Assembly: GCF_004321985.1 (NCBI RefSeq)
Contig: NZ_SCQN01000046.1
Span: 186,001-250,000, forward strand
Direction of reading: 5' to 3'
Length of the DNA: 64,000 nt
DNA from: Castellaniella sp.
GTDB lineage: Bacteria; Pseudomonadota; Gammaproteobacteria; Burkholderiales; Burkholderiaceae_B
Shown here: positions 1-64,000 of the stretch, one piece after another
How positions within the stretch are numbered: position 1 is the stretch's first letter
Layout: each line of letters starts with the position of its first letter
Made by a program: the position numbers and the translations under genes
The notes under the pieces: model-generated
The model's database searches: none
The model's input: the letters and a program-made list of their open reading frames with translations, nothing else
Told to the model about the DNA's origin: nothing

Positions 1-281
1 CGGCGGAACTCTTCGAAGGTGCGTTCGGATTTGCTGGACATGCTGATTTCGACGAAGACCAGCAGCCCCGCATCCAGCGCCGCCGGGGAAACCCTGGCGT
101 GGTAACCCATGATCACGCCATCTCGTTCCAGCCGCCTGACCCGCTCGATGCAGGGCGTGACTGTCAGGCCGATGGCGTCGGCCAGCTCCGTCATGGAGAG
201 ACGGCCATTCTGCTGAAGCAGGTCCAGAATGCGTCGATCGATTTTGTCCAGGGCGTGGACGGATTCTTTCTGGATGCGCAT
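1..281 (-). CDS. Lrp/AsnC family transcriptional regulator (truncated at window edge)
   Basis: Minus-strand reading from 281 gives MRIQKESVHALDKIDRRILDLLQQNGRLSMTELADAIGLTVTPCIERVRRLERDGVIMGYHARVS, a typical Lrp HTH N-terminus; divergent from dadA. Confidence 0.9.
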   Translation of the reverse strand, partial: MRIQKESVHALDKIDRRILDLLQQNGRLSMTELADAIGLTVTPCIERVRRLERDGVIMGYHARVSPAALDAGLLVFVEISMSSKSERTFEEFR

Positions 282-489
282 GGCGGGAATTCCTGGTCAG
301 GAGCTGGCTGTCGACGGGACCATGCGCCGGGCTGCGGCGCCAGGCTGGGGCGTGCCAGCATTTCATGCTGTGGGCGCTCGATTGTGCTGCCAAGTCCTCA
401 TTGTATTTCATGGAAACCTGATTTTTTCATAAAAAATTAGCCAGCTATATCGCCTATCATCATGAAAAATCATCTGTTTGAGGAACGTC

Positions 490-1740
490 ATGAAGGTTCT
501 GATCTTGGGAGCCGGCGTAGTGGGTGTCACGAGCGCCTATTACCTTGCCCGCCAGGGGCACGAAGTGACCGTCGTGGATCGCGAGCCGGACACGGCCGAA
601 GAGACCAGCTTTGGGAATGCCGGTCAGCTCTCCTTTGGCTATTCCTCTCCGTGGGCGGCACCGGGGATTCCGTTGAAAGCGCTGAAGTGGATGTTCCAGG
701 AGCATTCGCCGCTGACCATTCGCCCCGATGGCAGCGTGGACCAGGTCAAGTGGCTGTTGCAGATGTGGCGCAACTGCACGCCGGCGCGCTACGCCCTGAA
801 CAAAGAGCGCATGCTGCGGATGTCGTCCTACAGCCGGCAGTGCCTGCATGCACTGGAAGCCGACACCGGCATCCAGTTCGAGGGCCGGCGTCAGGGTACC
901 CTGCAGCTGTTCCGCACCCAGAAGCAGATGGACGATGCGCAGCGCGACGTCCAGGCGCTCAGCGATGCGGGGGTGTCTTTCGAGCTTGTGGAAGGAGATC
1001 GCCTGGCACAGTATGAGCCGGCGCTGGCCCGGGTCCGCCACAAGCTGGTGGGCGGTTTGCGCACACCCGATGACGAGACGGGTGACTGCCGTCTGTTCAC
1101 GCATGCGCTGACCCGGCTGGCCGAGGATCTGGGTGTCCGGTTCCGCTACAACGAAACCATTCAGTCATTGCAGCAATCGGGCGGTCGCCTGACGGGTGTG
1201 CAATGCGCCTCCGGCTTGCTGCAGGCCGATGCCTACGTCGTGGCGCTGGGTTCCTGGTCGCCCCTGTTGCTGAAGGGGCTCGTCGATATTCCGGTCTATC
1301 CGATGAAGGGTTATTCGATTACGGTGGACATCGCCGACGCGGCCTGCGCGCCCGAGTCCACCCTGTTGGACGAAACCTACAAGATCGCATTGACGCGTTT
1401 TGACCAGCGCATTCGCGTTGGCGGCATGGCAGAGGTCGTGGGTTACGACAAGTCGCTGAACCCGCGCCGTCAGCAGACGCTGGAAATGGTGCTCAACGAT
1501 TTGTTCCCAGGCAGCTATCGCCCGGGTGACGTGCACTTCTGGACGGGGTTGCGCCCCAAGACCCCGGACAGTACCCCCATCGTCGGCCGTACGCCGCTGG
1601 ACAACCTGTATCTGAACACCGGCCACGGCACGTTGGGCTGGACCATGTCCTGCGGCAGTGGCCAGCTGATCGCCGATATCGTGTCTGGCAACCCGACGGC
1701 AATCCGCAGCGATGACCTGGGGGTCTCGCGGTACCGTTGA
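490..1740 (+). CDS. dadA: D-amino acid dehydrogenase, FAD-dependent
   Basis: [32 protein letters not shown] dinucleotide-binding motif; DadA-like throughout; adjacent to Lrp-type regulator. Confidence 0.88.
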
Positions 1741-1753
1741 TCCGGGCGGTGTT

Positions 1754-2980
1754 CTAAGACCGGTAGTCGGCGTTGATGCTGACGTATTCGTGCGACAGGT
1801 CGCAGGTGTAGACCGTGTCGGTTACGTCGCCGCGCCCCAGCGCTACCCGTACCAGGATCTCGGCGGCTGCCATGACGCGTTGGCCGTCAGCTTCCTGGTA
1901 GCCGGGATCGCGCCCGCCGTGGCTCGCCACGCGCACGTCCCCCAGCCAGAGCGTGATCCTGGACACATCCAGATCCTCCACACCCGAATAGCCGATGGCG
2001 CACAGGATGCGCCCCAGGTTCGGGTCCGACGCAAAGAACGCGGTCTTCACCAGCGGCGAGTGCGCAATCGAGTAGGCGACTTTCAAGGCTTCTTCGGTGG
2101 TGGCTGCCTGTTCGACCTGTATCGTCATGAACTTGGTCGAGCCTTCGGCGTCGCGCACGATCTTCTGGGCCAAGTCGCGAGCGGCGTCGGTCAGCGCCTG
2201 CTCCAGCGCTGCGAAGCGCGGATCGGCGGCGGATTCGATCAATACCCCGCTTGCGCCCGTGGCCATGATGATGAAGGAATCGTTGGTCGACGTATCCCCA
2301 TCCACCGTGATGCGGTTGAAGGACCGGTCCGCGATCCGCTTCACCATCGGACGCAGCAGCGCCGTCGTCAGTCCCGCATCGGTTCCCAGGAACCCCAGCA
2401 TGGTTGCCATGTTGGGGTGAATCATCCCCGCCCCCTTGCTGATCCCCGTCAGCGTGACCGTCTGGCCGCCCAGCTCGATTTTCCGTGAATGGATCTTGGG
2501 CTGGGTGTCCGTGGTCATGATGCTGTGGGCCGCCTCGAACCAGTGGTCGGGGCGGGTGTCGGCGACGGCCGCCGGCAACGCGGCAATGATGCGGTTCACA
2601 GGCAGCGGCTCCAGGATTACTCCCGTGGAGAAGGGCAGGATCTGGCCGGACTCCAGGTGGAGCTGCTTCGCCAGCGCCTCACAGGTCTGGCGCGCCGCCT
2701 GCAGACCAGGGACCCCCGTGCCGGCATTGGCGTTTCCCGTGTTGATCACGAGTGCGCGGATGCCGGAGTTGCCCGCCAGGTGAGCCTCGCAGATCTGGAC
2801 GGGCGCGGCGCGGAACCGGTTTCGTGTGAAGACGCCGGCCACCGATGTGCCCTCGTCCAGCAGGAATACGGTGAGATCGCGGTGGTTGGCCTTGCGCACC
2901 CCTGCTTCGGTTATGCCGATGCGGGTGCCCGGTACTGGGAAAACGTCGTTGCGTGCAGGGATGTTCAGGTTGATGGCCAT
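1754..2980 (-). CDS. argJ: Bifunctional glutamate N-acetyltransferase/amino-acid acetyltransferase
   Basis: Contains ...[14 protein letters not shown]... and the ...[21 protein letters not shown] autoprocessing motif of ArgJ. Confidence 0.95.
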
Positions 2981-3089
2981 GTGATGGAGACCCCAGGAAG
3001 CAGGACCGGCATGCCGTACGGAGGACGGCAATCCGGGAATCGGCTGAAAGCTGCCATTCTAATGCCGAAACGCAGCTCGCACGGCGGCC

Positions 3090-4367
3090 TCACAGGTGTG
3101 CGAAGACCCGTTCCGCGGCATCCAGCGTCGCCTGGATGACGGCGTCGTCGTGAGTCGCCGACACGAAGCCCGCCTCGAAGGCGGAAGGGGCGAAATGCAC
3201 GCCCGCCGCCAGCATCCCGTGGAAGAACCGCTTGAAGGCTTCGGTATCGCAGGCGGAGACCTCTGCCAGACTGGTGGGCGGCGTGGCCCGAAAGTACAGG
3301 CCGAACATGCCGCCCTGCCAGTCGGCTGAGAACGGCACGCCATGGGCCTGGGCGCGCTCGATCAGCCCCAGGACCAGCGACCCGGTGTGCTGGTGCAGGG
3401 CTTCGTAGAAACCGGGCTGGGCAAGCCGGCGCAGTGTGACGCGGCCCGCGGCCACGGCGACCGGGTTTCCCGACAGTGTCCCCGCCTGGTAGACAGCCCC
3501 CAGGGGGGCGATCTGCGCCATGATGTCGGCCCGCCCGCCGAAAGCGCCGACGGGCATGCCGCCGCCGATGATCTTGGCCAGTGTCGTCAGGTCCGGCGTG
3601 ATTCCCGTCAGCCCCTGGACGCCCTGGGGACCGACCCGAAAGCCAGTCATGACCTCGTCGAAGATCAGCACCGCGCCGTGCTGCGTGCAGAGCTGGCGCA
3701 GGCCTTCCAGGAAGCCCGGAGTCGGGCGCACCATGTTCATGTTGCCGGCAATGGGCTCGACGATGATGCAGGCGATGTCGTTGGGGTATTGCGCAAAGGC
3801 GGCCTGCACAGCGGCCAGGTCGTTGTAGTCCAGCACGACCGTATGGCGCACGAATTCAGGCGGGACTCCGGCCGAGGTCGGATTGCCGAAGGTCAGCATG
3901 CCGGACCCCGCCTTGACCAGCAGGCTGTCCGCGTGGCCGTGGTAACAGCCCTCGAATTTGATGATCTTGTTGCGCCCGGTGTAACCGCGGGCCAGGCGGA
4001 TCGCCGACATGGTCGCCTCGGTGCCGGAGCTGACCAGCCGGACCTGCTGGATCGACGGCAGGCGCTCGATGATGGCTTCGGCGATGTCGATCTCGGCCTC
4101 GGTCGGGGCGCCGAAGGACAGGCCGTTCACGGCCGCTTGCTGGACTGCCTGTACGACTTCGGGGTCGGCGTGGCCCAGGATGGCAGGCCCCCAGGATCCG
4201 ATGTAGTCGATGTAGCGGGTGCCCTCGGCATCCCATAGATAGGGGCCCTGGGCGCGCGCGATGAACGGGGGCGTGCCGCCTACCGACCGGAAGGCGCGTA
4301 CGGGCGAGTTGACTCCGCCGGGGATGACGCGACAGGCGCGTTCGAAAAGTTCGATATTGCGGGACAT
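3090..4367 (-). CDS. hemL: Glutamate-1-semialdehyde 2,1-aminomutase
   Basis: Class III aminotransferase; [21 protein letters not shown] and [15 protein letters not shown] motifs. Confidence 0.96.
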
Positions 4368-4392
4368 GTCAGTAGGCCTGGGTATGGGGGAT

Positions 4393-5034
4393 TCAGATGA
4401 AAAGATCGGTGCAGCGCTGTGCCGCTGCGCGGATGTCGGGTGCCTCGAAGATGGCGCTGATGATGGCCAGGCTGTCGGCGCCGGCCGCCAGCACTGGTGC
4501 GGAATTGTCAGCGGTCAGGCCGCCGATGGCCACCACGGCGGCACGTGGAGACTGCCGTTCGCACAGGCGCCGTCCGGTGCGGATGTGGTCCAGGGTTGCA
4601 TGCTCGGCCTCGGGCTTGGTGGTGGACGGGTACAGCGCGCCGAAGGCGATGTAATCCACGTCCTGCCGCAGGCGCTGTTCAGCGATGTCTGGCCTGTCGT
4701 AGCAGGAGCAGCCCAGCAGTTTGTCCGACCCCAGCGCGAGCCGCGCCTGGATGATCGATCCGTCGTCGCGCCCCAGATGGGCGCCGTCGGCATCCAGATC
4801 GGCGGCGAGCCGCCAGTCGTCGTTGATGATGAAGATCAGTCCCAGGCGGGTGCAGATCGCATGCACTTCCCGTGCCTGGGCGCGCCGTTCGGCTGCGGCT
4901 CCGTGCTTGCGGCGCCACTGCAGCGCTACCATGCCGCCAGCGTGCGCCTGTTCGATGGCGGAAAGCAGCCTGTCGGTGTCGGGCCAGTCGGGGGTGATGC
5001 CGTACAGGCCTCTGGGAAAGCGCAGCGGGTTCAT
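4393..5034 (-). CDS. thiE: Thiamine phosphate synthase
   Basis: [43 protein letters not shown]...; ThiE-like TIM barrel; overlaps thiD. Confidence 0.9.
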
Positions 5035-5840
5035 GGTGAGGTGTGCCGGAGGATGCGCTGCCCCATGCCGGGATGAAAGTGCCGGGCCAGCATGGGGGTG
5101 GCCAACGTCACGGCCTGCTGGGCGGCCTGGGCGGGCTCCTGGCCCTGGGCCAGCAGGCAGGTCATGATCGTGGCCAGCAGGCCTTCGATGTCGCTCACGC
5201 GCACGCTGGGCGCGGGCCATGGCCAGCGCCGCGAGGGCAGATCCCTGGAGTGGAAGCTCAGGCCGTTCAGATCGTTGCCCAGCGCCGCATTGCTGCACAG
5301 TACGTGCGAGATGCCGAAGTCGTGCAGGGCGGCGACCGGGCTGTCAGCCCCGGAAGCCGAGAGCAGTCCTTGGCCCGCCCAACGCTCCAGCAGGCCGGCG
5401 TCCACCACGGCCACCAGCGCCTGCGGCGCCAGCAGTTCCAGCAGCGCGCTGACCGTTTCTTCGCCGTCCAGGTCTTCCAGGTCGGGTACCGAAGGCGGAC
5501 TGGTGAGCTGCAGCACAAGAGGCAGTGTGCTGTAGTCAGCGGTGATCTGCGCCAGGACGGAGATGGTCTCCGGGTCGTATTGCGGGCCGATCTTCAGTGC
5601 GCCGATAGCCATGTCTTCGAGCAGGCATCTGGCCTGGTCGTCGATCAGGTCGGGTGCCAGGCGCTGGATGGTTTCCACGCCGGCGGTATCCTGGACGTGG
5701 ATGGCGGTGGCCACCGATCCCGCGTGGGCGCCAAGGTGGGAGCAGATGACTGCGTCAATGGGCAGGTTACTCGCGCCGCTTGGGTCGAAAGGGCCGAGAA
5801 TCAAGGGGAGTGGTGTGACGGAAAGATCAGAAGCGGCCAT
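5031..5840 (-). CDS. thiD: Hydroxymethylpyrimidine/phosphomethylpyrimidine kinase
   Basis: ILGPFDPSGASNLPIDAVICSHLGAHAGSVATAIHVQDT resembles ThiD N-terminus; next to thiE. Confidence 0.85.
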   Translation of the reverse strand: MAASDLSVTPLPLILGPFDPSGASNLPIDAVICSHLGAHAGSVATAIHVQDTAGVETIQRLAPDLIDDQARCLLEDMAIGALKIGPQYDPETISVLAQITADYSTLPLVLQLTSPPSVPDLEDLDGEETVSALLELLAPQALVAVVDAGLLERWAGQGLLSASGADSPVAALHDFGISHVLCSNAALGNDLNGLSFHSRDLPSRRWPWPAPSVRVSDIEGLLATIMTCLLAQGQEPAQAAQQAVTLATPMLARHFHPGMGQRILRHTSP

Positions 5841-5950
5841 ATCGTGGATTGCGTGCCGGTGCGGTCATCGGCAGGTTGTGTACTATGGCCTCATTCTAAT
5901 GGATGCGGCCTGCCGTGAAAGCGTCAGACCCGATTGGCGAGGCAAACTCC

Positions 5951-6115
5951 ATGCGAACGTGGATGTGTCTGATTTGCGGCTGGATTTATGACGAGGCGGC
6001 GGGTTATCCGCAGGATGGCATTGCGCCCGGTACGCGCTGGGAAGACGTGCCGCCGAACTGGGTGTGCCCCGAATGCGGGGCCCGAAAGGAAGATTTCGAA
6101 TTGATCGAGATCTGA
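5951..6115 (+). CDS. Rubredoxin
   Basis: MRTWMCLICGWIYDEAAGYPQDGIAPGTRWEDVPPNWVCPECGARKEDFELIEI, two CxxC(G) knuckles. Confidence 0.96.
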   Translation: MRTWMCLICGWIYDEAAGYPQDGIAPGTRWEDVPPNWVCPECGARKEDFELIEI

Positions 6116-6161
6116 TAACCTAGGAGATATAGGCCGTGAGGCCGGTCAACCGGAGGTTGCC

Positions 6162-6758
6162 ATGACTACAGAACCGCATGCTGCTGAAGACCGCCCGCAG
6201 ATCGATCTGTCGCGGCAGTTCCTGTTGGCCATGCCGGGCCGGGTCTCGGGCGAGCTGGCCAACACGGTGATCTACGTCTGCGAGCATACCGAGCATGGCG
6301 CGTTGGGACTGGTGATCAACCGTCCCACGGACCTCACGGTGGGCGATCTGCTGCAGCGTATCGACCTGAAGCTCTCTCTGGAGATCGGGCCGATCCAGAA
6401 GGCCCCCGTGTTCTTTGGCGGACCGGTCCAGACGGATCGCGGGTTCGTGCTGCATGTCCCACAGCGCGCATATGGCTCCAGCATCGCACTGGGCGACGAC
6501 GTGGCCCTTACCACCTCGCGCGACGTGCTGCAGGACGTGGCCGATGGCCGTGGCCCGGAACACGTCCTGGTCACGCTGGGGTACGCCGGCTGGGGGGCGG
6601 GGCAGCTCGAGGACGAACTCGTGCGCAATGCCTGGCTCAACGTCCTCGCGACGCGCGAGATCCTCTTCGAGACGCCGGCCGAGGACCGCTACGATGCCGC
6701 GCTAGCCCAGCTTGGCATCCGGCCGTCCATGCTGACAGGTGACGCGGGGCATGCCTGA
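6162..6758 (+). CDS. YqgE/AlgH family protein (UPF0301)
   Basis: LANTVIYVCEHTEHGALGLVINRPTDL and FFGGPVQTDRGFVLH motifs. Confidence 0.93.
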   Translation: MTTEPHAAEDRPQIDLSRQFLLAMPGRVSGELANTVIYVCEHTEHGALGLVINRPTDLTVGDLLQRIDLKLSLEIGPIQKAPVFFGGPVQTDRGFVLHVPQRAYGSSIALGDDVALTTSRDVLQDVADGRGPEHVLVTLGYAGWGAGQLEDELVRNAWLNVLATREILFETPAEDRYDAALAQLGIRPSMLTGDAGHA

Positions 6759-7170
6759 CCCGGCATCCGGCCGTGCCTGCGAACGGACGCTGCTGGCATT
6801 TGATTTCGGGCTGAAAAAGATCGGTGTGGCGATTGGAAACACGCTGACGGCCCAGGCGCGCCCGCTCTGCATCCTGCGGCCCGCAACCCGCGACCAGCGC
6901 TTCGCCCAGATCGGGCCCCTGCTTGCGCAGTGGCAGCCCGATGCTGTCGTGGTGGGCCTGCCTCTGACGCTGGATGGCGATGAACAGCCTGCGTCGCTTC
7001 AGAGCCGCCGCTTCGCACGTCAGATCGAAGGCAGATACCATGTGCCGGTGCTGCTGGTGGATGAGCGCGGCTCCAGTCTGGAGGCGCAGCATATCCTGGG
7101 ATCGAATGCGCCCGATGATGCCGTGGCCGCCGCCGTCATCCTGCAGCGCTATCTGGACAGCCTGCCCTAG
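6751..7170 (+). CDS. ruvX: Putative Holliday junction resolvase, YqgF/RuvX
   Basis: LLAFDFGLKKIGVAIGNTLTAQARPL and VVGLPLTLDG motifs; follows yqgE. Confidence 0.92.
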   Translation: MPDPASGRACERTLLAFDFGLKKIGVAIGNTLTAQARPLCILRPATRDQRFAQIGPLLAQWQPDAVVVGLPLTLDGDEQPASLQSRRFARQIEGRYHVPVLLVDERGSSLEAQHILGSNAPDDAVAAAVILQRYLDSLP

Positions 7171-7186
7171 TTAACCAGACAGGGCA

Positions 7187-7987
7187 TTAGCGCCCGCGGT
7201 ATTCGGGCGGGCGCTTTTCCAGAAATGCCTGCATGCCTTCGGCGCGATCGGCTGTCTTGAAGACTTCCGTGACCATCTGGCGCTCGAATGCCAGCCCCTT
7301 GGACAGGGGTTGCTCGAAGGCTTCGCGGGTGGCTTTCTTGGCGTATTGCACCGACAGAGGAGGCCTGGATGCAATCACGGCCGCGATCGACCGGGCCCGG
7401 GCGACGACCTGGGCGTCGGGGACCACCTCGGCCACCAGCCCTGCTTGAAGGGCGCGGGCGGCCGGGATCCGTTCACCGCTCATGATCATGTACATGGCCA
7501 GGGCCTTGCCGACAGCGCGGGGCAGGCGCTGGGTTCCGCCGTCTCCGGGGATCACGCCGATGGTGATTTCGCCCTGGCCGAATGAGGCGCCTTCGCCGGC
7601 GATGATGAGATCGCACAGCATGGCGAGTTCCAGTCCGCCGCCGATGGCGGGGCCGTTGACGGCGGCGATCAGGGGCTTGGGAAAGTGTTCGATCTGTCGC
7701 CAGCGTTCCAGCCGGCCCTCGTCCAGATACCAGTCCACCCCCTGGGTGGCCATTCCGGAGATGTCCGATCCAGCAGAGAAAATCCGTTCCGAACCGGTCA
7801 GGACGACGCACCGGATGGCCGGCGTGTCCAGGGCCGTCCGAAGCTGGGCACAGAGTTCCACCATCAGTTCCGTGCTGAGCGAATTGGCCTTGCGGGGGCG
7901 ATTCAGCGCCAGCATCATGACGCCGTCGTCCGTGATCTCGGTCAGGACGAGATTCATGGCGGCGGGATCCGGTGAGGGGTGAGCCAT
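7187..7987 (-). CDS. Enoyl-CoA hydratase/isomerase family protein
   Basis: Crotonase motifs: ALNRPRKANSLS, FSAGSDISGM, AAVNGPAIGGGLELAMLCDLIIAGEGASFGQGE; start MAHPSPDPAAMNLV (or internal Met at 7957). Confidence 0.92.
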   Translation of the reverse strand: MAHPSPDPAAMNLVLTEITDDGVMMLALNRPRKANSLSTELMVELCAQLRTALDTPAIRCVVLTGSERIFSAGSDISGMATQGVDWYLDEGRLERWRQIEHFPKPLIAAVNGPAIGGGLELAMLCDLIIAGEGASFGQGEITIGVIPGDGGTQRLPRAVGKALAMYMIMSGERIPAARALQAGLVAEVVPDAQVVARARSIAAVIASRPPLSVQYAKKATREAFEQPLSKGLAFERQMVTEVFKTADRAEGMQAFLEKRPPEYRGR

Positions 7988-7989
7988 GG

Positions 7990-8946
7990 CTAGGCGACTT
8001 TTGCGTAGACGGATTTGGGTGTCAGACCTGCCTGGTCCAGCCAGTGCGCCAGGCGCTTGGGATTGTGGGTGGACTTCAGCGGTGGGCGCACATAGGCATT
8101 GGGCAGGCGGCCCAGCGCAACCAGCGATTCCTTCATTCTGGCCTGCCAGTCGATGTACGGGGCCTCGTAGAAGGCCTGCACGGCGGCATAGATGCGGTCG
8201 CCGACTGCCTTGGCGCGCGGCAGATCGTTTTGCTGGAAGGCTTCGAACAGCGCTACCTGCAGATTGGCAATCACGCTGCCGGCACCGGAGATGATGCCCC
8301 GCACGCCCATGGGGACCGAGCCCATGAGCCAGGACGAGTGGGTCGTCAGGACGCTGACCGGCCGGGCCAGCGCGTGGAGGTTGCGGACCTGCTTTTCGTG
8401 CAGTGCCGGATCCGAACACATGTCCTTGATGGCGACGATCTGGGGAATGGTTTCGCAGACCTTGATCAGCGTGTCGAAGGAAAGCTGCAGCCCGGTCCAT
8501 TTTGGGAACTGGAAGAGCACGATCGGCAGGTCCGTCGCGTCAGCCAGCGCCTTGTAGTAGTCCACGAACAGCTCGGGGCGGTCTTCCCCGCGGAACATCA
8601 GGACATTGGGTGGGAAGGCCAGCAAACAGCGCGCACCGCCGGCGGCGGCCATGCGCGCGAGTTTCTGGGCATAGCGCGTGCTTTCCGAATAGATGCCGCA
8701 GATGATGGGCGTGTGGTCGTCGACCATGTCCATCGTCAGGTCCAGGGCAAGCTTCTGCTCCTCGAAGGACAGCGTATGGACCTCTGCGGCGTGGCCGTTG
8801 ATCACCAGCCCGGTGACCCCCGCCGTGCCGGCCAGGTCCTGTACGTGCCGCTTGTAAGCGGCCTGGTCGATTTCCAGGTCGGCCTGGAAGGGCATGAGGA
8901 CGGCTGGAATGACGCCTTCGGGGGTGTAGAGGGAAGAAGAACCCAT
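7990..8946 (-). CDS. Dihydrodipicolinate synthase (DapA) family lyase
   Basis: MGSSSLYTPEGVIPAVLMPFQADLEIDQAAYKRHVQDLAGTAGVTGLVINGHAAEVHTLS; DapA/NAL superfamily fold. Confidence 0.9.
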   Translation of the reverse strand: MGSSSLYTPEGVIPAVLMPFQADLEIDQAAYKRHVQDLAGTAGVTGLVINGHAAEVHTLSFEEQKLALDLTMDMVDDHTPIICGIYSESTRYAQKLARMAAAGGARCLLAFPPNVLMFRGEDRPELFVDYYKALADATDLPIVLFQFPKWTGLQLSFDTLIKVCETIPQIVAIKDMCSDPALHEKQVRNLHALARPVSVLTTHSSWLMGSVPMGVRGIISGAGSVIANLQVALFEAFQQNDLPRAKAVGDRIYAAVQAFYEAPYIDWQARMKESLVALGRLPNAYVRPPLKSTHNPKRLAHWLDQAGLTPKSVYAKVA

Positions 8947-9189
8947 GGTGCTCGCTCCTGGAAAAGAGGGATGATGGAGTCTGACCGTGCCGCGCAGTCG
9001 CACGGTGGAGCATGGTGAGCTGAAACGTGCAGGCATGAGACGCAACGATGCGCACCCCGCTTGACCTGGTCAGATAGCCACTTCGTTGGAAACCGATTTC
9101 ATCAGATATTACATCAAAAAATCTGTTCATACTTAGTGGTTTATCCCTATTCATGAATCCTCAGATCGAAATTATGCTGCTGGAAATGT

Positions 9190-9197
9190 AAACGTTT
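9190..9197. promoter_or_regulatory. Candidate LacI-family operator upstream of the CoA-transferase operon
   Basis: Palindrome aaacgttt, shared with the lacI-type gene's own upstream region. Confidence 0.45.
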
Positions 9198-9255
9198 TCT
9201 ATTAAATCCATCCCCCACTTGATTCGATCTCCCTTGCGGCAGGATCTTTTCGGCA

Positions 9256-10509
9256 ATGAATGACGACATGTTGAACGGAATGAAGGTACTCGGACTCTGC
9301 CATTACCTGCAGGGCCCGGCCGCAACCCAGTATCTGGCGGATTTGGGGGCGGATGTCATCAAGATCGAACCCATCGCCGGCGCGCACGAACGCCATTGGG
9401 CTGGGGCAGACTCCTTCATCGATGGCGTCAGCTCGTTCTTTCTGTGTGCGAACCGGAACAAACGCAGCCTGGCTGTCGACTTGAAGACCCCGGAAGGGCG
9501 TGACATCGTCGAGCGCCTGATTGCCCGCAGCGATGCGGTAGTCGAGAATTTCCGTCCCGGTGTGCTGGACCGCCTGGGGTTCGGCTACGAGCGGGCGCGC
9601 GAGATCAACCCGGCCTTGATCTATGCGTCGGCCACCGGGTTTGGCGCTTCGGGGCCGATGCGCGACAGTCCGGGCCAGGACCTGCTGGTTCAGGCCCGAT
9701 GCGGTCTGGTGGCGGGTACCGGTGAACGCTTCACGGCGCCCAAGGCCGTGGGTGCGGCCGTCGTGGACCAGCATGGGGGCGCGCTGCTGGCCATGGCGGT
9801 GGTTGCCGCCTACGTCAGGAAGCTCACCTCCGGGCGCGGGGCCCGCGTGGAATCCAGCCTGTTCAATGCAGGGCTGGATCTCCAGGCCGAAGCGCTTGCC
9901 GCCTATATCAATGCGGGTGTGGAGCGTGATCGCTACCGGCGCCATCCCGATCTGGCCACCTGGTTTCACGAGGCGCCTTATGGGGTGTACCGTACCCGCG
10001 ACGACCGTTTCGTCGTCATCGGCCTGAACGATCCGGTCCTCCTGGCGCAGACCTTGAACAGCAGCCGGCTCATGTCGCTGGCCGAATGCAACCGCTACGA
10101 GGACCGGGATGTCTATGCGGCTGCAGTAGCCGAGGCCGTCCTGGGGTTCGACTTTGGCGACTTTTCAGCTCGCTTCGACCAGTCGGGCCTGTGGTACGCA
10201 CCCGTGCAGGACTACGCCGACCTTCAGGTGGACCCCCAGGCGCTCCACAACGAGGTCTTCGAGACTATCGAAACCGGCGGGCTGCGCTTTACGCTGCTGA
10301 ACGCGGCAGTCCGCTATGATGGCAAAAAATTGCCGACCCGGCGGTTTGCGCTGGCGGCGGGCGCCGACACTCATGCCATTTTGTCTGATCTGGGGATGGA
10401 TGCGGCGCAGATCGACGATCTGGTGGCGCGCCGCGTCGTGGCGGCGCCGCCAGATCCTGCTTCAGATACAGTGCGAACTCGACCCTTCGCGGGAGCCCTG
10501 CATGAGTGA
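9256..10509 (+). CDS. CaiB/BaiF (family III) CoA-transferase
   Basis: MKVLGLCHYLQGPAATQYLADLGADVIKIEPIAGAHERHW... SLAVDLKTPEGRDIVERLIARSDAVVENFRPGVLDRLGFGY. Confidence 0.93.
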   Translation: MNDDMLNGMKVLGLCHYLQGPAATQYLADLGADVIKIEPIAGAHERHWAGADSFIDGVSSFFLCANRNKRSLAVDLKTPEGRDIVERLIARSDAVVENFRPGVLDRLGFGYERAREINPALIYASATGFGASGPMRDSPGQDLLVQARCGLVAGTGERFTAPKAVGAAVVDQHGGALLAMAVVAAYVRKLTSGRGARVESSLFNAGLDLQAEALAAYINAGVERDRYRRHPDLATWFHEAPYGVYRTRDDRFVVIGLNDPVLLAQTLNSSRLMSLAECNRYEDRDVYAAAVAEAVLGFDFGDFSARFDQSGLWYAPVQDYADLQVDPQALHNEVFETIETGGLRFTLLNAAVRYDGKKLPTRRFALAAGADTHAILSDLGMDAAQIDDLVARRVVAAPPDPASDTVRTRPFAGALHE

Positions 10510-11284
10510 CCGCTCTGTCAGCCGGCGGGCTGCCATCGTGACCGGCGGGCGCCGGGGGATCGGCCGCGCCATCGCGTATGCGTTGGCCGAGGGCGGGTTT
10601 GACCTGCTGGTCAACGACATCCGGGAAGACGAACTGGCCGTCGAGACCGTTGCCGGTCTGCAGGCGCGTGGCGCCGAGGTCGAATTCGTCTGCGGCGACA
10701 TCGCGCAGCACGACACACACCAGCGCATTGTCGATGCCGTGTACGACCGGTTTGGTCGTCTGGACGCGCTGGTCAATAACGCTGGTGTCCAGGTGCGCAA
10801 GCGCGGTGACCTGCTCGATGTCACTCCCGAACGTTTCGACGAGGTCCTGAACATCAATCTGCGTGGCACGTTTTTCCTGACTCAGACAGTCGCCCGGCGC
10901 ATGCTGGCAGACGGCTCGGGCGAATCGGGGCGCTCCATCGTGGTGCTGTCGTCCTCGAACGCGCATCTGGTTTCGGCCGAGAAGGGGGAGTACTGCATTT
11001 CGAAGTGCGGCCTCTCGATGATGGCCAAGCTCTTTGCCCTCCGCCTGGCTCGGGCCGGCATCTCGGTGTATGAGATCCAGCCCGGGCTGATCCGCACAGA
11101 CATGACGGCCGAAGTCCGCGAGATGTATGGCGCAATGATCGAACAAGGCCTGTCGCCGGTGCCTCGGTGGGGCGAGCCGGAAGACGTGGCGCGCGCCGTG
11201 GCCACGCTGGTGTCGGGGCTGATCCCGTTTGCGACGGGCAACGCGATCAGCATCGATGGGGGGCTGATGATCCCCCGATTGTAA
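10502..11284 (+). CDS. Short-chain dehydrogenase/reductase (3-ketoacyl-ACP reductase type)
   Basis: AAIVTGGRRGIGRAIAYALAEGGFDLLV nucleotide-binding motif; YCISKCGLSMM active site. Confidence 0.93.
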   Translation: MSDRSVSRRAAIVTGGRRGIGRAIAYALAEGGFDLLVNDIREDELAVETVAGLQARGAEVEFVCGDIAQHDTHQRIVDAVYDRFGRLDALVNNAGVQVRKRGDLLDVTPERFDEVLNINLRGTFFLTQTVARRMLADGSGESGRSIVVLSSSNAHLVSAEKGEYCISKCGLSMMAKLFALRLARAGISVYEIQPGLIRTDMTAEVREMYGAMIEQGLSPVPRWGEPEDVARAVATLVSGLIPFATGNAISIDGGLMIPRL

Positions 11285-11380
11285 TCACGACGTTCTGAAG
11301 GAGACATTCACGACGAAAAACCGGTGGTTGCTGTACCCCGATTCATACGAAAAAATCATTCCATCGCGACAGGAGGACTT

Positions 11381-12178
11381 ATGAAAATGTTGAGAAACGT
11401 CTGGCTGGGTGGCTTTCTGGCCGCAGTGATGCTGTTGGTGAGCGCTGCTGCAAGTGCTCAGTCCATCAATGATATTGTCAAGCGCGGGAAGGTGCTGATC
11501 GGCGTCAACAGCGGTGCGCCACCGTTCAGCTTCGTGGATGCGGACGGCAAGGCCAAGGGCCTGGATGTGGATGTGGCCAATCTGTTCGCGCATTACCTGG
11601 GCGTCCCGGCGGTGATCACGACTTATACGACAGCGGCGCGGATTCCCGCACTGGAAGCCGGCAAGGTCGATTTCATGATCGCCACCCTGGGCGCGACACC
11701 AGCGCGTGCGAAGGTGGTGATGTTCACCGGGTCGTATAACGTATTCCCGCTGGTCGTGGCCGGGCACAAGGACGCTCATTTCAAGACCATGGATGATCTG
11801 ATCGGCAAGAAGGTCGCCATTGCCCGAGGAACGCCTCAGGAAGCCGCGCTGATGCGTGTCTCGCCCAAGGGTGTTTCGCTGGCGCCGTTCGATGACGACC
11901 TGACGGCCACCCAGGCGCTGCTCACGAAGCAGGTCGACGCTGTGGCGATCCCCGAGACCATCTACAAGGAAGTCCTGAAGACCCGGCCCAATGCCGATAT
12001 CGCCGTGATGTTCCCGTTCCACAACGACTTCCAGTCGATTGCGGTACGCACGGGGTCCTTCGAACTGCTGCAGTGGCTGAACACGACGCTCTCGTATATC
12101 AAGAACAACGGAGAGCTGGACGCACTTGCCGTGAAGTGGGTTGGTCACCCGATGCCTAAAGACATGCCGGTATTCTGA
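11381..12178 (+). CDS. Polar amino acid-type ABC transporter, substrate-binding protein
   Basis: Signal peptide MKMLRNVWLGGFLAAVMLLVSAAASA; SBP family 3 domain; followed by two permeases and an ATPase. Confidence 0.9.
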   Translation: MKMLRNVWLGGFLAAVMLLVSAAASAQSINDIVKRGKVLIGVNSGAPPFSFVDADGKAKGLDVDVANLFAHYLGVPAVITTYTTAARIPALEAGKVDFMIATLGATPARAKVVMFTGSYNVFPLVVAGHKDAHFKTMDDLIGKKVAIARGTPQEAALMRVSPKGVSLAPFDDDLTATQALLTKQVDAVAIPETIYKEVLKTRPNADIAVMFPFHNDFQSIAVRTGSFELLQWLNTTLSYIKNNGELDALAVKWVGHPMPKDMPVF

Positions 12179-12185
12179 GTGACGT

Positions 12186-12902
12186 ATGGCCTTTGACTTG
12201 CAATTTGCGCCAGTCCTGGATCAGTCGCCTGCACTGATCCAGGCCTTCTGGCTCACCATCAAGCTGTCTTTCGCGGCCATTGTGCTGGGTGGGACCGTCG
12301 GGCTGGTTGCTGCCAGCCTGCGGGTGTTGATGAAGCGGAAGTTCCGGGTGATCGTCGACTTGTATGTCGAGACCATCCGGAACACGCCGTTTCTGGTTCA
12401 GCTCTACATCATCTTCTTTGGCCTGCCGTCCCTCGGCATCCGCATGCCGGCGCTCTACGCCGGGCTGCTGGCCATGGTGATCAACCTCGGCGCCTACAGC
12501 GCCGAAATCTTCCGGGCGGGGGTGGACGCCACGCATCGCTCCCAGATCGAAGCCGGCCTGTCGCTGTCGCTGACGCGCTTCCAGGTCTTCCTGCACATTG
12601 TGCTCAAGCCCGCCGTGGCCAAGGTCTGGCCTTCTCTGGTCAGCCAGTTCATCCTGACCATGCTGACCTCCAGCGTGTGCTCATTCATTTCCGTCCAGGA
12701 ACTCTCCGGCGAATCGGCGACCATCCAGTCCATGACCTTCCGCAGCTTCGAGGTGTACATCATTGCCTCGCTGCTCTACCTGGCGCTCGCCCTGGTGCTG
12801 AAAGCCTTGCTCACACTGCTGGGGCATTATCTGTTTGCGCAACGGCTCCCTCGCCGGCACGGTTGGTGGCGGCGCACCGCCGAAAAGGGGAGCCAGTCAT
12901 GA
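12186..12902 (+). CDS. Amino acid ABC transporter permease
   Basis: HisMQ-type permease; RNTPFLVQLYIIFFGLP motif. Confidence 0.92.
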   Translation: MAFDLQFAPVLDQSPALIQAFWLTIKLSFAAIVLGGTVGLVAASLRVLMKRKFRVIVDLYVETIRNTPFLVQLYIIFFGLPSLGIRMPALYAGLLAMVINLGAYSAEIFRAGVDATHRSQIEAGLSLSLTRFQVFLHIVLKPAVAKVWPSLVSQFILTMLTSSVCSFISVQELSGESATIQSMTFRSFEVYIIASLLYLALALVLKALLTLLGHYLFAQRLPRRHGWWRRTAEKGSQS

Positions 12903-13555
12903 TCCGTCCCTTTGGGTGGACCGAGTTCCTGTTCCTGGTGCAGTCGGCCGGTTGGACGCTGGTTCTGACGCTGGTGGCATCCTTGCTGGGCGGGATACTG
13001 GCGATGGCAGTCGCGATCGCCAGGGTGTCGTCGAATCGGATTCTGCGGGAGTCTTCCCGCGTCTACATTGGGATCATTCAGGGGATCCCGGTCCTGATGG
13101 TTCTTTTCCTGTCGTACTACGGGCTTGCGCAAGCCGGTTTTGATCTGCCGCCTGTAGTGGCTGCCTCCATGGCGCTTTCGATTTACGCGAGCGCCTATCT
13201 GGGCGACATCTGGCGTGGCGCCATTCAGTCCGTCCATGTCCAGCAATGGGAGGCTTCAGCCTCTCTGGCACTGACCCGGGCGCAGCAGTATCGGTACGTG
13301 ATTCTGCCGCAGTCGGTCAAGATCGCGCTGCCGCCCACCGTCGGCTTTCTGGTGCAGCTGGTGAAGAACACCTCGATCGTCTCGATCGTCAGTGTCATCG
13401 AATTGACGCGTGCCGGGCAGCTGGTCAACAACGTGACCTTCGAACCGTTCAAGGTCTTCATCACGGTGGCGCTGATCTATCTGGCCATCTGCTATCCCAT
13501 GTCGCGTTTCAGCCGTTATCTGGAGGGGAAGACCGGTGTCTATCTTGACAGTTGA
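12899..13555 (+). CDS. Amino acid ABC transporter permease
   Basis: IGIIQGIPVLMVLFLSYYGL; overlaps preceding permease by 4 nt. Confidence 0.92.
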   Translation: MIRPFGWTEFLFLVQSAGWTLVLTLVASLLGGILAMAVAIARVSSNRILRESSRVYIGIIQGIPVLMVLFLSYYGLAQAGFDLPPVVAASMALSIYASAYLGDIWRGAIQSVHVQQWEASASLALTRAQQYRYVILPQSVKIALPPTVGFLVQLVKNTSIVSIVSVIELTRAGQLVNNVTFEPFKVFITVALIYLAICYPMSRFSRYLEGKTGVYLDS

Positions 13556-14267
13556 AGATGTCCACAAGCGCTTTGGCGACAACGAAGTCCTGAAGGGCGT
13601 TTCGATGAATGTGGAACGCGGTCAGGTGATCGCGCTGCTCGGCCGCAGCGGTTCCGGCAAGAGCACGTTGTTGCGCTGTCTCAATGGGCTCGAAGTCATC
13701 GACAGCGGTCGGATCGAGATTTCCGGGCACACCATGGATTACGAGCCCACAAGGCTGCGCGCCTTGCGCAAGGACGTGGGGATCGTGTTCCAGAGCTACA
13801 ACCTGTTCCCGCACCTGTCAGTGGCCCAGAACATCATGCTCGCGCCCCGGCTGGTGAAGGGTGTGGACGAGAAGAGCAACCGCCAGCTGGCCGAGCAGGT
13901 CCTGGACCGGATCGGGTTGCTGGACAAGATCGACGCCTATCCGGACAAGCTGTCGGGCGGGCAGCAGCAGCGGGTGGCGATTGCGCGCGCCCTGGCGATG
14001 GATCCGCGGGTGATGCTCTTTGACGAGGTGACCTCGGCGCTGGATCCGGAACTGACTGAAGAAGTCCTGGCTGTCATCGAGCAGCTGGCCCGGGACGGTA
14101 TGACGATGCTGCTGGTGACGCACGAGATGAATTTCGCGCGCCGCGTGGCCAGCACGATCATCTTCATGCACGAGGGGAAGATCTGGGAGACGGGCGAACC
14201 AGAGGCGATGTTCGAGCACCCCCGGACAGCGGAATTCAAGTCGTTCACCAGCCGGAACGTCAAATAA
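13536..14267 (+). CDS. Amino acid ABC transporter ATP-binding protein
   Basis: Walker A LLGRSGSGKSTLLRCLNGLE; signature LSGGQQQRVAIARAL; GlnQ-like. Confidence 0.95.
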   Translation: MSILTVEDVHKRFGDNEVLKGVSMNVERGQVIALLGRSGSGKSTLLRCLNGLEVIDSGRIEISGHTMDYEPTRLRALRKDVGIVFQSYNLFPHLSVAQNIMLAPRLVKGVDEKSNRQLAEQVLDRIGLLDKIDAYPDKLSGGQQQRVAIARALAMDPRVMLFDEVTSALDPELTEEVLAVIEQLARDGMTMLLVTHEMNFARRVASTIIFMHEGKIWETGEPEAMFEHPRTAEFKSFTSRNVK

Positions 14268-14288
14268 CGGGATCGAACAGAGGCCAAT

Positions 14289-14741
14289 ATGGACATGGCG
14301 GCTGAAGACGCTTTTTACCTGAAGGTCGGGGATCACGTCCGATTTTCAAAGACGGTTGCGGAGAGCGATGTCTATCTGTTTGCAGGCATCACCGGGGACC
14401 TGGCCCCGGTCCACACCAATCAGCAATACATGAGCCAGTCGTTTTACGGCCAGCGCATCGTCCACGGGGTGCTGGTCATGGGTTTCATGTCCACGACTTC
14501 GAGCATGATGGTGGCCCGGATTTCGGGCGAAGAGGATGGCGAGGTGCCGGTGTCCCTGGGCTACGACCGGGTCAGGTTCGTCAAGGCCGCCCTGATGGGC
14601 GATACGGTGACGGTGGACTACGAAATCACCGAGGTGGATCGGGAGCGCCGGCGCACCATGGCTGCCGTGGTGGCGCGCAATCAGCATGGTGAAACGCTGG
14701 CGGTGGCCCAGCACATCCTGAAGTGGGTCAGGCGGGGCTAG
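14289..14741 (+). CDS. MaoC family dehydratase (hot-dog fold)
   Basis: FAGITGDLAPVHTNQQYMSQSFYGQRIVHGVLVMGFMS hydratase 2 motif. Confidence 0.92.
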   Translation: MDMAAEDAFYLKVGDHVRFSKTVAESDVYLFAGITGDLAPVHTNQQYMSQSFYGQRIVHGVLVMGFMSTTSSMMVARISGEEDGEVPVSLGYDRVRFVKAALMGDTVTVDYEITEVDRERRRTMAAVVARNQHGETLAVAQHILKWVRRG

Positions 14742-14752
14742 TACCCTCGTCG

Positions 14753-15820
14753 TCAGGGCTGCGGCGGCGCCGTGGTGCCCCGAAGAATCAGGTTGGCTTC
14801 CAGTTCGGTGTATTCCACCTGTGGCTTGCCGGAGAGTCGGGCGATGAGGTGGCGGGCCGCCCCTGCCCCCATCGCGATCGCCGGGACCTCGATGGTCGTG
14901 AGCCCCGGGCTCAGGTGGGCGCAGAATTCCAGGTTGTCGAATCCCACCACCGAGAGCTCGTCGGGGATCGCAATGTGCCGACTGGCGCATTCCATGATGA
15001 CGCCAAAGGCGAGCACATCGGACGCACAGAAGATCGCGGTGGGGTGGGGCTGGGTGGTCAGGAGCGAGCGCAGCGCCTCGCGGCCGGCGGCGATGGTGTA
15101 GGGCGCTTCGACCAGATGCCGGTCGGGCAGCGTGAGTCCTTTCTGTTGCAGGGCGGCGCGCACGCCGTTGACGCGATCGCTCGCGCGGTCGTTGTCGTGT
15201 GTGATCCCGGCGATCATGGCGATACGCGTGTGGCCCAGATCCGTCAGATGGTGGATCACCTTCGCCACCACCGCCTCGTTGTCGAAACCGATGCAGGAGC
15301 GGCTGGATCCGCGCTGGTAGACGTAAGTATTGATCGCAGGGATCTTTTGCTCGCGGAGCATCGCTTCCAGGTCAGGATGGTGGTTCCCGCCAATCAGCAC
15401 CAGGCCTTCGACGCCGCGCTCGACCAGGGTCTTGGCCTGTCTCAGTTCCTCTTGGTGGTCGTAGCCCGAGGACGTCACCAGCAGCGAGTATCCGCTTTCG
15501 CTCAGCGTGCGTTGCAGGGCCGCGATCTGGTTGTTGTAGATCGCGTATTCCAGCGTGGGCAGGATGGTGCCGATCAGGCGCGTCCGGCGAGATCGCAGGG
15601 CGCGGGCAGCGCTGTTGGGGACGTAACCCAGCTGGATGGCAACAGCACGTATGGATTCCCGGGTATCGCGCTGGACCTTGTCGGGTTCAGACAGGGCGCG
15701 TGAAGCGGTGGCCACCGAGACGCCTGCTGCGAGCGCGACGTCCTTCAGGGACACCCGGCGGTGGTCGCCGCGCAGCGTGCGGTCCGTAGAAGCTTTTTGA
15801 AGGTGCAGAGATGTCGGCAT
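14753..15820 (-). CDS. LacI family transcriptional regulator
   Basis: VSLKDVALAAGVSVATASRALSEPDKVQRDTRESIRAVAIQLGYVPNSAARALRSRRT LacI HTH. Confidence 0.95.
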   Translation of the reverse strand: MPTSLHLQKASTDRTLRGDHRRVSLKDVALAAGVSVATASRALSEPDKVQRDTRESIRAVAIQLGYVPNSAARALRSRRTRLIGTILPTLEYAIYNNQIAALQRTLSESGYSLLVTSSGYDHQEELRQAKTLVERGVEGLVLIGGNHHPDLEAMLREQKIPAINTYVYQRGSSRSCIGFDNEAVVAKVIHHLTDLGHTRIAMIAGITHDNDRASDRVNGVRAALQQKGLTLPDRHLVEAPYTIAAGREALRSLLTTQPHPTAIFCASDVLAFGVIMECASRHIAIPDELSVVGFDNLEFCAHLSPGLTTIEVPAIAMGAGAARHLIARLSGKPQVEYTELEANLILRGTTAPPQP

Positions 15821-15877
15821 GGGCCTGACCAGAGTTCCGGAGTACTGCGTTCTGAGGCGTCTATGAGATTCTATACG

Positions 15878-15903
15878 ATAACGTTTTCACGTTAAACGTT
15901 TAT
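15878..15903. promoter_or_regulatory. Candidate LacI-family operator(s) between the regulator and the NitT/TauT operon
   Basis: ataacgttttcacgttaaacgtttat: two AACGTT centres, the second within palindrome AAACGTTT (15894-15901). Confidence 0.5.
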
Positions 15904-16048
15904 ACAAGCTATTGAACATACTGGTGTTTCCCCTTATTTCTGCAAGTGATCATAAGATTTAAGCTGCGTTTAATGTAATCGATTGCTTTTCCGAACCTGG
16001 ATGCTGTCACCAACTGAAGTTCGAATGAACCTGCATAAGGAATGAATC

Positions 16049-17014
16049 ATGAAAACACATGCATTGATAGGGCCGCTGGCTGCCGCGCTCGGCCTGTGTC
16101 TGTCGCTTTCTGTGGTTGGCACAAGCTACGCTGCAAGCCCTGCCGTGCAGGCGGTCGTTGCCAATGTGGGCCTGCTGCCAAACGCGGAAACGGCGGCCAT
16201 TCGCCTGGGCGACAAAAAGGGCTTCTTCAAGGACGCCGGGATCGATCTGAAGATCACGGACACCAGCAGCGGCGCGGCTGCCATCACGGCCCTGATTGCT
16301 GGCCAGTTCGACATTGTATTTGCGAATACGGTGTCGGTCATGCAGGGACGCGACAAGGGGCTTCCGCTGGTGATGATCGATGCAGCGTCCACCTCGACAG
16401 GTGTTCCGGGCAAGGACTTCTCGGCGCTGGTGGTCAGTTCCAAGAACACCATGAAGTCCGCCAAAGAATTGTCAGGAAAGACCATTGCCAGCAACACGGT
16501 CAAGAACATTGGTGAAGTGACTGCCAGGATCTCGGTCCAGAAGGCGGGCGGGGATGGTGCCACCGTCAAGGTCGTGGAAATGCCGTTTTCCAATATGGAG
16601 CAGGCGCTGGAAGAAGGCCAGATCGACGCGGCCTGGATGGTGGAGCCCTTCCATACGACCGCGGTGCAGCATGGCTTGCGCGACATCGCTTCGAACTATG
16701 TGGACACCGCGCCGCACCTGACGGCTGCCGCCTTTGTGTCGACGGATGGCGTCGTCAAGAAAAAGGCCGACATGATCCAGCGGTTCCGCACGGCCATGGC
16801 CAAGACGGCCGAGTATGCCAACTCGCATCCGACGGAAATCCGTGAACTCATCCCGACGTTCACGAAGATCACTCCGGCCATTGCGGAGGCGTTCGTCATT
16901 CCGCGTTACGACGCTGCGGTCAATGTGGCGTCCCTGGAAGCCATGCTGCCGGAGATGCGGCGACTGGACATGATTTCCAAGACCTTCAAGGTGGAGTCCG
17001 TCATCTACAAGTGA
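16049..17014 (+). CDS. NitT/TauT-type ABC transporter substrate-binding protein
   Basis: Signal peptide plus NMT1/SsuA-like SBP; adjacent to TauC-like permeases and ATPase. Confidence 0.88.
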   Translation: MKTHALIGPLAAALGLCLSLSVVGTSYAASPAVQAVVANVGLLPNAETAAIRLGDKKGFFKDAGIDLKITDTSSGAAAITALIAGQFDIVFANTVSVMQGRDKGLPLVMIDAASTSTGVPGKDFSALVVSSKNTMKSAKELSGKTIASNTVKNIGEVTARISVQKAGGDGATVKVVEMPFSNMEQALEEGQIDAAWMVEPFHTTAVQHGLRDIASNYVDTAPHLTAAAFVSTDGVVKKKADMIQRFRTAMAKTAEYANSHPTEIRELIPTFTKITPAIAEAFVIPRYDAAVNVASLEAMLPEMRRLDMISKTFKVESVIYK

Positions 17015-17019
17015 ACCCG

Positions 17020-17051
17020 ACGCCCGGGGGCGAGGTGTCCTCCCCGGGCGT
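17020..17051 (+). other. Intercistronic stem-loop (10-bp perfect stem)
   Basis: acgcccgggg (17020-17029) is the exact reverse complement of ccccgggcgt (17042-17051), just after the SBP stop. Confidence 0.8.
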
Positions 17052-17114
17052 GCGTCGTGCCGTAAGCGCCGGTTGGCGCTGCGGTCGTACTTGAAGCCTC
17101 GTGGAACAGAACCA

Positions 17115-17924
17115 ATGAGTCGTGCCGTTTCGAGCCGGAAGCGACTGACCGGGACCTCTCAGTTCCGGGGCATCGTCGGCTTTGCCGTCTTTCTTCTTCT
17201 GTGGGAGATCCTGCCGGAAGCAGGTTTCCTGCCGGTCCGCTATTTCCCGCCCCTTCACGAAGTGTTCTGGGCATTGCTCCTGGATTTCGCCAGCCCTGTG
17301 TTCTGGCATTCCGTGGCCTATACCGCGCAGGCGTGGTTCGCGGGTCTCGTGATCGCCTTCGTTGCCGCAGCGGCGGTCGGTCTGGTGTTGGGCAGCATCC
17401 CGGTGCTCTGGCGCTATACCGAATCCACGATCGAATTCCTGCGCCCGATTCCTTCGGTGGCGCTGATTCCGCTGGCCGTCCTGATGTTCGGCATCGACAT
17501 CAAGTCCGCCTTGCTGCTCATCGTCTATGCCGCGTTCTGGCAGATTCTCATCCAGATCCTGTATGGGGTGAAGGATGTGGATCCGGTGGCGCTGGACACC
17601 GCGCGCGTGTACGGTCTGGGTCGCTGGAGCCGCATCCGTCACGTTTCCTGGCCGACCGCGCTCCCCTATGCGATCACTGGCTTCCGGCTTGGCGCCTCTG
17701 TGGCTCTGGTGCTGGCCGTGACGGCCGAGCTGGTCATCGGCAATCCGGGCATCGGCCACCAGGTGGCGCTGGCCCAGTCGGCGATGGCGTTGCCGGAAAT
17801 GTATTCCCTGGTGATCGCCGCCGGAATCATGGGTGTGCTGGTCAACGTGCTCGCGCGCGCCATCGAACGCAAGGTGCTTGCGTGGCATCCGTCCGTACGG
17901 GCTGACAGGCAGGACGCGCCATGA
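17115..17924 (+). CDS. NitT/TauT-type ABC transporter permease
   Basis: SsuC/TauC-like membrane protein; IEFLRPIPSVALIPLAVLMFGI; start Met chosen by domain. Confidence 0.88.
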   Translation: MSRAVSSRKRLTGTSQFRGIVGFAVFLLLWEILPEAGFLPVRYFPPLHEVFWALLLDFASPVFWHSVAYTAQAWFAGLVIAFVAAAAVGLVLGSIPVLWRYTESTIEFLRPIPSVALIPLAVLMFGIDIKSALLLIVYAAFWQILIQILYGVKDVDPVALDTARVYGLGRWSRIRHVSWPTALPYAITGFRLGASVALVLAVTAELVIGNPGIGHQVALAQSAMALPEMYSLVIAAGIMGVLVNVLARAIERKVLAWHPSVRADRQDAP

Positions 17925-18685
17925 AGACATTCTGGCCCAGACTCTTCGCAACCACACTGGTCCCCATTGCCCTGTTCGTGCTCTGGTACCTGGTGTCCAG
18001 CGGCAGCAGCAATTTCTTCTTTCCGCCGTTGCAGAAGATCCTGGCCGCGTTCGGCAAGGTCTGGATCAACGCGAGCGGGTTCGGTGACATCGTCGTCAGC
18101 CTCTGGCGCCTTGCCGTCGGGTTTCTGGCATCCTTGATCTTCTCGCTGGTCGTGGGGGTCGTGCTGGGCTTGTCCAAGGCCGCCCGGGATTACACGGAAC
18201 CCGTGTTCGAGTTCTTCAGGGCCATCCCTCCCACCGTCATGATTCCGGTGCTTCTGGTCGTGTCCGGTATCGGCGATGCCTCCAAGATCGCCGTCATCAG
18301 CTTTGGGTGCTTGTGGCCGATGCTGCTCAACACGATCGAGGGCGTCCGATCCATCGATCCAGTTCTGAAGGACACCTGCCGAGTCTACCGGATCCATGGG
18401 CTGCGGCGGCTGTTCTCGTTGACACTGCCCGCCGCAGCGCCCCAGATCGTCACTGGTATGCGAACCGGGCTTTCGATCGCCATCATTCTGATGGTGATCA
18501 GCGAAATGTTCGCCTCGCGCAATGGCATGGGCTTCATGATCATTCAGTTCCAGCGCACTTTTTCCATTCCGGAGATGTGGAGCGGCATTCTGCTGTTGGG
18601 CCTGATCGGCGTACTGCTTTCGCTGCTGATGCGGGTGGTCGAGCTGTCGGTGCTGGGATGGTATGAACGTTCGAGAATACGCTAA
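17921..18685 (+). CDS. NitT/TauT-type ABC transporter permease
   Basis: FEFFRAIPPTVMIPVLLVVSGIGDASKIAVISFGCLWPMLLNTIEGVRS; 4-nt overlap with previous gene. Confidence 0.9.
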   Translation: MKTFWPRLFATTLVPIALFVLWYLVSSGSSNFFFPPLQKILAAFGKVWINASGFGDIVVSLWRLAVGFLASLIFSLVVGVVLGLSKAARDYTEPVFEFFRAIPPTVMIPVLLVVSGIGDASKIAVISFGCLWPMLLNTIEGVRSIDPVLKDTCRVYRIHGLRRLFSLTLPAAAPQIVTGMRTGLSIAIILMVISEMFASRNGMGFMIIQFQRTFSIPEMWSGILLLGLIGVLLSLLMRVVELSVLGWYERSRIR

Positions 18686-18687
18686 AC

Positions 18688-19542
18688 GTGGAGCTTCAGA
18701 TGGCGGATGAAAGTGTGATGGCGAAAGAGCCTGGGGTGGGGCAGGATAGCTCGGGTTCCATGCTGGCGATCACGCGGTTGCGCAAGGTCTATCAGGACGG
18801 AGACCGCTCGGTCGAAGCTATTCGCGATGTGACCTTCAACCTGCAAAAGGGCGAGCTGGTGTGTATCGTTGGCCCGTCGGGGGCGGGCAAGACGACCTTG
18901 TTGCGGTGCATTGCCGGGCTGCTGGCCCCCACGAGTGGGGATGTCGTGCTCGCAGGCAAACCGGTCACCGGGCCGTCCCAGGGTCTGGCCGTCGTGTTCC
19001 AGGAGTATGGCCGCAGTCTCTTTCCCTGGATGCGTGTGCGTCAGAACGTCGAGTTGCCACTCAAGGAAAGCGGCCGTCCTGCGGCCGAGCGCCGCCGCCT
19101 GGTGGATGACAGCCTCGAGGCCGTTGGCCTGGCGGGCGCAGGCGATGCCTATCCGTGGCAACTGTCCGGCGGCATGCAGCAGCGCGTGGCGATTGCGCGG
19201 GCGATTGCCTATCAACCCCAGGTGCTGCTCATGGATGAGCCGTTTGCCTCGGTGGATGCCCAGACTCGGGCGGACCTTGAAGATCTGGTGCGTACGATCT
19301 GGGCCAGACTGGGCATGACCATCGTGTTCGTGACCCACGACATCGACGAGTCGGTTTATCTGGGTGGTCGGGTGGTGGTGCTTTCGGCATCGCCGACCAC
19401 AGTCATGCGGGATGTGGCCATCGATCTGGGCGAATCGCGCGATCAGCTGGAGACGCGGGCCAACCCTCGCTTCGGCCAGTTGCGTGGCGAGATCTATGCG
19501 CTCATCCGTGATGCCAAGCGCCACGGCGGCCGGGCCTCGTAA
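18688..19542 (+). CDS. NitT/TauT-type ABC transporter ATP-binding protein
   Basis: Walker A IVGPSGAGKTTLLRCIAGLL; LSGGMQQRVAIARAI; SsuB/TauB-like. Confidence 0.94.
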   Translation: MELQMADESVMAKEPGVGQDSSGSMLAITRLRKVYQDGDRSVEAIRDVTFNLQKGELVCIVGPSGAGKTTLLRCIAGLLAPTSGDVVLAGKPVTGPSQGLAVVFQEYGRSLFPWMRVRQNVELPLKESGRPAAERRRLVDDSLEAVGLAGAGDAYPWQLSGGMQQRVAIARAIAYQPQVLLMDEPFASVDAQTRADLEDLVRTIWARLGMTIVFVTHDIDESVYLGGRVVVLSASPTTVMRDVAIDLGESRDQLETRANPRFGQLRGEIYALIRDAKRHGGRAS

Positions 19543-19599
19543 CTGCTTGTCGGGCGGCGCGTCGCTGGCAGCCGGGCAACGACACAGTCTTCCCTACGA

Positions 19600-19983
19600 T
19601 CACTGGATCGGCGGCACCACGCCGAGCTTTTCGGCCAGCATTCTTTCGTAGACGCCGAAGTGCAGATCGACCTCTTCCTGCGTGACCACGGTCACGACGA
19701 TATCAATCTGCGCGGGCCGCAGGCCCAGGGCTGTCGCGATCGCCGCTTCCAACTGCGGTGCTCGTAGCCGGTCGTCGGCGGACGTGCTGCCGACGGCGAC
19801 CTCATAAGAGGATTCCTGCCGGAATATCACTTCAACCAGCCGCGCACGGGCGCTCATGTTGCTATCAATTGCCAGACGGATGACCTCTACTGCCGTGCGC
19901 ATCGTCTCGGTCGGGAAACCCTTTGTGGAGCGCAACTTGATCCGGTGCTGGCCGAGGGTGAGCCAATCGTATTCGAATTCCAT
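19600..19983 (-). CDS. Hypothetical protein (no family recognised)
   Basis: 127-aa ORF, MEFEYDWLTLGQHRIKLRSTKGFPTETMRTAVEVIRLAIDSNMSARARLVEVIFRQESSYEVAVG...; divergent from the hsp20 cluster. Confidence 0.65.
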   Translation of the reverse strand: MEFEYDWLTLGQHRIKLRSTKGFPTETMRTAVEVIRLAIDSNMSARARLVEVIFRQESSYEVAVGSTSADDRLRAPQLEAAIATALGLRPAQIDIVVTVVTQEEVDLHFGVYERMLAEKLGVVPPIQ

Positions 19984-20067
19984 GTTGTCCTCACGTGATT
20001 CGTCAGGAGCATCGTGAAAATAGGGATTGGTCGCCTGAATTCAAGAGCAGAAAATTGCGGTACCCCC

Positions 20068-20098
20068 CTTGAAATTTCCACCTGAAATGCTATCTTAA
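20068..20098 (+). promoter_or_regulatory. Candidate sigma32-type promoter upstream of the hsp20 cluster
   Basis: CTTGAAA at 20068-20074 exactly matches the heat-shock -35 consensus; the -10 (around gctatctt, from about 20088) is only a weak match. Confidence 0.45.
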
Positions 20099-20200
20099 AT
20101 TCCGCTCAGGCAGTCGCGCCCAAAGTCTGGCGCGCTGCGTGTTTCGATTTGTTTGCCCGCAGCACGGCAGACGGACTGGAGCGCGTAGGCCGGTTCGTCT

Positions 20201-20221
20201 TCCTGCTGTTTTTCAGGAGGA
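20201..20221 (+). promoter_or_regulatory. Candidate ROSE-like RNA thermometer hairpin sequestering the hsp20 Shine-Dalgarno
   Basis: tcctgctg (20201-20208), ttttt loop, caggagga (20214-20221): 8-position stem with one central G-G mismatch, covering the SD; ATG at 20229. Confidence 0.6.
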
Positions 20222-20228
20222 AATGACC

Positions 20229-20672
20229 ATGAGCGATCTTTACTTCGGGACCGACCTTTTCAGCCAGTTGGACCGTCTGCAACAGCAGATGGCGGGTCTC
20301 TTCGGCGGTTTCCCTTCCAGCATCCGTTCTGGGCGCTTCGGCGCTTTCCCACAGATCAACATCGGCTCGACCGACGACTCTATCGAGATCATCGCGTTCG
20401 TGCCGGGTGTTGATCCGGCGAAGATCGATGTGTCGATTGACAAGGGGCTCCTGAGCATCAGCGGCGAGCGCGAGAGCGCACAGCCGGAAGCGTCTGGCGA
20501 CGACTCACGCACTTACGCACAGGAGCGGTTCGTCGGCGCTTTCCGTCGCGCCATTGAACTGCCGCAGCACGCGGACCCCGATAAGGTCACGGCGCGGTAC
20601 ACCAATGGCTGTCTGACCGTGAGTATCGGTAAGCGGGAGACGTCCAAGCCGCGATCCGTCACTGTTCAGTGA
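20229..20672 (+). CDS. Hsp20/alpha-crystallin small heat shock protein
   Basis: MSDLYFGTDLFSQLDRLQQQMAGLFGG...; alpha-crystallin domain; RAIELPQHADPDKVTARYTNGCLTVSIGKRE. Confidence 0.95.
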   Translation: MSDLYFGTDLFSQLDRLQQQMAGLFGGFPSSIRSGRFGAFPQINIGSTDDSIEIIAFVPGVDPAKIDVSIDKGLLSISGERESAQPEASGDDSRTYAQERFVGAFRRAIELPQHADPDKVTARYTNGCLTVSIGKRETSKPRSVTVQ

Positions 20673-20700
20673 AACCCGTTGCAGAATTGAGGAGGACATC

Positions 20701-21108
20701 ATGAACGACACCACGGAACTTGTCAGGAAAGATGAAACGGTGGTGGCCCACCGCGAATACGACCAGTCGCAGCGCCGGGTCACGCTAACACCGCCCGTGG
20801 ATATCTTCGAGAATAGCCAGGGCGTCACTCTGTGGGCGGATTTGCCTGGCGTGACAAAGGATCGGCTCGATTTGAAGATACACGATGGCAACCTGTATAT
20901 CGAGGCGGAGGCGGTGGTGCCCATGCCAGCGGGGTTGCGCCTGCAGCACGCGGAGATCCGCCGGCCTAACTTCACACGGGCCTTTTCTCTGGGGGCTGAA
21001 TTCGACGTATCGAAGATTGACGCAAACCTGAAGGACGGTGTGCTGAAACTGACAATACCGCGTCGCGACGAAGCCCGGCCACGCCGGATCGAAGTGCGGA
21101 CGGACTGA
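20701..21108 (+). CDS. Hsp20/alpha-crystallin small heat shock protein
   Basis: PPVDIFENSQGVTLWADLPGVTKDRLDLKIHDGNLYIEAE...; FDVSKIDANLKDGVLKLTIPRRDEARPRRIEV. Confidence 0.95.
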   Translation: MNDTTELVRKDETVVAHREYDQSQRRVTLTPPVDIFENSQGVTLWADLPGVTKDRLDLKIHDGNLYIEAEAVVPMPAGLRLQHAEIRRPNFTRAFSLGAEFDVSKIDANLKDGVLKLTIPRRDEARPRRIEVRTD

Positions 21109-21282
21109 AGTCAGCAGAAGGGCAGCAACGGCGGTAGGAAAACCGGATGGCGGCCGTCCAGCCGCCCCCTTCCGACTGCGGATGTCCGGCCGTCGGGCGT
21201 CTACAGGGGTGCTGACGCGGATAGTTGGTCAGCGTACTGACAGGATCCGGTTCTCCTGCCAGACCTCTTAGAGGAGGATACG

Positions 21283-21846
21283 ATGAACACCGGTCCAAGA
21301 AAGTGGAACCCTTTCAAATTCCTTCGTGGGGCAGCCGGCAAGTCCGGTGGGAATGGTCCTGAAAGTCCGCCGGAGAGTGAACAGTGGCGTGCTCCAGTGC
21401 CTGATATCTCGCGGCTGTTCTCTGGCGAATCGTGGCATGCACTGGAGGAGTTCTTCCGTGACCCGTTCGCGGGCCGTGGTGCAATCGAACGATGGTTTGG
21501 TGATTTCAGCTCGTCACGCTTCCAGCCGCACATTGACGTGGTCGACGAGGGCAAGATACTACGCGTGACCGCCGAACTGCCCGGGATGGAGTGTGACGAC
21601 CTGAATGTGAGCGTCGAGGATGGGGCGATCGTGCTGCGCGGTGAGAAAAAGCAGGATGTGCGCAGTGGAGAAGACGGCTGCTACCGGCTGGAGCGTGCCC
21701 ATGGAAGCTTCACGCGTACGATCCCTATGCCAGAAAATGCCGACCCCGATCACGCCCTGGCGAAATTTGACAACGGTGTGCTCACGTTGACTGTGCCGAA
21801 ATCGGAGCCGGAGCGGTCCGCGAGCCGGACGATCGATATCGGCTAG
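21283..21846 (+). CDS. Hsp20/alpha-crystallin small heat shock protein
   Basis: FQPHIDVVDEGKILRVTAELPGMECDDLNVSVEDGAIVLRGEKKQ... HALAKFDNGVLTLTVPKSE. Confidence 0.94.
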   Translation: MNTGPRKWNPFKFLRGAAGKSGGNGPESPPESEQWRAPVPDISRLFSGESWHALEEFFRDPFAGRGAIERWFGDFSSSRFQPHIDVVDEGKILRVTAELPGMECDDLNVSVEDGAIVLRGEKKQDVRSGEDGCYRLERAHGSFTRTIPMPENADPDHALAKFDNGVLTLTVPKSEPERSASRTIDIG

Positions 21847-21941
21847 GGTGAGCGGGTAAGAGGTGCCTTGGTTCCAGGCGGATATCGGGTGAGGCGGGCC
21901 GTTGACCCCGCTGGTAGAACAGCGGGGTGCCTGCGGTTATC

Positions 21942-22706
21942 ATGGCGCATCCATATCTGGGGGTCGAGGTGGCGCCATTCCTGTTTTTGTTGCGTGCAGT
22001 ATTCGTTACTGTCTGGATTCTGCTGGGGCTGCTGACCGAGCTGCTGGTGTTTCCGTTGCTGAGCCGCAAGCGCAGGCGTGACGTGATGAGCGGGTGGTCG
22101 CGCGGCCTCATGGCCATGTGCGGCGTGCGGGTCCGTGTGCTGGGCGACCCGCTGTTGAACGGCCCGGTGCTATGGGTCGCCAACCATGTGTCGTGGGTGG
22201 ACATCTTTGTGTTCAATCGGGTCCGCACCACCTCCTTCGTTGCCAAGAGCGATATCCGGCGCTGGCCTGTCATCGGGTTGCTGGTGGCCTGGGCAGGGAC
22301 CCTCTTCATCGACCGCGGTCAACGTCAGGCCGTGCGTGAGGCTAGCGGCCAGATGCAGGACTGTTTTGCATACGGTGATGCTGTGGGGCTGTTCCCCGAA
22401 GGCACCACGACCGACGGGCTGGATGTGCTGCCTTTCCACTCTGGGCTGTTCGACGCGGCGGTACAGTCCCAGGTATCCGTGCAACCAGTTGCCCTGCGCT
22501 TTCTGCGGCGCGGCCGGCGCGCACCCGAACTCGCCTTTGTCGGCGAACAGACACTGGTGGCCAATCTGTGGTTCTTGCTGGGCGCCTGGGGTGTCTGCGT
22601 GGAGTGCGAGTTTCTCCCGATCCTGCCGGTGACCGCACAGACCAACCGCAGCGAACTGGCGCATCGTGCGCGGGCTGTCATCCGCCAGGCCCTGATCGCG
22701 CAGTAG
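21942..22706 (+). CDS. Lysophospholipid acyltransferase (PlsC-like)
   Basis: WVANHVSWVDIFVF (NHxxxxD) and LFPEGTTTDG motifs; ORF opens at 21927. Confidence 0.9.
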   Translation: MAHPYLGVEVAPFLFLLRAVFVTVWILLGLLTELLVFPLLSRKRRRDVMSGWSRGLMAMCGVRVRVLGDPLLNGPVLWVANHVSWVDIFVFNRVRTTSFVAKSDIRRWPVIGLLVAWAGTLFIDRGQRQAVREASGQMQDCFAYGDAVGLFPEGTTTDGLDVLPFHSGLFDAAVQSQVSVQPVALRFLRRGRRAPELAFVGEQTLVANLWFLLGAWGVCVECEFLPILPVTAQTNRSELAHRARAVIRQALIAQ

Positions 22707-22712
22707 ACTGGG

Positions 22713-23537
22713 TCAGCGGCAGCCAGTACAGTCTTGCTGCACGATGTGGTGGTCGCGCAGCCTCAGGGCGGTGAGCTGGCGGCCCCAGACGCACCCGGTG
22801 TCCAGACAGATAGTGTCGACACCGATGTTCAGACCCAGCGCGGACCAGTGCCCGAATATCACCGGGATGCTACGGTCGCGCCGTGCCGGCAATTCGAACC
22901 AGGGCACGAGCCCAGCCGGAGCGTCGGCGAGTTCCCCTTTGTAATGAAGCTCCATGCTGCCGTCGTCAGCGTGGCAGACCCGCATGCGGGTCAGTGCGTT
23001 GACGATCACCCGCATGCGTGCGGGGCCCCGCAAAGCGTCGTCCCAGATCAGCGGTTCCTCGCCGTACAGGTCGTTCATGGCGTTGCGCCAGTCGGGCCCC
23101 CGCAGGGCCGACTGGATTTCGCCCGCGAGCGCCTCTGCTTGCTCCAGTGTCCAGACGGGCAGGATGCCTGCGTGCACCATGACGTGACCTCGGTCCCGGA
23201 TCAGTAATGGCAGTCTCCGGATCCAGTCCAGCAACTCAGCTGCGTCGGGTGCGTTCAGGATGTCGTCCAACGTATCCGACTTGCCCTGCTTGCGTACCCC
23301 CGCTGCGACGGCCAGCAGGTGCAGGTCGTGGTTGCCGAGGATCGCACGGGCGCGCTCGCCCAGGCCCTTGATCAGGCGAAGGGCCCCCAGCGAATCGGGG
23401 CCCCGGTTGACGAGGTCACCGGCAAACCAGAGCTCGGTGTCGGGAGCGGAAAGCTCCGGGTGATCGAGCAGGGCGTGCAGCGGTGCCGCGCAGCCCTGCA
23501 CATCGCCGATCACCCACACATCGCGAGGCGGTCTCAT
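22713..23537 (-). CDS. apaH: Symmetrical bis(5'-nucleosyl)-tetraphosphatase
   Basis: WVIGDVQGCAAPLHALL, FAGDLVNRGPDSLGALR, GNHDLHLLAVAAG phosphoesterase motifs. Confidence 0.95.
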   Translation of the reverse strand: MRPPRDVWVIGDVQGCAAPLHALLDHPELSAPDTELWFAGDLVNRGPDSLGALRLIKGLGERARAILGNHDLHLLAVAAGVRKQGKSDTLDDILNAPDAAELLDWIRRLPLLIRDRGHVMVHAGILPVWTLEQAEALAGEIQSALRGPDWRNAMNDLYGEEPLIWDDALRGPARMRVIVNALTRMRVCHADDGSMELHYKGELADAPAGLVPWFELPARRDRSIPVIFGHWSALGLNIGVDTICLDTGCVWGRQLTALRLRDHHIVQQDCTGCR

Positions 23538-24709
23538 GAGGTGCTGTGTTCCAGACGGCGCTGGCGCAGCCAAAGCGAGAGGTGATGGCGCCGCTCCATT
23601 CCGAGCAGCGCCAGCAGGGCCAGCACCAGCCCCGCCAGGCTGGGCACCAGGGCTGTGGCCCACGGTGGCCAGTTGCCCAGCATGCCGGCGTTCAGCGCCA
23701 GTTGGTTGAGCATGAAGAAGCCCACACCCAGGATGATACCGAGGAATACTTTGGGCCCGATGCCGCCGCGCCGCGTCTGCATGAAGCCTATGGGCGCCGC
23801 GATGGTCATCATGACCAGCAGCGTGAAGGGGTAGGCGATCTTGCGCCACAGGGCGACTTCCTGACGGTCCGTCTGTAGATGGTTCGCCTTGAGGTAGTGG
23901 ATATAGTCCAGCAGGTCGGCGATCGACATGCGCTCTGGCGTGAGGATGCGGGCGATCAGGCGCTCGGGCGTGAGCGTGGTCCGGATGGATCGGTCGGGGA
24001 GGTGAAGCACGTTTGCGATCGGGGCCTTGGGGACGCGGGCGTCGGCCAGCGCACTCGTGGGTTCCGGCTGGATGCGGGTTTCGGTCAGATCGTGCAGGTC
24101 CAGCCGGCCTTGCGAGAATTGGCCGGTCTTGGCCTGCGTGTAGCTGCGCAACGTATCGTCGCGGTTGAATTCGTACAGGGTGATGCCCGCGACGTGTCCT
24201 TGGCCGTTCAAGGTATGGATGTTGATGATGCGGTCGCCGCCTTCGGCGTCTGATTCTTTGAACCAGTAACCGCTGCTCAGGCGCCCGCCGTCCGTGCGCC
24301 CCATTAGTGCCAGGCGGGATTCGCTGCCCTGCAGCTCCGCAGCGGGCGTGATGTATTCGGACAAGATGTAGGCGCCAGCGACCAGTGGGAGCGTGATCAG
24401 CCATAGCGTGGCCAGCAGTCGCAGGCCACTCACCCCGGAAGCCCTGAGAATGGTGAGCTCGTGGCGCTGGGCCAACCCGGCGAGTGCCAGCACGGCGCCG
24501 ATCAGCAGGCCGATGGGCAGCAGTTCATACAGATGGCTGGGCAGATCGAGCGCCTGCAGGTAGAACAGGTTCAGCAGCGTCAGACGCCGGCCCACCTGGT
24601 CCAACCCTTCGATGAGTGAGAAGAACATGAACAGCCCGACCAGAGCGACCAGAATGATCGCTGTCGAGCGGTAGATTTCGCGGGCGATGTAGCGTCGGGC
24701 CGTGCGCAT
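23534..24709 (-). CDS. lptG: LPS export ABC transporter permease LptG
   Basis: MRTARRYIAREIYRSTAIILVALVGLFMFFSLIEGLDQVG; YjgP/YjgQ family. Confidence 0.88.
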   Translation of the reverse strand: MRTARRYIAREIYRSTAIILVALVGLFMFFSLIEGLDQVGRRLTLLNLFYLQALDLPSHLYELLPIGLLIGAVLALAGLAQRHELTILRASGVSGLRLLATLWLITLPLVAGAYILSEYITPAAELQGSESRLALMGRTDGGRLSSGYWFKESDAEGGDRIINIHTLNGQGHVAGITLYEFNRDDTLRSYTQAKTGQFSQGRLDLHDLTETRIQPEPTSALADARVPKAPIANVLHLPDRSIRTTLTPERLIARILTPERMSIADLLDYIHYLKANHLQTDRQEVALWRKIAYPFTLLVMMTIAAPIGFMQTRRGGIGPKVFLGIILGVGFFMLNQLALNAGMLGNWPPWATALVPSLAGLVLALLALLGMERRHHLSLWLRQRRLEHSTS

Positions 24710-24778
24710 GGCAGGTGGGTCGGTGAAAGTCTCAATATAGTAACGCGATCGCCTGTTCCGCCTGGTTCCAGTCAGCGG

Positions 24779-25486
24779 TCATGGCACCTCGACCAGCGGC
24801 ATGCGGGCTTGCACGGTGGCTGCATGGCTGCGCAACCGAGTGGTTTGGCCATGGCGGTCGTAATACGCCGGGTTGGGCAGCATCGCGGCCAGCAGCGATG
24901 CCTGGGAACTGGTGAGTTGTGCCGCGCTCGTGTGGAACCACCGCTGCGCCGCAGCCTGGGCGCCGAACGTCGCCTCGCCCCACTGGGCGACGTTCAGGTA
25001 GAGCTCCAGGATGCGCCGCTTGTCCATCACGGCTTCTATCATGTAGGTCAGGATCAGTTCCTGACCCTTGCGCACGTAGTTGCGCGAATTCGACAGGAAC
25101 AGGTTTTTGGCAAGCTGCTGGGTGATGGTCGATCCGCCGCGCCGGCGCGAGCGGCCCAGATCTTCTTGTCGTTCGTTGTAGTGCCAGGCCTTGCGGATCG
25201 CATCCCATTCGACGCCGTCGTGTTCGACGAAGCCCGAATCTTCGGCGGCGATCACGGCCCGTTTCAGCGACGGGCTGATCCGCGCATAGGGTACCCATCG
25301 ATAGCTCAACGTTGCCCTCGGGTTATCGCTGCGCAGCATATCCAGGGTTTCCTGCATCACCGCCGTGTCGGCCGGGTTACGGTACTTGTACCAGACCACC
25401 ATCCCGAAGAGGCCCGCCTCGTATAGGAAGGCCAAGCACAGCACAGCCATCAGCAGCCACCTGGCCCAGTGGCTCCTGTGCCTCAT
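24779..25486 (-). CDS. mtgA: Monofunctional biosynthetic peptidoglycan transglycosylase
   Basis: RAVIAAEDSGFVEHDGVEWDAIRKAW and GGSTITQQLAKNLFLS GT51 motifs. Confidence 0.95.
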   Translation of the reverse strand: MRHRSHWARWLLMAVLCLAFLYEAGLFGMVVWYKYRNPADTAVMQETLDMLRSDNPRATLSYRWVPYARISPSLKRAVIAAEDSGFVEHDGVEWDAIRKAWHYNERQEDLGRSRRRGGSTITQQLAKNLFLSNSRNYVRKGQELILTYMIEAVMDKRRILELYLNVAQWGEATFGAQAAAQRWFHTSAAQLTSSQASLLAAMLPNPAYYDRHGQTTRLRSHAATVQARMPLVEVP

Positions 25487-26361
25487 GGGGTGTTGGTATC
25501 CAGGCCTGCACGCGTGAAGTGCCAGGTGCGGGTAATGGCCAGGATGTCTGTTTTTGCGGCTAGTGCTGCCGGCAGGGGGTCAAACGGCGCGGCCAGTTCC
25601 ACGATGCGACGGGCGGCGCTGTTCAGGATGGCCTGGTCGGACGGCCGGTCGAAGGTGATATGGTCAAGCTGTCCGTCGCGGCGGATGTAGACGGTGAGCT
25701 GCAGGTCGCCGTAGATTTTGCCGCGGGCTTCAGGCGGGTAGTGCTCGGTGCCGATCAGTTCGATGCGCTTGCGCCAGGCCTCGACGTACTGGGCATAGTC
25801 CACCGCCATCGTCGCCGGCCCCACAAAGGTCTGCCGGGGCTGAGCGTTGTAGCGTTCGATGCGGTCCTTCAGCGCCGCGATGCGGGCACTCAGCACCATG
25901 CTGTCCTGTTGGCGGTCGTCTTCACCCGGGTCACGGCTCTGTCCCAGGATCTGTGGGGTCTGGTGCGCCTGGGCGACCTGGTCATGGGCTTCAAGCTGGG
26001 TGAGCAGGCGCTTCTGTTCGGCCTCCAGTTCGGCCTGGCGTCTGCGCAGCGCTTCCAACACCACTTCGTCAGGGCTGTTTTCGACCGTGCGCGGTAGTGG
26101 GGACGCTGCCAGCCCCTGGGGTTCGTTGCCGCCGCCGTTGAGCGACTGCTGTGCCAGCGCCTGGGGCCGCAGCGGCGGTGTTTCACTGCGGCTGTTGACC
26201 AGCGTAATTTCCAGTGTGGAGACTTGTGGCGCGGGCCGGACTGCGAACCCGTGCCAGAGCAGCAGCAGGGCATGGATGGCGAGCGACAGCAGCAGGGCGG
26301 TTGCCATCCGGCTGCGGCCTTCGTGTCGACGTTCCAGCAGTTGCAGTGACAGGGTGCTCAT
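25483..26361 (-). CDS. TonB C-terminal domain / energy transducer protein
   Basis: N-terminal TM followed by a coiled region and C-terminal ...PPEARGKIYGDLQLTVYIRRDGQLDHI... Confidence 0.8.
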   Translation of the reverse strand: MSTLSLQLLERRHEGRSRMATALLLSLAIHALLLLWHGFAVRPAPQVSTLEITLVNSRSETPPLRPQALAQQSLNGGGNEPQGLAASPLPRTVENSPDEVVLEALRRRQAELEAEQKRLLTQLEAHDQVAQAHQTPQILGQSRDPGEDDRQQDSMVLSARIAALKDRIERYNAQPRQTFVGPATMAVDYAQYVEAWRKRIELIGTEHYPPEARGKIYGDLQLTVYIRRDGQLDHITFDRPSDQAILNSAARRIVELAAPFDPLPAALAAKTDILAITRTWHFTRAGLDTNTP

Positions 26362-26382
26362 GGCGGCGGTTGCGTGCGCGGG

Positions 26383-28263
26383 CTAGGCGGCTTCGTGCAG
26401 GCGGCATTCGATGTCCAGACCCAGATCATCGTAGCCCAGAATGTCCAGCACAATTGCTTCTCCCCGCTCCATGGCTGGCAGACCGTTGATGCGTGTGACG
26501 AACGGTGCGCAGGACAGGCGCACCAGGTTGTCGCGCAGCACATAGGCGCCGACTTCCTTGATGCGCTGTTGCTGGAGCCAGCGGATGCACCAGTAGCGTT
26601 CCATGGAGGACTGGAAATCGCCCCACAGCGCATACTGTGTGTCGAAGGCGCTGACGATCGCGTAGAGATCCGCGTCCTTGGGTTTGAAGGGCGCAACCAG
26701 CCGAGCCGATACCCCGTGTTCGGCGGCGGCCAGGATCTGCCCCTGGTTGATCAGGTCCACATAGCGGCGCAACGGCGAAGTCGACCAGACGTACTGCGGC
26801 ACGGCGATTGACTCGTGTGGCAGCGGCTGGGTGGACATGCGCGTGCGGCCCATCTGCTGAGACCGGAAGATGCCGGGGACGCCATGCCGGGCCAGCAACG
26901 CTGCCCACTGGCTGTTGGCCAGGATCATGTATTCCGCCACCAGCCGCTCCAGCGGGGCATTGCGCTGGCGCTGGATCAGGCGGATCCGGGAGTTTGGATC
27001 ATCGGCTGGCCCTTCCAGTTCAAAGCTGTATTCCACCCGGTCATTGTTTTCAGGCTTGCCTCGCACCCGGTCGCGGGCTGCCCCGAGTTTCAGGGCAAAG
27101 TGCCACAGCGGACGCAGCCAATGCGCGTAGGGGACATCAGCTTGTGGATCGTTCAGTGCGGCTTCTGTGATCTGATCGCCCAAAAGGTCGTGGCGCAGAT
27201 TCTGGCGGATGCGGATGCGTTCCAGCCGGGTTTCCGTGCCCAGGATCTCGCCGTCTTCGAGCCGCCCGGTGACATACAGCGACAGGGTGGGGCGCCATTG
27301 CGCCTGGTCCAGCGAAAAGGCGGCGATCAGTTCATGCGGCAGCATGGGGATCTTCTCCCCTGGCATGTACACCGTAGACATCCGGCTGCGCGCCATCTCG
27401 TCGAATTCGCTGCCGCGCGTGATGGCCAGGGCGGGGACTGCGATGTGAATGCCCACGCGGACCGTGGCGTCATCCAGCTGCGTGATGGACAGTGCATCGT
27501 CGATCTCGGTGGTACTGGAGTCGTCCACCGAGTAGGCCTCCGCGTCGCATTGCGGCAGGTCGGCGCCCCAGTCCTGGGCGGCGACTGGTGGCCAGTCAGT
27601 TCCTTTGGGAAAGTTCGATGAGAGGAAGCGTTCGCGCATCATGGCCAGTGGGTGGGGCCAGACGCCGAGCGACAACAGCAGCTTTTCGGCGGTGGTGTTC
27701 AGCTGCTGCAAGGCGGCATCAAACGCCTTCCATTCCATTGAGTTCTTGTCGGGCTTGTCCAGGAATGAGCGTGCCACGTCCTGCAGCGCCGGTGGCAGGC
27801 GGCCGGCTATCAGATCGTCGGTCCACTGCTGCTGGCGTTGTGCCTGCAGCCGTTTCTTTTCGATGGCCGCGAGCGCCGCCTGCAGGATGTCGGGCGGCGC
27901 CGGACGGTAGAGACCGCGTCCGCGGCGGTGGAAGTGGGCGGGCGCGGCCGACAGGCACAGGATGATCGCCGTCTTCTCGACAGCCGTCGGAGGATGGCCA
28001 AAGTAGTCCTCGGCCAGCGACGAGGCCTCGAATTCTTGCTGAGGCGCGCATTCCCAAAGGAATCCCGCGTCCAGATTCGTTGCCAGTGCTTCGGCCGAAG
28101 GCATCAGGGTTTCGGCTTTCGGCTCTTCGAACGTGAACAGCACGGTGTTGCGCTTGATTTTGCTGCGCTTGCCGCTGGCGGACTCCACTTGCAGTGAGGT
28201 ATCCGATTCCGAGAACAGGGTTTCCGCCTTCAGTTTGCCGGCGTCTTCGTAGAGAACGTACAT
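26383..28263 (-). CDS. RNB-domain (RNase II/R-like) exoribonuclease
   Basis: AYSVDDSSTTEIDDALSITQLDDATVRVGIHIAVPALAI RNB catalytic motif. Confidence 0.92.
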   Translation of the reverse strand: MYVLYEDAGKLKAETLFSESDTSLQVESASGKRSKIKRNTVLFTFEEPKAETLMPSAEALATNLDAGFLWECAPQQEFEASSLAEDYFGHPPTAVEKTAIILCLSAAPAHFHRRGRGLYRPAPPDILQAALAAIEKKRLQAQRQQQWTDDLIAGRLPPALQDVARSFLDKPDKNSMEWKAFDAALQQLNTTAEKLLLSLGVWPHPLAMMRERFLSSNFPKGTDWPPVAAQDWGADLPQCDAEAYSVDDSSTTEIDDALSITQLDDATVRVGIHIAVPALAITRGSEFDEMARSRMSTVYMPGEKIPMLPHELIAAFSLDQAQWRPTLSLYVTGRLEDGEILGTETRLERIRIRQNLRHDLLGDQITEAALNDPQADVPYAHWLRPLWHFALKLGAARDRVRGKPENNDRVEYSFELEGPADDPNSRIRLIQRQRNAPLERLVAEYMILANSQWAALLARHGVPGIFRSQQMGRTRMSTQPLPHESIAVPQYVWSTSPLRRYVDLINQGQILAAAEHGVSARLVAPFKPKDADLYAIVSAFDTQYALWGDFQSSMERYWCIRWLQQQRIKEVGAYVLRDNLVRLSCAPFVTRINGLPAMERGEAIVLDILGYDDLGLDIECRLHEAA

Positions 28264-28276
28264 GGAGATCCGAATT

Positions 28277-29668
28277 TCAGTGAGGGTCCTGAAGCGTGCG
28301 ATGCGCCAGGCCGTCGAGCAGTTTCTGGTGGATGCCGCCGAAGCTGCCGTTGCTCATGACTAGAATGTGGTCACCGGGTCGCGCGGCCGCACAGACGGCG
28401 CGAACCAGCGCTTGCAGATCCGACCCCGCCCACAGGCGGTCGCCCAGCGGCGCCAGGACTTGCCGGGGGTCCCAGCCAAGCGCTTGCTTGCCCTCGGTGG
28501 TGCCATAACAGAATACTCGGTCGGCACCCGCCAGTGACGCGGGCAGCAGCGCCGCCATGGTCCCCAGTTTCATGGTGTTGGATCGAGGTTCGATCACGGC
28601 AAGGATACGGGCCTCGTGGCCTACCCGGTGGCGCAAGCCGTCCAGCGTGGTGGCAATGGCGGTGGGGTGGTGGGCGAAGTCGTCGTAAACGGCGATGTGG
28701 TCGACTTCTCCGCGCAGCTCCAGCCGGCGGCGGACGCCTTGAAAAGCGTTCAGCGCACGGATCCCCTCTGTGGGTGCGATGCCGGCATCTTGTGCGGCGG
28801 CGAGCGCGGCAAGCGCATTCATCTGGTTGTGAGCGCCCGACAGGGACCAGTCCAGTGTGCCCTGGAGCCGGTCCTCTTGGAGGATCCGGCAGCGCTGACC
28901 GTTGTCGGTTTCCGGCTCGGCCCGCCATTGGCCGCTCGCGCCGAAGGTCTGGACGTGGCTCCAGCAGCCTCGCGAAAGCACCCGGTCCAGCGCGTCGCTC
29001 GCGGCCGGGCGGATGATGCAGCCGGTCTGGGGGATGGTCCGCACCAGATGATGGAACTGCGTTTCGATGGCGGCCAGATCCGGAAAGATGTCGGCGTGGT
29101 CGAACTCCAGATTGTTCAATATGGCTGTGCGTGGGCGGTAGTGTATGAACTTCGAGCGTTTGTCGAAGAAGGCGGTGTCGTATTCGTCAGCCTCGATGAC
29201 GAAGGTCCGGCGGGTAGCGTCGAACCGGGCCGAGACCTGCAGGTCGGGCGCCACACCGCCAATCAGGAAGTTTGCGGGCTGACCTGCATGCTCGAAGATC
29301 CAGGCCAGCATGGAACTGGTGGTCGTCTTGCCGTGGGTGCCGGCTACCGCGAGCACATGCTGGCCCTGCAGCACATGGTCGGCCAGCCACTGTGGCCCCG
29401 AGGTGTACGGCAGACCACGATCCAGGATGGCCTCCATCAGCGGGTTGCCCCGGCTGACCACATTGCCCACGACGTACAGGTCTGCCTTCAGCCCGATCTG
29501 GTCGGCGTCGAAGCCTTCGACGAGCGCGATCCCCTGCTCCCGCAGTTGTGTGCTCATGGGCGGGTAGACCCCCGCATCGCATCCGGTGACGGTGTGGCCC
29601 GCCGAGCGCGCGATCAGGGCCAGGCCGCCCATGAACGTGCCGCAGATTCCCAGTATGTGTATGTGCAT
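28277..29668 (-). CDS. mpl: UDP-N-acetylmuramate:L-alanyl-gamma-D-glutamyl-meso-diaminopimelate ligase
   Basis: MHIHILGICGTFMGGLALIARSAGHTVTGCDAGVYPPMSTQL; AVAGTHGKTTTSSMLAWIFE; long upstream extension of the ORF rejected. Confidence 0.95.
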   Translation of the reverse strand: MHIHILGICGTFMGGLALIARSAGHTVTGCDAGVYPPMSTQLREQGIALVEGFDADQIGLKADLYVVGNVVSRGNPLMEAILDRGLPYTSGPQWLADHVLQGQHVLAVAGTHGKTTTSSMLAWIFEHAGQPANFLIGGVAPDLQVSARFDATRRTFVIEADEYDTAFFDKRSKFIHYRPRTAILNNLEFDHADIFPDLAAIETQFHHLVRTIPQTGCIIRPAASDALDRVLSRGCWSHVQTFGASGQWRAEPETDNGQRCRILQEDRLQGTLDWSLSGAHNQMNALAALAAAQDAGIAPTEGIRALNAFQGVRRRLELRGEVDHIAVYDDFAHHPTAIATTLDGLRHRVGHEARILAVIEPRSNTMKLGTMAALLPASLAGADRVFCYGTTEGKQALGWDPRQVLAPLGDRLWAGSDLQALVRAVCAAARPGDHILVMSNGSFGGIHQKLLDGLAHRTLQDPH

Positions 29669-29854
29669 CGCAACCTCCGGTGCGTATTGTAGGGCCCACG
29701 GGTTTGCCGACGCGGATTCGCAGCCTCGGCCGATAGCATCGACCGTTCGTAGGGTGCTCGTTCGCGGTTTGACGCGGGCCCCTCTCAGCAGGTAGTCTGC
29801 CCGATGGGGTGCTAGCAGCGGAGGTGCCGCTGGAACGACCTCGAAGGTGACAGG

Positions 29855-30349
29855 ATGGACAGGCGACAGTTTTTGGGTGGGGTAGGGCTTGCGGCGTTCG
29901 CCTTGAGCGGAGCCGGGGCACAGGCGTTTTCGCTGCCGGCCAGCCCCGTGTTTGGGCGGTCGTTCCAGGATCTGCAAGGCGCGCCGGTCAGCCTGTCGCG
30001 CTATCTCGGCCGGCCGGTGCTGATGAATTTCTGGGCGAGTTGGTGTGCGCCCTGCGTCAGGGAAATGCCCATGCTGGAGTCCCTGCACCATACCCATCCT
30101 GGACTTGTCGTGCTCGGCCTGGCCATCGATACCGGCGCCAACGTGCAGCGTTTTCTCCAGAAGGTGCCGGTTTCCTATGAGTTGTTGCTGGGTGGCCCCG
30201 ACGGCATTTCCGTCATGCACGGGCTGGGCAACAAGGGCGGCGGTTTGCCGTTCACGGCATTCTTCGACTCGCACGGGCACCCAAAGGGCGTGGTTCTCGG
30301 TGAGCTCACCGGCGAGGTGCTTGCCACGCGTCTGGAGCAGATACTTTAG
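29855..30349 (+). CDS. TlpA-family thioredoxin-like protein
   Basis: MNFWASWCAPCVREMPMLESLHH CxxC redox motif; N-terminal MDRRQFLGGVGLAAFALSGAGA signal. Confidence 0.92.
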   Translation: MDRRQFLGGVGLAAFALSGAGAQAFSLPASPVFGRSFQDLQGAPVSLSRYLGRPVLMNFWASWCAPCVREMPMLESLHHTHPGLVVLGLAIDTGANVQRFLQKVPVSYELLLGGPDGISVMHGLGNKGGGLPFTAFFDSHGHPKGVVLGELTGEVLATRLEQIL

Positions 30350-30636
30350 GTTTCAATGGCGTGCGCGTAGGGTGCTGAGGGGGGGGTTTTAGTGGACAAA
30401 TCGCCACCTTTAGCGTAAAAAGGCGCTTTAATGGGTTTTGCGCCGTGCCTGATGCACGGGTCCGAAACCCCATGCGGCCGTCGCGGATGCTCCCCGAAAG
30501 CCGGCATCGTGGATTGTATCCAGGGTGCTGGGAGCATACCGACGGCGTATTCATTTAGATGGGCGCCGCGCGATCCCGACTCAACGATTCAATGGCCCGA
30601 CGATTTGGTCGGCCAGCTCACAGGACTCAATTCAAA

Positions 30637-31077
30637 ATGGATCTCAGAAAACTGAAAACGCTGATCGACCTGGTGGCCGATTCGGGTATCGCCGAACTGG
30701 AAATCACCGAGGGCGAGGGCAAGGTCCGGATCGTGAAATTTTCTCAGGCCCCCGTCATGGCTGTTGCGCCGGTTGCAGCCGCCCCCGTTCCGGCTGCGGC
30801 TGCCGCGCCTGCCGCCGAGGCGCCTGTCGCGCCCGTCGTGCAAGGTCATCAGGTCAAGGCGCCCATGGTGGGCACGTTCTACCGCTCTCCCAACCCGAGC
30901 TCTCCGGCGTTCGTGGAAGTCGGCCAGGCGGTCAAGGAAGGCGACCCGGTATGCATCATCGAGGCCATGAAGCTGCTCAACGAGATCGAGGCCGACAAAT
31001 CTGGTGTGATCAAGGAAATCCTCGTTGAAAACGGTGAGCCCGTGGAATACGGCCAACCCCTGTTCATCATCGCCTGA
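30637..31077 (+). CDS. accB: Acetyl-CoA carboxylase biotin carboxyl carrier protein
   Basis: [32 protein letters not shown]; biotinylation motif [10 protein letters not shown]. Confidence 0.97.
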
Positions 31078-31080
31078 GCC

Positions 31081-32430
31081 ATGTTCAAGAAGATTCTGAT
31101 TGCCAACCGTGGGGAAATCGCGCTGCGGGTGCTGCGTGCCTGCCGGGAAATGGGTATCAAGACGGTGATGGTGTATTCCGAAGCCGACCGCGAAGCCAAG
31201 TACGTGCGGTTGGCCGACGAGGCGGTCTGCATCGGGCCGGCTTCGCCGCGCGACAGCTACCTGAACATGCCGTCGCTGATTTCGGCGGCGGAGGTCACAG
31301 ACGCGGAAGCCATCCACCCCGGCTACGGGTTTCTGTCGGAGAGCGCCGACTTCGCCGAACGCGTCGAGAAAAGCGGTTTCGTCTTCATTGGCCCGCGTCC
31401 TGACAGCATCCGCACCATGGGCGACAAGGTCCATGCCAAACGGGCGATGATTGCGGCGGGCGTACCGGTGGTGCCGGGTTCTGAGGGGGCGTTGCCTGAC
31501 GACTCCAAGGAAATCCTGCGCGTCGCCCGAGAGGTCGGTTACCCCGTCATGATCAAGGCGGCGGGCGGTGGCGGCGGCCGGGGGATGCGGGTGGTCCATA
31601 CCGAGGCGGCGCTGCTGACATCGGTCGCCATGACCAGGACCGAAGCCGGAGCTGCCTTCAACAATTCCGAGGTCTATCTGGAAAAGTTCCTCGAGAACCC
31701 GCGCCACATCGAGATTCAGGTCATGGCGGACGGTGAAGGCAAGGCCGTCTGGCTGGGCGAACGCGACTGCTCCATGCAGCGCCGTCACCAGAAAATCATC
31801 GAAGAAGCGCCGGCACCGGGCATCGATCGTTCGCTGATCGAGCGCATCGGAGAGCGTTGCGCAGAGGCCTGCCGCCAGATGCGATACCGCGGTGCGGGCA
31901 CGTTCGAGTTTCTGTACGAGAACGGAGAATTTTTCTTCATCGAGATGAATACCCGTATCCAGGTCGAGCACACTGTTACCGAAATGATCACCGGACTGGA
32001 CCTGGTGCAGTGGCAGATCAAGGTCGCTGCTGGCGAGAAGTTCACGCTGCGCCAGCGCGACATTCGTCTGCATGGACATGCGATCGAGTGCCGGATCAAT
32101 GCCGAGGACCCGCACAAATTCACACCCAGCCCGGGCAAGGTCACCAACTGGCACGTTCCGGGCGGCCCCGGCATCCGCATTGATTCGCATGTGTTCTCGG
32201 GCTACACCGTGCCGCCATACTATGATTCGTTGATTGCCAAGCTGGTCGCGTTTGGCGACGACCGCGATCACGCGAGAATACGCATGGACATCGCCCTGTC
32301 GGAAATGATCGTCGAGGGCGTGAAGACCAATATCCAGTTGCACCGCGAGCTGCTTCAGGATGAGAACTACATCGTCGGGGGTACCAGCATCCATTATCTG
32401 GAGCACAAGCTGGCCCAGCAGAACGCTTGA
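31081..32430 (+). CDS. accC: Acetyl-CoA carboxylase biotin carboxylase subunit
   Basis: [48 protein letters not shown]. Confidence 0.98.
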
Positions 32431-32438
32431 GGTCGATC

Positions 32439-33356
32439 ATGCGCGAGCTGGTACTGAACTGCATGGAAAGTCAGGCCGAGGCCTGGTCGGATGCGCTGCT
32501 TGAAGCGGGTGCGCTGTCTGTGTCGGTCGAGGACGCGGACAGCAACACTACGCAGGAGCAGCCCTTGTTTGGCGAGCCCGGGTCCGAGCCGGACGTGCTG
32601 GCGTGGCGGCGCAACCGCCTGGCGGCATTGCTGGCCGACGGAGAGGACCCCGCCCATCTTCTGGCGGCGCTGGCTCAGTCCGTTTCGGTGGCGGTGGACA
32701 CGATTGCATGGTCGGTGCGCGAAGTCCCTGATGCCGACTGGGTGCGCCTGACGCAGGCGCAGTTTGGCCCCATTGCTGTGGGCAACCGGATCTGGATCGT
32801 GCCGAGCTGGCATCGGGATGACGCCAGCGTACCGGCCGCGGCCGATCATCCAGATATCGTGCGCATCGAACTGGACCCCGGTCTGGCTTTCGGCACCGGC
32901 AGTCACCCCACGACGCATCTTTGCCTGGAATGGCTGTCCGAGCACCTTCGTGGCGGCGAGACGGTCCTGGATTACGGCTGTGGGTCCGGCATCCTGTCCA
33001 TCGCGGCCCGTTTGCTTGGCGCGGGCGCCACCCGTGCAGTGGACATTGACGAACAAGCGGTGACGGCCACGCGCCAGAACGCGGCGGTCAACCGGGTGGC
33101 GGTGCTCGCCTGCCTGCCGGATGCGTTGCCGGCGGGGACCAGCGATCTGGTCGTCGCCAATATCCTTTCCAATCCCCTGAAGATATTGGCCCCGATGCTG
33201 TCATCGCGGGTGAGACCCGGGGGTAGTCTGGTACTCTCGGGGGTACTGGAGCGCCAGGCGGATGAAGTCGCTCTGGCCTATGCACCGTGGCTGCCACTAC
33301 AGGTTTGGGCGGCCCGCGATGGCTGGGTCTGCCTGGCGGGGTGCAAGCCGGTTTGA
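32439..33356 (+). CDS. prmA: Ribosomal protein L11 methyltransferase
   Basis: DPGLAFGTGSHPTTHLCLEWL and VLDYGCGSGILSIAARLLGA motifs; follows accC. Confidence 0.95.
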   Translation: MRELVLNCMESQAEAWSDALLEAGALSVSVEDADSNTTQEQPLFGEPGSEPDVLAWRRNRLAALLADGEDPAHLLAALAQSVSVAVDTIAWSVREVPDADWVRLTQAQFGPIAVGNRIWIVPSWHRDDASVPAAADHPDIVRIELDPGLAFGTGSHPTTHLCLEWLSEHLRGGETVLDYGCGSGILSIAARLLGAGATRAVDIDEQAVTATRQNAAVNRVAVLACLPDALPAGTSDLVVANILSNPLKILAPMLSSRVRPGGSLVLSGVLERQADEVALAYAPWLPLQVWAARDGWVCLAGCKPV

Positions 33357-33364
33357 GGGGGCAC

Positions 33365-34483
33365 ATGGATCTGACCACACGCTGTCCGAAATGCGGCACG
33401 GTCTTTCAGGCCAGCCTGTCGGATTTGCAGCTTCGCAAGGGCTACATTCGGTGTGTGCAGTGTGCGCATATTTTCGACGGATACGCCGAAGTCGTGCAAG
33501 ACCCGACCCGGGGCGGAACGGTGCAGCCTTCTTCCGCCGTCGCCGACCCTGAGGACTACATGGGGTCTGGCACCTCTTCGGCACCTGATCACGGGCCGGT
33601 GTTCGAGCCGCTCACTACCGACCCCGTCGGAAGCGAGTCGCCGCCTCACGTCATTCGCGCTCGGCGCGTGGCGCCTCACGAGACTCTCCAGTCGCGCAGG
33701 CCCGAGTTCACCGTGGGCGTGGACCCGTGGCCGGACGATGGGCGCGGAAGAGATGCTGCTCCGGATGAGCCCCATGTGAGCTTTGGCGGAACCGGCGCCA
33801 AGGCGGGGGCCGACCCCATGGACTGGCCGGAGGCGTCCGAGGCTTCCCTGTCGTCTGGCGCGATCGTCGTCGATGCGCACCCGAACTTTCGCGGTTCGGG
33901 CGGGTCTGCGGCCGCGCTGCTCGACGATAGCCGTGAATCGCCGGGGTTTTGGGACGGCGTGGTGCGTTTCTTTGCCTGGCTGCTGATGGCGCTGCTGGTC
34001 ATCGCATTCGTGGCGCAGCTCTTCTACGTCTATCGTGGCCAGATTGCGCAGTTCGCGCCCCGGGTCCGGCCCTGGTTGGAGCAGGCGTGTGTGCCTTTGC
34101 GCTGCCGTGTGCCTTATGCACGCAATATCGGCCAGATGTCTGTGACGGGGTCTGCCCTGAAGGTCGCGGACACGCCGTCCGGTTCTGCGCTGGTGGCGGG
34201 TGGCGCGGGTACCGGAACACAGCAGCAGACCCAGCACTTCGTGCTGCAGTTCACGCTGCGCAATCAACTGGATCAGCCGCAAGAGTGGCCAACCGTGGTG
34301 CTCGACTTGAAGGATGGCTCGGGCACGCTGCTGGTGCGGCGCAATCTGAGTCCTGCCGAGTATCTGGGGGCGGACATGGCGGGCCGGCCGTTTGCCGCGG
34401 ATAGCGAGGCCTTGCTGCGCGTCCCATTGACCCTGGATGGCGTCCGGATCAACGGCTATCAACTGGATCTTTTCTTTCCCTGA
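33365..34483 (+). CDS. DUF3426 zinc-ribbon membrane protein
   Basis: MDLTTRCPKCGTVFQASLSDLQLRKGYIRCVQCAHIFDG MJ0042-type zinc finger, central TM. Confidence 0.9.
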   Translation: MDLTTRCPKCGTVFQASLSDLQLRKGYIRCVQCAHIFDGYAEVVQDPTRGGTVQPSSAVADPEDYMGSGTSSAPDHGPVFEPLTTDPVGSESPPHVIRARRVAPHETLQSRRPEFTVGVDPWPDDGRGRDAAPDEPHVSFGGTGAKAGADPMDWPEASEASLSSGAIVVDAHPNFRGSGGSAAALLDDSRESPGFWDGVVRFFAWLLMALLVIAFVAQLFYVYRGQIAQFAPRVRPWLEQACVPLRCRVPYARNIGQMSVTGSALKVADTPSGSALVAGGAGTGTQQQTQHFVLQFTLRNQLDQPQEWPTVVLDLKDGSGTLLVRRNLSPAEYLGADMAGRPFAADSEALLRVPLTLDGVRINGYQLDLFFP

Positions 34484-34490
34484 GGTGTGC

Positions 34491-35438
34491 ATGTCCAAGG
34501 AAGTGCTTGTCTGTGGCTCGATTGCCTTTGATTCCATCGCAGTGTTCGAGGGCCGGTTCCGGGACCATATCCTGGCCGGCAATCTGAAGTCCCTGAGCGT
34601 CTCGTTCTTCGTACCGTCGCTGCGCAAGGAATACGGCGGGTGCGCCGGCAATATCGCCTACAACCTGAAGTTGCTGGGCGGGCACCCGGTTCCGGTCGGG
34701 ACGGTGGGACAGGACGCGGATGACTACCTGCAGCGCATGCGGGCCATGGGCATCGATACCCGCATGGTCCGGGTGCTGGCCGACGCGTATACGCCGCAGT
34801 GCTACATCACCACGGACCAGGACGGCAATCAGATCGCCTCATTCCACCCTGGCGCCATGCTGCGTTCGGCTGAAAACGACATCAGCGGGCAGACGGCAGC
34901 CTGGGCGATCGTGTCGCCGGATGCCAAGGACGGGATGTTTGCGCATGCACAGCGCCTGCACGCCAGCGCCATTCCGTTCGTGTTCGACCTGGGTCAGGCC
35001 ATGCCGCTGTTCGATGGCGATGACCTGCGCCGTATGCTGGGCATGGCATCCATCCTGACGGCCAATGATTACGAGGCCAGCGTGATCGTGGACCGGCTGG
35101 GTGAACCCATTGAATCCATTGCCGCCGGGTTGCAGGCTGTGGTGGTGACGCGGGGTGGCGAGGGCGCGAGCCTGTACACTTCCACAGGTCGCACCGACAT
35201 TGCCGCCATGCCGGTCACCAAGGTGGTCGACCCTACTGGGTGTGGTGATGCACACCGCGCTGGGCTGCTCTACGGGCTGGTCAATGACTGGTCGCTGCGC
35301 GATGCCTGCTGTTTGGCGAACGTCATGGGTGGCTTTAAAATTGGCAGCCAGGGTCCGCAAAACCACCAGCCGTCGCGCGTCGATGTGGCCCATGCGTTGC
35401 AGGCTCATTATGGTGTCAGCGCTCAATTCCCGGTCTGA
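34491..35438 (+). CDS. PfkB-family carbohydrate/adenosine kinase
   Basis: YGGCAGNIAYNLKLLGGHPVPVGTVGQDADDYLQRM and VVDPTGCGDAHRAGLLYGL. Confidence 0.93.
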   Translation: MSKEVLVCGSIAFDSIAVFEGRFRDHILAGNLKSLSVSFFVPSLRKEYGGCAGNIAYNLKLLGGHPVPVGTVGQDADDYLQRMRAMGIDTRMVRVLADAYTPQCYITTDQDGNQIASFHPGAMLRSAENDISGQTAAWAIVSPDAKDGMFAHAQRLHASAIPFVFDLGQAMPLFDGDDLRRMLGMASILTANDYEASVIVDRLGEPIESIAAGLQAVVVTRGGEGASLYTSTGRTDIAAMPVTKVVDPTGCGDAHRAGLLYGLVNDWSLRDACCLANVMGGFKIGSQGPQNHQPSRVDVAHALQAHYGVSAQFPV

Positions 35439-35469
35439 CCTTTCCGTTTTGTTTTACAGGAGTGCGCTC

Positions 35470-35970
35470 ATGGCGATCCCCACCTTTTCCTACCCTGCAT
35501 CACGTACGTTGCGCTTGTTCGTGGTCGCCGGTCTGTCGGCATCCATGTTGGCGCTGGCGGGCTGTGCCAATCAATCCGCATCGGGTTCCGTTTATAACTA
35601 CGGGCAGGCCCAACAGGAACAGATCGTGCGGTATGGCACTGTGGTGTCAGTGCGTCCAGTCGTCATCCAGTCCAGCCAGAGTTCGGGTGTGGGCGCAGTG
35701 GGTGGCGCGGCACTGGGCGGTGTGGCCGGCAGCGCGATTGGCGGTGGTCGCGGCCAGATCCTGACGACCATCGGGGGTGCCCTGCTGGGTGGTCTGGCGG
35801 GTAATGCCGTCGAGAATCAGGCCAACAAGACCCAGGGCCTGGAAGTCACCGTGCGTCTGGATAACGGCGAGACGCGCGTGATTGCGCAGGCGAGCGACAT
35901 TCAGCTCAGCGCCGGGCAGCGTGTCCAGGTCATCAGCGGTGGTGGTCCTACGCGCGTCGTGCCAATGTGA
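35470..35970 (+). CDS. Glycine-zipper outer membrane lipoprotein (SlyB/Pcp-like)
   Basis: Lipobox LALAGC; GAVGGAALGGVAGSAIGGGRGQILTTIGGALLGGLAGNAVE. Confidence 0.9.
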   Translation: MAIPTFSYPASRTLRLFVVAGLSASMLALAGCANQSASGSVYNYGQAQQEQIVRYGTVVSVRPVVIQSSQSSGVGAVGGAALGGVAGSAIGGGRGQILTTIGGALLGGLAGNAVENQANKTQGLEVTVRLDNGETRVIAQASDIQLSAGQRVQVISGGGPTRVVPM

Positions 35971-35993
35971 TGCAGGTCTCGCGCATCGCCACA

Positions 35994-36022
35994 GAACCCG
36001 GCCTTCGTGCCGGGTTCTTCTT
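35994..36022 (+). terminator. Rho-independent terminator
   Basis: gaacccggc (35994-36002) / gccgggttc (36009-36017) stem then ttctt. Confidence 0.7.
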
Positions 36023-36042
36023 GAGGTCGCGAGGCTGACCCG

Positions 36043-36609
36043 TCAGACCCCGAAGGTCGAGAACGCCAGGTGATTCAGGATCATCATCAGCACCTGTGCG
36101 ATGACCAGCAGGATCAGCGGAGAAAAATCCAGTCCGCCTGTTCGCGGCATGGCCCGGCGGATGGGGTCCAGCAGCGGTGCCGTCAGCGTGTAGAGCACCG
36201 GCATGATGGGCGAGAGCGGATTGACCCATGACAGGATGGCCTGGATCAGCGTGATCCAGACGATGACGTTGAACAGCCACTTCAGGCTGATCAGCAAGCC
36301 GGTGAGAAGCAGCGGAACGATCGTGGACGTCGAGGGCAGCAGGCCTCCCATGGCCAGCAGCCAGGTCAGCAGCAGATAGATGATGGCCGAGATCCAACAG
36401 GCCAGAATGCTGGGCCAGTCGAAGCGTCCGCTGGCGGGCACTACGTGTCGGATGGGCTGCACCAGCCAGTCCGTCACCCGCAGGATGGCTTGCGAGTAGG
36501 GGTTGAATGGGTGCAGCCGGATGGCATAGATCCAGGCCCGCAGAATCAGCGCGATCCCGAAGAGCTGGAAGATGATGTCGATCAGGAAGAGAAGGATGTT
36601 CTGTACCAT
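36043..36609 (-). CDS. YggT family membrane protein
   Basis: MVQNILLFLIDIIFQLFGIALILRAWIYAIRLHPFNPYSQAILRVTDWLVQPIRHVVP. Confidence 0.92.
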   Translation of the reverse strand: MVQNILLFLIDIIFQLFGIALILRAWIYAIRLHPFNPYSQAILRVTDWLVQPIRHVVPASGRFDWPSILACWISAIIYLLLTWLLAMGGLLPSTSTIVPLLLTGLLISLKWLFNVIVWITLIQAILSWVNPLSPIMPVLYTLTAPLLDPIRRAMPRTGGLDFSPLILLVIAQVLMMILNHLAFSTFGV

Positions 36610-36733
36610 GCGGTGCTCACGCCACTGAATGGGCCGGCGCCCGCCCAAGGCGGGTGTGTGATCCGGCGGTGTCGTGGACTTTCACGGCGCCGACGGGATT
36701 TGGCCGGAATGTGCGCCTATTGTCGCATTCAGC

Positions 36734-36760
36734 AAAACGGCCCGGCAAGCTACCGGGCCG
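36734..36760 (-). terminator. Rho-independent terminator of the H1-like gene
   Basis: On minus strand cggcccgg...ccgggccg followed by tttt. Confidence 0.75.
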
Positions 36761-36784
36761 TGCGGTCAAGCAGTCAGCCTGGAA

Positions 36785-37462
36785 TCAGGGCCGCTTGCTG
36801 ACCGGGAATGGCCACGAGCCAGCCGGATTGATGTCCGTGCGGGCTTCGGGAGCCGGGGTTGCAGGTTTCACGGCCGCTTTCTTGGGGGCAGCGGGTTTCT
36901 TGGCAGCCGGCTTTGCAGCAGGCTTTTTCGCAGCAGGCTTTTTGGCAGCAGCGGATTTCGCAGCCGGTTTGGCCGCAGCTTTTGCGGTTGCCTTGGCAGC
37001 GGGTTTGGCTGCTGCTTTTTTGGCAGCGGGCTTTGCGGCAGCCTTGGTGGCCTTGGGCTTTGCTGCAGACTTTGCCTTGGTGGCCTTTGATGCAACGGCG
37101 GATTTGGCAGCCGGTTTCTTGGCGGCTGTTTTCTTCGCAGCTGCCTTGGCTGCAGGCTTTGCGGCCGCCTTCTTGGCCGGAGCCTTTTTGGCTTTGGCTG
37201 CAGACGACTTTGCGGCAGCGGTCTTCGCAGCCGCGGCCTTGGTGGCTGGCTTTGCCGCCGGTTTCTTGGCCGTCGCCTTGACGCTGGCTTTGGCCTTGGC
37301 CGGAGCCTTGGATGCTACGGCCTTGGCCGTCGCTTTTTTGGCGGTTGCTGCGGGTTTCGCAGCGTTGGATTTGACGGGCTTTGCTGCTGGTTTTTTGGCA
37401 GCGGTCTTTTTGGCCGTGCCTGTGGCCGCGGGACCGGCCGTTTTGCGGGTTGCCATTTTCAT
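36785..37462 (-). CDS. Histone H1-like Lys/Ala/Pro-rich DNA-binding protein
   Basis: [32 protein letters not shown]... low-complexity AAKKPAAK repeats over nearly the whole protein. Confidence 0.88.
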
Positions 37463-37679
37463 GCTCCTGGAAGTCGGAAGAAAACGTCCACCCATTTGAC
37501 ATGACCCCCACCGCGGGGTGCGGCCCATTTCAAATGGCGCAGGCATGCGATATCACGAAGATACTGCATGCCGTCCAGTCTATCTTAAGGCTTTGCTCAT
37601 ACCAAGCATTATTCCGGGCCTAGGGTCCCTATGCTTTGATATTCTGCTGCGCGTGTCTCAAAAATGACGCTTTTTTGAA

Positions 37680-38120
37680 TTACCAGTGAAGGAAGAACAT
37701 TGCCTTCGCGAGGAACACGATGAGGATCACATGCGTGAACACGCTCAGGTGAATGATCTTGAAGTGACGAGATTTCAGGCGGCCAGTGCCGCTCAGCGCC
37801 ATGGCCGTGATGAAATGCGCCAGCACGCTGAACGCCAGGATGATCTTGATCCACAGCAGCGTAGCGAAGCTGCTCGCCAGCGGATGCGCCAGTTCCGCCC
37901 GGAACTGCCAGGCCATTCCAAGGCCTGCGCCGAACAGCACCAGAATCACGAACGGCATGATGCGCCGCGCACGGCGCCCGATTGCGAGTTCCACGTTGCG
38001 CATGGTTTCGCGGCCCAGCGGCTCGCGGATGCCTTCCAGTATCATCACTTCGAAGAACACCGTGCCGACGAAGAAAATCGCGGCATACAGGTGCAGGGTC
38101 TGCAGTAAGGAGTGGCTCAT
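37680..38120 (-). CDS. CopD-like/uncharacterised integral membrane protein
   Basis: MSHSLLQTLHLYAAIFFVGTVFFEVMILEGIREPLGRE..., four predicted TM stretches. Confidence 0.7.
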   Translation of the reverse strand: MSHSLLQTLHLYAAIFFVGTVFFEVMILEGIREPLGRETMRNVELAIGRRARRIMPFVILVLFGAGLGMAWQFRAELAHPLASSFATLLWIKIILAFSVLAHFITAMALSGTGRLKSRHFKIIHLSVFTHVILIVFLAKAMFFLHW

Positions 38121-38253
38121 GTCAGTAGAATGGTTGCCGGCTGGCCGGCTGCCAGCATCCGAAAATTGTAGGCTTCGTGCGGTATGCGCCGGTGCGGGCC
38201 TGCCAGTATGCTGATGTGATTGGATGACTTATGTCATGAATGAGGACCAAACC

Positions 38254-38751
38254 ATGCAAACTATTCGTGCACTGCGCCGACTGCGCGCAGGTGCGGGTCT
38301 GGCGATTCTGGCCGCGCTTGCTGCCTGCGCGCCCACCACACCGCCGCCCAGCGTGCCGGTTGCAGCGCAGCCACCGTCGTGCGTTGCCGCGGCGTCTGGA
38401 GATTTGCTGACGGGGAACTGGCTGTCCGTCTCGTCAGAAAAAGGAGTGGCCGGTGCGTTGCGCACGCTCTACACACTGAAGCCCGACGGCACCATGAATT
38501 ATGTGGAGCAGATCAAGCGGCCACGCACACCGTCCCAGGGCCTCTACGAGACCGGATGCTGGTCGCGCGAGGGCCAGACGCTGGTCCTGCGCACGCTGCA
38601 GTCCAACGGCGTGCCGGTGAATCTGCGCGATCCGATCTACACCAATCGCTACCGGGTCCAGGGGGTGACGGCCCATGAACTGCGGATGTCGGGGCCGGAC
38701 GGCGCCGTGCGCGCGCGGCGCATGTCGCCCGGGTATCGGCTGCCGTTCTGA
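38254..38751 (+). CDS. Putative lipoprotein, uncharacterised
   Basis: MQTIRALRRLRAGAGLAILAALAACAPTTPPPS lipobox; ORF opens at 38224. Confidence 0.75.
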   Translation: MQTIRALRRLRAGAGLAILAALAACAPTTPPPSVPVAAQPPSCVAAASGDLLTGNWLSVSSEKGVAGALRTLYTLKPDGTMNYVEQIKRPRTPSQGLYETGCWSREGQTLVLRTLQSNGVPVNLRDPIYTNRYRVQGVTAHELRMSGPDGAVRARRMSPGYRLPF

Positions 38752-38752
38752 T

Positions 38753-40195
38753 TCAGCCGGCCAGCGTGGTGCCCAGGCGGCTGATCACGGTCGCCCGGCC
38801 GAGCAGAGCCAGCACCGCGCTGATCGATGGTGTGTGCTTGTGCCCGGTCACGGCCACCCGCAGCGGGATGGCCAGCTTGGGCATCTTCACGCCGTGCTCC
38901 TTCAGCATGGTCTTGATGAGTTCGTCCAGGCTGGCTTCGTTCCAGTCCGCCAGCACACCTGCCCTTCGGTGGAATTCTCGCAGCCGTTCCAGTGCGGCGT
39001 CGTCCAGCGTCTCGGCCCGCAGTGTCGCATCGGCTGGCGTGTAAGGACCACAGAACAGCATCGCGCCTTCGGCCAGGTCTTCCAGCGTTTCGCTGCGGTC
39101 GCGTAGCAGCGTGAGCACGGCGGGCAAATCGGCGGCCTCCGGGTTGCCGCCGCGCGCGCGGATGCGCGGTGCGACACGACTGGCGAGATCGTCCAGCGGC
39201 AGTTCACGCAGCCAGTGCGCGTTGACCCAGTTCAGTTTCTTGGGATCCCATTGTGCCGCTGATCGGCTGAGGTGCGCGGGATCGAACCATTCGATGAGTT
39301 GCTCACGCGAAAAGATCTCGTCGTTGCCGTGGCTCCAGCCCAGGCGCGCCAGATAGTTCAGCATGGCTTGTGGGAGATATCCCAGACGGTCGTATTCCAT
39401 CACGCTCACGGCGCCGTGCCGTTTGGAAAGTTTCTCGCCGTCGGGCCCCAGGATCATCGGAACGTGGCCGTACAGGGGTAGTTCCGCACCCAGCGCGCGC
39501 AGGATATTGATCTGCCGTGGGGTGTTGTTGACGTGATCGTCGCCCCGGATGACGTGCGTGATGCCCATGTCCCAGTCGTCCACCACGACGCAGAAGTTGT
39601 AGGTCGGTGTGCCATCGGGCCGGGCGATGATGAGATCGTCGAGTTCCGCGTTGTCGATGCTGATCGGGCCTTTGACCAGATCGTTCCAGATCGTGGCGCC
39701 GTCTTGCGGGTTGCGAAAGCGCACCACTGGGCGGATCCCGTCCGGTATCGGCGGCAGCGTCTTGCCGGGCTCGGGGCGCCAGGTGCCGTCATAGCGCGGT
39801 TTGGCACCGATGGCGCGGGCGCGCTCGCGCATCGCCTCGACTTCTGCCGGTGTGCAGTAGCAGTGGTAGGCAGTGCCTTTTGCGAGCATGTCTGCGATGA
39901 CCTCGCGGTACCGGTCCATGCGCTGCATCTGGTAGAACGGGCCTTCGTCGGGCTGCAGTTCCAGCCACCGCATGCCGTCCAGAATGGCCTGTACCGCCTG
40001 CGGTGTCGAGCGTTCCAGATCGGTGTCCTCGATGCGCAGCACGAAGGTGCCCCCGAAGTGGCGGGCGAATGCCCAGGAAAACAGGGCGGTGCGGGCGCCC
40101 CCGAGGTGCAGATAACCGGTTGGAGAAGGTGCAAAGCGCGTGCGCACGGGGCGCGAAGAGATCGCAGAAGAGGTCGCAGTCATGTTGGTGGTCAT
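38753..40195 (-). CDS. gltX: Glutamate--tRNA ligase
   Basis: [48 protein letters not shown] and LSKRHGAVS (KMSKS-like). Confidence 0.97.
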
Positions 40196-40294
40196 ATGGC
40201 CGGGCCGCAGCCCGACGCTCGTCCCTGTAGAATCGAAAGACAATCTGCTATTTTAAGGGACTGCCCCCGATCGGGGCCCCCGGGACTTCACTTC

Positions 40295-42757
40295 ATGTTG
40301 CGTCACCGTCTGGCGGCCTTGTTCGAGCCGCGCTCACTGCTTATCCTGAGTTCCCGTGAACTGCCCGTGGTCCGGATGCCGCCGGAGCAGTTGCTGGGGC
40401 GCATCGCCGACTTCCGTGTTTCCGCAGATGGCCATTGGGTGCTGCCCGCCGAGCGCCTGGCGTTCCTGCAGGACGACCAGCAGCTGGACATGGCGCTGCT
40501 CAGCGTGGATCCCGCGCAGTTGCCTGCCGTGCTGGCCGCGTTGCGTGTGCACCGTCCCCGCGCGCTGGTGCTGTTGCCCCACGCCGTGGCGGCGGCCGAT
40601 CCGCAAGCCACACGCGCGGCCTGTCGGGCCTGGGGGCGAGCCAATGATTGCCTGGTCCTGGGACCTGGCGCGCTGGGAATCCAGCGGCCACACCTGGGCT
40701 TGAACCTGGGGCTGGACACGCGTGCGGCGCCCGTCGGGCGTGTCGCGCTGGTCGCGCAGTCGCGCATGATCGCCGCCGCCGTGCTGGATTGGGCGGGCGA
40801 CATTCAGTTGGGGTTCTCGGCTGTGGTGTCGGCCGGAGACGCGGAAGGCGTCACGGTGGCCGAGATCCTGGAGTATCTCTCCATGGATCCGCGTACCGAC
40901 AGCATTGTCCTGTATCTCGAAGAGGTCGATTCTTCGCGGCACTTCACCAGTGCCCTGATGGCGGCCGCCAGTGTCAAGCCCGTGATCGTGCTCAAGGTCA
41001 ACAAGCCGGGGGCGGACCAGGACCCGGCCAGCGATGGGGTGTTCGGTGCGCTGCTGCGCCGAACGGGCGCGGTCCGGATCCGGTTCTTCGTGCAGCTCTT
41101 TTCGGCCCTGAAGGTGCTGGTCCATGCGAAGCGCCAGCGGGGCCGGCGCGTGGCGATCTTCTCCAATGGCTACGGCGCGGCGCACCTCGCGCTGGATGTC
41201 ATGGGAAAGAATGGCCCCTTGCTGCCGGCGGATCTGACCGGACAGACGCAGCGCGAACTCGAGGTGCTGCTGGAGCCAGGCGCCAGCGCCGGCAATCCCG
41301 TCGTCAGCCATGCGCCCCTGGATCCTGCCCGTTTTCAAAAGGCGTTGACCCTCATCGAGGGCGATGCCAATGTCGACGATGTGCTGGTGTTGCTGGCTCC
41401 GGATGCGTTGACGGACATGGTGCGGGCAAGCGATGTGCTGGCGAGTTTTTCCGAGTCCGCCGGCAAGCCCATCGTATCGTGCTTCCTGGGTGATGCCGCC
41501 ATGAGGCCGCTGCGCCATCGTCTGGATGCCGTGGGACTGCCCGCCTTCCGCACGCCGGAATCGGCCACGCACGCGTTGGGCATCCTGGCGACGTATCACT
41601 ACAACCAGACGCTGGCGCAGCAGACGCTGCCGCCCGAAATGCTCAATCGCGCACCGCGCCTGGACGAGGCGCGTACCCTGATTTCCGACGCGATCATGTC
41701 GGGTCGGCCCGCATTGAGCGGCGCAGACGCGCGCTGGCTGCTGGACTGCTTCCACGTTCCCGTCGTGTTGGGTGATGCGCCGGTGCCCGATTCAGCCAAG
41801 CAGGGCATTCCGATGGCGATTCACGTTCGTCAGGATCCTCATTTCGGGCCGTACATCCAGTTCGGTCCGGGGGGCACCTACGCGCAGCTCGTCACGGCCA
41901 ATCGCGAAATCGAACTGCCGCCGCTGAACACCTATCTGGCGCGCCAGCTCATCCAGCGTGGCCCATTCTGGTCGCGGGTGCTGGAACGCAATCTGAGCCC
42001 GGCAGTGTTCGAGCATCTGCGCGACACCCTGGAGCGGATTTCGGAGATCGTCAGCGAGTTGCCGGGGGTGCTCACGCTCACCATCGACCCGCTATGGTCC
42101 GATGACACCAGCCTGTTTGCGCCCAAGGTGCAGGTGACGCTGGATCCGGATTACGACGGCGAGCGGCCCGAGAATCGCGCCTACCGCCACATGGCGATCC
42201 ACCCCTACCCGCGACCGCTGGTGCACCCCATGGTGGCGACCGACCAGCAGGAATGGCTGTTGCGCCCGATTCGTCCCGAAGATGCCTCGCTGCTGCAGGA
42301 GTTCATCCGTGGTCTGTCCGACGAATCCCGGTACATGCGGTTCGTGTCCATGCTGCGCGAGCTGACCCCCCGCATGCTGGCGCGCTACACGCGCATCGAT
42401 TACGACCGCGAGGTGGCGCTGGTGGCTACGGCTCAGGTCTCGAACCCCGAGAATCGTGGCCTTTTGCGCGAACGCATCGTTGGCTTTGCCCACTGTCTGC
42501 GAAATGCCGATGGCCTCGGCGCCGAGTATGCCCTTGTGATAGAGGATGACTGGCAGCGGCGTGGCCTGGGTGCGCGGCTCATGCGCAGCCTGATCGAGGT
42601 CGTGCGGCGCCAGCAGCTGGCCTACATCGAAGGCATCGTGCTGGCGTCGAATCGCCCCATGCTGGGGCTGATGGCGTCGCTTGGCTTCAGGAACGATCCC
42701 GAACCTTTCGATCCCGATATGCGGCGGCTGTGGCTGGACCTTCGGTCGGACGGCTGA
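40295..42757 (+). CDS. Acyl-CoA synthetase (NDP-forming)-GNAT fusion, Pat-like protein lysine acetyltransferase
   Basis: N-terminal CoA-binding/ligase-like domains; C-terminal GNAT: RERIVGFAHCLRN...AEYALVIEDDWQRRGLGARLMRSLIEVVRRQQLAYIEGIVLASNRPMLGLMASLGF. Confidence 0.88.
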   Translation: MLRHRLAALFEPRSLLILSSRELPVVRMPPEQLLGRIADFRVSADGHWVLPAERLAFLQDDQQLDMALLSVDPAQLPAVLAALRVHRPRALVLLPHAVAAADPQATRAACRAWGRANDCLVLGPGALGIQRPHLGLNLGLDTRAAPVGRVALVAQSRMIAAAVLDWAGDIQLGFSAVVSAGDAEGVTVAEILEYLSMDPRTDSIVLYLEEVDSSRHFTSALMAAASVKPVIVLKVNKPGADQDPASDGVFGALLRRTGAVRIRFFVQLFSALKVLVHAKRQRGRRVAIFSNGYGAAHLALDVMGKNGPLLPADLTGQTQRELEVLLEPGASAGNPVVSHAPLDPARFQKALTLIEGDANVDDVLVLLAPDALTDMVRASDVLASFSESAGKPIVSCFLGDAAMRPLRHRLDAVGLPAFRTPESATHALGILATYHYNQTLAQQTLPPEMLNRAPRLDEARTLISDAIMSGRPALSGADARWLLDCFHVPVVLGDAPVPDSAKQGIPMAIHVRQDPHFGPYIQFGPGGTYAQLVTANREIELPPLNTYLARQLIQRGPFWSRVLERNLSPAVFEHLRDTLERISEIVSELPGVLTLTIDPLWSDDTSLFAPKVQVTLDPDYDGERPENRAYRHMAIHPYPRPLVHPMVATDQQEWLLRPIRPEDASLLQEFIRGLSDESRYMRFVSMLRELTPRMLARYTRIDYDREVALVATAQVSNPENRGLLRERIVGFAHCLRNADGLGAEYALVIEDDWQRRGLGARLMRSLIEVVRRQQLAYIEGIVLASNRPMLGLMASLGFRNDPEPFDPDMRRLWLDLRSDG

Positions 42758-42778
42758 AGCTGAAGGTCCGCTCCGGCT

Positions 42779-43486
42779 TCAGACCGGCAGCGGTTCGCGG
42801 CTGCCAGGTGCGGCGGGGGAGAACACTCGGATCAGGAACGACTGGATATCTTCGATTTCCTGTGGGTGTACCGCGTGCGGCATGGGATAGACGTGCCATT
42901 CGATGGGCTGGCCCAGGGCGGTGAGCGCATCCCGGCTGATTTCCGCGAAGCTGATGGGGATGACCGGATCCTGTGATCCGTGGGCCAGGAACACCGGAGT
43001 GTCCGCATTGGCGGGATGGCGTTCTGCTGCCGTGGTGTTGCGCAGCGGCAGGTACCCCGACATCCCGATCAGGCCGGCCAGCCTGCGCTCGAATCGCAGC
43101 CCCGTGTACAGCGCGGCGGCGCAGCCTTGTGAAAAACCCGCCAGTACGATGTGTTCCGGCAATACGCCCCGTTCCAGTTCGCGCCGAATGAGTGCCGTGA
43201 CGGCATGGCGCGCCGCGCGGATGCCATCGATGTCCTCGCGCGAATCCCGCGTCAGGCCGTAGGCGTCAAACCAGGCGCGTATGGGCAGACCCTGGTTGAG
43301 CGTGACCGGTCGGACCGGTGCATGCGGGAAGACGAAGCGCAGGGCCGGGAGGTCATCGTGAGCCAGTTCAGGCACGATGGGAGCGAAATCATGACCATCG
43401 GCCCCCAGGCCGTGCAGCCAGATGATGCTGTGTTTCGGGTTGACGCCCGTTTCGCGTTCCACGGTTTCCAGACTGGCTTCCATCAT
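42779..43486 (-). CDS. Alpha/beta hydrolase, phospholipase/carboxylesterase family
   Basis: [38 protein letters not shown] (GFSQG nucleophile elbow); [10 protein letters not shown]. Confidence 0.94.
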
Positions 43487-44031
43487 TGGGCCTCTTCTTT
43501 GAATTCCAGCTTCTTCAGGGCCTGAAACAGAGCGCGATAGTGCTTGCGCATGGGTTCGCGACCATCGGGCAGCACGGCATTTTCCCGCGCCTCTTTGCGG
43601 GCGGCGCGGATCTGTGCGCGCAGCGCCTGGATGTCCAGACCCGGGAAGGTATCCAGAAGCTCCGTCAGGGTCTCGTCGTCGGCCAGCAGCCGATCCCGCA
43701 GGGTCTCCAGGCGCTGCATGGCGCGTGCTTGCGCCCGCGAGCCGTTGGCCCAAAGGTCGAGTTGTGTACGCAGCGCCTGCGCATCCGCGTGGCGCATGAG
43801 CTTCCCGACGTAATGGGTCTGGCGCCGACGTCCCTCGTGGCTGTTGATGCGCTGGGCCAGCGCGATGGCATCACGCAGCGATTCTTCGAGCGGCAACTGC
43901 GCCAATTGGGCGGGCGCCAGCGCGATGAGTTCGCGCCCCAGATCGAGCAGGGCCTGCATGTCCCGTTTCACTTGGGATTTGCTGGGGCCGGAATACTTCG
44001 GGTCTGGGGGGGCCTGCGGCGTGTCGTTCAT
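43483..44031 (-). CDS. YjgA/DarP-type ribosome-associated protein
   Basis: [65 protein letters not shown]. Confidence 0.93.
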
Positions 44032-44094
44032 GGGTTAGAGCATAAAATGAATCACGACCATCTATCATAACCGGCTCTATTTTGCGGATCGCGC

Positions 44095-45462
44095 ATGAAC
44101 AACCCATCTGATGATTTTCTGGATATCCCGACGCAGCAGGCGCGGTTTCGTGACCTGGTGACGGACGCACTGCGCCGCGCCCGCGAGGCCGGGGCGACGG
44201 ATGCCGCCGTTGAAATTTCCGAGAGCCGGGGGCTGTCGGTCGCAGCGCGCCAGCGTACTATCGAGACCATTGAGCAGACACGCGACCGTTCGCTGGCCGT
44301 GACGGTGTTTGCAGGCCAGCGTCGCGGTTCGGCATCGACGTCGGACTTTTCGGGGGACGCACTGCAGCGCACGGTGGACGCGGCCTGGCACATTGCGCGC
44401 TATACGGCAGAAGATCCTGCCGCAGGCCTGCCAGAGGCCGATCTGCTGGCGCTGGACTACCCCGATCTGGATCTGCATCACCCCTGGGCGATCGATGCGG
44501 CCGGTGCAGCGCGCCTGGCGATTCAGGCCGAGCGTGCGGCACTCGCGGTCAGCCCCGAGATCACCAATACCGAAGGCGCATCCGTGGACACCATGGAAGG
44601 TCACTTCGTGCTGGGCAATTCGCGGGGATTCCTGGGCGGCTATCCCTACTCCCGGCATAGCCTGTCTGTCGCCCCCATTGCCGGGCGCGGCGATGGCATG
44701 CAGCGGGACTTCTGGTATAGCTCGGCGCGCCGTGCCGAGGACCTGGCCTCGCCCGTCGAGGTCGGCCGCTATGCAGCTGGGCGTGCGCTCTCCCGCCTGG
44801 GTGCGAGGCCCGTTCGAACTGGCCGGTTCCCGGTGCTGTTCGAGGCGCCGCTGGCAGTCGGTCTTCTGGGCGCGCTGGTGCAGGCCACCAGCGGCGGTGC
44901 GCTGTATCGTAAGACCAGCTTTCTGCTGGATTCTCTGGGCAAGCCGGTTCTGGCAGATCATCTGGATGTGATTGAGAACCCCTACATCCCGGGCGCTCAG
45001 GGCAGTTCCCCGTTCGATGCCGAGGGCGTGCGGCCGCAGGCCCGCCGAGTCGTGGGCCAAGGCGTGCTGCAGGGCTATTTCCTGTCCACCTATACAGCGC
45101 GCAAGCTTGGTATGACGACCACCGGAAACGCTGGGGGCTCGCACAACCTGAGCCTGTGCTCTCGCCTGACGCGCCCCGACGATGATCTGGATGCCATGCT
45201 GCGCAAGATGGATACCGGCTTGCTGGTGACCGAGCTGATCGGCCAGGGTGTGAATTATGTGACCGGCGATTATTCGCGCGGCGCGTTCGGTTACTGGGTG
45301 CAGGGCGGAGTGATCCGCCATCCTGTCCAAGAAATCACGATAGCCGGGAATCTGGCGGACATGTTCCGCAGCATCGTGGCAATCGGTGCAGACGTGTATG
45401 CGCGCGGTGCCAAATCCACGGGGTCGATCCTGATTGATCAGATGGCCATTGCCGGCCAGTAG
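44095..45462 (+). CDS. pmbA: Metalloprotease PmbA/TldE
   Basis: DRSLAVTVFAGQRRGSASTSDFSGDALQRTVDAAWHIARYTAEDP...; GNAGGSHNLSLC; divergent from yjgA as in many Proteobacteria. Confidence 0.95.
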   Translation: MNNPSDDFLDIPTQQARFRDLVTDALRRAREAGATDAAVEISESRGLSVAARQRTIETIEQTRDRSLAVTVFAGQRRGSASTSDFSGDALQRTVDAAWHIARYTAEDPAAGLPEADLLALDYPDLDLHHPWAIDAAGAARLAIQAERAALAVSPEITNTEGASVDTMEGHFVLGNSRGFLGGYPYSRHSLSVAPIAGRGDGMQRDFWYSSARRAEDLASPVEVGRYAAGRALSRLGARPVRTGRFPVLFEAPLAVGLLGALVQATSGGALYRKTSFLLDSLGKPVLADHLDVIENPYIPGAQGSSPFDAEGVRPQARRVVGQGVLQGYFLSTYTARKLGMTTTGNAGGSHNLSLCSRLTRPDDDLDAMLRKMDTGLLVTELIGQGVNYVTGDYSRGAFGYWVQGGVIRHPVQEITIAGNLADMFRSIVAIGADVYARGAKSTGSILIDQMAIAGQ

Positions 45463-45545
45463 ACGGCCGTGTCGGCGGGTGGTGCGGTGTAATATCGCTG
45501 CGCCACTGCTCGAACAGGCAAAGATCGACCAGACTAGGAGCATCG

Positions 45546-46658
45546 ATGACCATGCAGCGTCGCGCGTTTTTGAAGAAGGCCGGTTTGGGTGCGGTGGCCG
45601 GCACAGCGACCATCGCAGCCCCGGCCGTCGCGCAGCCCAGCCCCCAGATCAACTGGAAGATGACTTCCACCTACGGACCTTCGGTGTCGCCGCTGTTTGG
45701 CGCGGCACAGCGATTCTGCACGATGGTCAAGGACCTGACCGACGGTAACTTCGATATCCGCCTGCATCCGGCCGGCGAACTGGTTCCGGCTCTCGGTGTG
45801 ATGGATGCCGTCAGCAACCGGGCGGTGGACTGCGGTCAGACGGTTTCCTCCTACTACTCCGACAAGGATCCGTCGTTCTGCTTCGACACGGCGATGCCGT
45901 TCGGCCTGAACACCCGCCAGATGAATGCCTGGATGTACCAGGGCGACGGCATGAAACTCATGCGCGCACTCTTTTCGCCGCACAACATCGTGAATTTCCC
46001 CTTCGGCAACACGGGCCCCCAAATGGGGGGCTGGTACCGCAAGGAAATCAAGACGGTCGACGATCTGAAGGGCCTGAAGATGCGCACGGCAGGCTTCGCC
46101 GGCGAAGTCCTGTCCCGCCTGGGAGTTGTCCCGCAGCAGCTCGCGCCGGGTGATATCTATCCTGCGCTGGAAAAGGGCACACTGGATGCGGTCGAATTCG
46201 TGGGCCCGGTCGATGACGAAAAGCTGGGCTTCCAGAAGGTCGCGAAATACTACTATTACCCGGGCTGGTGGGGAGGCGAGGGTCAGGTGTCGCTCTATGT
46301 GAACGACAAGGCCCATGCGGAATTGCCGAAATCCTACCAGGCCGTGATCGAGGTGGCAGCGCGTGCCGCGGGCGCAGGCGTGGTTGAAGATTATGATGCC
46401 CACAATCCAGAGGCTTTACGGCGTCTGTTGGCCGGCGGTGCGGTGCTGCGGATGTTCCCGCGCGACGTCATGGATGCGGCGTTCCAGGCGTCCGGGGTCG
46501 TATACAAGGAATTCAGCGACAAGAACGCGGGCTTCAGGAGCATCTATGCCAATTACAAGGCGTTCCGCGACAACATTGTGCCGTGGTTCCGGGTGGCTGA
46601 GAATGCGTTCGACAATTATCTGGGTGCAGCGGTGATGCGCCAGAGCGAGAAGAAGTAA
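45546..46658 (+). CDS. TRAP transporter substrate-binding protein (DctP family), Tat-signal
   Basis: MTMQRRAFLKKAGLGAVAGTATIAAPAVA twin-arginine signal; DctP-like mature domain. Confidence 0.9.
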   Translation: MTMQRRAFLKKAGLGAVAGTATIAAPAVAQPSPQINWKMTSTYGPSVSPLFGAAQRFCTMVKDLTDGNFDIRLHPAGELVPALGVMDAVSNRAVDCGQTVSSYYSDKDPSFCFDTAMPFGLNTRQMNAWMYQGDGMKLMRALFSPHNIVNFPFGNTGPQMGGWYRKEIKTVDDLKGLKMRTAGFAGEVLSRLGVVPQQLAPGDIYPALEKGTLDAVEFVGPVDDEKLGFQKVAKYYYYPGWWGGEGQVSLYVNDKAHAELPKSYQAVIEVAARAAGAGVVEDYDAHNPEALRRLLAGGAVLRMFPRDVMDAAFQASGVVYKEFSDKNAGFRSIYANYKAFRDNIVPWFRVAENAFDNYLGAAVMRQSEKK

Positions 46659-46659
46659 A

Positions 46660-46691
46660 CCGGACTGTTCTTTGGTCCGGGCCGTTTTTTT
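46660..46691 (+). terminator. Rho-independent terminator of the TRAP SBP gene
   Basis: ccggac (46660-46665) / gtccgg (46675-46680), then gccg and seven T (46685-46691). Confidence 0.7.
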
Positions 46692-46700
46692 GGTTGTTCG

Positions 46701-46900
46701 CGGCGCGCGGGGGTGATGATCCCTTGCGCTACGGCGAGCGGCCCTCCCGCTGGTCGGGCTATCCGGTCCTTCCTCGTCCAGCCCGGCGCCGCCATCCTTT
46801 CTCCTTGCGGTCGGGCGGATGTCAGCGAATTCCCCGGCTTCCCTTCTGAAGCCACCGGCGCTCGCCTACCCGCGCAAGGGATCATCACCCCCACGCGCCG
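46701..46900 (+). repeat. Repeat element copy A: 147-nt core (46728-46874) closed by 29-nt inverted arms
   Basis: Arms 46701-46729 and 46872-46900 are reverse complements with one mismatch (cggcgcgYgggggtgatgatcccttgcgc). Confidence 0.85.
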
Positions 46901-46912
46901 GTGCGTCTCAGT

Positions 46913-46931
46913 TAGGATGTCTCGCATCCTA
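46913..46931 (+). other. Perfect hairpin between repeat copies A and B
   Basis: taggatg (46913-46919) - tctcg - catccta (46925-46931). Confidence 0.6.
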
Positions 46932-46957
46932 CGTAGATGTCCGATGGGCTTAGGCGA

Positions 46958-47156
46958 GGGGCGGGAGGACTGCCGGGGGGCACGCGGGTAGGCTGGTGCC
47001 GGATGCTGACGAAGGGAGAGCGGGGGAATTCGGCGACGGACGACGACCGCAGGGAGAACGGCCGGCGACGCCCGCTCGGACGAGGCAGATCCGGGAAGTC
47101 CGACCAACGGGAGGGCCACCTGCCGTAGCGTGGTCCCCTGGCAGTCCTCCCGCCCC
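46958..47156 (-). repeat. Repeat element copy B, inverted relative to A: 147-nt core (46983-47129) closed by different inverted arms
   Basis: 17-nt perfect arm ggggcgggaggactgcc (46958-46974) / ggcagtcctcccgcccc (47140-47156) with imperfect inward extension; core is homologous to rc of copy A core. Confidence 0.85.
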
Positions 47157-47319
47157 GGTGTCACTGAAGAACGGAATCTCATGTACAATGGTTGGATTTC
47201 CGTTTGAATCCGTACTCGTACGGGCTCGGTTCCGTGACCTACCTCACGACCTACAAAGCCCAGACGATCCGGGCTGAGTCAGCTGGAAATCTTTACATCA
47301 ATCAATCAGGTACACCATC

Positions 47320-47748
47320 ATGAAGACCTTTGTGGCCAAGCCGCATGAAGTCAAGCGTGACTGGTTTGTGATCGACGCCAAGGGCAAAATCCTCGGCCGT
47401 GTGGCCAGCGAAGTCGCACGCCGTTTGCGTGGCAAGCACAAACCCGAATTCACGCCGCACGTAGACACCGGCGATTACATCGTCGTCGTCAACGCATCAG
47501 AACTGGTTGTCTCCGGCGCCAAGGCGCAGGACAAACGCTACTATCGCCACTCCACCTACCCGGGTGGGATTTCCGAGACCAGCTTCCAGAAAATGCAGCA
47601 GCGATTCCCCGGACGCGCCCTGCAGAAGGCCGTCAAGGGCATGCTGCCCAAGGGCCCGCTGGGCTACGCCATGGCCAAGAAACTGAAGATCTACGCTGGT
47701 GCGGAACATCCGCATACCGCGCAGCAGCCGCAACCGCTGGAAATTTGA
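47320..47748 (+). CDS. rplM: 50S ribosomal protein L13
   Basis: [59 protein letters not shown]. Confidence 0.98.
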
Positions 47749-47760
47749 GGACAGGCCATC

Positions 47761-48153
47761 ATGATCGGTAATTGGAATTACGGCACTGGCCGCCGCAAAA
47801 CGTCTGTGGCGCGTGTGTTTCTGAAGAAGGGCACGGGCAAGATCGTCGTCAACGGCCGCCCGGTGGACGAATACTTCGCCCGCGAAACGGGCCGCATGGT
47901 CGTCCGCCAGCCGCTGGTGGTGACGAACCACCTGGAATCCTTCGACTTCCACGTCAACGTCATCGGTGGCGGTGAATCCGGCCAGGCTGGTGCCGTGCGC
48001 CATGGCATCACGCGCGCCTTGATCGACTACGACGAAACGCTGAAGTCGCCGCTCAAGCAGGCAGGCTTGGTCACGCGCGACGCCCGCGAGGTCGAACGCA
48101 AGAAGGTCGGCTTCCACAAGGCCCGTCGGCGCAAGCAGTTCAGCAAGCGCTGA
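47761..48153 (+). CDS. rpsI: 30S ribosomal protein S9
   Basis: [36 protein letters not shown] ... [17 protein letters not shown]. Confidence 0.98.
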
Positions 48154-48180
48154 TCGCAGGCAGTTCTGCTGCGACGAGAC

Positions 48181-48208
48181 AACCCCGGCCTTGTGCCGGG
48201 GTTTTCGT
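48181..48208 (+). terminator. Rho-independent terminator of rplM-rpsI
   Basis: aaccccggc-cttgt-gccggggtt followed by ttcgttttcg. Confidence 0.8.
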
Positions 48209-48300
48209 TTTCGCCGCTCGCTACCCATTACAATAAAGTCTGTCTTTCATTTCTTTGGCGGGGCTGACTGTCCGGCCCCGCTCCTTTCAGGATTTCCGAT

Positions 48301-49365
48301 ATGTCGCAGGACGTTGCATCGCCGATCAAGGCTGGCATCGTGGGGGGCACCGGCTACACCGGGGTTGAATTGCTGCGGTTGCTGTCACAGCACCCCAATG
48401 TGCGGTTGCATGCCATCACTTCCCGCAAGGAATCCGGCCTGCCGGTAGCCGACATGTTCCCCAATTTGCGTGGCCATGTGGACCTGCGTTTTCAGACGCC
48501 CGAACAAGCCGCTCTGGATCAGTGTGATGTCGTCTTCTTCGCGACGCCCCATGGTGTAGCGATGGAGCAGGCCCCCGGGCTGCTGGAGCACGGCGTGCGT
48601 GTGATCGATCTTGCGGCGGACTTCCGCCTGCAGGACGTGGATACGTTCCAGAGATGGTACAAGATGCCGCATAGCTGCCCCACCGTGCTGCGGGATGCGG
48701 TCTATGGCCTGCCGGAGCTCGACCGCGAGCGGATCCGTACGGCGCGTGTCGTCGGCAATCCGGGGTGTTATCCGACCACGGTGCTGCTGGGGCTGGCGCC
48801 GGTCCTTCAGGCCGGGCGCCCACTGGTGGATATCGCCCACATCATCGCCGATTCCAAATCCGGCGTGTCTGGTGCCGGGCGCAAGACCCAGGTCGGGTCA
48901 CTGTTCTGCGAGGCCGCCGACAACTTTGCCGCGTATGGTGTGGCTGGTCATCGCCATCACCCCGAAATCATGGAATGCCTGAGCCGGATCGCCGGCGTGC
49001 CCGTGGGCGTGACATTCGTACCGCACTTGGTACCCATGATCCGCGGCATGTTTTCGACGCTGTACCTGCGTATTTTGCCGGAGGCCATGGAGACCGATTT
49101 CCAGGCCGTTTACGAACAGCGTTATGCCAATGAGCCCTTTGTGGATGTGATGCCGCCCGGCAGTCTGCCACAGACCCGTTCCGTACGGGCCTCGAACATG
49201 CTGCGCCTGGCGGTGCATCACCCGGGGGATGGGGACACGCTGGTGGTGCTGGTGGTGCAGGACAATTTGGTCAAGGGTGCCGCTGGTCAGGCAGTGCAGA
49301 ACATGAACCTGATGTTCGGGTTTCCTGAAACCACCGGCTTGCAACAGGTTGCGATTCTGCCGTAG
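48301..49365 (+). CDS. argC: N-acetyl-gamma-glutamyl-phosphate reductase
   Basis: [56 protein letters not shown]. Confidence 0.97.
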
Positions 49366-49371
49366 GAGATA

Positions 49372-50130
49372 GTGATGGCGGGTAATGGAAACGGTGGTGG
49401 CGGGTTGAGCCGCTGGCTGGTGCGGAGCCTTTCGCGGCTCCTCGTGCTGGTGCTGGTGTTTGTCGCGGGCGCCATTGTGATGCATGTGGGCATGCATGGC
49501 GGTGACCGTGCGCACATGCAGGCGCTGCAGGCCCAGAATGGTGAGTTGCAGGCGAAGCTCACCGAGTCTCAGGCGGCCTTGGCCGCGCAGCGCAGCCAGA
49601 CTGGCGTGCAAGGCGGTACCCAGCGGGCGCTGCAGGACAAGATCGCCGAACTGCAGAAGACGCTGGGCAGCACGCAAGACCAGTTGTCCTTCTACGAGCA
49701 GTTGCTGCCGCCTGGCCCCGCAGGGGCGGTCACCGTGCGGGCCTTCGACATACAGCCCAAAGGTGATTTCCTGCAATATCGGGTGCTGCTGACCCGCAGC
49801 ATGGCGGAACCAGCCGACGCGTTCAAGGGGCGGTTGCGTTTCATGGCGACTGGCTTGCAGGACGGGACAACCGTGAAGGTCGAACTCTCCCCGCCGGAGG
49901 CCAGGCAGTCGGGCGCCGGGAACGATACTGGCAAGGGCACCGGCACGGCTGCTGATCCCCTGGCGCTGTCGTTCGATCAGTACCAGCGAAGCACCGGCGT
50001 GCTGCAGCGGGTTCAGGGTCTGACGATTCAGTCGGTGCGCGTCGACGTGCTGGAAGGCGATACGGTCCGGGCGTCTCACGAAGCCAATATGGCGGCGATG
50101 GCCGTCGTTCCCGCAAAGGACGGCCAATGA
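49372..50130 (+). CDS. Hypothetical membrane-anchored coiled-coil protein
   Basis: One N-terminal TM, then coiled-coil ([22 protein letters not shown]...); between argC and erpA. Confidence 0.75.
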
Positions 50131-50489
50131 CTCAGATCGATCATTCCGACCTTCGGCAGGCGACGACCCCAATGCTGACGGATGCTGCGGCTGCGCGTCT
50201 GAGGGTGCTCATGCGCGAAGAAGACAATCCTGATCTCAAGCTCCGGGTCTATGTCCAGGGTGGTGGCTGCTCGGGGTTTCAGTATGGATTTGCTCTGGAG
50301 ACAGTCGCTGCGGCCGATGACACGCTGGTCGAACATGCCGGAGCGGCGGTCGTGGTCGATGCGATGAGTGCCCCCTATCTGGCGGGCGCCGAGGTGGATT
50401 TCCACGAGGACCTGCAGGGCGCTCAGTTCGTCATTCGCAACCCCAACGCCAATGCCACCTGCGGTTGCGGGACCTCTTTCGCGCCCTGA
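50127..50489 (+). CDS. erpA: Iron-sulfur cluster insertion protein ErpA
   Basis: [17 protein letters not shown] ... [21 protein letters not shown]-type carrier cysteines. Confidence 0.96.
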
Positions 50490-50544
50490 TCGGGCATCGG
50501 ACGCGTAGCGGTTGCCTCATGGCCGGGTTCTACCCCTGCGATGC

Positions 50545-51633
50545 TCATGCGGGGTAGAGGCACCCGGCGATGCTGGGGTGGCGTGCGCCCGTGACGGCGG
50601 GCCAGCATGCGGCCTGTCCGTGCAAGTGTGCATGAGCGAGCCACGCGAATGCCAACGCCTCTACGGTCAGCACCGGAACCCCATAGTCGGCGGTCGTGGT
50701 GAGGCGACAAGGCAGAATCTGCGCCAGCGCCTGCATGAGAACCGGATTGAGTGCCCCTCCACCGCAGGCGACGACTTCGCGCACGGCACCCGCGTGTGCG
50801 GCGATGGCCTCAGTGATGGTGGTCACCGACAGTTGCAGCAGCGTCGCCTGCACGTCCGTGGGCGAGACGGAAACCGGCCACGCGTGGAGCCGTGCATCCA
50901 GCCAGTCGATGCTGAACAGGTCTCGACCCGTCGATTTAGGCGGCGGCAGGGCCAGCCACGGTTCAGCGGATAGATGCCGCAGAAGTTCGGTGTCGCAGCG
51001 GCCCTGTGCTGCCCAGGCGCCCTTGTCGTCGTACGGCTGTCCCAGGTGGCGTTGCGCCCAGGCGTCCATCAGCATGTTGGCGGGTCCGGTGTCGAATCCG
51101 CGAACAGGGGCTTCCAGGATCGTCAGGTTGGCGATCCCACCCAGGTTCAGGATCACGCGGCCCGTCGCCTGGCCGAAGCGCGCAGCGTGGAAGGCTGGAA
51201 CCAATGGCGCCCCCTGGCCGCCGGCCGCCACGTCGCGGCTGCGGAAGTCCGCCACCACGGCGATGCCGGTACGCTCCGCCAGGCGCGCGGGGGCGTTGAT
51301 CTGGACGGTGTAGCCGGCCTGCGGTGCGTGGCGCACGGTCTGGCCATGGGCGCCGATGGCGCGCACCGAGCCTGCAGCGACGCCGCTGGTCCGCAGCAGC
51401 TGTTCGGTGATCGTGGCGTAGCAATCGACCAGTCCATTGGCGGCCAGGGCGGCGCGGGCCAGTTCATTGTCGCCAGCGCTGTTCAGTGCCAGCAGCTCCT
51501 GGCGCAACGAATCCGGCAGCGGCATGCTGGCGTCCGCCAGCACATGGATATCCTGATTTGCCAGGTCGGCCAGTATGCCGTCCACGCCGTCCGTGCTGGT
51601 GCCTGACATCAGGCCGATATAGAGTTCGGACAT
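50545..51633 (-). CDS. anmK: Anhydro-N-acetylmuramic acid kinase
   Basis: MSELYIGLMSGTSTDGVDGILADL; GAHGQTVRHAPQAGYTVQ; LNLGGIANLTIL. Confidence 0.96.
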   Translation of the reverse strand: MSELYIGLMSGTSTDGVDGILADLANQDIHVLADASMPLPDSLRQELLALNSAGDNELARAALAANGLVDCYATITEQLLRTSGVAAGSVRAIGAHGQTVRHAPQAGYTVQINAPARLAERTGIAVVADFRSRDVAAGGQGAPLVPAFHAARFGQATGRVILNLGGIANLTILEAPVRGFDTGPANMLMDAWAQRHLGQPYDDKGAWAAQGRCDTELLRHLSAEPWLALPPPKSTGRDLFSIDWLDARLHAWPVSVSPTDVQATLLQLSVTTITEAIAAHAGAVREVVACGGGALNPVLMQALAQILPCRLTTTADYGVPVLTVEALAFAWLAHAHLHGQAACWPAVTGARHPSIAGCLYPA

Positions 51634-51683
51634 GTGTGACGACGGGCTCGGTGGGCGGGTGGTGCGGCGGTGCCGCTGGCGGG

Positions 51684-53015
51684 TCAGCGCTGGGCGACCT
51701 CGATGCGGCTGTCCTGAAGCGCAGCCATCATCTTGATTTCGGGCTGGTAGCGTGCCACCAGCGTATCGAAGGCCTTGTGATCGGCGGGGTCCAGCGTACG
51801 GGCGACTGGCAGATCCACGGACAGGGGATCGACAGGCTTGTCATTGATGCGGAATTCGTAGTGCAGGTGTGGGCCCGTGGCCCAGCCCGTCTGGCCGACG
51901 TAGCCGATCAGCTGTCCCTGTTGGACATGTTGACCCTTTTTCAGACCTGCGGCGAAGCGGCTCTGGTGCGCATACAACGTGGAGTACTGGCCAAAGTTTT
52001 TCAAGATGATGACGTTGCCATAGCCATTCTCTTGGCCGATGAAGGCGACTGTGCCGTCTGCCGTGGCGTGAATGGGGGTTCCCGTCGGCGCCGCGTAGTC
52101 CACGCCCTTGTGACCGCTCCATTTTTTGTGCAGCGGATGCATGCGCATGCCGAAGCGTGAGCTGATGCGTGTGAACTTGATGGCCGTCTTCAGGAAGGCG
52201 CCCTTCAGGCTGGCGCCCGAAAAATCGTAATAACCGCTGGTGCCGTTCCCATTGTCGAACCAGACCGCGCTGTAGGTCTTGCCGCCGTTGATGAATTCCA
52301 GCGCGCGAATGCGCCCGGTGCCGACTTCCTCGCCGTCGTGCATGTAGGCATCGTACAAAACCCGGAAGCGGTCACCCTTGCGCAGGTCCTTCAGGAAATC
52401 GATGCGGCTGCCGAGGACGTCCACCATCTCGAGGGTGACCGAATCCGGGAGATGAGCCTCGTCTGCGGCGCCGAACAGGGAACTGGAGATCTCACCTTCG
52501 GCGATTCGAAGTTCGGGTGTGGCTGCCATGGTGCGTTCATGCGCCGAGAAGCTGCCCTTGCCGTCGGGGCGGACTTCCAGCCAGGACGAATCCACGCCGG
52601 ATTTGACGCTGGTGCCTGGCGTGTGGACATAGCGCAGCCAGACAAGATCATTGTGCTCGTCCAGCGCCGCCTCTATCGTGCGGCCTGGGTACAGTTTGTA
52701 GATGGAGCGTGCGCTTGCGTCGTGCGTCAGGAACGCAAGCAGGCCGTCTTCATCGACCCCCAGGCGGTCCAGCAGGTCGGCGACCGTGTCGCCGCGCCGA
52801 ATGCGCGTCGAAGCCACATAGGGTTTGGCCGTCTGGGTACCGATGGCGCCCAGCGGCGCCAGATTCAGCGTCTGGCGAGCCTGGAACACAGGCTCGGGAG
52901 GCGCCGATGGTTGCACCACGGCCAATGCTGCTGCAGTCAGAAACAACCCCCCGGCGGCGAAAAGCAGACTACGAGTGACATGTCGGTGGATGGGTGTCTG
53001 CTGGGCGTCAGGCAT
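51684..53015 (-). CDS. M23 family peptidoglycan endopeptidase
   Basis: FGMRMHPLHKKWSGHKGVDYAAPTGTPIHATADGTV ... GPHLHYEFRINDKPVDP. Confidence 0.95.
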   Translation of the reverse strand: MPDAQQTPIHRHVTRSLLFAAGGLFLTAAALAVVQPSAPPEPVFQARQTLNLAPLGAIGTQTAKPYVASTRIRRGDTVADLLDRLGVDEDGLLAFLTHDASARSIYKLYPGRTIEAALDEHNDLVWLRYVHTPGTSVKSGVDSSWLEVRPDGKGSFSAHERTMAATPELRIAEGEISSSLFGAADEAHLPDSVTLEMVDVLGSRIDFLKDLRKGDRFRVLYDAYMHDGEEVGTGRIRALEFINGGKTYSAVWFDNGNGTSGYYDFSGASLKGAFLKTAIKFTRISSRFGMRMHPLHKKWSGHKGVDYAAPTGTPIHATADGTVAFIGQENGYGNVIILKNFGQYSTLYAHQSRFAAGLKKGQHVQQGQLIGYVGQTGWATGPHLHYEFRINDKPVDPLSVDLPVARTLDPADHKAFDTLVARYQPEIKMMAALQDSRIEVAQR

Positions 53016-53203
53016 TGTAGGTGGATGGTCCGATGGGATGCGGCGTGCACGAGTTCCGGCCAGCGGGCTCTGGTAACATGAGGCCCGTTTCGTCCGGCTT
53101 CGTGACGAATGTGTTGTACAGAAGCTGCAAAGGCACGTTATGCTAGCGCATAGTTGGTGCTTTTTCGAGCTGTGTTTCAATTTTTCCAGTCAAAACATCT
53201 ATC

Positions 53204-54430
53204 ATGTCGTCCCCCTCCGACCCCATGGATCCCCGGATCGTCAGCGATCTGCGTGTCGCCCAGCGGGGTTGCGATGAACTTCTCGTCGCCTCTGAATTCG
53301 CCGCCAAGCTGGCCCGCAGTCGGGCAACCGGCACACCTTTGCGCATCAAGCTGGGCCTGGATCCCACGGCACCCGACATCCATCTGGGCCATACCGTGGT
53401 GCTGAACAAGATGCGCCAGCTCCAGGATCTGGGCCATACCGTGATTTTCCTGATTGGCGACTTCACCGCACAGATCGGCGACCCCAGCGGCCGCAACGCC
53501 ACGCGTCCGCCGCTGACGCCGGAGCAGATCCGGGAGAACGCCAAGACCTACTACGCACAGGCCAGTCTGGTGCTGGATCCCGAGCGCACCGAGATCCGCT
53601 ACAACTCGGAATGGTGCGACGAACTCGGCCCGCGCGGCCTGATCCAGCTTGCCTCGCGCTACACCGTGGCGCGCATGATGGAACGCGATGATTTCACGCG
53701 GCGCTTCAAGGGCGGCATTCCCATTTCGGTGCACGAGTTCCTCTACCCGCTGCTGCAGGGCTACGATTCGGTGGCCCTGAAGGCTGACCTCGAGCTGGGT
53801 GGAACGGACCAGAAGTTCAACCTGCTGGTGGGTCGCGAACTGCAGAAGGAATACGGCCAGGAACCCCAGTGCATCCTCACGATGCCGCTGCTCGAGGGAA
53901 CCGATGGGGTCGAGAAGATGTCCAAGTCAAAGGGCAATTACATCGGCATCACGGAAGCGCCTGACTCCATGTTCGGCAAGCTCATGTCGATTTCTGACAC
54001 GCTGATGTGGCGGTACTTCGAGCTGCTGTCCTTTCGCACGCTGGATGAGATCGCAGCGTTGCAGGCGGGGATTACGGCCGGGCGGAACCCGCGCGATGCG
54101 AAGGTCATGCTGGCGCAGGAAATCGTCGATCGCTTCCATGGCGCGGGTTGCGGCGCTTCGGCGCTGGAACACTTCAATGCCCGGTTCCGCGACGGCGAGT
54201 TCCCCGACGACATGCCTGAGATTACGGCGGGGGTCGCGCCCATGGGTATCCTGAAAGTCCTGCGCGAGTCGGGGCTGGCGGCTTCGGCCACCGAAGCGCA
54301 ACGAAACGTGGAGCAGGGGGGGGTACGCGTGGATGGCGATCGCATCGAGGACAAATCTCTGAAGCTGCCTGCAGGCACCTACGTCATGCAGGTCGGTAAA
54401 CGCAAATTCGCCCGGGTGACACTGACCTAG
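53204..54430 (+). CDS. tyrS: Tyrosine--tRNA ligase
   Basis: [65 protein letters not shown]. Confidence 0.97.
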
Positions 54431-54449
54431 GCGGCAATTCCGGAGGGCC

Positions 54450-55088
54450 ATGGCCATGAAACTGCAGAGCGATTCTTTTCCCGATCAGGCGGTCATACCC
54501 GAACGCAATGCCTTTGCACGCATCGATCCACATTCGCGCGTGGCTCTGGCCGGAAACCGCAACCCGCATCTGGCCTGGACTGACGTCCCGGACGGGACGC
54601 GCTCCTTCGTCATCCTGGTGGTGGATCCCGATGTACCCACGAAGCCCGACGATGTGAACCAGGTGGGGCGCGAGGTTCCGGCGGATCTGCCTCGCGCCGA
54701 TTTCTTTCACTGGGTCCTGGTCGATGTGGCGGCGGACGTCCGCACGTTGGCCGAGGGCAGCTATTCAAATGGCATTACGCCGCGCGGCAAGGCCGGGCCG
54801 CTGGCCCTGGACGGCACGCGTCAGGGGCTGAATGATTACACGAACTGGTTCGCGGCCGATCGTGACATGAATGGCGACTACTTCGGCTACGACGGGCCGT
54901 GCCCACCCTGGAACGATGCGCTGGTGCACCGCTATGTCTTTACGGTGCATGCGCTGGACGTGGCCGAACTCGACGTGTCCGGGCGCTTCACAGGCGAGCA
55001 GGTCAGAGCGGCCATGCAGGGGCACGTGCTGGCTCAGGCCTCGTTGACCGGCACCTATACACTGAATCCGCGTCTGCATGCTCTGTAG
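54450..55088 (+). CDS. YbhB/YbcL family (PEBP-like) protein
   Basis: NRNPHLAWTDVPDGTRSFVILVVDPDVPTKPDDVN and YDGPCPPWNDALVHRYVFTVHALD. Confidence 0.93.
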   Translation: MAMKLQSDSFPDQAVIPERNAFARIDPHSRVALAGNRNPHLAWTDVPDGTRSFVILVVDPDVPTKPDDVNQVGREVPADLPRADFFHWVLVDVAADVRTLAEGSYSNGITPRGKAGPLALDGTRQGLNDYTNWFAADRDMNGDYFGYDGPCPPWNDALVHRYVFTVHALDVAELDVSGRFTGEQVRAAMQGHVLAQASLTGTYTLNPRLHAL

Positions 55089-55151
55089 CGCGTCGTGATC
55101 GCGATAGAATGACCTGTTCAATCCGCCTTTCTTGCCCCTTTAGGACCATCC

Positions 55152-56396
55152 ATGTTTGACCGCTCCATCACCCTTGACCAGGCCGACCCCGACATCTGGG
55201 CAGCCATCCAGAAGGAAAACGTTCGCCAGGAACAGCACATCGAGCTGATCGCTTCTGAAAACTACGCCAGCCCCGCTGTGATGCAGGCCCAGGGCACGCA
55301 GCTCACGAACAAGTACGCGGAGGGCTATCCGGGCAAGCGCTACTACGGGGGCTGCGAAAACGTCGATGTGGTGGAGCAGCTTGCCATTGACCGCGTGAAG
55401 CAGATCTTCAATGCCGAAGCGGCCAACGTGCAACCCAATTCGGGTTCGCAGGCCAACCAGGGCGTCTACATGGCGGTGCTCAATCCGGGCGATACGGTGC
55501 TGGGCATGAGCCTGGCCGAAGGCGGACACCTGACGCATGGATCGCCGGTCAATGCTTCCGGGAAGCTCTATCACTTCATCTCGTATGGGCTGGATGCGAA
55601 CGAGGTGCTGGACTACGATCAGCTCGAAGCCCTGACGCGCGAGCACAAGCCCAAGCTCATCGTGGGCGGGGCCTCGGCCTATGCGCTGCGCATCGACTTC
55701 GAGCGCATGGCGCGCATCGCGCATGACAATGGCGCGCTGCTGATGATCGATATTGCCCACTATGCCGGCCTGGTTGCAGGCGGAGTCTATCCCAACCCCT
55801 TCCCGCATGCTGACTTCGTCACCACCACCACGCACAAGTCCCTGCGCGGGCCGCGCGGCGGCGTGATCATGATGAAGTCCGAGTTCGAAAAGATCATCAA
55901 TTCCGCGATCTTTCCGGGCATCCAGGGCGGGCCGCTCATGCACGTCATCGCGGCCAAGGCCGTGGCCTTCAAGGAAGCCCTGCAACCTGAATTCAAGACT
56001 TACGCCGAACAGGTCGCCAAGAATGCGGTGGTGCTGGCCAACACGCTGGTCAAGCGTGGCCTGCGGATCGTGTCGGGGCGCACCGAAAGCCACGTCATGC
56101 TGGTGGATCTGCGTGCCAAGGGCATCACGGGCAAGGCTGCCGAGGCCGTTCTCGGGCAGGCCCACATCACTGTCAACAAGAACGCCATTCCGCATGATCC
56201 TGAAAAGCCCTTCGTCACCAGCGGCATCCGTCTGGGGACACCGGCCATGACCACGCGCGGCTTCAAGGAAGCCGAGGCCGAACTCACCGGAAACCTGATT
56301 GCCGACGTGCTCGACAATCCCAACGACGCGGGCAACATTTCCCAGGTCCGGGAGCGAGTCGACGCGCTTACCCGGCGCCTGCCTGTATACCGCTGA
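55152..56396 (+). CDS. glyA: Serine hydroxymethyltransferase
   Basis: [62 protein letters not shown]. Confidence 0.98.
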
Positions 56397-56432
56397 CCCA
56401 CCAGGATGGGCGCCCCGTGCGCCCTTCACGCC

Positions 56433-56900
56433 ATGAAGTGTCCATTCTGCAGCTGCCCTGATACACAGGTCATCGATTCCCGGGTCTCCGAAGAAGGCGA
56501 TACCATCCGCCGCCGCCGCCGGTGCACGGCCTGCGATCGCCGCTTCACGACTTACGAACGTGTCGATCTGATGATGCCCGCGGTGGTCAAGCGCAACGGC
56601 ACACGGGCTGACTTTGATCCGGTCAAGCTGCGGGCCAGCATGGCGCTGGCGCTGCGCAAGCGGCCAGTGACCGCGACAGCGCTGGATTCTGCCGTGGCGC
56701 GCATCCAGGAACATCTCCTCACCAGTGGCCAGCGCGAGATCTCGTCCGATGCGGTCGGCGAATTGGTCATGGCCGAGTTGCGCCTGCTGGACCAGGTGGC
56801 CTATGTACGCTTTGCCTCGGTTTATCGCAGCTTCGGCGACATTCACGAATTCGTGCGCGCGATCGAAGAGTTTCGGGTGAATGACGACGCTGCCAAATGA
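56433..56900 (+). CDS. nrdR: Transcriptional repressor NrdR
   Basis: [43 protein letters not shown] zinc ribbon plus ATP-cone. Confidence 0.97.
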
Positions 56901-58065
56901 TTCGCCCGACTTCTCGTCGGAGGATCACCGCTGGATGCGGCGGGCGCTCACCGTCGCTGGTCAGGCGCTCTACCTGAGCAACCCCAATCCCCGGGTAGGC
57001 TGTGTGCTGGTGCGTGGCGGGTGCTGGCTGGCCGAAGGCTTCACCCAGCGTGTGGGCGGCCACCACGCCGAAGTCCAGGCGCTGCATGAGGCTGCGTCCC
57101 GGGGGCTGGACACGCATGGCGCGACCGCCTATGTCACGCTGGAGCCCTGCAACCACCATGGGCGCACGCCGCCGTGTGTCGATGCGCTGATCCGCGCTGG
57201 CGTATCGCGTGTCGTCGTGGCGCTGCAGGACCCCAACCCACGGGTGGCGGGTGGCGGCATCGCCCGTCTGCGCAGCGCTGGCGTTCGTGTGGATGCGGGT
57301 TTGTTCGCGGCGGACTCCCTGGCGCTGAATCCGGGCTTTTGCGCCCGCATGACGCGCGGCACCCCCTGGCTCTGGCTGAAATCCGCTATGAGCTTCGATG
57401 GCCGCACGGCGCTTCCCGATGGCCGCTCGCAGTGGATCACCGGCGAGGATGCCCGTACGGACGGCCATCGGTGGCGTGCGCGCGCCTGTCTGGTGCTGAC
57501 CGGAATCGGCACCGTACTCGCCGATGATCCGTTGCTGGACGTGCGGGCGGTGGAGACCACCCGGCAGCCCATTCGGGGTGTGCTCGATACGCAGTTCGTG
57601 CTGAGCGAGCACGCGCGTTTGATCAATGGCGATCCGGTGTGGGTGTTCACCGCGCGGGTGGATGCGGCGAAAGCCGACCGGCTCGCCGCCCGCAACGTGC
57701 GCGTGGTTGTCCTTCCGGTGGGTGCCGGGGGCGGGTTGTCGCTGCCGGCCCTGATGCGCTGGCTGGGCGAGCATGAAATCAACGAGGTCCATGTCGAGGC
57801 TGGTGCGCGGTTGCAAGGCGCCCTCGTGGCTGCAGATCTGGTGGACGAGTGGGTGGGTTATGTCGCACCCGAGGTCTTGGGAGAGGGACGGGGCCTTGTG
57901 GCGCTTCCGGATCCGGTGGCGGAGTTGTCGTCAGCGCCGGCCTACGAGTTTCTGGATGCGGTACAGTTGGGGCGGGATCTGAGGCTGCGCATGCGCCATC
58001 CGGGCCACTGGCAGGCTTTGCGGCTGGCCTGCGGCATGCTGGACGCGGACACGGGATCGGCCTGA
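56881..58065 (+). CDS. ribD: Bifunctional riboflavin deaminase/reductase
   Basis: [12 protein letters not shown]..., [30 protein letters not shown] deaminase; RibD C-terminal reductase. Confidence 0.96.
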
Positions 58066-58091
58066 CGGATCGCTGTTTCTACGGGGTCACC

Positions 58092-58751
58092 ATGTTCACA
58101 GGAATTGTCGCGGCTGTCGGCCGCATCGTCGAGGTCACACCGTTGAGCCGCGAAGCGGATGCCGGCGTGCGCCTACGGATAGACGCCGGCGGGCTGCCGC
58201 TGCAGCGCACGCGCCTGGGTGACTCGATCGCTATCCAGGGGGCCTGCATGACGGTAGTCGAGTTGCGGGACCAGGAGTTTGACGTGGATGTCTCGCGTGA
58301 GAGCCTGGATCGCACCTGCGGCCTGGATCGGCTGGGCGAGGTCAATCTGGAACATGCGCTTCGTCTGGGAGACAGCCTGGATGGGCATCTGGTCTCCGGC
58401 CATGTGGATGGGGTCGGCCGCGTGACCTGCATGGATCCGGTGGCTGAATCGGTGGAACTACGGATCATCGTTCCCGCGCATCTGTCCCGATATCTGGCCT
58501 ACAAGGGCTCCATTACCGTCAATGGCGTCAGCCTGACGGTCAACCGCGTCGATGATCAGGAAGAAGGCACGGAAATCTCCATCAACCTGATACCCCATAC
58601 CGTGCAGGTCACGACCTTGCGCCATCTGCAGGTCGGTGTGCCGGTCAATCTGGAGATCGATACGATTGCCCGCTATGTCGAGCGCATGGTGGGTGGGCTG
58701 GCGGCCGCTCCACACGCTGGATTGCAGGGCACCGGTGATCTGCTAAAATAG
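58092..58751 (+). CDS. ribE: Riboflavin synthase alpha subunit
   Basis: MFTGIVAAVGRIVEVTPL... SLTVNRVDDQEEGTEISINLIPHT; tandem lumazine-binding domains. Confidence 0.95.
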   Translation: MFTGIVAAVGRIVEVTPLSREADAGVRLRIDAGGLPLQRTRLGDSIAIQGACMTVVELRDQEFDVDVSRESLDRTCGLDRLGEVNLEHALRLGDSLDGHLVSGHVDGVGRVTCMDPVAESVELRIIVPAHLSRYLAYKGSITVNGVSLTVNRVDDQEEGTEISINLIPHTVQVTTLRHLQVGVPVNLEIDTIARYVERMVGGLAAAPHAGLQGTGDLLK

Positions 58752-58787
58752 CGGACTTTCGTCCGTGTCGGTAGGGCACGGCGTACA

Positions 58788-58878
58788 GGACAGGTGGCCG
58801 AGTGGTTGAAGGCGCACGCCTGGAAAGCGTGTATACGTTCATAGCGTATCAGGGGTTCGAATCCCCTCTTGTCCGCCA
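58788..58878 (+). tRNA. tRNA-Ser (anticodon GGA), CCA encoded
   Basis: ggacaggtggccgagtggttgaaggcgcacgcctGGAaagcgtgtatacgttcatagcgtatcaggggttcgaatcccctcttgtccgcca; long class II variable arm. Confidence 0.95.
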
Positions 58879-59041
58879 ATGATTCGCCATAAGTCATTGA
58901 TTTAAATAATAATTAAGAACAGCACCATATTCCAGCCCATCATTTAGCCCACCTGTGATGCAGACTTCGCGGGTGTAGTGCACTTGCGACGGCCTGGGCG
59001 AATTTCAGTCTAGAAGAAAACTGCCAGAAGGCGGCTGTTGG

Positions 59042-59593
59042 CTACCTACGCTCGGCTCCTGTTGGGGATGTCCCGCAAGCTTCCGCCCAGAGGGTGCCGA
59101 AGTCAGCGGCAGAGAGTGCAGAGTTCCCCTCCAAAAAAACCATGCGCTCCGATTTGGCGACGAACCGCCTGTAGCCGGTGTACGCCCCAAAAGAGTTCTT
59201 GGCGTTCACTTCACCGCAAACACCGTATTGGTTCCTGAATTCCGAACTGCCGGGGTCCTTCATCATGGCCGAAACGTAGCTGCGCACCAGCCTCTGCAGC
59301 TTGATCTCGTTCATGTCGATCTGGTTTTTGGCCTGGGCGACTTGGCGCGTAGTTACGCGATCCTGGCTCATGTACGAAAACTGATACCAAACCCAATCAC
59401 CGACCAAGATGGCAGCGCCGACAAAAACAATCGACAGCCCAGCCTTTCGCAGGGATTTTCCGACTGTCGCATTGCTGGATACATCCACAACCTGGCCAGT
59501 TGTTTGCGTTGTGTACTGCCTGCTAAAGGCAACTCCGAATCCAACAACCACGACGAACACGCCAACCATGGCGATCAGAAACGCGAAGAACAT
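59042..59593 (-). CDS. Hypothetical membrane protein, phage-associated
   Basis: Two TM segments plus soluble C-terminus with MKDPGSSEFRNQYGVCGEVNAKNSFGAYTGYRRFVAKSERM. Confidence 0.7.
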   Translation of the reverse strand: MFFAFLIAMVGVFVVVVGFGVAFSRQYTTQTTGQVVDVSSNATVGKSLRKAGLSIVFVGAAILVGDWVWYQFSYMSQDRVTTRQVAQAKNQIDMNEIKLQRLVRSYVSAMMKDPGSSEFRNQYGVCGEVNAKNSFGAYTGYRRFVAKSERMVFLEGNSALSAADFGTLWAEACGTSPTGAERR

Positions 59594-59667
59594 GGACGCA
59601 CTCCACCCTGTGTCATTTTGATACAGGGAAATTTACGCTCAATCCTTCATTGCCGCCACGATGGCTT

Positions 59668-60069
59668 TCATTTCAGCCCTCTGGCGTAATCGCGGATGGC
59701 GTTCGGCAGGTTGGCGATGGTGATCCGCACCATCCCAGCGGGTGCCTTCTTCGACCAGCCCTCGTATTCGATCCTCTTGGCGTAGGGCAGGCCGGTGGTG
59801 ATGTAGAACTTCTTCGACCCTATCTCTACGCACCTAATCGCCGCAGTGATCTGGTTCAGGGTAAATAGTCCGCTCTTGTCCGTCACGCCTGTCGGCCCGT
59901 TCTTTGGGTGGTCCACACCGAAACCCCATGATGCTCGAAGGCGTCCGGTCAAGACAGGGCTGTTCATCACGACGCCCTGGGCGGCCAGCATCAGCGCCTG
60001 ACGTACAGCCTTATCGATGTTGCCATTGGCCTTAACCACCAGCGGCCATAGATCTAGTTCATGGTGCAC
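59668..60069 (-). CDS. HK97 gp10-like phage protein (neck/tail component)
   Basis: MHHELDLWPLVVKANGNIDKAVRQALMLAAQGVVMNSPVLTGRLRASWGFGVD... YAKRIEYEGWSKKAPAGMVR pattern. Confidence 0.65.
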   Translation of the reverse strand: MHHELDLWPLVVKANGNIDKAVRQALMLAAQGVVMNSPVLTGRLRASWGFGVDHPKNGPTGVTDKSGLFTLNQITAAIRCVEIGSKKFYITTGLPYAKRIEYEGWSKKAPAGMVRITIANLPNAIRDYARGLK

Positions 60070-60089
60070 CTATGAGCCCCCCTTGATCG

Positions 60090-60338
60090 TCAGTGCCGCA
60101 CGATCTTGCCGAACTCAGTTTCAAGCTCCGCCATCATGTCGCGGCCTATATCATTGGCCAGGGCCTCGAATCGGGCGGCGGATTTCTCGACGAACCGGCG
60201 GCGGAATTCGCCCATCTTGAAGTCGAACGCGGCCAGCTCCGGACCGCGCAGTCCGGCGGTGACAACCTGCTTTCTGAATGTGGCGATGCCGTTTTTTGCA
60301 GCCTGGTCGATTTGGTCCTTCAGTGTGCGTTCGATCAT
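60090..60338 (-). CDS. Small hypothetical phage protein
   Basis: 82-aa ORF MIERTLKDQIDQAAKNGIATFRKQVVTAGLRGPELAAFDFKMGEFRRRF..., collinear with flanking phage genes. Confidence 0.6.
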   Translation of the reverse strand: MIERTLKDQIDQAAKNGIATFRKQVVTAGLRGPELAAFDFKMGEFRRRFVEKSAARFEALANDIGRDMMAELETEFGKIVRH

Positions 60339-60437
60339 TGCGATATCTCCGTTCTGCTCGAATTGTTCATCGGTTGTGTCTGGATGTGGGGCTGTGTTCT
60401 GCTGCCCACGCAGCCACCATCATTAGGTAAGCGCTCA

Positions 60438-63263
60438 TCATCCTCTCGCCAGCGAACGGTTCACGGCCATTCCGATCTCTCGGGTAACCTGGCCTTTGGA
60501 TTTGTGGAAGGAATTGGCGTCCGGCGTGACGATGGTGATGGGGACCGTCACGACGGGGCGCTGGTTACTCGATGCGCCAGGCCGAGACGGATTTCCAGCC
60601 ATGCCGCCCATTGCGTGACCCGGCCCACGGATGGCGCTTCGCAGCGCCGCGAACCCGGCGGGGCCGCCGATGGCGCGGATTTCGGACTGGCTGAGCACGC
60701 CTTCGCCCTTATGGACGATCCCGGCCGGCTGAAATCTGCCGCCGTCTCCGGTGTAGCCGCCAGCGGCGAATGGCACTGTTGCGATCCCCTCCAGCCCGTT
60801 GCTGCCGACGACGCTACCCATCGTCCCGATGTCTCCGCCACTAAACAAGCCGCCGAGGGCGCCGGCCAGCGGCCCGAGAATCGCCTGCTTGACGGCAATG
60901 CGAGCCAGATCCTTGATGATGGAATTAGCCAGATCTGTGATGTTGAACTTGCCGGTCGTCACGAACTCAACCAGGGCGTCTTCCATGCCACGGAAAGCGT
61001 TGGTCATCGCGTTTTCGGTGGCGCTGGCGACGTTGTTGACCTCGTCCTGGTAGTTCTGGATAGCCCGCATAGCGCCGTTTTGCCAGTCGGCCTCTGCCGC
61101 CTGCTTTTCGGCAGACTTCGTGCGAATGATGTCAACTTGCTGCTGCTCGGCGGCTGACAGGATGGCCAGACGCTTCTGGTAAGCCTCTTCATTGATCCGC
61201 GTGGATTCGACCTGTTGGGCCTCTTCGAGCTGCCGGCGGCGCTGTGCGTACTGTTGGCGGATCTGGTTTTCTTCAGTGAGTTGGTCACGCAGCCGGTCAC
61301 CCAGACCAACTGAGGCCACATCAATTGCCTTCTGAGCCTCGAAGGCGGCAATCTCAGCCTGCACAGCCGCGTATAGGCGTGTCGACTCGATTGCCTGGTC
61401 GGTCTGCTTTTTCGCGTCCTTCATAGCCTGAACGGTGTCGAAAAGCGTCAGCGCCCGCTGCCTTTCAGCGTCAGATCCTTTCGTCATCGTGATGCGGTAG
61501 CGCTCAGCCGCAGCATCACTCATATCGAAGGTGGCTTGTTCCTCCTGCAGCTTCTTGATGACGGAATCGAGAGCCGATGTCTTGGCGGCAGGCATTTTCG
61601 GATCTTTGAAATGATCGTTGATGCGGCCCTCGATGTCTGAATTGAACAGCGGTCCGAGTTCTTTTCTTGCCTTCGCGATCGCCTTCGCGCGCTGCTCTGC
61701 TTTGGTAGCGTACTTGTCCATGTACTGGTCAAGCGCGGTTCGATAGGCAACTAGGGGATCAGCAGCAGCCGGCGTGAAACTTGCCAGCGCCTGCAGCTTT
61801 CTGGCAAGCTCAACCACCTTCTGACCAGCGGTGTCGGTCTGTGCCTGCAGGTCTGTCAGCTCGCGCCTCCAGACGGACATCATTGTGTCGCCGGCCGGGT
61901 GGCCGTTCACCCAATCTGTGAGCAGGCCAACCCGCTCATTCAGCGTGTTTGCTTCATCCACGGCCTGTGAAAGTTCGTCGCGAAGCTTGCCGGCGGCCGA
62001 TTCGCGCTGTGCCTGTGACATACGCTCAAGCGCGGTCGCCGACGTATCCAGAGACGCCGCGAAATCCCGCGTGCTACCGGACGCCGCATCGGTCTGCTGT
62101 GCGTAGGTCGCGAACGATGCCGCCGCTACACCAAGCGCGGTGAACACAATGCCAATCGGGCCGGTGAGAAACGACACGGCAGCGCCCAATCCGCGAACGG
62201 CGACCGCAGTGACGCCGGCCGCAACCGCAGCGCGCTCAGAAGCCGTTGCAATTGCCGTCATTGCCGCAGCATTCGCGTAGGCCGCGATGCTCGATCGTGT
62301 GAAGACGATGGCGGACGCTCCGAGGCTGCCCACCAACTTTCCAGCAATCACGGCAGACACCACTTCGACGGCCGTCCCGATCGCATTAAGCGCCACTGGC
62401 ACCTTGTCAGACTGCAGTGCCGTGTTCAGGTCGTTCACGATGCCAGTGAGACCTTGTAGGCCACCGCCAGCTTGGCCGCTCATCAAATCTCCGACGGCAT
62501 TGTTTAATGACTGCAGCGCACCACCGAACGTGTCACGGGCTGCCTGCGCAGCACCGCCGTAGGACGATTCCAGAGCCTTCAGAATGATGGCCTGAGCCTC
62601 ACCCTTGCGACCTGCGTCCTCAAGATTTTTCACCATCTCCTTTTCGACATCAGTAAACCGGAATCCTTGGCGCGTGAGGCTTGCCATACCCTCGCTCGGC
62701 ACATCCAGTGCCCGGCCCACCGTCTCGGCAGCCTGCACCACCGTCATGCCCATACGGGCTGCTGTATCGATGGTGGCCTGCATTGCGCGCGGGATCTGAT
62801 CGCCCACGATGTTCGAATACGCAAGCAGGTGTGTAGCGCCTTGGGTGATTTCGTCGCCGCTGAAAACCGAGTGATTCGACAGCGACTTCGCCAGGTCGTT
62901 GATCTGTCTTTGCGACATGCCGGCTGCCTCACCCGTGGATCGCAACACAGCTGCGAGCTGTGCCTGAGCGGCCATTGATTCCTGGGTAGCTTGAACGATC
63001 TGATGAAAAACCGAAAGCAGTGACGCACCGCCGATGAGCGCACCGCCACCCATGATCCACTTCAGAGACGATTGCGCACGTCCAGCCTGGTCTGCCACCT
63101 GCCGCAGGGCCGATCCCGCCGCGTTGCCCCTTTGTGCGATCCGGTCCATGGCCTGTGAGACGGTCGGGCCCTGTTTCGCCAACTGTGCCAAATCTTCCTT
63201 GGCGCGCTGTACCTGACTGGAATCAATCTCGATCCCTAAACTTGCGATATCGTCGGCTGCCAT
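60438..63263 (-). CDS. Phage tail tape measure protein (lambda-like)
   Basis: 941 aa; N-terminal coiled coil; C-terminal FRGMEDALVEFVTTGKFNITDLANSIIKDLARIAVKQAILGPLAGALGGLF typical of lambda-type TMP C-terminus. Confidence 0.92.
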   Translation of the reverse strand: MAADDIASLGIEIDSSQVQRAKEDLAQLAKQGPTVSQAMDRIAQRGNAAGSALRQVADQAGRAQSSLKWIMGGGALIGGASLLSVFHQIVQATQESMAAQAQLAAVLRSTGEAAGMSQRQINDLAKSLSNHSVFSGDEITQGATHLLAYSNIVGDQIPRAMQATIDTAARMGMTVVQAAETVGRALDVPSEGMASLTRQGFRFTDVEKEMVKNLEDAGRKGEAQAIILKALESSYGGAAQAARDTFGGALQSLNNAVGDLMSGQAGGGLQGLTGIVNDLNTALQSDKVPVALNAIGTAVEVVSAVIAGKLVGSLGASAIVFTRSSIAAYANAAAMTAIATASERAAVAAGVTAVAVRGLGAAVSFLTGPIGIVFTALGVAAASFATYAQQTDAASGSTRDFAASLDTSATALERMSQAQRESAAGKLRDELSQAVDEANTLNERVGLLTDWVNGHPAGDTMMSVWRRELTDLQAQTDTAGQKVVELARKLQALASFTPAAADPLVAYRTALDQYMDKYATKAEQRAKAIAKARKELGPLFNSDIEGRINDHFKDPKMPAAKTSALDSVIKKLQEEQATFDMSDAAAERYRITMTKGSDAERQRALTLFDTVQAMKDAKKQTDQAIESTRLYAAVQAEIAAFEAQKAIDVASVGLGDRLRDQLTEENQIRQQYAQRRRQLEEAQQVESTRINEEAYQKRLAILSAAEQQQVDIIRTKSAEKQAAEADWQNGAMRAIQNYQDEVNNVASATENAMTNAFRGMEDALVEFVTTGKFNITDLANSIIKDLARIAVKQAILGPLAGALGGLFSGGDIGTMGSVVGSNGLEGIATVPFAAGGYTGDGGRFQPAGIVHKGEGVLSQSEIRAIGGPAGFAALRSAIRGPGHAMGGMAGNPSRPGASSNQRPVVTVPITIVTPDANSFHKSKGQVTREIGMAVNRSLARG

Positions 63264-63347
63264 TTTGAATACCTTTTTGGTCGTTTCCGGCCCCGGTTGT
63301 GGGGCTGGTTGTTGGTCTGAATAAGCTGTTTTCTCTACATCAAGTAA

Positions 63348-63671
63348 TCACGCGGTTTCCGCTGGATCAGCGGCAGTTGGTATCTCCGCCAAATCCGAAT
63401 TCTGGTATCGACAGAACCAGACCCGGACGGCCCCGGCCACTCTTGGCGGAACAGCGGCAGCGCGATCATGCAGGGCTTGGAACGATTCGCCGGGCAGTCT
63501 GGTGAGTTCCGCATCGTCGGCGCGCAATCCGATGATGGAATCTCGGGTGTATGGCGGTGCGTCAATGTGCGCATCGATCACCTCCATGACGATGCAGCCC
63601 AGCGTGTCCGGAAATGGAAGGATGGCGGCGGCCAGGTCATCCAGGCGAGCCATAAGTGCTTTTCTTACCAT
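63348..63671 (-). CDS. Hypothetical phage protein
   Basis: 107-aa ORF overlapping upstream ORF by 7 nt; upstream of tape measure. Confidence 0.6.
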   Translation of the reverse strand: MVRKALMARLDDLAAAILPFPDTLGCIVMEVIDAHIDAPPYTRDSIIGLRADDAELTRLPGESFQALHDRAAAVPPRVAGAVRVWFCRYQNSDLAEIPTAADPAETA

Positions 63672-63967
63672 TGCGGTTCACCCTTACCTTTGGCAGCCTC
63701 TGCAGCCTGTTCCAGCGTCGCAATGCGCTGTTCAATGTCCGATGCCTCGATGGTCTGGCGTAGGATGTTCAGCACATAGGCCAGCTTTGTGCCGTCCGCA
63801 GTCTGGATCTGCGCGGCCTTCATGCCGCGATACAGCCTAGCCAGCTCCCGGCGCACGTCCACGGCAGTCGTCAGCGGCAGCCGCAGGCGCTTGGGGTGGG
63901 TGGTGCCGGGTGGGAAGTGTTGCCGCCCGCCAGCATTCGGGGTTTCGTTGTTGTCGTCAGCGGCCAC
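63665..63967 (-). CDS. Hypothetical phage protein
   Basis: 100-aa ORF MAADDNNETPNAGGRQHFPPGTTHPKRLRLPLTTAVDVRRELARLYRGMKAAQIQTADGTKLAYVLNILRQTIE... Confidence 0.6.
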   Translation of the reverse strand: MAADDNNETPNAGGRQHFPPGTTHPKRLRLPLTTAVDVRRELARLYRGMKAAQIQTADGTKLAYVLNILRQTIEASDIEQRIATLEQAAEAAKGKGEPQW

Positions 63968-64000
63968 TTGCGACCCTCCAGAGTGTCGGGGCTAGCCGCG

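Follow-up and report, generated by a model that had tools for sequence, protein, structure and literature searches.

Between a gene for a DctP-type solute-binding protein and a gene that we take, by recognition, to be rplM (ribosomal protein L13), a Castellaniella genome carries two mutually inverted sequences of about 200 nt each, here called copies A and B (Table 1). Both lie in the window, the whole 64,000-nucleotide stretch of DNA that was analysed. The question raised by this locus is what kind of element repeats its core and closes it, in each copy, with a stem of different letters. The earlier note had suggested either a structured RNA whose P1 stem is long or a MITE-like element selected for pairing. 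This description is supported by the further copies, the covariation and the arms reported below.

The repeat finder returned arms of 29 nt for copy A (one mismatch, 97% complementary, 142 nt between them) and of 22 nt for copy B (one mismatch, 95% complementary), the latter extending to a 28-pair helix if one gap is allowed. The arms of A and those of B are unrelated to each other in sequence. By BLAST, the two cores align in opposite orientation with 76% identity over 148 positions. The inverted, similar cores described previously are thus confirmed, while their identity had been put slightly low, at roughly 70% by eye. Compared with dinucleotide shuffles, the four strands of A and B fold with z = -9.3, -5.0, -8.4 and -7.4. 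These scores, along with relatives built in the same way at other places in the genome, place the structure of A and B far above chance. The sole Rfam match in the window is a tRNA gene at 58788-58875.

Table 1. Features of copies A and B and of the flanking genes (positions in the window).
Feature	Position	Strand	Basis
Upstream gene, TRAP-type DctP solute-binding protein	45546..46658	+	PF03480, 5.7e-54
Intrinsic terminator of the DctP gene, ahead of copy A	46660..46690	+	terminator search
Copy A, complete element	46701..46900	- (folding strand)	repeat finder, BLAST, core-model match
Copy A, 3' arm of closing stem P1	46701..46729	-	repeat finder
Copy A, conserved core	46730..46871	-	R1 core-only model, 124.6 bits
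Copy A, conserved internal-loop strand GGACGAGGAAG	46769..46779	-	core alignment
Copy A, conserved internal-loop strand GAAGGGA	46840..46846	-	invariant alignment columns
Copy A, 5' arm of closing stem P1	46872..46900	-	29 pairs, one G-U on minus strand
A-B spacer, 57 nt	46901..46957	none	sequence
Copy B, complete element	46958..47156	+ (folding strand)	repeat finder, BLAST, core-model match
Copy B, 5' arm of closing stem P1	46958..46979	+	22 nt ungapped; 28 pairs with one gap
Copy B, conserved core	46986..47127	+	R1 core-only model, 130.1 bits
Copy B, conserved internal-loop strand GAAGGGA	47011..47017	+	core alignment
Copy B, conserved internal-loop strand GGACGAGGCAG	47078..47088	+	core alignment
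Copy B, 3' arm of closing stem P1	47135..47156	+	repeat finder
Downstream gene, presumably rplM (ribosomal protein L13)	47320..47748	+	orthologous region in 10/10 Castellaniella genomes

A family of interspersed, intergenic repeats

BLAST identified nine family members in the Castellaniella genome itself. They are interspersed and intergenic, each has its own, mostly perfect inverted arms, and their inner loops adjoining the stem fall into two groups. A covariance model built from the core only, with the arms left out (R1), matched 39 of 201 sampled genomes of the home bacterial family (19 of 43 genera), several of them with at least 15 copies. Other carrier genera are Candidimonas, Pusillimonas, Pollutimonas, Paralcaligenes, Paenalcaligenes and Paracandidimonas. 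Elsewhere in the order the relatives are weaker and were found in 48 of 399 genomes from its other families. A further 320 genomes from the class gave no match, and no copy was found in plasmids or phages. The earlier note had predicted many intergenic copies and had staked its reading on copies in other genomes and a core distinct from the Rfam families. Indeed, copies are present in many related genomes, and the Rfam covariance models gave no relevant match to the element, even at E values up to 1-5. In the literature searched, by topic and by sequence string, the repeat family is not described. One pattern match, in a Planctomycetota bin (L161), was set aside as chance, as the covariance model gives it no support.

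Distant repeats from other families of the order (L111-L136) lack the long arms. They have an upper stem in common (GTCGGCG..TGTCTGAGC..GCGAGTT), end in GGTCGCCTTTTCTTTGGTTACTTTCTTTTGGCGAA, also occur as divergent pairs and match no Rfam family.

Of 34 cases of neighbouring copies at most 1.5 kb apart, 30 are divergent and none is convergent, with a few records entering the count twice. The usual unit of the element is a divergent pair, and A and B point away from each other. With gene orientations taken from a simple ORF caller, 58 of 104 gaps with the element lie between convergent genes, compared with 21 of 177 gaps without it (odds ratio 9.4, p=7e-15); for divergent genes the counts are 4 of 104 and 53 of 177. 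Where a single copy lies between tandem genes, neither strand is favoured relative to transcription (18 vs 17), which argues against an ordinary 3'-UTR role.

Some copies carry additional sequence at their ends. Of 132 copies, 29 have the tail motif WAGAAC no more than 25 nt beyond the 3' arm; beyond the 5' arm 2 of 132 have it, and among random stretches the rate is 0.7%. A short inverted end, AAAGACGCCG, was seen by eye in genome G073 only and is not general. In genome G157, copies L075-L089 are followed, outside the 3' arm, by a variable number of tandem repeats of about 19 nt (GACAACGTCATAAGAACCG); repeated tails resembling these are found in other genera too.

Pairing in the core and in the closing stem

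An alignment of 16 cores yielded five helices and an invariant purine-rich internal loop, with the conserved strands GAAGGGA and GKACGARG. Of the 33 core pairs, 22 show changes on both sides, and 97.5% of the core cells are paired, compared with 80% after shuffling and 33-47% when the partners are slid. A second set of 78 distinct core sequences, mostly different from the first, was 97.9% paired, with 305 doubly changed cells vs 96, although this alignment was fitted to the model and so leans towards it. This strong core covariation, repeated in the second set, agrees with the claim that the conserved interior belongs to a structured element.

Because the arms lie outside R1, they provide an independent test of the stem. 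Nearly all copies in the home family close with their own stem of 23-40 bp. A strong stem of its own (score at least 38, median length 31) is present in 120 of 160 distinct complete R1 matches, so that the self-complementarity on which the earlier note depended extends to the arms of other copies. The remaining matches are almost all from the L111-L136 group, with its common upper stem and different ends. Furthermore, A and B had been observed to have dissimilar but self-complementary arms, and 56 independent arm clusters, less than 70% alike, are of this kind.

Read on the folding strand, the arm pairs of these 56 clusters comprise 1651 Watson-Crick pairs, 29 G-U, 6 A-C and 25 others. Equal treatment of the two strands predicts as many G-U as A-C mismatches. 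The excess of G-U over A-C on one strand (p=6e-5) therefore points to the folding of one strand, as RNA or as single-stranded DNA. In copy A the stem mismatches are G-U when read on the minus strand, and in copy B when read on the plus strand, so that the folding strand is minus for A and plus for B; copy A had previously been printed the wrong way round. Compensatory changes across the fold together with strand-specific wobble are what is expected of a structured RNA.

Orthologous copies allow the changes themselves to be followed. In five close pairs from Castellaniella (L303/L306, L288/L289, L290/L291, L294/L295 and L304/L307) the arms have diverged and still pair. Among their arm changes, about 9 are compensatory on both sides and about 10 alter one side and keep the pair, as opposed to about 2 A-C and 2 other changes that break a pair. 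Covarying arms had been predicted, and the substitutions between orthologous copies do mostly keep pairing. Judging from these comparisons, the fold itself is being kept, with the letters of the stem varying between copies. Templated repair of imperfect palindromes may be a partial source of the double changes, but it does not predict the G-U bias.

The recently expanded genomes G157 and G073 hold nearly identical copies with common arms, wobble intermediates included. The arms are thus carried along by the element and do not derive from the target.

The same sites are occupied in up to five Castellaniella species. At two of them, locus delta (L294/L295) and locus alpha (L288 vs L303), the element lies in opposite orientation in different species, an outcome that recombination between the inverted arms would produce. 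Among ten Castellaniella species, the rplM gap holds the element only in the present genome and in C. caeni, which has a single copy with different arms; the empty sites of the other eight are too diverged for the junctions to be read. At locus eps, the orthologous copies L296 and L300 have the same arms but the upper stem-loop has been exchanged, which suggests that copies swap modules. The copy at locus alpha of C. defragrans (L310) retains its 5' arm and most of the core, with the 3' part replaced, and is apparently decayed.

Known repeat families and the search for a mobiliser

REP and BIME sequences are intergenic, often comprise two opposed palindromes, lie 3' of genes and between convergent genes, and are depleted before promoters (PMC3733652). 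The element resembles REP, BIME and REPIN sequences in being interspersed and intergenic, in forming opposed pairs and in lying downstream of genes. In contrast, a REP monomer is a palindrome of 20-40 bp tagged with GTAG, whereas the element is about 200 nt long with a three-way fold and an unconserved stem sequence, and GTAG adjoins the stem in part of the copies only. A further difference concerns the Y1 transposase (RAYT), which was rejected as the mobiliser. It is missing from the Castellaniella genome itself and from several of the most copy-rich genomes, and it is not associated with carriage of the element (7 of 39 carriers and 39 of 162 non-carriers of R1).

Other families were compared in the same way. 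BRE (bprJ) are multi-copy, GC-rich, intergenic repeats of 75-91 bp in tandem arrays, found in Alcaligenaceae and other beta-proteobacteria, with bprJ transcribed (Hot et al. 2011; PMC3110155). The element, at about 200 nt with divergent pairs and long unique arms, is set apart by that description. MITEs (Correia/NEMIS and similar) are likewise short, non-autonomous, multi-copy and intergenic, and are structured when transcribed, but no terminal inverted repeat general to the unit ends was seen for the element and no related transposase was found for it. Bor-1 and Bor-2, predicted structured intergenic repeats of Bordetella (Bor-2 of 167 nt in 17 copies; Cozzuto et al. 2008; PMC2267715), come from the same bacterial family as the host of the element. 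Compared by description, they are a possible partial prior record of it.

No mobilising enzyme was found near the copies, whose neighbours are ordinary genes, and no gene recurs among 93 flanking proteins. A reverse transcriptase was discarded as a common partner, since its occurrence is patchy and several carrier genomes lack an RVT_1 match; nor was an adjacent reverse transcriptase, as in retron ncRNAs, found among the neighbours scanned.

Two further observations concern sequences between or within copies. In the Castellaniella genome, two copies with very similar cores surround a lower-GC3 operon of ABC transporter, proline racemase and amidohydrolase genes (L090 2127-9196; G000:C57:295126-302195). 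At the orthologous sites of C. caeni and two other species there is a single copy and the operon is absent. This 7-kb cargo was rejected as an autonomous transposon, as no transposase is among its genes. Separately, two copies have their cores interrupted, each at a different point, by a hairpin element of 86 nt (L012, G000:C32:644-739; L036, G006:C27:319595-319679). This hairpin represents a distinct family, repeated in tandem, that has as many as 22 matches in a Castellaniella genome, and it would, by inference only, fit the description of BRE (PMC3110155).

Candidate readings of the element

We consider it probable (roughly two chances in three) that A and B are monomers of one divergent-pair unit, a non-autonomous, BIME-like element whose monomer folds as RNA or as single-stranded DNA. 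A single strand of the monomer would form a closing stem of 23-40 bp, an internal loop and three-way conserved helices with a purine-rich loop. A trans-acting factor would read this folded strand through the conserved core. The stem would only need to pair, leaving its letters free to drift with mutations compensated. Copies may persist 3' of genes as they do little harm there, or as a barrier between converging transcripts. The source of the constraint could be a host role or continued mobility.

Which of the two nucleic acids folds is the point on which the next readings part. The folding strand might be transcribed, by read-through or from its own promoter, as a putative host-functional sRNA of about 200 nt whose multiplication is secondary. 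We regard this as a serious possibility at somewhat less than even odds. The bias to G-U over A-C on one strand and the conserved unpaired purines are consistent with it, as are orthologous copies that keep pairing once fixed and that have long stayed in place, in as many as five species. An RNA that serves its host is harder to reconcile with single copies flipped at orthologous sites, with copy number and sites that differ between species, with the lack of strand preference relative to host transcription and with our failure to find a promoter-like site at the element.

That same indifference to host transcription is what would be expected if the folded strand were only the strand-specific substrate of a transposase, as REP hairpins are for RAYT, with mobility accounting for all of the constraint. 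Recent near-identical copies fit this reading as well, and the inverted pairs and the location at 3' ends resemble REP and BIME sequences (PMC3733652). We nevertheless find it rather unlikely, given the missing Y1 transposase described above and given that fixed orthologous copies keep pairing where selection for mobility should have ceased.

The strong enrichment in convergent gaps and the depletion in divergent ones would also follow if the host kept the palindromes as bidirectional terminators between convergent genes. This reading appears improbable: the upstream DctP gene is already terminated before copy A by its own intrinsic terminator, neither A nor B is followed by a U-tract, and a terminator has no need of a conserved internal loop and three-way fold. 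Finally, an inverted target duplication at each insertion, leaving a stem free of selection, would explain arms that are unrelated between copies of one genome and often perfect, but it is very improbable and was rejected on the common arms of the recently spread copies in G073 and G157, the compensated changes in orthologous arms and the one-strand bias of mismatches to G-U.

Returning to the BIME-like element of divergent pairs, a broader proposal is that the Burkholderiales harbour mobile structured RNAs that spread as divergent pairs through a non-RAYT enzyme, possibly one acting on RNA, and are long kept at the 3' ends of genes, with their stems continually rewritten under a strict demand for pairing. 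We put this forward as speculation, with odds well against it. In either case, the interspersed palindromic elements of bacteria gain an apparently undescribed family with a much larger and more elaborate fold than REP and no visible transposase. Since copies occupy the same sites in several species and some are flipped, it can be asked directly whether the element is a domesticated RNA, a selfish hairpin or a barrier. The occupied orthologous sites also let one ask which enzyme moves it, and the stems offer a natural test case for the speed of compensatory change.
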